From assembly GCA_913056525.1 (NCBI GenBank), contig CAJXLO010000017.1, positions 1-32,937 of the forward strand: DNA of 32,937 nt, written 5' to 3'. The stretch's first letter is position 1; every line of letters starts with the position of its first letter. This DNA is from an uncultured Psychroflexus sp. (GTDB taxonomy: Bacteria > Bacteroidota > Bacteroidia > Flavobacteriales > Flavobacteriaceae). Below are positions 1-32,937 of this stretch, one piece after another. The notes beneath the pieces were generated by a model. It was not told where the DNA came from, did no database searches, and worked only from the letters and a program-made list of their open reading frames with translations. The position numbers and the translations under genes were made by a program.

Positions 1-2
1 AA

Positions 3-212
3 TATCTGAAAGCTTTTAAGTTCAAAACAAAAAAACCGTCAGGGAAATTTGGAGATGATCCAACAAGAGCCTATATAACAAGAACTTTTAAAAGATTCCT
101 AGAACATTTCAACTTTATAGAATTTGATAACGATCAACAATATTTATACGTAAGAAAGACTAAAAATTTTGATGAGTTAGTAAAAATAAGGAAGCATAAA
201 AACAGTTTGTAA
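3..212 (+). CDS. C-terminal end of an unidentified protein (partial)
   Basis: An open frame enters from the left edge and ends at a TAA at 210-212, giving 69 residues. The tail is rich in Lys, Phe and aromatic residues (for example YITRTFKRFLEHFNFIEFD) and could be a small helical or winged-helix-like domain, but I do not recognise a family. Codon use looks ordinary for the region. It lies about 220 bases upstream of the rplM promoter in the same direction and is probably a separate transcription unit. The start and most of the protein lie outside the window, so no function is assigned. Confidence 0.55.
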   Translation, partial: YLKAFKFKTKKPSGKFGDDPTRAYITRTFKRFLEHFNFIEFDNDQQYLYVRKTKNFDELVKIRKHKNSL

Positions 213-374
213 GTTATGTTCATATATGCTACAGATTATCGAAAATTCATTGATTTAATGAACAAGTATAAAAATTTCATTTTAAGTTGGGACCTTTTTT
301 TATAGACTTGAATTTGACCCAAACTTGTAAAGTGAACAAAAAAGATTGAACCAGCTTAGTTGCACCAATATCAG

Positions 375-396
375 TAAACACTTAAAATTGTGTTTA
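375..396 (+). other. Perfect 7-bp stem-loop in the gap upstream of rplM
   Basis: TAAACAC (375-381) pairs with GTGTTTA (390-396) around an 8-base loop. On the + strand it is followed by an A-run rather than a T-run, so it is not a clear intrinsic terminator for the upstream gene. It sits about 35 bases before the rplM -33 element. The remainder of the 213-432 gap is AT-rich and shows no gene; there is a T-run at about 295-302 without a convincing stem. Role unknown. Confidence 0.4.
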
Positions 397-432
397 TTCA
401 AAAAAACGTATACAATTAACTAGTCCATAAAC

Positions 433-462
433 TTGTTAAATAAAAATAATATTCTACATTTG
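433..462 (+). promoter_or_regulatory. Bacteroidota-type promoter of the rplM operon
   Basis: A TTG (433-435), a 19-base spacer and TAcaTTTG (455-462) match the -33/-7 consensus (TTG, 17-23 bases, TAnnTTTG) of the primary sigma factor in Bacteroidota. Transcription should start near 467-470, giving a leader of roughly 40 bases before the rplM start. Confidence 0.85.
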
Positions 463-506
463 CAAATCTGAAAAATACAGGTGTAAAACCTTTTAAAAAC
501 AAGGAT

Positions 507-962
507 TTGGATACTTTAAGTTATAAAACAACAATGGCAAACAAGGCTACGGTCGAGAAAGAATGGGTCGTAGTAGACGCAAAAGAAGAATCGTTAGGTC
601 GCGTTGCCTCCGTAGTGGCCAAACTACTAAGAGGTAAATATGAGCCTAACTTCACTCCTCATGTGGATTGTGGTAAGAATGTGATCATCTTGAACGCAAA
701 ACACATTAAACTTACAGGAAAAAAGTGGAATCAGAAAGAATATATTCGCTATACGGGTTATCCTGGTGGACAAAGAAGTATCCATGCCAATGACCTACAT
801 CAGAAGAACTCTACCAAGGTAGTTGAGAACGCCGTGAAAGGTATGTTGCCCAAGAACAAATTAGGGAGTTCCCTGTTCAACAATCTTAGAATATTTGCAG
901 AGGAAGAACATAATCTCCAAAGCGTGAAACCAAAATCAATTAACATCAAGGATCTAGTTTAA
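507..962 (+). CDS. rplM: 50S ribosomal protein L13 (uL13)
   Basis: L13 of the large ribosomal subunit, 151 aa as expected for the family. Recognisable segments are KEWVVVDA, LRGKYEPNFTPHVDCG, YTGYPGGQRS and GMLPKNKLG. The start is a TTG at 507. The N-terminus it yields, MDTLSYKT, is what flavobacterial L13 proteins normally carry from an ATG, so I prefer it over the in-frame ATG at 534. AAGG immediately precedes the TTG and may pair with CCTT at 489-492, so initiation could be controlled. The stop is followed directly by the rpsI ATG, so the two are co-transcribed and probably translationally coupled, as is usual for L13-S9. Confidence 0.97.
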   Translation: MDTLSYKTTMANKATVEKEWVVVDAKEESLGRVASVVAKLLRGKYEPNFTPHVDCGKNVIILNAKHIKLTGKKWNQKEYIRYTGYPGGQRSIHANDLHQKNSTKVVENAVKGMLPKNKLGSSLFNNLRIFAEEEHNLQSVKPKSINIKDLV

Positions 963-1349
963 ATGGAAACAATTCATAAGATAGGTAGAAGAAAAAAGTC
1001 AGTAGCTAGGATATATCTTAGTGAAGGTAAAGGCAATATTAAGGTCAACAACAAAAAACACGACGAGTACTTTACCACAGAACAACAAAAATATAAGATC
1101 CAGCAAACTTTCCTACTTACTAATACGGAGAACAAGTACGATGTACTGGTAAACGTACTGGGTGGAGGAAAAAGCGGTCAGGTCGAAGCGATCAGATTAG
1201 CGCTGGCCAGAGCTCTATGTGAAATAGATCCTGAAAACCGTGCATCCCTTAAGCCTGAAGGTTTATTAATGCGCGACCCAAGACAAGTAGAAAGAAAGAA
1301 ATATGGAAGGAAAAAGGCAAGAAAGCAATTCCAATTCTCAAAACGTTAA
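963..1349 (+). CDS. rpsI: 30S ribosomal protein S9 (uS9)
   Basis: S9 of the small ribosomal subunit, 128 aa. The N-terminal HKIGRRKKSVARIYL, the central GGGKSGQVEAIRLALARAL and the basic C-terminus (ERKKYGRKKARKQFQFSKR) whose tail reaches the P-site tRNA are all present. The ATG abuts the rplM stop codon with no spacer, so translation is likely coupled. It is followed by about 105 bases before rpsB that contain a structured leader. Confidence 0.98.
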   Translation: METIHKIGRRKKSVARIYLSEGKGNIKVNNKKHDEYFTTEQQKYKIQQTFLLTNTENKYDVLVNVLGGGKSGQVEAIRLALARALCEIDPENRASLKPEGLLMRDPRQVERKKYGRKKARKQFQFSKR

Positions 1350-1390
1350 TCATTTATTCATATAATTTCAAACCAGTAGTTTAGTATCTA

Positions 1391-1426
1391 AATCGTAGAG
1401 GCCAAGTCATTTGCCACTTTACGGTT
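1391..1426 (+). promoter_or_regulatory. Imperfect hairpin in the rpsB leader, candidate ribosomal-protein autoregulatory element
   Basis: In the 105-base gap between rpsI and rpsB, 1391-1399 pairs with 1418-1426 (nine pairs, two of them G-U). After a two-base bulge, GGC at 1400-1402 pairs with GCC at 1413-1415. Past a bulged C, AA at 1404-1405 pairs with TT at 1411-1412, closing a GTCAT loop. A smaller stem, TTTAG (1380-1384) with CTAAA (1388-1392), overlaps its foot and would be mutually exclusive with it. The structure ends 28 bases before the rpsB ATG. Feedback by S2, as known for other bacteria's rpsB leaders, is an inference; I cannot match it to a named RNA class. Confidence 0.45.
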
Positions 1427-1454
1427 GCGACTAAAGAACGTAAACGAAAAAACC

Positions 1455-2306
1455 ATGCAAGAACAAAAACCAGAGATCAAGGAACTATTAGATGCCGGTG
1501 TCCATTTTGGGCACTTGACCAGAAGGTGGAATCCAAATATGGCGCCTTACATTTATATGGAGCGCAATGGTATTCACATCATCAACCTCTATAAAACCAT
1601 TGCTAAACTGCAGGAAACCCAGGAAGCCTTAAAGAAGATCGCCGCCAGTGGAAGAAAGATCATGTTCGTCGCAACAAAAAAACAAGCGAAAGAAATCGTT
1701 GCCAATCACGCATCAGAAGCTAATATGCCATACATCACGGAAAGATGGCCAGGAGGAATGTTGACTAATTTCGTAACGATGAGAAGGTCCATCAAGAAGA
1801 TGAAATCCGTGGATAAAATGAAACAAGATGGTAGATTTGACTCTCTTTCCAAGAAAGAGAAATTACAGATCAATCGTATGCGTGACAAACTGGAAAAGAA
1901 CCTGGGCTCAATAGCTGATATGAACCGTCTGCCCGGCGCATTGTTCGTAGTTGACACCTTAAAAGAACATATTGCGGTGAGCGAGGCCAACAAGCTTAAC
2001 ATTCCAATATTTGCCCTGAACGACACCAACTCGAACCCTAAAGAAGTTGACTTTCCCATTCCTGCAAACGATGATGCTTCGAAATCGATCGAGGTCATGT
2101 TAAAACATGTAACCAGTGCTGTAAAAGAGGGTTTAACGGAACGCGAGGAAATGAAAGCCCAGAAAAAGGCCGAAGAAGAAAAGCGAAAAGCGGAGCAGCA
2201 GGAGAAAAAAGCCAAGCAGGAAAAGGAAAAAGCAGAAGCTAAGCAAAAAGAGACTAAAGCGCCAGAAGCTTCATCCGGAACAGAAAAAGACCAAAACGAA
2301 AAATAA
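1455..2306 (+). CDS. rpsB: 30S ribosomal protein S2 (uS2)
   Basis: S2 of the small subunit, 283 aa from the ATG at 1455. The family hallmarks are near the N-terminus: LLDAGVHFGHLTRRWNPNMA followed by PYIYMERNGIHIINL, then ERWPGGMLTNF and LPGALFVVDT. An upstream in-frame TTG at 1425 would add ten residues not seen in S2 proteins and would run into the leader hairpin, so I reject it. The last 50 or so residues form a highly charged K/E/A/Q-rich extension, probably a helix or coiled coil, of the kind common in Bacteroidota S2. It is followed 21 bases later by tsf, the conserved rpsB-tsf pair. Confidence 0.97.
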   Translation: MQEQKPEIKELLDAGVHFGHLTRRWNPNMAPYIYMERNGIHIINLYKTIAKLQETQEALKKIAASGRKIMFVATKKQAKEIVANHASEANMPYITERWPGGMLTNFVTMRRSIKKMKSVDKMKQDGRFDSLSKKEKLQINRMRDKLEKNLGSIADMNRLPGALFVVDTLKEHIAVSEANKLNIPIFALNDTNSNPKEVDFPIPANDDASKSIEVMLKHVTSAVKEGLTEREEMKAQKKAEEEKRKAEQQEKKAKQEKEKAEAKQKETKAPEASSGTEKDQNEK

Positions 2307-2327
2307 CTTAAAACCACATTCATAAAA

Positions 2328-3152
2328 ATGGGAAAAATAGCTGCAGCTGATGTTAAAAAACTAAGAAATCAAACCGGTGCTGGAATGATGGATTGCAAGA
2401 AAGCTCTCTCAGAAACCGATGGAAATTTTGATCAGGCCATTGAAGTATTAAGGAAAAAAGGCCAAAAAGTAGCCGCTAAACGTGCTGATAGAGAGTCATC
2501 AGAAGGTGTCACCATTGCAAGAGCAAGCGACGACCGAAAAAAAGGAATCGTACTTTCTTTGAATTGTGAAACAGATTTTGTTGCTAAGAACGAAGATTTC
2601 ATAAAGCTATCTACACAATTAGCAGACCTTGCACTTAAGGTGAATTCCAGGGAAGAGCTCCTAAAAAGTAATTTCGATACGATTAGCGTTGAAGAAAAAC
2701 TCACCGAACAGACAGGCGTTATAGGTGAAAAAATAGAAATTGGTGATTTTAGGGTCCTGGAAGCAGAATACGTAGGTTATTACATACACGCTAATAACAA
2801 GATCGCTGTTGTCGCTGGACTTTCTAAAGCTGTTGATGATGCAGAGGAAGCCGCGAAAGAAGTTGCGATGCAGGCCGCTGCGATGAATCCTTTAGCATTG
2901 AACGAGGACCAGATACCTCAGGATGTTGTAGAAAAGGAAATAGAGATCGCCAAAGATACGTTAAGGGAAGAAGGTAAGCCTGAAGAAATGCTAGACAAGA
3001 TCGCACAAGGAAAATTGAAAAGGTATTTCAAGGACAACACACTTGTGAACATGGCCTATATCAAAGATAACAAGAAAAGTTTAAGCGATTTTATCAAGAC
3101 TTATGATAAAGAATTGAGCATTACAGGATTTGAACGTGTTTCTCTGGTATAG
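2328..3152 (+). CDS. tsf: Translation elongation factor Ts
   Basis: EF-Ts, the GDP/GTP exchange factor for EF-Tu, 274 aa. The N-terminal UBA-like domain with VKKLRNQTGAGMMDCKKAL is followed by the core with LNCETDFVAKNEDF (the TDFV motif contacts EF-Tu) and the C-terminal VVEKEIEIAKDTLREEGKPE segment. The ATG is preceded by CATAAAA, an A-rich context with no Shine-Dalgarno, typical of flavobacteria. It lies directly after rpsB and is the last gene before a strong terminator, so rplM-rpsI-rpsB-tsf probably forms one transcription unit. Confidence 0.97.
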   Translation: MGKIAAADVKKLRNQTGAGMMDCKKALSETDGNFDQAIEVLRKKGQKVAAKRADRESSEGVTIARASDDRKKGIVLSLNCETDFVAKNEDFIKLSTQLADLALKVNSREELLKSNFDTISVEEKLTEQTGVIGEKIEIGDFRVLEAEYVGYYIHANNKIAVVAGLSKAVDDAEEAAKEVAMQAAAMNPLALNEDQIPQDVVEKEIEIAKDTLREEGKPEEMLDKIAQGKLKRYFKDNTLVNMAYIKDNKKSLSDFIKTYDKELSITGFERVSLV

Positions 3153-3179
3153 ACCCTATGATTAAACGATACACGAATA

Positions 3180-3211
3180 CCATCCTGAATAAGTATCAGG
3201 ATGGTTTTTTT
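3180..3211 (+). terminator. Intrinsic terminator after tsf
   Basis: CCATCCTGA (3180-3188) pairs perfectly with TCAGGATGG (3196-3204) around a 7-base loop and is followed by a run of seven T (3205-3211). This closes the rplM-tsf operon ahead of the pyrH promoter. Confidence 0.92.
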
Positions 3212-3240
3212 ATGTCTATTCTTTAAATCGATAATATGGC

Positions 3241-3248
3241 TATATTTG
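3241..3248 (+). promoter_or_regulatory. -7 element of the pyrH-frr promoter
   Basis: TAtaTTTG at 3241-3248 fits the Bacteroidota -7 consensus exactly and lies 21 bases before the pyrH ATG, just after the tsf terminator. No good TTG is found at the expected -33 distance, so the promoter may be weaker or depend on the -7 element alone. Confidence 0.65.
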
Positions 3249-3269
3249 TAAAACGACAAAAATACATCC

Positions 3270-3977
3270 ATGCATTATAAGCGTATTCTCTTAAAACTAT
3301 CTGGCGAGGCCCTTATGGGTAATAGAAAGTACGGTATCGACCCAGAAAGGTTGAGCGATTATGCTCAGGAGATAAAAAGAGTGGTCGATCAGGGAGTAGA
3401 AGTAGCCATAGTGATAGGTGGAGGAAATATATTCCGTGGTATTGCCGGAGCAAGTAAAGGTATGGACCGCGTTCAGGGTGATCATATGGGTATGTTAGCC
3501 ACGGTCATCAATTCACTGGCATTACAAAGTGCCTGTGAGAACGAAGGAATACAAACCAGGGTCCAAACAGCCATTGACATAGATGAAGTAGCTGAACCTT
3601 TTATCAGAAGAAAGGCATTAAGACATCTTGAAAAAGGTCGTGTTGTCATCTTTGGTGGTGGAACCGGTAATCCTTATTTCACAACGGATTCTGCTGCGGT
3701 ACTTCGAGCCATAGAGATCCAGGCCGATGTTATTTTAAAAGGAACAAGAGTAGATGGTATCTATACCGATGATCCGGAAAGGAACCAGGAAGCCACAAAA
3801 TTTGATTTCATTTCTTTTGATGATGTATTACAAAAAGGACTTAAGGTGATGGATACGACCGCATTCACTTTAAGCCATGAGAATGAACTGCCGATCATCG
3901 TTTTTGATATGAACAAAAAAGATAACCTCCAAAAGGTCGTCTTAGGAGAACAAATAGGAACAAAAGTAAATCTATAA
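3270..3977 (+). CDS. pyrH: Uridylate kinase (UMP kinase)
   Basis: Hexameric bacterial UMP kinase of the amino-acid-kinase superfamily, which phosphorylates UMP to UDP in pyrimidine nucleotide synthesis. It is 235 aa, normal length. Motifs are [11 protein letters not shown] at the N-terminus, [23 protein letters not shown] (UMP site) and [13 protein letters not shown] (ATP site). It has its own -7 element and is followed after 10 bases by frr, an order conserved in many bacteria. Confidence 0.97.
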
Positions 3978-3987
3978 ATAAAAAGAC

Positions 3988-4542
3988 ATGAGCGAAGAAG
4001 TTGATATTATCCTGGAATCTACGGAGGAAGATATGAAAAAAGCATTGACCCATTTAGAGAAACAATTAAGGAACATCCGTGCCGGAAAAGCAAACCCTTC
4101 CATGTTAGAACCCGTAAAAGTAGAATATTACGGCATGATGACACCGCTGAACCAGGTAGCGAACGTGAGTGCACCAGATGGAAGAACACTTATTATCCAG
4201 CCTTTTGAAAAATCAATGATAGGTGGTATTGAAAAGGGGATAATGGATGCTAACTTAGGATTCAACCCTACAAATAATGGTGATAATGTAATCATTAACG
4301 TTCCACAGCTCACCGAAGATAGAAGAAAAGAACTGAGCAAACAGGTGAAATCAGAAGCTGAAGAAGCAAAAATAGGCGTGAGAAATAACAGACGATCCGC
4401 GAATAATGAACTCAAAGAACTCGATATTTCTGAAGATGAGCTCAACGATGCAGAAGATAAGGTCCAAAAATTAACCGATAAATACACGGCTAAGGTCGAT
4501 GATATCTTTGAACACAAAAAGGAAGAAATCATGACCGTTTGA
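3988..4542 (+). CDS. frr: Ribosome recycling factor
   Basis: RRF, 184 aa. With EF-G it splits post-termination ribosomes. Diagnostic stretches are LRNIRAGKANPSMLEPVKVEYYG, PDGRTLIIQPFE and the C-terminal LTEDRRKELSKQVKSEAEEAKI, together covering the long three-helix bundle and the small domain. It is encoded directly after pyrH. The TGA stop is overlapped by a TTG of the next frame, but the more credible start of the next gene lies 27 bases downstream of the frr stop. Confidence 0.97.
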   Translation: MSEEVDIILESTEEDMKKALTHLEKQLRNIRAGKANPSMLEPVKVEYYGMMTPLNQVANVSAPDGRTLIIQPFEKSMIGGIEKGIMDANLGFNPTNNGDNVIINVPQLTEDRRKELSKQVKSEAEEAKIGVRNNRRSANNELKELDISEDELNDAEDKVQKLTDKYTAKVDDIFEHKKEEIMTV

Positions 4543-4568
4543 TATTGCTCGCTTATCTCCTGATCCAA

Positions 4569-6713
4569 TTGAAAAACCTCTCTTATATCACATTGTTTTG
4601 CTTGTTGCTCTCTACAGGCAGATCATTTTCTTATGATTCCCCAAATCAAGTGAAGGATTCAACTGATGCAAAGGAGATCATCAGAATGGTGGTACATAAT
4701 GCCAGCGATAATCATCTTCCTGATAAGGATAGGCCAATTTACTTCAAATCCCATTATAAGGTCAACATCAGCCCCAGATTTTCAGGTCAGGACATTGACC
4801 GGTCAAAGATCTTCTACTCGGAAAGGATCAGTGATCATCTATTTAAACATAAGTATCAATTGAACGAAAAGATCATCGACCAGCGTACCTTAGGTTTTGA
4901 ACAGCCACTGAACGAGGTCCTGGCCACGAAGATATTCAGCTTTAATTGGTTCAGGAGCGATTTTGTCTTCTTTAATGAAACCTATGCCAGTCCATTGTCG
5001 TTAAGCAATATGGGAAAATATACGTATCAACTCGTTGCATCAAGAAAGGATGTTTATATCATACGGTTTAGCTCAAATAGAAAAGGCAATTTCCTCAAGG
5101 GAAATTTGACCATCGATAAAAAAGACCATGCCATAAAGCACATATCCATTCAGCATGATAAAAGGATCAAGATATTAGGTAGTTTTAGATATGAATACAA
5201 GGCCTCCTTAGAAAAATGGATGCCAATAGATTATTTCTTACAGATGAAACCTGGGAAAGGAGGAAAACGGTTTGCTGTATTCAGCGGTCTTATCGATCTG
5301 GGGTTACTTCAAAAGAAAAGTAGTCTATCCGATGAAGAGACCAGAAGTCTTACAGCATCCATCCGATATTTTGATCATCAGAAGAGACCGAATCAAGCGC
5401 AAGGTCAGGATTATCATATAAGTCTTACCGATAGCACGGATACGAAGAACTTTAAAAAGGTAAGTAAGCTCAACTACACAGATGAAGAAGAAAAGTTGAT
5501 AAGGGACTTTGATAGTGTGAACCTTAGCGAAAAAGTTAAAAATAACATCTATCGGGTAACAAGGGTGAATGATGGTTTTCTGCCCGTAAATTTATGGAAC
5601 ATTGACCTAAAGACACTTATCAAAGTCAACAATTTTGAAGGCTTAAGACTTGGGTTTGGCGGTCAGACCAACTCAAGGTTATCTAAACGGTTCAGGTTGG
5701 GCGGTTATACAGCCTATGGTACTAAAGATGAGAATATTAAGTTCGGCATTAATACCCAGTTCAAGGTAGATAAGGACAAGAATACCTGGTTAAAACTAAA
5801 TTATACGGATGATGTGCGGGAAGTAGGGAACACTTCCTATTTGACAGATGAACGAGTTTATTCGCTATTCGAACCTCGATTGGTAAACATCATCTTTTTT
5901 TACAAAGAGCGATCTTCCGCTATAAGACTACAAAGTAGATTACTTCCCAGGTTGTTGTCAGACTTTAGGATATCTTACGATCAGATAGAGACCACATCTG
6001 ATTATAGGTTCCTGTTAAACAATAGGTCCATCGCTTATTATAACCTGAACAAATATCAAACAAGTCTTAGATGGATGCCCAACAATAAATACCTTTTAGC
6101 TAATCAAAAAGTAAATGAAGTAAGTAAGCGATCACCCTTCTTATCCCTACAGCTCACACAAGCTTTTGGCGGAGATGTTGGAATAGATGATTTCTCCTTC
6201 ACGAAGATCAACTTTAAGGTGAACTATATCAAAAACTGGTATAGTGGAGCGAAAACCGATGTTCTACTAGAATCCAATTTAGCTTTGGGTGATGTTCCTT
6301 TAACCCACGCTTATCATGCTTTTCCTAATAATCCAGTTAAAGGTAAGCTCATAGAACGGTTTTCTGTTGCCGGCGTAAAGAGTTTTGAAACGATGTTCTT
6401 TAATGAGTTTTTCTCTACGCGATTAGCATTTCTACATTTCAAACATCAGCTGAGACCATTCCACATATCCGATGCGATCCAACCAGAACTGGTGTTCATT
6501 TCCCGGCATGGCATTGGGGATTTCAAGGACCGCGAGAACCATCAAGGTGTGAATTTTTCTACCATGGATAAAGGTTTTAATGAAGTTGGCCTGGAGCTTA
6601 ATAAGATATATGCCGGATTCGGTTTAAGCTTTGCCTATAGATATGGAGCATATCATCTACCGGACCTTAAGGATAATTTATCTTTCAAGTTCACTTTTTA
6701 CTTTAACATTTAG
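4569..6713 (+). CDS. DUF5686 family outer-membrane protein
   Basis: Predicted exported protein, 714 aa from a TTG at 4569, which gives a classic signal peptide (MKNLSYITLFCLLLS followed by a TGRSFS cleavage region). TTG codons at 4539 and 4545 are alternatives that would lengthen the n-region. The mature protein begins with IIRMVVHNASDNHLP and continues with a Y/F-rich region (IFYSERISDHLF, FFNETYASPLSL) typical of the DUF5686 family. The last 300 or so residues alternate polar and aromatic residues and end in FKFTFYFNI, consistent with a beta-barrel closing on an aromatic strand. It lacks the carboxypeptidase-regulatory-like domain that precedes DUF5686 in many relatives. Function is unknown; placement after frr and before an MMPL exporter recurs in flavobacteria. 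Confidence 0.8.
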   Translation: MKNLSYITLFCLLLSTGRSFSYDSPNQVKDSTDAKEIIRMVVHNASDNHLPDKDRPIYFKSHYKVNISPRFSGQDIDRSKIFYSERISDHLFKHKYQLNEKIIDQRTLGFEQPLNEVLATKIFSFNWFRSDFVFFNETYASPLSLSNMGKYTYQLVASRKDVYIIRFSSNRKGNFLKGNLTIDKKDHAIKHISIQHDKRIKILGSFRYEYKASLEKWMPIDYFLQMKPGKGGKRFAVFSGLIDLGLLQKKSSLSDEETRSLTASIRYFDHQKRPNQAQGQDYHISLTDSTDTKNFKKVSKLNYTDEEEKLIRDFDSVNLSEKVKNNIYRVTRVNDGFLPVNLWNIDLKTLIKVNNFEGLRLGFGGQTNSRLSKRFRLGGYTAYGTKDENIKFGINTQFKVDKDKNTWLKLNYTDDVREVGNTSYLTDERVYSLFEPRLVNIIFFYKERSSAIRLQSRLLPRLLSDFRISYDQIETTSDYRFLLNNRSIAYYNLNKYQTSLRWMPNNKYLLANQKVNEVSKRSPFLSLQLTQAFGGDVGIDDFSFTKINFKVNYIKNWYSGAKTDVLLESNLALGDVPLTHAYHAFPNNPVKGKLIERFSVAGVKSFETMFFNEFFSTRLAFLHFKHQLRPFHISDAIQPELVFISRHGIGDFKDRENHQGVNFSTMDKGFNEVGLELNKIYAGFGLSFAYRYGAYHLPDLKDNLSFKFTFYFNI

Positions 6714-6745
6714 GAACGAAAGGACATTATGCGATTGAGGTTTTT

Positions 6746-6753
6746 TACATTTG
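6746..6753 (+). promoter_or_regulatory. Possible -7 element before the MMPL exporter gene
   Basis: TAcaTTTG at 6746-6753 is an exact -7 consensus, 17 bases before the ATG, in the 57-base gap after the DUF5686 gene. The nearest TTG (6735-6737) leaves only 8 bases, too close for a -33 box, so the call rests on the -7 element alone. Confidence 0.5.
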
Positions 6754-6770
6754 CAACTTTATAATTCCAC

Positions 6771-9197
6771 ATGAAAAAGTTCTTAAGTTTTGGCTTCTGG
6801 AACACCCTTGCCGGGTCAATTTTAAGAAATCGCATAATCGTTATAGCTTTTCTGGTCATTGTAACCATTCTATTGGCCTTACAATGGAAGAATATCAGGG
6901 TTTCTTACACAGAGGCTAACCTGATGCCAGAGGACCATCCTATCAACAAAAGCTACGATGAATTTGTAGAAGTCTTTGGAGAAGAAGGGAATGTTATCGT
7001 GATAGGAACGGCTGATAGCAAGTTGTTTACAACGGAAAAGTTTAAAGCATGGGATGAACTTAAACAAGATATTTCCAATTTTGAAGAAGTAGATTACAGC
7101 TTTGGTATTACAGACCTTGAGGTCCTCAAGAAGATCGAGAAAAAAAAGGAGTTCGAGTTCAAACGTATCTTAAAAGGAGCATCTGACCTGGAGCAAAAAC
7201 AACTTGAACGACTTGAAGATAAGCTCTTTAATGAATTGCCGGTCTATGAAGGTCTGCTTTTTAATAAGGAACATCGAACGATCCAAACCGCTGTATATTT
7301 AAAAAAGAAGATCGTCAACAAGAAAGCCCGGCGCGACCTCGTTTTAAATGATATCATTCCGCTGGTGGAGCAATTTGAAAAAGAGAACGATATCGAGGTC
7401 CATATTTCAGGTATGCCCTATGTAAGAACTTTAAATTCAAAATACATCGGCGATGAAATAGGTGTTTTTATTGTTGGAGCATTACTGGTCACCCTGATCA
7501 TTTTCTACTTCTTTTTCCGTTCGTTCCGTGCGACCTTTATCGCGATGATCACCGTTAGCGTAGGCGTGATGTGGGCTTTTGGTTTTTTAGGCTTATTGGG
7601 CTATGAGATCACTATCCTCACTTCTATCATACCGCCGTTGACCATTGTCATAGGTATCCCTAATTGCGTTTTCCTTATTAATAAGTATCAACAGGAAATA
7701 AAAAAGCACGGGAATCAAGCTCGATCGTTACAAAGGGTCATCGCGAAGATCGGGAATGCTACTTTGATGACGAATCTTACAACAGCATCGGGATTTGCTA
7801 CGTTCATCTTCATAAAGAGCGAGCTACTTCAGGAATTCGGTATACTAGCATCATTGAACATCGTGGCCATTTTCATTTTAAGTCTTTTGATCATTCCGGT
7901 CGCCTATAGTTATATGGCATCGCCCAAGGAAAAACATCTTAAACATTTACGAAAGAAATGGATCAATAAGATCGTCCAAAAGATAGAAAATACAGTAAGA
8001 CATCACAGACCTGCGGTCTATTTTTCAGCAGTTGGCATCCTGGTATTGAGCATCATTGGCATCTATCAGATCAGAATATCCGGCAGCATGCTGGAAGATA
8101 TGCCCAAGAAAGCAGGTTTTTACGAAGACATACTATTCTTTGAGAACTCGTTCAACGGAATACTGCCTTTGGAAATATTGATCGATGCCAAGAAAGAGAA
8201 ACAGATCACCAGGCTTTCTACCTTAAAAAGAATGCAAAAACTAAAGGTAACCCTGGAGGACTTTGATGAGCTTTCGTCGCCAGTTTCCATTCTAAGACTG
8301 GCCAAATATAGCAAGCAGGCTTTTTATAATGGAAATCCTGATTATTATCAGCTTCCTAACAGACAGGAGCGGACATTCATTCTGCCTTATGTGAAAAGCC
8401 TTAAACAAAAGTCCACCAAATTTGATAATTATATCAGCAAAGATGGTAGATATGCGCGAATGACGACCTATATGAAGGATGTAGGCACTGAAGAGATGGA
8501 AGCGATAGAATCTACATTGATCCCAAAGATCAACAAGATCTTCCCAAAGGATAAATATGAGGTAAAGCTTACTGGAAAAGCATTGATCTTCCAGAAAGGA
8601 ACCCGTTATCTGGTCATCAATCTATTTATTTCGCTAGGTATTGCTATTCTGCTCATCGCCATACTAATGGCCTGGATGTTCCGTTCATTCCGGATGATCC
8701 TCATATCGTTCATCCCTAATTTATTACCCTTACTGATAACCGCAGGTATGATGGGCTTCTTTTCTATTCCTATAAAACCTTCCACGATCCTGGTGTTTTC
8801 CATTGCCTTTGGCATTAGCGTAGATGATACCATACATTTCTTAGCCAAATACAGACAAGAACTTAAGGTAAGGAACTGGAGCATTAAACGTGCGGTCTAT
8901 CCGGCATTGCGAGAGACAACGGTAAGTATGTTCTATACGTCCATTGTTTTGTTCTTTGGGTTCTCGGTCTTTATGATAAGTGGTTTTGGCGGAACGGTGG
9001 CTTTAGGCGGATTAGTGTCTGCCACACTCTTGTTCGCCATGCTCGCTAATATCATCCTGCTTCCCTCCTTGCTGCTTTCACTTGAAAAAAGCGTCTCGAA
9101 AAAGGAAAGAATGCCTCGACCACAGATCAATGTTATAGAAGAGAATGAAGATGATAATGAAGATAGGAAGCCTAAGAGAAGCAAATGGAAAAAATGA
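6771..9197 (+). CDS. MMPL/RND-family exporter (HAE3-like), inner membrane
   Basis: An 808-aa membrane protein with the duplicated RND layout: TM1 near residues 20-38, a large periplasmic loop (YTEANLMPEDHPINKSYDEF), five clustered TM helices, and then the same again in the second half. The second half carries FGISVDDTIHFLAKYRQE in its TM4-equivalent helix, the usual proton-relay acidic pair. The equivalent helix of the first half reads GIPNCVFLINKYQQE, with Asn and Cys and no acidic residue. The C-terminus is a charged cytoplasmic tail. The family moves lipids, hopanoids or other hydrophobic compounds; the substrate here is unknown. It lies after the DUF5686 gene and overlaps the next gene by 4 or 13 bases depending on which ATG that gene uses. 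Confidence 0.88.
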   Translation: MKKFLSFGFWNTLAGSILRNRIIVIAFLVIVTILLALQWKNIRVSYTEANLMPEDHPINKSYDEFVEVFGEEGNVIVIGTADSKLFTTEKFKAWDELKQDISNFEEVDYSFGITDLEVLKKIEKKKEFEFKRILKGASDLEQKQLERLEDKLFNELPVYEGLLFNKEHRTIQTAVYLKKKIVNKKARRDLVLNDIIPLVEQFEKENDIEVHISGMPYVRTLNSKYIGDEIGVFIVGALLVTLIIFYFFFRSFRATFIAMITVSVGVMWAFGFLGLLGYEITILTSIIPPLTIVIGIPNCVFLINKYQQEIKKHGNQARSLQRVIAKIGNATLMTNLTTASGFATFIFIKSELLQEFGILASLNIVAIFILSLLIIPVAYSYMASPKEKHLKHLRKKWINKIVQKIENTVRHHRPAVYFSAVGILVLSIIGIYQIRISGSMLEDMPKKAGFYEDILFFENSFNGILPLEILIDAKKEKQITRLSTLKRMQKLKVTLEDFDELSSPVSILRLAKYSKQAFYNGNPDYYQLPNRQERTFILPYVKSLKQKSTKFDNYISKDGRYARMTTYMKDVGTEEMEAIESTLIPKINKIFPKDKYEVKLTGKALIFQKGTRYLVINLFISLGIAILLIAILMAWMFRSFRMILISFIPNLLPLLITAGMMGFFSIPIKPSTILVFSIAFGISVDDTIHFLAKYRQELKVRNWSIKRAVYPALRETTVSMFYTSIVLFFGFSVFMISGFGGTVALGGLVSATLLFAMLANIILLPSLLLSLEKSVSKKERMPRPQINVIEENEDDNEDRKPKRSKWKK

Positions 9198-10060
9198 AAA
9201 AGACTGATGAACCTCAACTCGTGAGCGGTTGTATGCGCTGGGGAAAATGGGGAAAGCAACTTTCTAAGGAACAAATGGCTTCACTGATCAATGACCTTAT
9301 TGAAAACGGCATCCACTTCTTTGACCATGCAGACATCTATGGAGAATATACAACGGAAGCTGAATTTGGAAATGCCGTAAAATATTTGGGAATGGCCAGG
9401 CAAAATTATCATATATGTACAAAATTAGGTTTGCAGATACCCGGTGAAAAAAGAAGAACAAACATCAAACATTATCAATATGATCATGATCATATTATCA
9501 ATTCAGTAAATAGCTCGATCAGCAAATTAGATTGTGAACATATAGATGCACTCTTGCTCCATAGACCAAGTCCATTGATGAACGAAATGAAGGTGGTACA
9601 GGCTATAAATGAACTAAAAAAAGCGGGTAGGATAAGGTTATTTGGTGTTTCTAATTGGAATGCTTTCCAGTTAGAGACCATGCTCTCTTATACAGATATC
9701 GCCTTCAATCAGATAGAGCTGTCCCTGACAAATTCAAATGCTTTAGAAAATGGCACTATCGATAAGATGAAAGAATTCGGAATAAAATTAATGGCGTGGA
9801 AACCATTAGGCGACCTTTATCAGCGCAATAAGGATGACAAACTGGTGAAAGCAGTTGACCTAATAGCCTACAAATACCAAGTGAGCTCATCGACCATTAT
9901 GATCAATTGGTTACTTCAATTACCGCTTCCGGTCTATCCAGTTTTTGGAAGTACCAACATCGAAAGGATAAAAGAAATGCAAAAGGCCTACACCTTTAAT
10001 ATCAATCGGGAAGAATGGTTCTATCTCTGGGAAATGGCAAGAGGAAAAGAAGTCGATTAG
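9185..10060 (+). CDS. Aldo/keto reductase, YdhF-like
   Basis: A 291-aa NADPH-dependent oxidoreductase of the aldo/keto reductase superfamily. The catalytic tetrad is visible: Asp47 and Tyr52 in FFDHADIYG, Lys80 in ICTKLGL and His126 in LLLHRPSP. GVSNWNAFQ and the C-terminal PVFGSTNIERI cofactor-binding stretch complete the TIM barrel. The HADIYG and LLLHRPSPLM segments resemble E. coli YdhF. Two ATGs are possible: 9185, and 9194, whose ATGA overlaps the exporter stop. Either way it is co-translated with the MMPL gene. The physiological substrate is unknown. Confidence 0.9.
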   Translation: MEKMKKTDEPQLVSGCMRWGKWGKQLSKEQMASLINDLIENGIHFFDHADIYGEYTTEAEFGNAVKYLGMARQNYHICTKLGLQIPGEKRRTNIKHYQYDHDHIINSVNSSISKLDCEHIDALLLHRPSPLMNEMKVVQAINELKKAGRIRLFGVSNWNAFQLETMLSYTDIAFNQIELSLTNSNALENGTIDKMKEFGIKLMAWKPLGDLYQRNKDDKLVKAVDLIAYKYQVSSSTIMINWLLQLPLPVYPVFGSTNIERIKEMQKAYTFNINREEWFYLWEMARGKEVD

Positions 10061-10091
10061 ATCCTCATAGTTCTGGCTCATTCAAGGCTTC

Positions 10092-10118
10092 TTGTATCAA
10101 TCAAATAAGTTACCTTTG
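10092..10118 (+). promoter_or_regulatory. Promoter of the AlbA_2/metallophosphatase pair
   Basis: TTG (10092-10094), a 16-base spacer and TAccTTTG (10111-10118) form a near-consensus Bacteroidota promoter. The -7 element ends only 6 bases before the ATG at 10125, so the mRNA may be leaderless or almost so. Confidence 0.65.
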
Positions 10119-10124
10119 ATCATT

Positions 10125-11264
10125 ATGATCAATAAGCGATTGCTCATTAAGAACTTGCTCGCCCATAATGATGAGAATAGTTTTTATGATAAAAAGTTAA
10201 AATTGAACTTTGCTTCAAGAGAGGGCAAAGCCAAGTTCTTAAAACATATCTGTGGATTATCGAACAGCAATCCAAAGAACAATTCATATCTGGTGATCGG
10301 CGTAAAAGATACCACAAATGAGATCATTGGAGTGGACTTCTTTGATGATAGTAAGATACAGAACCTGGTGAACGCTTATCTGGACAACGCTCCGATCATC
10401 GCTTACGAGAACATCCCTTTTCCCCATTTACCGGAAGATAAAGTGGTGGGACTTGTTAGCATAAGACCGAGGAACGATGATAATATCTGTGCACTACGTA
10501 AGAACATCTGGAAATATTATGGAGGCATGGTATTCTTCAGAGAAGGAAGCATCAGCAAACCCAAAGTTTTTGATATTAAGGTAAAGGATATAAATTCCAA
10601 AATAGTAAGGTCTATAGAAGACCATTCGCAGAACAATATCAAAATGACCCTGGACGGTGTGTTTGATTTTATGGAACATAACAAGGATTATCAACCTAGA
10701 TATCAGGTTTTTAAAGAATATTTTGTTCTATGCTATGCCGGCAAGAAGACAAGGTTGAACAACGAGGATTTTTACACAAGGGTGAACATCCAGTTGGTCA
10801 ACGAACAGGTAAAACTCTTTTATTCAGACCAGGACCAGGTACAGATGCAGGTGATGGAAGATGAATTCCGCATACTGGAATACGTGCGGCTCTGCATAGG
10901 TAAGGATTACAAGAACTACCCGTTAGAAAAGGTATATATTAGTTTCAATGATAATATGATGTACGATATCCGTAGTGAACTGGTCTTTGAACCGCCTAGG
11001 TTCAAAAAAGAATTCCTTCATCATATCTTTAATTCTGGACGACAATTATTAAAAAAGATTAAAAATAAGAGGCAAATTAACGGATCTGAGCTCGATGAGC
11101 TCAGAAATCTACCTTCTATCTATTTAATTTGTTATTTGAATGGTTTTAATACGGCGATGGATGATCTATACGAAATGAAAGAATATATTAGATCAACGGA
11201 TAGAACAACATACAAACACTATAAAGATAGCGTAAGGATACTCAGGAAAATAAAATACAATTAA
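10125..11264 (+). CDS. AlbA_2 (Schlafen-like) domain protein of unknown function
   Basis: 379 aa from the ATG at 10125. A TTG at 10092 in frame would place the start inside the promoter, so I reject it. Residues about 20-140 look like a divergent AlbA_2 domain: FASREGKAKFLKHICGLSNS, then NSYLVIGVKDTTNEIIGVDFF and later a VSIRPRN/WKYYGGMVFFREGS strand pair. Such domains bind nucleic acid or nucleotides and are often labelled ATP-binding proteins. The remaining residues (LDGVFDFMEHNKDY, FKEYFVLCYAGKK) resemble the C-terminal region that accompanies AlbA_2 in flavobacterial relatives, whose role is unknown. The TAA overlaps the ATG of the metallophosphatase by one base, a strong sign of coupled expression. 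Confidence 0.65.
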   Translation: MINKRLLIKNLLAHNDENSFYDKKLKLNFASREGKAKFLKHICGLSNSNPKNNSYLVIGVKDTTNEIIGVDFFDDSKIQNLVNAYLDNAPIIAYENIPFPHLPEDKVVGLVSIRPRNDDNICALRKNIWKYYGGMVFFREGSISKPKVFDIKVKDINSKIVRSIEDHSQNNIKMTLDGVFDFMEHNKDYQPRYQVFKEYFVLCYAGKKTRLNNEDFYTRVNIQLVNEQVKLFYSDQDQVQMQVMEDEFRILEYVRLCIGKDYKNYPLEKVYISFNDNMMYDIRSELVFEPPRFKKEFLHHIFNSGRQLLKKIKNKRQINGSELDELRNLPSIYLICYLNGFNTAMDDLYEMKEYIRSTDRTTYKHYKDSVRILRKIKYN

Positions 11265-11992
11265 TGGGAAGAAGTTTAGTAGTAGGCGATATACACGGAG
11301 GTTATAAAGCTTTAAAGGAGGTTATCGAAGATGTGCGTCCAGCTGAGGACGATTATCTGATATTTCTGGGAGATTATGTAGATGGCTGGAGCGATTCAGC
11401 AGATGTAGTTGCTTATTTGATAGCTCTGAAAAAAGAACACACCTGTATCTTCCTAAGAGGTAATCACGATGATCTGGCGGCTCAATGGATGATATTCGGT
11501 AAATCCAATGAACAATGGCTGAACAGTGGCGGATTATCTACCATTGAATCCTACCATCGGTATGGTCAGGAAGATAAAGAACCTCATGTGGACTTCTTCC
11601 AGTCGCTGATCAATTATCATATAGATGAAAAGAACCGTTTGTTCGTTCACGGAGGTTTTTCTAACCTGAACGGACCTTCTTATGAATTCTATCCAAACGT
11701 AGTCTACTGGGATAGGAGCCTCTGGGAAATGGCATTGTCGCTGGACCATAACCTTGATGAAGAAAGCCCCTTCTACCCGGAACGATTAAAATTGTTCCAT
11801 GAGATCTACATAGGACATACCCCAACCACACGCTATGGTCATTATCAGCCGATGAACGTAAAGAACCTATGGAATATTGATACTGGAGCGGCCTTCAAAG
11901 GATCCATAAGTATTATGGATATTGATACGAAAGAAATTTGGCAAAGCACGCCGGTACAGGACCTATATCCTGATGAAAACGGTCGGAACTAA
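11264..11992 (+). CDS. Metallophosphoesterase, PPP-type serine/threonine phosphatase family
   Basis: A 242-aa calcineurin-like phosphoesterase with all PPP-family metal-ligand blocks: GDIHG (8-12), GDYVDGW (36-42), GNHD (66-69), VHGG (His129) and the later IGHTPT. This layout matches small bacterial phosphatases such as PrpA/PrpE and ApaH relatives; the substrate could be phosphoprotein or a dinucleoside polyphosphate. The ATG overlaps the TAA of the AlbA_2 gene (TAATG), so the pair is translationally coupled. It ends 3 bases before the convergent argS stop. Confidence 0.9.
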   Translation: MGRSLVVGDIHGGYKALKEVIEDVRPAEDDYLIFLGDYVDGWSDSADVVAYLIALKKEHTCIFLRGNHDDLAAQWMIFGKSNEQWLNSGGLSTIESYHRYGQEDKEPHVDFFQSLINYHIDEKNRLFVHGGFSNLNGPSYEFYPNVVYWDRSLWEMALSLDHNLDEESPFYPERLKLFHEIYIGHTPTTRYGHYQPMNVKNLWNIDTGAAFKGSISIMDIDTKEIWQSTPVQDLYPDENGRN

Positions 11993-11995
11993 AGA

Positions 11996-13768
11996 TCACA
12001 TCCTTTCTGGAACGTTGATGCCTAAAAGATAAAAGGCGTTTTCAATGGTCTGACCAACGGATTTGGCCAATTGTACCCTAAAAACTTTGGTCGTATGGTC
12101 ATTATCACCCAGTATTGGATGTTCCTGATAGAACGAGTTGAACTTTTTGACTAGTTCATAGCTAAAATTAGCGATTAGCGCAGGATTTTGCTGCTCGCCG
12201 GCTTGCTGAACGGTCTCCGGGAACTCCATCATCGATTTCATGAGTTCGCGTTCTTTTGTATTCAGTTGGTGATCTGATACTTTTTCATCAATATTAAAAG
12301 TTGTCTTTCTAAGTATAGACTGTATCCTGGCGTAGGTATACTGGATGAATGGTCCTGTATTGCCCTGAAAATCCACGGACTCCTTAGGGTTGAAGATGAT
12401 GTTCTTCGTAGGTTCTACTTTTAATATGAAATACTTCAGGGCTGCTAGTCCTATTTCTCTAAAAAGTTTAAGTTTTTGAACCTCATCATAACCTTCTAAC
12501 TTCCCAAGCTCTTCCCCTATCTCCTGGGCAGTATTGGTCATTTCTTTCATAAGGTCGTCAGCATCAACAACTTTTCCTTCCCTGCTTTTCATTTTACCCT
12601 CCGGGAGATTGACCATTCCGTAGCTTAAATGATATAATTGATCCGCCCAATCAAAACCCAACTTCTTCAGGATAATGAACAATACCTTGAAATGATAATC
12701 TTGTTCATTACCAACGGTATAGACCATTTTATCGATATTATAGTCTTTTACTCGCTCTATGGCGGTACCGATGTCCTGGGTTATATACACAGCGGTTCCA
12801 TCTGCTCTAAGCAGTAGTTTCTCATCAAGACCTTCATCAGACAGATCTACCCAAACGCTTCCATCTTCCTTTTCAAAGAAGTATCCTTCTTTTAGGCCTT
12901 TTTTTACGAACGACCTACCAACAAGGTAGGTCTCACTTTCAAAATAGTTCTTATCAAAATGAACTCCCAGGTCTTGATAGGTAGCTCTAAAACCCGCATA
13001 AACCCAATTGTTCATCTTGTTCCATAAGCTCATTACCGCTTCATCTCCATCTTCCCATTTTTTGAGCATCTCCTGTGCTTCCTTAAGGATAGGTGCCTCC
13101 CTGGCAGCTTCCTTTTCCGAATGACCTTTTTCCTTGAGGTTTTGCACTTCAGCTCTGTACATCTCATCGAACTTCACATAATATTTCCCTACAAGGTTAT
13201 CTCCTTTTAAACCGCTGCTTTCCGGGGTTTCACCATCGCTATATTTCTGCCACGCTACCATAGACTTACAAATATGGATCCCACGATCATTTATGATCTG
13301 GGTCTTGACCACAGAATGTCCATTCGCTTCTAATATCCTGGATACTGAGAAACCTAGCAGATTATTCCTGATATGTCCTAAATGTAATGGTTTATTGGTA
13401 TTAGGTGAAGAGAACTCTACGATAACCTCTTTAGGATGTTTTGTCTTTGAAAACCCGTATTTTTCATCTTTTCTTATCTCATTCAAATGGTCCAGGAAGT
13501 GGTCATTAGAGAAAATGAGGTTTAGAAATCCCTGTATTATAGCAAAATCTTCTACAAGGTCAGTATTCTTCTTCAGATGATCACCTATTATCAATCCCAG
13601 GTCCTTAGGGTTCGTTCTTAGCTTTTTTAATAATGGAAAGAGCACGACCGTAAGATCGCCCCTGAACTCCTTTCTTGTAGCCTGGAACTCGAATTCCTGG
13701 ACCGGAACATCATAGTTCTCCGCAATGCACTTACTAATTTGATCGCTTAGGGATTGCTTTATTCGCAT
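11996..13768 (-). CDS. argS: Arginyl-tRNA synthetase
   Basis: Class I aminoacyl-tRNA synthetase charging tRNA-Arg, 590 aa, full length. The N-terminal arginyl-specific domain covers residues 1-110. Next come EFSSPNTNKPLHLGHIRNN with the HIGH-type signature HLGH at 129-132, the GKMKSREG version of KMSKS, and the C-terminal anticodon-binding domain with FIQYTYARIQSI. It is a single gene converging on the metallophosphatase and diverging from the 13860 gene. A -7 box lies upstream on the minus strand. Confidence 0.97.
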   Translation of the reverse strand: MRIKQSLSDQISKCIAENYDVPVQEFEFQATRKEFRGDLTVVLFPLLKKLRTNPKDLGLIIGDHLKKNTDLVEDFAIIQGFLNLIFSNDHFLDHLNEIRKDEKYGFSKTKHPKEVIVEFSSPNTNKPLHLGHIRNNLLGFSVSRILEANGHSVVKTQIINDRGIHICKSMVAWQKYSDGETPESSGLKGDNLVGKYYVKFDEMYRAEVQNLKEKGHSEKEAAREAPILKEAQEMLKKWEDGDEAVMSLWNKMNNWVYAGFRATYQDLGVHFDKNYFESETYLVGRSFVKKGLKEGYFFEKEDGSVWVDLSDEGLDEKLLLRADGTAVYITQDIGTAIERVKDYNIDKMVYTVGNEQDYHFKVLFIILKKLGFDWADQLYHLSYGMVNLPEGKMKSREGKVVDADDLMKEMTNTAQEIGEELGKLEGYDEVQKLKLFREIGLAALKYFILKVEPTKNIIFNPKESVDFQGNTGPFIQYTYARIQSILRKTTFNIDEKVSDHQLNTKERELMKSMMEFPETVQQAGEQQNPALIANFSYELVKKFNSFYQEHPILGDNDHTTKVFRVQLAKSVGQTIENAFYLLGINVPERM

Positions 13769-13787
13769 ATGAATTTTTTGATAAATG

Positions 13788-13795
13788 CAAAGATA
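13788..13795 (-). promoter_or_regulatory. -7 element of the argS promoter
   Basis: On the minus strand the sequence reads TATCTTTG, an exact TAnnTTTG, 19 bases before the argS ATG. No TTG is seen at the -33 distance. In the opposite direction the closest match is TATCTTTC at 13841-13848, one base off consensus, 11 bases before the ATG at 13860. Confidence 0.55.
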
Positions 13796-13859
13796 ATTTA
13801 AAATTTAGGAGACATAATGCTAACATTCTTAATTAATAAGTATCTTTCAAACAAAAAAA

Positions 13860-14285
13860 ATGTTGCTCAATATATCATATAACAGGAAGTCGATTACTGA
13901 AGATATCAACGAAAAGATAGGCAAACCCTTTTCACTCGTTGAACGTTTAAAGATGAGCGGTATAGGCTCTGGGAAGTTGAAAATTAGCTCAGCGAGCATT
14001 CAAATCCACAATTTGTTGATATTAGACAACAACCTCAACGTTTGTAGCATAGAACTCAGGCCAAAAGGTATATTAGTGTCCTTTAGATCAATATTAGAAA
14101 CCTACGCATTAATCATCCCGTATTATAAATTAAAATTATATAAAGGGCAATCCAATATTTATTCCATATTCATGGATAATTACTTCATTAAAGTAGAGGT
14201 TAAAGAAAAAAGAACCCACACGTTCATGAAGAAGATACTCCAATATCAGCAAGCTGTTAAAGGGACGGACCAAAGTTATTATTAG
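13860..14285 (+). CDS. Small conserved hypothetical protein
   Basis: A 141-aa soluble protein with no signal peptide and no clear TM helix. It alternates basic and hydrophobic stretches. The C-terminal two thirds (IQIHNLLILDNNLNVCSIEL, IIPYYKLKLYKGQSNIYSIF, NYFIKVEV) look like a compact beta-sheet domain, possibly PH-like. I recall similar small proteins in other flavobacteria but no assigned role. Its TAG is followed immediately by the ATG of the DUF2867 gene, so the two are almost certainly co-expressed. Confidence 0.75.
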   Translation: MLLNISYNRKSITEDINEKIGKPFSLVERLKMSGIGSGKLKISSASIQIHNLLILDNNLNVCSIELRPKGILVSFRSILETYALIIPYYKLKLYKGQSNIYSIFMDNYFIKVEVKEKRTHTFMKKILQYQQAVKGTDQSYY

Positions 14286-15713
14286 ATGAAGATATTACTC
14301 ACAGGAGCAAATGGCTATATAGGTATGCGTTTGCTACCTCAGTTATTGGGTGAAGGGCATGAAATAGTTTGCGCGGTCAGAAGTGCAGATAGGTTATCGA
14401 TTGATAGCGAAACGAAAGAAAGAATAGAGATCGTAGAAATAGATTTCCTTAAACCAGAGGAGGCAGATCCACTTCCTAATGATATTGACATCGCTTATTA
14501 TCTCTTACATTCCATGTCGGGTTCAACCTCAGACTTTGATATCCTAGAACAAAAAATTGCGGAGAATTTCAATAAACTCGTAAAAGAACAACATAAATTA
14601 CAGCAAGTCATATTCCTTAGCGGTATCGTAAACGAGGAAGAGCTTTCTAAACATCTGCAGTCCAGAAAGCAGGTTGAGCGCATTCTTTATAAAGGCAACT
14701 ATAATTTAACGGTGCTAAGAGCCGGGATCATCGTTGGTTCTGGAAGTGCTTCCTTTGAGATCCTTAGGGACCTTTGCGAAAAACTACCCGTGATGATTAC
14801 GCCTAAATGGGTGAAGACGAAATGCCAACCGATCGCCATACGCGACGTTCTCAAATTCCTGAACGGTGTCATCAAAAGAAAAGAATGTTATAACCGATCA
14901 TTTGATATCAGCGGACCAGACGTACTTTCCTATAAAGAGATGATGAAGATCTATGCGGATGTAAGAGGTTTAAAAATATTATTTATCACTGTACCGGTCA
15001 TGACGCCAAAGCTTTCCTCCTATTGGCTTTATTTTGTAACGGCAACTTCCTATAAATTGGCCATTAATCTGGTAGATAGCATGAAGGTAGAAGTCACGGC
15101 CAGGAACAATGAACTGAAGGAAATGCTGGGAATCGATACCATTTCCTATCGTAAAGCTATAGAATTAGCATTTGTGAAAATAGAGCAAAATCAGGTCATC
15201 TCCAGCTGGAAGGATTCTAAGATCGCTGGAAGATTTTCCGAGAAAAACCTGAATAAATATATACAAGTACCTTCTTATGGCTGCCTGTATGACCATCAAA
15301 AGAAGAAGATAAAGAGCAGAGCAGGAACGACCGAAAAAATATGGGCCATAGGCGGAAATAACGGTTGGTATTATGCTGATCTCCTATGGAAGATACGCGG
15401 TTTCATAGATAAATTATTCGGTGGTGTAGGCCTACGAAGAGGTAGAACAAGCCCGGAAAGGATCTATCCTGGGGATGCATTGGATTTCTGGAGAGTTCTT
15501 TTAGCCGATAAGGAACAGCCGAGGTTGCTCCTTTTCGCTGAAATGAAAGTTCCTGGTGAAGCCTGGCTGGAATTCTATATCGATGAGGACAATTATCTTC
15601 ATCAGAACGCCACTTTTAGACCTTTAGGCTTGAAAGGAAGGATATACTGGTATAGTATGCTACCTTTCCACTTCTTTATTTTTAAAGGGATGCTCAATAA
15701 AATAGCAAGCTGA
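14286..15713 (+). CDS. NAD(P)-binding SDR-type protein with C-terminal DUF2867 domain
   Basis: 475 aa. Residues 1-280 form an atypical extended SDR fold: MKILLTGANGYIG has the dinucleotide-binding GxxGxxG at 7-13. It is followed by DIDIAYYLLHSM, VIFLSGIV and VLRAGIIVGSGSASFE, resembling the YbjT group of NAD-dependent epimerase/dehydratase relatives, which usually lack a complete Tyr-Lys catalytic pair. Residues about 315-470 (EKIWAIGGNNGWYYADLLW, GVGLRRGRTSPERIYPGD, RLLLFAEMKVPGEAWLEF) are a DUF2867 domain. The substrate is unknown. The TGA stop directly abuts the convergent hydroxylase stop, sharing a TGATCA palindrome. Confidence 0.85.
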   Translation: MKILLTGANGYIGMRLLPQLLGEGHEIVCAVRSADRLSIDSETKERIEIVEIDFLKPEEADPLPNDIDIAYYLLHSMSGSTSDFDILEQKIAENFNKLVKEQHKLQQVIFLSGIVNEEELSKHLQSRKQVERILYKGNYNLTVLRAGIIVGSGSASFEILRDLCEKLPVMITPKWVKTKCQPIAIRDVLKFLNGVIKRKECYNRSFDISGPDVLSYKEMMKIYADVRGLKILFITVPVMTPKLSSYWLYFVTATSYKLAINLVDSMKVEVTARNNELKEMLGIDTISYRKAIELAFVKIEQNQVISSWKDSKIAGRFSEKNLNKYIQVPSYGCLYDHQKKKIKSRAGTTEKIWAIGGNNGWYYADLLWKIRGFIDKLFGGVGLRRGRTSPERIYPGDALDFWRVLLADKEQPRLLLFAEMKVPGEAWLEFYIDEDNYLHQNATFRPLGLKGRIYWYSMLPFHFFIFKGMLNKIAS

Positions 15714-16346
15714 TCATTTTCTGGGTGGCATGGTTCCAAAAACCCTATCCCAGAACCTACCAGAAACCCCAAAAGCCTTATCCGGATATTTGAAATGATG
15801 TAGATTGTGGTGCAACCACAAATGCTTGAAACGTTTAGGAGGACGTTTCGTATGTATCGCTCTGTGAACAAAGGAATACATTAGATATCCACTGAAGAAG
15901 CCTGGAAAAAATCCATAGGTTACCCAACTAATTCCAAACAAATAAAATATAGTATAGAACAAAAGGAATAGCAATGTAGCCATAATAAGTCCTGGGACCG
16001 GCGGCATTAGAAGTCTAGACTTGTCTCTAGGGAATTGATGATGAGAGCCGTGCATGATAAAATGAAATCGCTGCACGAAACTGGATTTGCTCACCCAGTG
16101 GAATAAGAATCTGTGCAGAAGATATTCTGATAAGGTCCAAAATAGCATCCCCAAAAAGAACAAACCCAAAAAGATAGAGGCCTGTACCTCAACTTCTACA
16201 AGTGCATAAGCTATCAGCAAGGTAATAACAGTTCCATAAACGAAAATATTTTGTTCAGGGTTGGTCTTGGTCAGTCTTTCCAATAAAGGATTTTCAAATA
16301 TTCTTGCTTCTCCATGTTTCGCATCGGTAGTTATTTTTGATTCCAT
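15714..16346 (-). CDS. Fatty acid hydroxylase / sterol desaturase family membrane protein
   Basis: A 210-aa integral-membrane di-iron enzyme from the ATG at 16346; a TTG nine bases upstream is a less likely start. Histidine clusters define the family: EYLLHRFLFH (74-83), HFIMHGSHHQFP (95-106), VHRAIHT (160-166) and HLWLHHNLHHF (175-185). They are interspersed with hydrophobic segments near 35-70 and 118-160. The layout is that of fatty acid 2-hydroxylases (Scs7/FA2H type), so 2-hydroxylation of sphingolipid or lipid acyl chains is plausible. Many Bacteroidota make sphingolipids and sulfonolipids with 2-hydroxy acyl chains, but the substrate here is inferred. Confidence 0.88.
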   Translation of the reverse strand: MESKITTDAKHGEARIFENPLLERLTKTNPEQNIFVYGTVITLLIAYALVEVEVQASIFLGLFFLGMLFWTLSEYLLHRFLFHWVSKSSFVQRFHFIMHGSHHQFPRDKSRLLMPPVPGLIMATLLFLLFYTIFYLFGISWVTYGFFPGFFSGYLMYSFVHRAIHTKRPPKRFKHLWLHHNLHHFKYPDKAFGVSGRFWDRVFGTMPPRK

Positions 16347-16417
16347 GGTCAACAATTTTATTACTAAAATAAATGATAGAGGATCAAAATAAAAGCTATT
16401 TTATAATTTTTTAAAGA

Positions 16418-18439
<2,022 letters not shown>

Positions 18440-18448
18440 TTAATAAAT

Positions 18449-19300
18449 CTATTTTCTGTACCATTTTAAATATCGCTTGTAACCACGCATGTCTTTTCTG
18501 ATTTGGCATCCATCATGATCGATGGAACGGAAAAGACCTGCTACCTGATCGGCGGTTAGGTGATTAAGCTCCAGGTAAACATATTTCACTTTTGTATGTC
18601 TTTTTACATATTTGAAGATCAATTCATAAAAATATAGCGGATCTTCGGCGAACAATGCTATGTGCGGTTCATGGTCGATGACATTAGTTTCTAATTGTTC
18701 TTTTTCTATGGTCATGACATAAGGTGGATTTGAAACAATGATGTCTGGTCTTCCTTTCATATCGTACAAATGCTCAAGGTCCAGCTCTTGCAGACCGATA
18801 TTCACTTGATTTGATGCAGCATTCTTTCTGGCTAATTTTATAGCATCTGGTGATACATCTATCGCCGATACCGGATTTTGAAGTTGAGATGCCAGCGCGA
18901 TCGCGATACAGCCACTTCCGGTGCCCAGATCCGCGATCCTTAAGTCATCAGATACATGCATTTGCTGCACGTCCGATACGACCCAATCGACGAGGACCTC
19001 AGTTTCCGGCCTGGGAATCAGGACATCCTTATTCACCTGTATCCTGCAATTGAAGAATTCTGTGTAACCCAGGATATATTGTATAGGTTCGCCATGGATC
19101 AATCTGGATATCGCCTTTTGATATTTTAAAAAGGTATCAGTAGCAATAGAAACACGTTTGTCCATCAGAAAGTCCTTAGAAGTCGCATGAAAATAATGCT
19201 CTATCAACCAAACAAATATCGTTTTTGCTTCATTATCGGAATATATATTCTGTGTTTTTTCCAGTAGTTCTTTTTTCAATTCGCTTAGTGATATTTCCAT
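18449..19300 (-). CDS. prmC: Release factor glutamine methyltransferase
   Basis: A SAM-dependent enzyme that methylates the Gln of the GGQ motif in release factors RF1/RF2, 283 aa. The N-terminal helical domain ends in PIQYILGYTEFF and VLIPRPETEVLV. DLGTGSG (124-130) is the SAM-binding loop, and the diagnostic NPPYV (NPPY 191-194) positions the substrate glutamine. It starts 4 bases after the GNAT stop and is followed by ligA. Confidence 0.95.
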   Translation of the reverse strand: MEISLSELKKELLEKTQNIYSDNEAKTIFVWLIEHYFHATSKDFLMDKRVSIATDTFLKYQKAISRLIHGEPIQYILGYTEFFNCRIQVNKDVLIPRPETEVLVDWVVSDVQQMHVSDDLRIADLGTGSGCIAIALASQLQNPVSAIDVSPDAIKLARKNAASNQVNIGLQELDLEHLYDMKGRPDIIVSNPPYVMTIEKEQLETNVIDHEPHIALFAEDPLYFYELIFKYVKRHTKVKYVYLELNHLTADQVAGLFRSIDHDGCQIRKDMRGYKRYLKWYRK

Positions 19301-19304
19301 AGAG

Positions 19305-19787
19305 CTACAATTGTTTAAGTAAGAAGACCGTACAAGAATAATGACCGGTGTTGCCCATTCTATGGTCTATTCGCTGAAAACCATTACGGTGATAGAGTTT
19401 TTGGGCCGCCTTCATCCACGGTAAGGTCTCGATATAACATCGCTTGAAGCCGTTTTCACGGGCAAAGTCCAAACATTTTGTGATCATCTTCTCTCCCGCT
19501 CCACGACCTCGAACTTCGGGTTGAAAATACATCTTTTGGAGCTCACAGGTCGTATCATCATCTTCTAAAGGTGCAATACCGGCACCGCCTACCACACTTC
19601 CTTCATTGATCAATAGAAAATATTCAAATCCAGGCTTATCATAGAATTCATAAAGCTGGTCCAGCCAGGGATCAGCATAAGCCGTGCCGCTCCTTGGTGC
19701 CTTTTGTTCTAGTAATACCTGGCGGATCATCCTTGCGGTTGCCGCATTATCAGCTTGTTGTATAGGCCTGATCTGCATGGGATACAT
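19305..19787 (-). CDS. GNAT family N-acetyltransferase
   Basis: 160 aa, one GNAT domain. The acetyl-CoA pyrophosphate-binding loop is VRGRGAGEK (RGRGAG at 93-98). It is preceded by the beta-4 strand ELQKMYFQPE and followed by the C-terminal LYHRNGFQ strand typical of small-molecule or peptide acetyltransferases. The ATG at 19787 and a second at 19778 (MQIRPIQQ) are both possible; the second fits relatives slightly better. It is the first gene of the GNAT-prmC-ligA run and diverges from ribD, with the two 5' ends a few tens of bases apart. The substrate is unknown. Confidence 0.88.
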   Translation of the reverse strand: MYPMQIRPIQQADNAATARMIRQVLLEQKAPRSGTAYADPWLDQLYEFYDKPGFEYFLLINEGSVVGGAGIAPLEDDDTTCELQKMYFQPEVRGRGAGEKMITKCLDFARENGFKRCYIETLPWMKAAQKLYHRNGFQRIDHRMGNTGHYSCTVFLLKQL

Positions 19788-19802
19788 CTCGTATTTTTAC
19801 GC

Positions 19803-19810
19803 TATTTTTG
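19803..19810 (+). promoter_or_regulatory. -7 element of the ribD operon promoter
   Basis: TAttTTTG at 19803-19810 matches the consensus exactly and ends 4 bases before the proposed GTG start of ribD at 19815. If used, the message would be leaderless or start inside the currently assigned N-terminus. No TTG is found at the -33 position. Confidence 0.5.
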
Positions 19811-19814
19811 GCGC

Positions 19815-20870
19815 GTGAAGATACGTGAAAAATACATGAACCGCTGTTTATACCTTGCTAAAAAAGGGCTGGGAACGACCTTTCCTAATCCTATGGTAGG
19901 TTGTGTTATCGTTCATAAGGATAAGGTCATTGGCGAAGGTTGGCATCGGCGTTCCGGTGAGTCCCACGCTGAAGTAAAGGCTATTAATAGCGTAGTAAAT
20001 AAGGACCTTTTGTTATCATCTACATTATATGTGAGCTTAGAGCCGTGTAGTCATCATGGTAAAACGCCACCCTGTAGTGACTTGATCATAGAACATAAGA
20101 TACCTGAGGTGGTTATCGCCAGCGCAGATGATTTTGAAGAAGTTAACGGAAAAGGGATCGCTAAACTGAAAAAGGCCGGGATCAATGTCCATTTAGGTAT
20201 AATGCAACGAGAAGCACGTGAGCTCAATAAAAGGTTCTTTACCTTCCATCAGCGCAAAAGACCTTATGTTATCCTGAAATGGGCGCAGACCGCTGATGGA
20301 TTTATCGCAACAATGAACCAAAGAACAGGTGAAGCGTTGAAGATATCAGATATGTTCAGTCATCAGATCGCGCATAAATGGCGAGCGGAAGAGCAAGCCA
20401 TTCTGGTAGGAAAAAATACAGCGCTCAAGGACAAACCTAGTCTGACAACACGAAAATGGAAAGGCAGTTCACCGATCAAATTGATCATTGACCCAAATTT
20501 AGATATCCCTGAAAATGATAAATTATTCAAAGATAATGGAACAAGCCTTGTGTTTGCCGATAAGAGATCATCAAAAGTAAGAGATACTGCGAATGTTTAT
20601 TATATAGACCTCGAGCGGAATATCATCCCACAGATCATGGAAGTTTGCCACAATAAGAATATCCAATCCATATTAGTAGAAGGCGGAGCAGAAACACATC
20701 AATCCTTTATAGATGACGGAACCTGGGATGAGGCACGTACCTTTACATCTGATAAGCTTCTTCATGAAGGTATCAGGTCAGCTGAAAAGAAAGGAAAGAT
20801 GCTCTACTCCAAACAATTACATCAAGATCGATTAGAAATATTTCAAAATGATCAAAACCCTATTATTTGA
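19815..20870 (+). CDS. ribD: Bifunctional diaminohydroxyphosphoribosylaminopyrimidine deaminase / aminouracil reductase
   Basis: Riboflavin biosynthesis, second and third steps, 351 aa. The deaminase domain has the zinc-binding HAE (51-53) and PCSHHGKTPPC (Cys78, Cys87). The reductase domain follows with KWAQTADGFIA and ILVEGGAETHQSF. The start is placed at GTG 19815, giving MKIREKYMNRCLYLAKKGLG, the length relatives have. The open frame extends upstream to 19755 but those residues overlap the divergent GNAT gene and look non-coding. An in-frame ATG at 19836 would trim the first helix. No other rib gene is nearby. The 3' end overlaps the HAD gene by 23 bases. Confidence 0.93.
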   Translation: MKIREKYMNRCLYLAKKGLGTTFPNPMVGCVIVHKDKVIGEGWHRRSGESHAEVKAINSVVNKDLLLSSTLYVSLEPCSHHGKTPPCSDLIIEHKIPEVVIASADDFEEVNGKGIAKLKKAGINVHLGIMQREARELNKRFFTFHQRKRPYVILKWAQTADGFIATMNQRTGEALKISDMFSHQIAHKWRAEEQAILVGKNTALKDKPSLTTRKWKGSSPIKLIIDPNLDIPENDKLFKDNGTSLVFADKRSSKVRDTANVYYIDLERNIIPQIMEVCHNKNIQSILVEGGAETHQSFIDDGTWDEARTFTSDKLLHEGIRSAEKKGKMLYSKQLHQDRLEIFQNDQNPII

Positions 20871-21456
20871 TTTTGGTGGTGTTTTTCTGGAATTGGATAA
20901 GGCCGCCACGAAAAAACATCTTCAAAACTACTTCCCAAAAGGATTGCCTACAGCAATTCAAGCCTTGCATCATCAATATGAAAAAGGCGAGATAAGTACA
21001 GACGCTTTTATTCAGCGACATTTAAAGGAATCACAAGCTTTGACAGAACATAAGTTCATCAATGCCTGGAATGCCATGCTTGGCGATCTGCCGGAGCACC
21101 GGATGCACTTCCTGAAGGAATTGAGCGCTAATGGGAAATATAAGCTCATCCTTTTATCCAATACCAATGAACTGCATATCGAATGGGTTCGGGCCAATCT
21201 TGCTTCATTTGATGAATTCCGGGCTTGCTTTGATAAGTTCTATCTTTCTTATGCGATCGGTCGTAGAAAACCCGATGCAGACATTTTTCAATTCGTGGTT
21301 AACGAAAACGGATCAAAGCCTGAAGAGACCTTGTTCATTGATGATACCATGGAACATACGCTAACCGCAGAAAAAATGGGCTTCAATATCTGGCACCTTA
21401 ACGAGCAAAAGCAAGATGTGACCGATCTTTTTTCTATTAAAAATGACATTCTATGA
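20848..21456 (+). CDS. HAD-superfamily (subfamily IA) hydrolase
   Basis: 202 aa. Motif I is LLFDFGGVF, with the nucleophile Asp8 but Gly where many HAD phosphatases have a second Asp; this DxGGV form is normal for the YihX-like group. Motif II is LLSNTN (SNT at 104-106), motif III the Lys141 in RRKPDADIF, and motif IV the DD pair in LFIDDT (165-166). A cap domain occupies about residues 15-85. A small phosphorylated metabolite is the likely substrate. Placement inside the ribD operon raises the possibility that it is the pyrimidine phosphatase that dephosphorylates the RibD product, but that is only inferred from context. Confidence 0.88.
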   Translation: MIKTLLFDFGGVFLELDKAATKKHLQNYFPKGLPTAIQALHHQYEKGEISTDAFIQRHLKESQALTEHKFINAWNAMLGDLPEHRMHFLKELSANGKYKLILLSNTNELHIEWVRANLASFDEFRACFDKFYLSYAIGRRKPDADIFQFVVNENGSKPEETLFIDDTMEHTLTAEKMGFNIWHLNEQKQDVTDLFSIKNDIL

Positions 21457-22331
21457 TCTATCTTCTACTGAGCATTATTTCCAGTTGCCTGATATATATG
21501 GTATTCAAATGGATCGGGAAATATAATGTGGACCAACTTCAGGCATTGATCATCAATTATATTATGGCATTTATCCTGGGGAGCAGTTTAAGTGTCAACA
21601 GGAACTTTTTTGCTGAAGTGACATCGGAACCGTGGTTCATTGGTTCCGCTGTGCTGGGTGTCCTTTTTATCCTGGTTTTCTATTTGATGGTGCAGACCAC
21701 TCATCATCATGGACTTGGCGTGGTTTCCGTAGCAAGTAAGATGAGCTTAAGCCTGCCGGTGCTGTTCGTTATCTTCTATTATGATGAACCGCTCAGCATC
21801 CTGAAAGTGACTGGAATATTGCTTGCCCTGGCCTCAGTTTACCTGGTATCCATCACAAAGAACACGAACCTGCGAGCAGCTGGTTTTATCACTTTACTGC
21901 CTTTTCTGGTATTCTTAGGCAGCGGCGTGGTAGAGAGTACGATCAAGTACCTAGAAGCAAGCTATGTAGAAAGCGACGAAGTGGCCTATTTTTCTTCCTC
22001 AGTATTTCTTTTTGCAGGTTTAACTGGAGTCATGGCCTATATCTTACAATGTTTTATCCGTTATAAGAAGTTCGCGTTCAGATCTGTTATAGCAGGCATC
22101 GCCCTTGGCATACCTAATTACTTTTCGATCCATTTTTTCATTGAAGCACTTCGCCATAGCGGTTTTACCGATGCGGCCGTTTTCGTCATCAATAATGTAT
22201 CGATCGTATTATTATCTACGATGATCGGTATAATTGTCTTTAGTGAGAGGCTCGAAAAACAGAACAGAATAGGCGTTTTAATGGCCGTCATAGCGATCGG
22301 TATAGTGGCATTATCAAGTTATCAGGAATGA
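21453..22331 (+). CDS. DMT/EamA-family membrane transporter
   Basis: 292 aa with about ten TM helices in two five-helix repeats. The helix ending in GILLALASVYLVS marks the end of the first repeat and IGVLMAVIAIGIVALSSYQE the end of the second. This is the EamA (drug/metabolite transporter) layout, and the N-terminus acts as a signal anchor. The substrate cannot be read from sequence. The start overlaps the HAD stop as ATGA and the end overlaps yigZ as ATGA, so the four genes are translationally coupled. Metabolite export or uptake linked to the ribD unit is a guess. Confidence 0.85.
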   Translation: MIYLLLSIISSCLIYMVFKWIGKYNVDQLQALIINYIMAFILGSSLSVNRNFFAEVTSEPWFIGSAVLGVLFILVFYLMVQTTHHHGLGVVSVASKMSLSLPVLFVIFYYDEPLSILKVTGILLALASVYLVSITKNTNLRAAGFITLLPFLVFLGSGVVESTIKYLEASYVESDEVAYFSSSVFLFAGLTGVMAYILQCFIRYKKFAFRSVIAGIALGIPNYFSIHFFIEALRHSGFTDAAVFVINNVSIVLLSTMIGIIVFSERLEKQNRIGVLMAVIAIGIVALSSYQE

Positions 22332-22936
22332 GCAAGGCATTGACTTATAAGACAATAAAGAGAAAAGCAAAAGGTCATTTGTTCAAAGACCGTGGCAGCA
22401 AGTTCATAGGTGATGCATTTCCCATAAAAAATAAGGAAGAAGTAAGACAAAGGCTGATAGAGGTGAAAGAAGACCATCCCAAGGCGAATCATCATTGTTA
22501 TGCATATTCTCTTGGACACGATGAGCCTTATATCAGGTATAATGATGATGGAGAGCCCACAAATTCCGCTGGAAAGCCTATTTATGGACAGATATATGGC
22601 TTTGATATCACCAATGTCCTGGTTGTAGTAACCCGCTATTTTGGCGGTACGAAACTCGGTGTTGGTGGGCTCATCCATGCATATAAGACCACGGCTAAAC
22701 TATGCCTGGAAGAAACTAAGATCGTCCAAAAGGAGATAACAGATCAACTGGAGGTCAAATGTAATTATGAACAAATGAACGAGGTATTAAAACTGGTCAA
22801 AAGGGAAGAACTATCTATCGTGGATCAGGAGTTGGAACTGAAGTGCAGATACATCTTAGAAGTAAACGTAGAAAGATCGTCCAGTATCAAAGAGAGACTG
22901 GAACTGCTCAAAGGTGTAGCGGTCAGACTACTATAA
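22328..22936 (+). CDS. yigZ: YigZ/IMPACT family protein
   Basis: 202 aa. The N-terminal UPF0029/IMPACT domain carries NDDGEPTNSAGKPI (72-85) and RYFGGTKLGVGGL (103-115), the family signatures. The C-terminal 70 residues form the ferredoxin-like DUF1949 domain (LEVKCNYEQMNEVLKLVKRE). Family members are ribosome or translation associated; the precise role in bacteria is unsettled. It is the last gene of the ribD unit, and its stop overlaps the convergent thioesterase stop by 6 bases. Confidence 0.93.
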   Translation: MSKALTYKTIKRKAKGHLFKDRGSKFIGDAFPIKNKEEVRQRLIEVKEDHPKANHHCYAYSLGHDEPYIRYNDDGEPTNSAGKPIYGQIYGFDITNVLVVVTRYFGGTKLGVGGLIHAYKTTAKLCLEETKIVQKEITDQLEVKCNYEQMNEVLKLVKREELSIVDQELELKCRYILEVNVERSSSIKERLELLKGVAVRLL

Positions 22937-23332
22937 AGCGTTTTGAAGTTTTTCCCGCAACCATTCCGGACACTTGACAGGTTTCCTTGAAGAGGCGTTC
23001 AGGAACGCTAATGTAGTACTTCCGGTTGTAATTAATCTATCGTTCTGATTGAATATCCGATAATCGAATTTGAGCTTTGTCAATTTTAGTTCTTGCAATG
23101 CTACTTCTACCGATAGTTCATCACCGAAGTAAGCCGGCGCGTGATATTTTAACTGCATATCATATATGGGCATCATCAAACCATCCTTTTCCAGTAGATG
23201 GTAGGCCAGATTGAATTCTTCTAACCAATCCACACGAGCGGCTTCAAAATAAATGGGATAATTGCTGTGATGTACAACGCCCATTTGATCGGTCTCTACG
23301 TATCTTACTTTAATTTTGTGTTTGAAAATCAA
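22931..23332 (-). CDS. Acyl-CoA thioesterase, YbgC/FadM hotdog family
   Basis: 133 aa from a TTG at 23332 (MIFKHKIKVRYVETDQMGVV). Earlier in-frame TTGs at 23341 and 23359 add a hydrophobic leader not seen in relatives. The single hotdog fold carries the catalytic Asp15 in VETDQMGVVHHSNYPIYFE and the strand LQLKYHAPAYFGDEL-like segment that follows. It hydrolyses acyl-CoA thioesters, with the exact chain unknown. It converges on yigZ and diverges from dnaA. No exact -7 box was found; TAACATTG lies shortly upstream with one mismatch. Confidence 0.9.
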   Translation of the reverse strand: MIFKHKIKVRYVETDQMGVVHHSNYPIYFEAARVDWLEEFNLAYHLLEKDGLMMPIYDMQLKYHAPAYFGDELSVEVALQELKLTKLKFDYRIFNQNDRLITTGSTTLAFLNASSRKPVKCPEWLREKLQNAL

Positions 23333-23423
23333 ACAAATCAATGTTAATAATGAGTGCAATATTTAATAAAAAAAAACAATAAATCCAATAGGTGAATGAT
23401 TTTTTTATTAGCTAATATGTTCA

Positions 23424-23443
23424 CATATTTGTGCTCATATTTG
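23424..23443 (+). promoter_or_regulatory. Direct repeat of a near -7 element upstream of dnaA
   Basis: CATATTTG occurs twice, at 23424-23431 and 23436-23443, 12 bases apart, about 30-50 bases before the dnaA ATG. Each differs from the TAnnTTTG consensus in its first two bases, so these are either weak promoter elements or a repeated binding site. No DnaA box (TTATCCACA-like) is visible in the 141-base dnaA upstream gap. Confidence 0.35.
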
Positions 23444-23473
23444 AAGTAAACCACCTAAACGATCAATTTATAT

Positions 23474-24901
23474 ATGAGTAGAACTGCCGCATCGGTATGG
23501 AAGAATTGTCTGGTATTCATCAAAGATAATATCACTCCGCAAGCCTATGAAACATGGTTTGAGCCGATCAAGGCAGTAAAGCTTAACAACGATTGCCTAA
23601 GCATTCAGATACCTTCCAAGTTCTTTTATGAATGGTTAGAAGAACACTATGTCAAATTGCTGAAGACCGCATTGCGTAAAGAACTGGGGCAAAAGGCCAA
23701 GTTGACCTACATCATAGAAATGGAGAACACTTACGGAAGTAAAAAACCATTTACGGAAAAGATACCGAGTTCTCAGCGCGAAAAGATAGGTCAACAAGAT
23801 GTTAGTTTTCCATCAAAGGAAAAAAGCACACAACTCAAGAATCCTTTCGTCATTCCGGGTATCAGGAACCTTAAGATAGATTCACAACTCAATGCGAACT
23901 ACAATTTTGATAATTTTCTGGAAGGTGAATCCAATCGATTAGCTAGATCGGCCGGTAATGCCGTATCCAATAAGCCTGGCGGAACGTCATTTAATCCTTT
24001 GTTGATCTATGGTGGCGTAGGATTAGGGAAGACACATTTGGCCCATGCCATAGGAGTCGCGGTCAAGGAAAAGTATCCGGACAAGACCGTACTTTACATT
24101 TCAACGGATAAATTCACACAGCAATATATAGAATCCGTTAAAAATAATACCAGGAATGATTTTATCCATTTCTATCAGGTGATCGACGTATTGATCGTAG
24201 ACGACATCCAATTATTATCAGGCAAAAGCGGAACGCAGGATGTTTTCTTTCACATATTCAATCACTTGCATCAAAACGGGAAACAAGTGGTCCTGACCAG
24301 CGACAAATCTCCTATAGAAATGCAGGACATAGAGCAGCGTCTCTTGTCTCGCTTTAAATGGGGTTTATCGGCAGAATTACAAAAGCCAGACTATCAAACC
24401 CGATTTCTTATCATCAAGAACAAATTATATCGTGATGGCGTTGAGATGAACGATGAGATCATAGATTATGTAGCCAGGAACATTCAGAGTAATATACGCG
24501 AACTTGAAGGAGCCATCATTTCCCTGATCGCTCATTCATCTTTCACTAAAGGAGAGGTAGACCTTGCACTGGCTAAGAAAATAGTAGAGAATCACGTCAA
24601 GAATATCAAAAAAGAGCTCTCTGTGAGGGATATCCAGGATAGCGTGAGCGATTATTTCCAAATGGACATTGATACTTTACAGTCTAAGACCAGAAAAAGG
24701 CATATCGTACAAGCCAGGCAAATCGCCATGTACTTTTCAAAACAACTAACGAAATCTTCTCTGGCTAGCATTGGCAAGCAGATAGGCGATCGCGACCATG
24801 CTACTGTTCTCCATGCTTGTAAGACCGTTAATAACCTTAAACAGACCGATAAGCAGTTCAAAAAGTTCGTTGAGGATATAAATAAAAAACTTATTTCCTA
24901 A
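23474..24901 (+). CDS. dnaA: Chromosomal replication initiator DnaA
   Basis: 475 aa. Domain I (1-85) contains the helicase/DnaA-interacting fold. A polar linker (about 90-130) is followed by the AAA+ domain with Walker A GGVGLGKT (180-187) and Walker B VDDIQ (242-246), plus the sensor-like LLSRFKWGL stretch. Domain IV ends with IGDRDHATVLHACKTV, the DNA-binding signature. The ATG lies in a TATATATGAG context. Its TAA overlaps the ATG of the next gene, so it is coupled to a tyrosine phosphatase. Confidence 0.98.
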   Translation: MSRTAASVWKNCLVFIKDNITPQAYETWFEPIKAVKLNNDCLSIQIPSKFFYEWLEEHYVKLLKTALRKELGQKAKLTYIIEMENTYGSKKPFTEKIPSSQREKIGQQDVSFPSKEKSTQLKNPFVIPGIRNLKIDSQLNANYNFDNFLEGESNRLARSAGNAVSNKPGGTSFNPLLIYGGVGLGKTHLAHAIGVAVKEKYPDKTVLYISTDKFTQQYIESVKNNTRNDFIHFYQVIDVLIVDDIQLLSGKSGTQDVFFHIFNHLHQNGKQVVLTSDKSPIEMQDIEQRLLSRFKWGLSAELQKPDYQTRFLIIKNKLYRDGVEMNDEIIDYVARNIQSNIRELEGAIISLIAHSSFTKGEVDLALAKKIVENHVKNIKKELSVRDIQDSVSDYFQMDIDTLQSKTRKRHIVQARQIAMYFSKQLTKSSLASIGKQIGDRDHATVLHACKTVNNLKQTDKQFKKFVEDINKKLIS

Positions 24902-25368
24902 TGACCAAGACCCGCATTTTAACCGTTTGCTTAGGCAACATCTGCCGCTCACCACTGGCAAAAGGTATATTAGATAGCTTAGTAGACCCTGAAGAAGTTG
25001 TGGTTGATTCTGCCGGAACAGGTGATTATCACATAGGAGACCCGCCAGATGAAAGAAGTGTTGAAGTAGCTAAAAAGAACGGATTGGACATTACCGATCA
25101 GCGTGGTAGACAGTTTAAGACCGATGATTTTGTAAGATACGATTTTATCCTTGCTATGGACAACTACAACTATGAGGATATTGTATCCTTAGCTTCAAAT
25201 GAACAAGACAAGGATAAGGTAAAACTCATATTGAACTATGCCATACCTGGAGAGAACCTGGATGTACCAGACCCTTATTTTGGAGGAACATCCGGATTTG
25301 ACGATGTGTATGCAATGCTCACAAAAGCTTGCCGCAACTTTGTGGATAAAGAACTAAAAAATGGATAA
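24901..25368 (+). CDS. Low-molecular-weight protein-tyrosine phosphatase
   Basis: 155 aa. The P-loop CLGNICRS (nucleophile Cys10, Arg16) sits at the N-terminus as in all LMW-PTPs and the general acid Asp124 is in DVPDPYFGG. The ATG overlaps the dnaA stop (TAATG), so it is co-translated with dnaA. In other bacteria such enzymes often act with tyrosine kinases in polysaccharide export, but no kinase or exporter is nearby and the target here is unknown. Confidence 0.95.
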   Translation: MTKTRILTVCLGNICRSPLAKGILDSLVDPEEVVVDSAGTGDYHIGDPPDERSVEVAKKNGLDITDQRGRQFKTDDFVRYDFILAMDNYNYEDIVSLASNEQDKDKVKLILNYAIPGENLDVPDPYFGGTSGFDDVYAMLTKACRNFVDKELKNG

Positions 25369-26086
25369 AAGTGATCGAACCGGTAAGTTGTTCATCATTC
25401 CCTCAAGACTGGGAGAACAGCCACCTTTAGAAGTCCTTCCCTTATCTATCAGAAAGAAGATCAACGATATCGATCATTTTATCGTAGAAAATGAAAAAGT
25501 GACCCGAAGGTTCATCAAAAAGATCGTCCCCGGCAAGTCTCAAAATAAGATTAAGTTCTTCAAGCTGAATAAATATACTCAGGATACTGAAATACCCGAA
25601 TTCCTTGAACCATGTATAGCCGGACATGATACTGGTCTACTTTCTGATGCGGGTTGTCCTGGTATCGCTGATCCCGGGAGTGAACTGGTCAGGCTAGCGC
25701 ATGATAAAAATATAAAGGTAGTACCTCTCGTAGGTCCATCATCGGTTTTCCTGGGATTGATGGCTAGTGGTCTGAACGGTCAAAGTTTTGCCTTTCACGG
25801 ATATTTACCTATTGATAAGAAAGAGTGCCGTACCAGGATAAAGCATTTTGAAAAACTATCAGAAAGAGAGGCCCAAACACAGATATTTATCGAGACACCG
25901 TACAGAAATCAACAATTGTTCGACCTGTTGCTGAGGACGCTTTCCCCCGGAACATTATTAACAGTCGCATGCGATCTGAGCCTGTCCTACGAAACCATAC
26001 GTACCAGGTCTGTTAGTGAGTGGGAAAAAGGAAGCATTGACATTCATAAACGCCAATGCATCTTTTTATTCCGGAAGGTCCGTTAA
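25361..26086 (+). CDS. Tetrapyrrole-methylase-type SAM-dependent methyltransferase (RsmI-like)
   Basis: 241 aa. The SAM-binding GLLSDAGCPGIADPGSELV (92-110) and the substrate-loop segment VPLVGPSSVFLGLMASGL match the tetrapyrrole (corrin/porphyrin) methylase fold shared by RsmI, the 16S rRNA 2'-O-methyltransferase. IETPYRN is also an RsmI-like block. However, the N-terminus differs from canonical RsmI (LFIIPSRLGE), so I call it RsmI-related and not RsmI. Its start overlaps the phosphatase end by 8 bases, completing a dnaA-phosphatase-methyltransferase unit that converges on fahA with 2 bases between the stops. Confidence 0.88.
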   Translation: MDKSDRTGKLFIIPSRLGEQPPLEVLPLSIRKKINDIDHFIVENEKVTRRFIKKIVPGKSQNKIKFFKLNKYTQDTEIPEFLEPCIAGHDTGLLSDAGCPGIADPGSELVRLAHDKNIKVVPLVGPSSVFLGLMASGLNGQSFAFHGYLPIDKKECRTRIKHFEKLSEREAQTQIFIETPYRNQQLFDLLLRTLSPGTLLTVACDLSLSYETIRTRSVSEWEKGSIDIHKRQCIFLFRKVR

Positions 26087-26088
26087 TT

Positions 26089-27369
26089 CTAAGACTTATA
26101 GATAGGTAGTAGTTGTGATCTACATTCGCCAAAACCGACCCTTACTTCATAATTCTGGCAAAAGCCTCTTAACGTTACCGTATCATAGTCTTCTATGAAC
26201 TTGCGTTCTTCTCCTCCGTTCAATTTAATAGGGTTCTCACCGCGCCAGCTCAATTCTAACATTGAGCCATAAGACTCTGGTGTAGGTCCGGATATAGTTC
26301 CACTTGCCATCATATCACCACTATTTACTGGACAACCGTTAACGGTGTGGTGTGCTAACTGCTGGCTCATGTTCCAGTACATATACTTAAAATTAGATCG
26401 TGATATGGTCGTGGGCTTACCGTCCTTTGGCGTCAGGTCAACCTCTAAGTTGACATCATAACTTTTTTTCCCTGTGCTTTTTAAATAGGGCAAGAGCTCT
26501 TTAACGGGTTTTGGTCCTTCCACGCGGAACGGCTCTAAAGCATCAAGCGTGACGATCCAGGGTGATATGGATGAAGCAAAACTCTTGGCGAGGAATGGAC
26601 CTAGAGGTACATACTCCCATTTCTGGATATCCCTTGCGCTCCAGTCATTGAACAATACCATACCAAAGATATGATTTTCTGCTTCATCTACGGGAATAGG
26701 TTCACCAATATGATTAGCAGCTGTGGTGATAAATGCCATTTCAAGTTCAAAATCCACTAATCTTGACGGACCAAAAATAGGTTCTTCCGCTCCCTGAGGA
26801 AGTTTTTGACCTTGTGGTCGTCTCACGGGTAATCCACTGGGAATAATAGAAGAGCTTCTTCCATGATATCCTACGGGTATGTGCAACCAGTTAGGTAGTA
26901 ATGCGTTATCGGGATCGCGGAACATCTTACCCACGTTCGTAGCGTGTTCTTTGCTGGAATAAAAATCCGTATAATCGCCAACGTGGACCGGCATTTGCAT
27001 TTCGATCTCATCAAGTCCAAAAAGGACGCGCTCCTTATGCTCTGGGTTTTCCTGAAGGGTTTTGTTCTCAATATCAAAAATTCGAGCTATGCGATTCCTT
27101 ACAGATCGCCAGGTCTTTCTCCCGTCTGCTATAAAATCATTAAGAGAATCTTGCAAGAACATATCATCCGGGATCTCGATTCCTTCAAGGTATCCAAGTT
27201 GATGTAAAGCTCCAAGGTCTATCGCTTTGTCGCCGATTCTTGTACCTATGGTTATGATGTCATCCCTGGTGATAAAAACACCAAACGGAATGTTCTGAAT
27301 AGGAAAATCACTGTTCTTAGGGACGTCGATCCAGGTTCTTCTATTGGGATCATTAGCTTCTAGAGACAT
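26089..27369 (-). CDS. fahA: Fumarylacetoacetase
   Basis: The last step of tyrosine and homogentisate degradation, cleaving fumarylacetoacetate to fumarate and acetoacetate. 426 aa, full length. The N-terminal SH3-like domain contains PFGVFITRDD. The catalytic domain has VGDYTDFYSSKEHATNVG (metal Asp and catalytic His), GYHGRSSS, FELEMAF (metal Glu pair) and NDWSARDIQKWEYVPLGPF. It is transcribed away from glyA, and no other homogentisate-pathway gene is in the window. Confidence 0.97.
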   Translation of the reverse strand: MSLEANDPNRRTWIDVPKNSDFPIQNIPFGVFITRDDIITIGTRIGDKAIDLGALHQLGYLEGIEIPDDMFLQDSLNDFIADGRKTWRSVRNRIARIFDIENKTLQENPEHKERVLFGLDEIEMQMPVHVGDYTDFYSSKEHATNVGKMFRDPDNALLPNWLHIPVGYHGRSSSIIPSGLPVRRPQGQKLPQGAEEPIFGPSRLVDFELEMAFITTAANHIGEPIPVDEAENHIFGMVLFNDWSARDIQKWEYVPLGPFLAKSFASSISPWIVTLDALEPFRVEGPKPVKELLPYLKSTGKKSYDVNLEVDLTPKDGKPTTISRSNFKYMYWNMSQQLAHHTVNGCPVNSGDMMASGTISGPTPESYGSMLELSWRGENPIKLNGGEERKFIEDYDTVTLRGFCQNYEVRVGFGECRSQLLPIYKS

Positions 27370-27408
27370 ATCTTGTAATGTTTTATTTAATTTTTATTAA
27401 TTATAAAC

Positions 27409-27416
27409 CAAATATA
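27409..27416 (-). promoter_or_regulatory. -7 element of the fahA promoter
   Basis: On the minus strand the sequence reads TATATTTG, exactly TAnnTTTG, 39 bases before the fahA ATG. No TTG at the -33 spacing. Confidence 0.5.
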
Positions 27417-27448
27417 TAATAATACTGCAATACTCAGTATCTATTTCT

Positions 27449-27456
27449 TATTTTTG
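27449..27456 (+). promoter_or_regulatory. -7 element of the glyA promoter
   Basis: TAttTTTG at 27449-27456 fits consensus and lies 29 bases before the glyA ATG. The nearest -33 candidate is a CTG (27425-27427), 21 bases upstream. It shares a 116-base divergent gap with the fahA promoter. Confidence 0.55.
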
Positions 27457-27485
27457 AATTACATTTAACGTATAAATTTTACAGG

Positions 27486-28772
27486 ATGAAAGATGCGCAG
27501 GTAAAACATCTCATTGAAAAAGAAGAAAATAGACAGCGTTCAGGTTTAGAATTGATCGCCAGTGAAAATTTTGCGAGTGAAGACGTATTACGAGCAGCCG
27601 GAAGTGTACTTACCAATAAATATGCGGAAGGTTATCCTAGCAAGAGATATTATGGAGGTTGCGAAGTGGTAGATGAAGTTGAGAATCTGGCCCTAGATCG
27701 TCTCAAGAAGCTCTTTAATGCTGATTATGCAAACGTACAACCTCACTCTGGCTCTCAAGCGAACACAGCGGTCTTTTCCATGTGCCTGGAACCAGGAGAT
27801 AAAATATTAGGCTTTGACCTGGCGCACGGTGGTCATTTGACGCACGGTTCACCAGTAAACTTTTCAGGAAAGTTATATCAACCGGTGTTCTATGGCGTAG
27901 ATAAAGAAACCGGTCTTATCGATTATGATCAGGTAGAACAGCAAGCTATAAAACAAAAGCCTAAAATGATCATCGCGGGTGCATCAGCCTATTCCAGAGA
28001 AATAGACTATAAGAAGTTCAGGGAAATAGCCGATAAGGTAGATGCCTTGTTACTTGCAGATATGGCGCATCCTGCCGGTCTTATCGCCGCCGACCTTTTA
28101 CAAAGCCCGATAGATCATTGTCATATCGTCACCTCTACCACGCATAAGACCTTACGAGGACCTCGTGGTGGTATCATTCTCATTGGTAATGACTTCGAAA
28201 ATCCATTTGGTCAAAAGTTCAAAAGCGGTAAGCTCAAGAAGATGTCTTCTTTAATGAATATGGGAGTCTTCCCCGGGAATCAGGGTGGACCACTTGAACA
28301 TATCATTGCAGCTAAAGCAGTAGCCTTTGGTGAAGCCCTTACGGATGATTTCAAACATTATATGAAGCGTGTAAGGGACAATGCCAGGGCGATGGCCAAT
28401 GCCTTTGTTGATAAGGACTATTATTTAATATCCGGCGGAACTGACAATCATACTATGCTCATTGACCTTCGCAATAAAGGAATTACGGGCAAGGCCGCAG
28501 AAAACGCCCTGGGTAAAGCTGGCATCACGGTCAATAAGAATATGGTTCCATTTGATACCGAGTCTCCGTTCGTTACCTCAGGCATCAGGATAGGAACACC
28601 TGCGGTGACCACGCGTGGTCTGGAGGAGCAGGACATGACAAGAATAGTTGATCTTATAGATGAAGCAGTAAAAAACCATGAAGATATGCACTATCTAGAA
28701 AGTATTAAGGACAGAATAAGTGATTGGATGAGCGAGAAACCGCTTTTCGCCAATGAAAAGTCCGTGGTTTGA
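27486..28772 (+). CDS. glyA: Serine hydroxymethyltransferase
   Basis: A PLP enzyme interconverting serine and glycine with tetrahydrofolate, 428 aa. [16 protein letters not shown] and [15 protein letters not shown] lie at the N-terminus, [16 protein letters not shown] binds folate, and the PLP lysine is Lys221 in [14 protein letters not shown]. It is a complete gene with its own -7 element. Beyond it, 28773-28977 contains no gene, only a short hairpin. Confidence 0.98.
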
Positions 28773-28784
28773 GCCATCCTATTA

Positions 28785-28802
28785 TTAAGCATCAGCGCTT
28801 AA
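28785..28802 (+). other. Short perfect hairpin after glyA
   Basis: TTAAGC (28785-28790) pairs with GCTTAA (28797-28802) around a 6-base loop. There is no T-run after it, so it is at most a weak or factor-assisted terminator for glyA. The rest of the 205-base convergent gap holds only a direct repeat AGCTGAT (28961-28967 and 28972-28978), reaching the stop codon of the facing lipoprotein gene. Confidence 0.3.
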
Positions 28803-28977
28803 GTTATTCCGTCAGTTAAATAAGCATCCTTCGAAAAAAATGTTGTTATTAGGCCATTTTATCTAATAGGTATTCAATCAGCAATTCTTAAATAGGGTGT
28901 GAAGAACCGGGTTTTTCTAAAACGAATTTAGATCTGAAAATATTTTAATTTTTAACTGACAGCTGATTAAAAGCTGA

Positions 28978-30546
28978 TCATTCGTCATTAAAGTTGATGC
29001 TTTCGTAAGCACCGGCATCAGGATTTGAGGTCCTATCCTTGCCCAGGATATCAAATGGTACTTCATTTGCTGTGGACGGATCTCCAAGGTTGTTCGCAGC
29101 ACTTTCATCACCTATGATAAGGTCATTATCCGAAGGAGACCTGAAATCTGGACCTTGGTTGATCAACACGGATTCATAGATATCAGTATCCTCAAAATCA
29201 TAAAGGGGTAGATCCTCGAACTGATCTTCAAAGTCCTGGAACTTTATCAAAGTGTTCTTAAAGGAGGCATTAAAGGCGGTTTCACCGTTATTGTTCATGA
29301 TCAATTCGCGTCTTTCATTTCCGTAGATGATGCTATTTTCAAAAGAAGCTTCTACAAGGTCTTCAGTTAAGGTATCCTGATCCGCTGTAACGAAAAAATT
29401 ATTGATCAACACACTGGGAAACTGACGAAAAGATTGTTGCCAGTAGTTAGCTATCGTGCTGTGTTTAAATTGATATTTTCCACCAAAAGATAAGAATAGT
29501 GAAGCTTGTCCGCAATTGTTGACAACCAGATTTTCAGCGGCGATATGCGCCGTTCTTCCTAAAATCCCAATAGTTGAACAATTATATATTTGGGTGTTAT
29601 CAATAGATAAAGTAGGTTCTTGAAGTCCATCATTGGATTCCATTAAGATACCTACGGTAGCATTCTTAATGGTCGTGTGGCTAAATTGATGATCTTTACT
29701 GCCGGCGGTAAGCCAAATGGTGCTCCACTGTCCAGGCACATCTGAAAATTCTGGCTCTAATCTATCGCTTTCAAAGATGATCTCATTTTCCATGAGTTCC
29801 TCATCTTGACTTGGTAAACCATTGGCCTGAACAGAAGCCTGATCAGCAGCAATTATCCCACTATTTTCGTGAAAATGAATTCTTGCGCCGGGTTCTATTG
29901 TTAAGGTTTTTCCACCTGGAACGCCGGCAAAACCATAAATGACATAAGGTTTTTCATCCGTAAAGTTTAAATGTTCATCATCTAAGAAAAAACCTTCTAT
30001 TCTTATTTCTTCGCCGTCTTCATTCGTTCCTAAAAGCAGGCTTTCTGTTGTTCCATCTGCAAAACGATCGGGAAAAAGGAAAATGGCATCTTGTATCAGG
30101 CTTACTAAATTGACATCCTGTAAGTTACTACCGGTATCAAAATTAATTTGGTCTTCGTAGATAAATTGGGTTCCGGCATTGGATAATGCTTCAATATCAG
30201 CAGTTACTTCAACAAAGACAAACAAGCTGTCATTGGCTAATATCGGTATATCGGTAAATGTTTTTCCGGGGATCCCATCTACATTTAATCGATAATTGGA
30301 ACTTTCTCCCTGACCTAGAGCGATCTTAGGGATGTTGATGTCTTCATCACTTCTGTTATAGACCTTGAACTGATAGGTACTGGAAGAAATATCAGAAAAT
30401 ACGGTATCCAGGAAAACCGTGTCCTGGGAAAATTCTAAATTACCCTGACTGGGAATGGTCTCAAAATCATTCCTACAACTGGAAAGAAAAAAAATACCGG
30501 CTAAAAGGATGTTTATTAAAATTAACGAAGTTATTTTATTTTGCAT
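28978..30546 (-). CDS. Lipoprotein, probable right-handed beta-helix protein
   Basis: 522 aa from the ATG at 30546; an upstream ATG at 30582 would overlap the neighbour. The signal is MQNKITSLILINILLAGIFF, with the lipobox ending at Cys24 (FLSSC). Residues about 35-120 resemble an Ig-like beta sandwich (SQDTVFLDTVFSD, STYQFKVYNRS). The rest, with repeated short hydrophobic strands and Asn/Ser turns (HQFSHTTIKNATVGILMES, TQIYNCSTIGILGRTAHIA), fits a parallel beta-helix with a PGARIHF capping-like start. Surface binding or carbohydrate interaction is plausible; no catalytic motif is visible. It is the last gene of the tight three-gene unit, 4 bases after the channel gene. Confidence 0.75.
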   Translation of the reverse strand: MQNKITSLILINILLAGIFFLSSCRNDFETIPSQGNLEFSQDTVFLDTVFSDISSSTYQFKVYNRSDEDINIPKIALGQGESSNYRLNVDGIPGKTFTDIPILANDSLFVFVEVTADIEALSNAGTQFIYEDQINFDTGSNLQDVNLVSLIQDAIFLFPDRFADGTTESLLLGTNEDGEEIRIEGFFLDDEHLNFTDEKPYVIYGFAGVPGGKTLTIEPGARIHFHENSGIIAADQASVQANGLPSQDEELMENEIIFESDRLEPEFSDVPGQWSTIWLTAGSKDHQFSHTTIKNATVGILMESNDGLQEPTLSIDNTQIYNCSTIGILGRTAHIAAENLVVNNCGQASLFLSFGGKYQFKHSTIANYWQQSFRQFPSVLINNFFVTADQDTLTEDLVEASFENSIIYGNERRELIMNNNGETAFNASFKNTLIKFQDFEDQFEDLPLYDFEDTDIYESVLINQGPDFRSPSDNDLIIGDESAANNLGDPSTANEVPFDILGKDRTSNPDAGAYESINFNDE

Positions 30547-30550
30547 ATGA

Positions 30551-31660
30551 TTATTGATTGATGCCATATTCTGAAAGAACAACTTCCCAGTCTTTAGTTT
30601 GAGTTACTTTTAGTAAAGACAACGAAAGTTCACGTTTAAAATTATCTGGCAACTTCCTATTCAAGCCTAATGCATAATATTGAGCGTTATACTGGATAGG
30701 CAGTAATTTAAACCGATCTAAGCTATCTTTTTTAATGATAGACTGTAAAAGCGGCTGGTCATAAGCAATAGCATCTACTTTTTTATCTAGTAATACATCT
30801 TCAAATTCAGAAGGCTTTTCTACCGCCAAGCGATTAGTAAAAAAATGATCTTCTAACCATTTCTCTGTGGCAGAAGCTTGAATGGTAGCTAACTTTTTAT
30901 CTTTAAAATCCTTCATTTCATCTCCGCCAGAATCAATTTGATTGACCGTAAGTGAGGAAGCTATACTAGCCGTAAAACCGGATATGATAATAATCGCCGT
31001 GAACATCCATATCAGAGCCACTATTCTACCGCCGGTGGTTCGGGGTGATCGATCGCCATACCCTACGGTGGTCATTGTAACCGCAGACCACCAAAAGCCT
31101 TCCCACAAACCTTTTATCCCTTTGTCGAATTCTTCTTCATTCGCTTTTCGCTCAAAAAGCCATTCTAAAAAGCCAAAGATCAAAATAACGACTGCTAATC
31201 CGCCTAAAGCTTTGAAAAAATTCATCGAGAAAAAGGAAGCAAGAAAAGCCATTGCCTTTTCAAATGCCGATCTTTGTTCTACCATTATTCCGGCTTGAAC
31301 CGTTTGAAAAGCTTCGGTGAAATCAAAATGAGCTAATCGATCTGCATTCACGGTTAACGGTGACATGCTGATATCAACTTCACCCGATCTTAAAGCTGAT
31401 AAAAGCGCTTCATGAGACATCTGTCTATAGTTAAAATTAATATCCTGATCTGCAAACACTTCCTGCCATAACCAATAGGACGGACCATTTAGTTGACCTT
31501 TTTCTTTGTTAAGAAATGGTGGTGATAAAGTATATCCTACTTCAAGCGTATCTTTTTTAATATCTAATGATGTATTGTAAAGATCCATATCAGCAGAAAA
31601 TGAACTTGCTGAAATCAATTGAAACACTAGTAAAAAGGTTAATAAATGTAATGATCTCAT
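30551..31660 (-). CDS. GluR0-like bacterial ionotropic glutamate receptor, ligand-gated potassium-channel protein
   Basis: 369 aa. A signal peptide (MRSLHLLTFLLVFQLISASS) leads into a periplasmic binding-protein lobe (about 36-130). This lobe has LEVGYTLSPPFL and the ligand-carboxylate arginine in SPLTVNADRLAHFDFTEAF (Arg108). The lobe is interrupted by TM1 (about 148-168), a pore helix and the K+ selectivity filter TTVGYGD (197-203), and TM2 (about 212-238), which carries SGFTASIASSLTV (227-239), a relative of the SYTANLAAF gating motif of eukaryotic iGluRs. The second binding lobe (about 245-369) follows, with Asp301 in AIAYDQPLL at the amino-group position. This topology is that of GluR0. 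It lies 7 bases after the cyclotransferase gene and 4 before the lipoprotein. The ligand is unproven. Confidence 0.9.
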   Translation of the reverse strand: MRSLHLLTFLLVFQLISASSFSADMDLYNTSLDIKKDTLEVGYTLSPPFLNKEKGQLNGPSYWLWQEVFADQDINFNYRQMSHEALLSALRSGEVDISMSPLTVNADRLAHFDFTEAFQTVQAGIMVEQRSAFEKAMAFLASFFSMNFFKALGGLAVVILIFGFLEWLFERKANEEEFDKGIKGLWEGFWWSAVTMTTVGYGDRSPRTTGGRIVALIWMFTAIIIISGFTASIASSLTVNQIDSGGDEMKDFKDKKLATIQASATEKWLEDHFFTNRLAVEKPSEFEDVLLDKKVDAIAYDQPLLQSIIKKDSLDRFKLLPIQYNAQYYALGLNRKLPDNFKRELSLSLLKVTQTKDWEVVLSEYGINQ

Positions 31661-31667
31661 ATTCCTG

Positions 31668-32753
31668 TTATTTTTCTTTTAGTTGGATCTCAAACAATTT
31701 ATCCCAATTCTTACCAGTGACAAAGATCTTATCAGTAGATCTTTTGTAGGCAATTCCATTTAGAACGCTTTCCGGCGAATCGATAGCTACTTTTTCTTTT
31801 AATTTTCTGAAATCAATAACGCCATCCACAGCACCATTTTCAGGGTCGATGATCAAAACGCCATCTTTTTGATACATATTAGCATAGATCTTACCCTTGA
31901 TCCATTCTAACTCATTGAGTTTATCTGTTATTTTATTGTGCGTAGTAGGTTGAATATGATCGATCTCTTCAAGCGTTTCCGGGTCTAAGCGCCATATTTT
32001 AGGCGTGCCATCACTTTTGTAGAGATATTTACCATCGTTGCAAATGCCCCAACCTTCTTTGCTCTTGCCGTAAGAAAAACTTCTTTTCTCCTTTAAAGTT
32101 TCTGAATCGTAGATAAAACCGATATCCGATCGCCAGGTAAGTTGATAGACCTGATCGTTTAAAACGGTAATGCCTTCACCAAAAAAACGGTCGTTTAAGC
32201 GGACGTGATCATACGTTTCACCGGTCTTGTGATCGATCTTCATCAACTTAGAAGAACCGCGTTGACCGGTTCCTTCATATAAAGTGTCTTGATAAAATTC
32301 TAAACCCTGCGTATAGCTTGACTTTTTATGCGGATACGTGTTGATGATCTCATATTCATAAAGTCTTGGCTTTTGATCATTGTAGATCTTTATCCATTGC
32401 TTAATATCAACGGATTTTTCACCCACTTTGATATTAGCTTTCAGTTGATACTTTCCTAGTTTAAGACCGGAAGTTGGAATTTGAAATGTATTATCTGTTG
32501 ATGGTTTTTCGCCGCTGACATCCTGGAATTGATAAGTTACAGATTGATATTTAATAGGTTCATCTGTTTTTAGATCAATAGAAATAGTATCGCCTAATTT
32601 ATATTCCGTTTTATCAAGTGAAAGTTTGAATTTCTTAGCTAAATGTTGTTCACCGCAGGATGAAAATGTAAATAATACCATTAAAAGTAATATCGCTAAA
32701 GACGTCACAGGTAACGCGGAAGGCGTCACAGGTAAAACATATCGGCATTTCAT
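31668..32753 (-). CDS. Glutaminyl-peptide cyclotransferase (glutamine cyclotransferase family) lipoprotein
   Basis: 361 aa. The signal peptide runs to Cys33 in the lipobox FSSC. Residues about 40-125 form an Ig-like domain (LDKTEYKLGDTISIDL). A beta-propeller of the plant-type glutamine cyclotransferase family follows: INTYPHKKSSYTQGLEFYQ, LYEGTGQRGSSKLMKID, FFGEGITVLNDQVYQLTWR, ELEWIKGKIYANMYQKDG and PESVLNGIAYKRSTDKIFVTGKNW. It converts N-terminal glutamine of proteins to pyroglutamate, here on the envelope surface. The n-region is partly encoded by a 21-bp tandem duplication, so the start region is unusual. It is the first gene of the channel cluster. Confidence 0.9.
   Translation of the reverse strand: MKCRYVLPVTPSALPVTSLAILLLMVLFTFSSCGEQHLAKKFKLSLDKTEYKLGDTISIDLKTDEPIKYQSVTYQFQDVSGEKPSTDNTFQIPTSGLKLGKYQLKANIKVGEKSVDIKQWIKIYNDQKPRLYEYEIINTYPHKKSSYTQGLEFYQDTLYEGTGQRGSSKLMKIDHKTGETYDHVRLNDRFFGEGITVLNDQVYQLTWRSDIGFIYDSETLKEKRSFSYGKSKEGWGICNDGKYLYKSDGTPKIWRLDPETLEEIDHIQPTTHNKITDKLNELEWIKGKIYANMYQKDGVLIIDPENGAVDGVIDFRKLKEKVAIDSPESVLNGIAYKRSTDKIFVTGKNWDKLFEIQLKEK
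32694..32735. repeat. 21-bp imperfect tandem duplication inside a signal-peptide coding region
   Basis: 32694-32714 and 32715-32735 are adjacent 21-base units identical at 18 positions, both ending in GTCACAGGTAA. On the minus strand they encode LPVTPSA and LPVTSLA in frame near the start of the cyclotransferase. Similar ALPVT-type repeats turn up as spurious small proteins in flavobacterial genomes, suggesting a dispersed short repeat; that link is from memory and unverified. Confidence 0.7.
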
Positions 32754-32800
32754 AAGTTGTATTTAAAACGGCTAAATTAAAAATTTAGTTTAAAATATGC

Positions 32801-32830
32801 TTGTCTAACCTAAAGAAGGAATTATATTTG
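32801..32830 (+). promoter_or_regulatory. Strong promoter of the SRP RNA gene
   Basis: TTG (32801-32803), a 19-base spacer and TAtaTTTG (32823-32830) fit the Bacteroidota consensus as well as the rplM promoter does, with the same spacing. Transcription would start within a few bases of 32835, where the RNA's closing stem begins. Confidence 0.88.
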
Positions 32831-32834
32831 CAAC

Positions 32835-32934
32835 GGCAAGTCCTACACAACCAGCTCCTGTTGAATCCTCCAGGGCAGGAATGCAGCAAAGGTAAACGGT
32901 CGTAGCGGTGTGATGTAGGTAGCTTGCCATTTTT
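32835..32934 (+). ncRNA. ffs: Small signal recognition particle RNA (4.5S type)
   Basis: A roughly 100-base RNA. The ends pair as GGCAAG (32835-32840) with CTTGCC (32923-32928), then CCTACA (32842-32847) with TGTAGG (32914-32919). The Ffh-binding domain IV is textbook: CAGG (32871-32874), a 3-bp stem GCA/TGC capped by the tetraloop GGAA (32878-32881), and AGCA (32885-32888), the same order as in E. coli 4.5S RNA. With Ffh it targets membrane and secreted proteins to the Sec translocon. The closing stem followed by a T-run (from 32930) acts as the terminator. The exact 3' end is uncertain by a few bases. Confidence 0.93.
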
Positions 32935-32937
32935 TTT
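32923..32937 (+). terminator. Intrinsic terminator formed by the ffs closing stem
   Basis: The 3' arm CTTGCC (32923-32928), pairing with the 5' end of the RNA, is followed by A and eight T residues reaching the window edge (32930-32937). The long-range helix plus T-run is how small SRP RNA genes are commonly ended. Confidence 0.65.

Follow-up and report, generated by a model that had tools for sequence, protein, structure and literature searches.

An open reading frame in the window, the whole 32,937-nucleotide stretch of Psychroflexus DNA analysed here, likely encodes an inner-membrane potassium channel of the GluR0 type, gated by a ligand and belonging to the accessory genes. The frame occupies positions 30551-31660, begins with ATG, and translates to 369 residues. 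It lies on the minus strand, which the initial annotation had left unstated. Pfam domains, hydropathy, and matches of a family profile to the PDB identify the gene, whose product would probably be opened by a small molecule from outside the cell. The initial annotation had proposed a GluR0-like receptor at this frame, and that reading is supported by domain content and order, by the selectivity filter, by a pair of pocket residues, and by profile matches to the solved GluR0.

The protein scores over the Pfam cut-offs for SBP_bac_3 (3e-15), Lig_chan (3.4e-15), and Ion_trans_2 (4.3e-15), and narrowly over that for Ion_trans; in the same scan Lig_chan-Glu_bd falls under its cut-off. The SBP_bac_3 match runs from residue 41 to residue 275 and encloses the pore, a split-domain layout as in glutamate receptors. 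At the N-terminus, hydropathy marks a signal-like hydrophobic sequence at about residues 1-22 (31595-31660, minus strand, as for every feature of this gene). The two halves of the ligand-binding domain, S1 at about residues 38-128 (31277-31549) and S2 at about residues 249-364 (30569-30916), were delimited by profile alignment together with an AlphaFold2 model. Between them lie the transmembrane helix M1 at about residues 147-170 (31151-31222; hydropathy and AlphaFold2 model), a pore helix with K+ filter at about residues 182-203 (31052-31117; Pfam, motif, and family alignment), and the helix M2 at about residues 209-239 (30944-31036; hydropathy and alignments to GluN1 and to the family). The filter itself, TTVGYGD, spans residues 197-203 (31052-31072) within the longer motif TMTTVGYGD at residues 195-203. 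The binding-protein halves around a two-helix pore that had been described from the sequence are thus borne out. The C-terminal part of M2, SGFTASIASSLTV (residues 227-239), had been likened to the SYTANLAAF motif of animal receptors, and alignment places the channel's SGFTASIAS on the SYTANLAAF region of GluN1, in agreement with that comparison. Charge counts around the helices give no decisive topology signal.

When the channel protein is used as a single query, its best match in the PDB is the NMDA receptor subunit GluN1 (2.6e-15). A family profile built from 11 relatives instead returns, at the top, 6h30, a glutamine-binding protein of two domains (4e-46 as the sum of four stretches), followed by 2pyy (5e-36) and then by Synechocystis GluR0 (1iit/1ii5, 1e-32). 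By family profile, the closest structures of receptors are those of GluR0 and 2pyy. Two separate parts of the profile, at about 34-129 and 241-360, match each of them, and the pore is exactly the part missing from those soluble cores. Plant GLR3.4, GluA2, and GluN1 rank under GluR0, interspersed with amino-acid-binding proteins, and their matches extend through the pore; AncQR and glutamine-binding proteins are matched by the profile as well.

In GluR0, according to PMC2950845, an Arg and an Asp provide the contacts for the carboxyl and amino groups of the ligand. The S1 and S2 fragments of GluR0, as printed in that paper, were added to the family alignment in a fixed-length mode, which lost two GluR0 residues C-terminal of the Arg. 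GluR0 Arg pairs with Arg108 (31337-31339) and GluR0 Asp with Asp301 (30758-30760), the positions of the alpha-carboxylate and alpha-amino contacts, and both pairings recur when HMMER aligns the profile to 1iit/1ii5. The placement of these two residues in the initial annotation is therefore confirmed in two alignments.

The better of two AlphaFold2 models, from a 6-row alignment, is of modest confidence (mean pLDDT 68.6, pTM 0.44); the first, from a 4-row alignment, is poor (pLDDT 57.6). Ten-residue means of pLDDT across the lobes are mostly 74-86, but drop to 58-60 near Arg108 (residues 101-120) and to 59 at residues 321-330; M1 reaches 74-82, and values below 50 occur in the filter (199-202) and where M2 ends (232-247). 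Foldseek gives 998 matches to the model at E <= 0.001, and the best 50 consist entirely of AMPA or delta receptor chains, with E from 2e-15 to 5e-14, probability 1.00, and 364-393 columns, at query TM-scores of only 0.27-0.34 and rmsd of 15-18 A. For the clamshell that the initial annotation had envisaged, these values, with E down to 2e-15 at a TM-score of about 0.3, describe a predicted chain whose order is that of an iGluR and whose domain placement is not fixed by the model.

Loci with related sequences yielded 78 ORF hits. Three of these, L009 and two pieces of L074, score too few bits and were left out; the other 75 represent 65 distinct proteins. Arg108 is conserved in all 65 relatives, Asp301 in 64 (the exception is L077), and the GYGD of the filter likewise in 64 (the exception is L076). 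Nine of the 65, all from one clade, have STTGYGD. Within the clade that includes the window protein, the five aligned sequences are identical at 10 of the 12 printed pocket positions, and a single sequence deviates at each of the other two, 103 and 105 (L011 and the window protein). By sequence, the protein is a further member of the already known Group 1 prokaryotic iGluRs, which were defined in 2010 by their topology, K+ filter, and conserved Arg and Asp (Ger et al., PMC2950845). Its S1 and S2 halves flank two transmembrane helices and a pore loop, its TMTTVGYGD contains the K+ selectivity filter signature TXXTVGYG (PMC6385376), and its ligand-position residues are an Arg in S1 and an Asp in S2. 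The marks of eukaryotic iGluRs, namely M4, an amino-terminal domain, and a non-K+ filter, are absent from this protein of 369 residues with two transmembrane helices and TTVGYGD. As described in PMC2950845, two Group 1 members are missing a signal peptide, and horizontal transfer of prokaryotic iGluRs is already argued there; the strings Bacteroid*, Chlorobi*, and Cytophaga* are absent from the available text of that paper.

Modelled on GluR0 and on iGluRs for its topology, tetrameric state, ligand class, gating, conduction, and role, the channel may work as follows. The signal sequence would direct S1 into the periplasm, M1-P-M2 would form an inverted K+ pore, S2, back in the periplasm, would complete the clamshell, and four subunits would assemble into the channel. 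An alpha-amino acid gripped by Arg108 and Asp301 would cause the lobes to close, which would pull M2 and open the gate, and the resulting K+ flow would alter membrane potential or turgor. For GluR0 itself, PMC13099474 describes support of K+ uptake in E. coli, a requirement for the soluble domains, and an inverted topology from PhoA fusions, some of which were not statistically significant. The same source describes slower shrinkage upon KCl upshock with GluR0 and better growth of a deletion strain on high-KCl agar.

Glutamate is not established as the ligand, because glutamine-binding proteins have the same pocket pair and one of them, 6h30, is the top profile match. There is a substantial chance, somewhat short of even, that the same channel is gated by glutamine or some other amino acid, or by a small osmolyte, in which case "glutamate receptor" would be the wrong name. 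The profile's matches to glutamine-binding proteins and AncQR point in this direction, as do side-chain pocket positions that vary across the family. Position 265, which from a hand alignment we take to correspond to the GluA2 threonine holding the gamma-carboxylate, is S, A, or T across the 65-relative alignment, so side-chain specificity is not readable from sequence. Nothing in these data excludes glutamate, however, and the nearest receptor structures by profile remain GluR0 and 2pyy. A different ligand would be compatible with the amino-acid-gated channel preferred here, which specifies the ligand class only.

It is unlikely that the protein acts as a leak channel for K+, with a binding domain that has a structural role or no longer gates in response to ligand. 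Such a role would fit the finding that GluR0 let an E. coli mutant grow in minimal medium, for which the recipe given lists no glutamate (PMC13099474). Against it, P48 and F49 are conserved in 65/65 relatives, as is R108, with D301 in 64/65.

The GluR0-type gene sits between two neighbours, and the three genes form a tight layout on one strand. Upstream, across a gap of 7 nt, is a glutamine cyclotransferase (PF05096 by Pfam; 31668-32753, minus strand); downstream, across a gap of 4 nt, is a lipoprotein-like protein with no Pfam family over cut-off (28978-30546, minus strand, assuming that translation begins at the ATG at 30546). The window also holds, at 32827-32933 on the plus strand, a Bacteroidales small SRP RNA (RF04183, 103 bits), which fits a Bacteroidota genome. 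The cyclotransferase gene is present in all 22 other genomes of the genus that were searched. Removing from 28 loci the window itself (L103), a contig that ends inside the enzyme (L125), and five loci outside the genus leaves 21 informative for the junction. The cyclotransferase and lipoprotein-like genes adjoin directly in 19 of these, and a ParD/ParE pair separates them in two (L108 and L112). That pair was identified by Pfam for the two proteins of L108, of which those of L112 are near copies by eye, and it is followed by a repeat of the cyclotransferase 3' end (L112 by tblastn, L108 by eye). None of the 21 has the channel at this junction. The five cyclotransferase loci outside the genus show no lipoprotein neighbour, which makes the neighbour pair a genus-level feature. 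Across 77 channel loci, where flanks mostly measure just about 1.5 kb and a number of loci stop at a contig edge, neither flanking gene was found at E <= 1e-3 except at L001 and L024, both of which represent the window's own place.

The gaps of 7 and 4 nt could hint at a functional tie between channel and cyclotransferase, for example the sensing of glutamine, glutamate, or pyroglutamate. We consider this quite improbable, as neither neighbour was found beside the channel at the other loci among the 77 compared (L024 being the same place as L001) and 19 of 21 genus relatives keep both neighbours together without it. A conserved partnership of channel and cyclotransferase was rejected on these same grounds. 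The simplest reading is that the channel was gained at a junction that also accepts other genes, rather than repeatedly lost, and the junction is possibly an insertion hotspot. The GC content of the channel gene (0.368; third-position 0.303) is too near the neighbours' values to argue transfer. Chimeric assembly of the metagenome-assembled genome (80% complete, 0.69% contamination) appears unlikely, because both flanks are the expected genus neighbours and lie on one contig.

The channel is distributed patchily. In a first survey of 60 genomes at E <= 1e-10, eight matched, the source genome included; one match (G042), a 245-residue ordinary K+ channel frame without lobes, was rejected as a relative, leaving 7 of 60. 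Within the genus, 6 of the 27 genomes sampled carry the channel, the source genome again included. Profile surveys at E <= 1e-20, which likewise count that genome, found relatives in 48 of 299 genomes at family level (pore-only in G084, in two pieces in G249 and G263) and in 35 of 395 at phylum level (partial, around the pore, in G435, G458, G534, and G630). The two samples overlap, and GluR0-type channels are not rare in the family and phylum sampled. Record titles of the relatives include Flavobacteriales and Cytophagales, which, like the SRP RNA, is consistent with the flavobacterium named in the initial annotation; one related protein is found in a metagenome-assembled genome labelled Planctomycetota (L013). 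Some Group 1 accessions of Ger et al. 2010 reportedly come from Chlorobi. A tree of the 65 proteins places the seven sequences from the genus in three deep lineages: the window with L003; L004, L006, and L007; and L008 with L010. The window protein groups with L003, from the same genus, and with L011, from a metagenome-assembled genome labelled Cytophagales (support 100/96). When proteins of 110 residues or more were compared at E <= 1e-15 among eight channel loci (seven in the genus, plus L016 from another), neighbours were shared only between L015 and L018 (eight besides the channel) and between L019 and L020 (two).

Distant relatives, with at least 80% protein coverage and 21.8-31.2% identity, occur in 22 plasmid records from Rhizobium, Agrobacterium, Salmonella, Paracoccus, and others, where most are annotated as substrate-binding proteins ("transporter substrate-binding domain-containing protein"). 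That annotation and the SBP_bac_3 domain might suggest an ABC-transporter binding protein or sensor misread as a channel, but this is scarcely credible for a protein with a full TXXTVGYG pore between two helices, with Ion_trans_2 and Lig_chan over cut-off, and with a pore conserved in its family.

Full-length GluR0-like proteins are encoded on two IMG/VR contigs, at 4962-5972 of a 264-kb record (IMGVR_UViG_3300018080_000099, L080) and at 4998-6026 of a 40-kb record (IMGVR_UViG_3300031746_000064, L079) that is a candidate viral sequence. The two proteins are 42% identical to each other, and both have TTVGYGDK, the S1 Arg, and the S2 Asp; both lack the TM2 motif of the window protein, and neither gives a Lig_chan match. 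Besides phage-type neighbours, the 264-kb record encodes a terminase (PF03237, 1.3e-27); a search for one in the 40-kb record found nothing. None of 50,697 phage records reached 80% coverage of the L080 channel protein. A protein without Pfam match is encoded directly upstream of that channel (L080, 4175-4918), and another precedes the L079 channel by about 3 kb (1068-1877). They share 43% identity across 144 residues, with a C-terminal hydrophobic stretch visible by eye, and the one in L080 is unmatched in the phage collection. It is possible that this upstream protein is a partner of the viral-contig channel.

The kind of channel is itself known; what is new here is an accessory, multi-lineage distribution within one genus, together with relatives on viral contigs. 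The sole physiological study found in the literature searched is that of cyanobacterial GluR0 (PMC13099474). Searches of open-access papers found none pairing GluR0 with "Flavobacteri", one pairing it with "Bacteroid" (PMC5127831), and none on a phage-encoded glutamate receptor potassium channel, results that do not show absence from print; jumbo phages are not named among the matches listed for the phage channel search. As a tentative broader picture, one that may well prove wrong, GluR0-type amino-acid-gated K+ channels could make up a mobile pool of accessory genes, present in Bacteroidota and in phages. Several old lineages would come and go in one genus, one of them entering a junction also used by a toxin-antitoxin pair, and large phages would have versions of their own, serving as bioelectric cargo. 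Because channel genes come and go among close relatives, amino-acid-triggered K+ signalling could be tested by comparing strains that carry the gene with strains that lack it. If the version borne by a phage is functional, a virus would encode a ligand-gated K+ channel.

Among known systems, the best receptor match of the family profile is 2pyy, the binding core of a GluR0 homologue from Nostoc, described in its record as a bacterial homologue; both lobes are matched, and the match covers the binding core only. GluR0 (Slr1257) of Synechocystis PCC 6803 (PDB 1ii5, 1iit, 1iiw) shares with the window protein the S1-pore-S2 order, the K+ filter, and the Arg/Asp pair, its pore being compared here as given in PMC13099474. 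GluR0 belongs to another phylum, however, and the comparison stands at profile level and covers the lobes only (E 1e-32). Animal AMPA and NMDA receptors and plant GLR receptors share the arrangement of binding lobes around a pore, with SYTANLAAF aligned to SGFTASIAS of the channel; in contrast to them, the window protein has no amino-terminal domain and no M4, and it retains the K+ filter.
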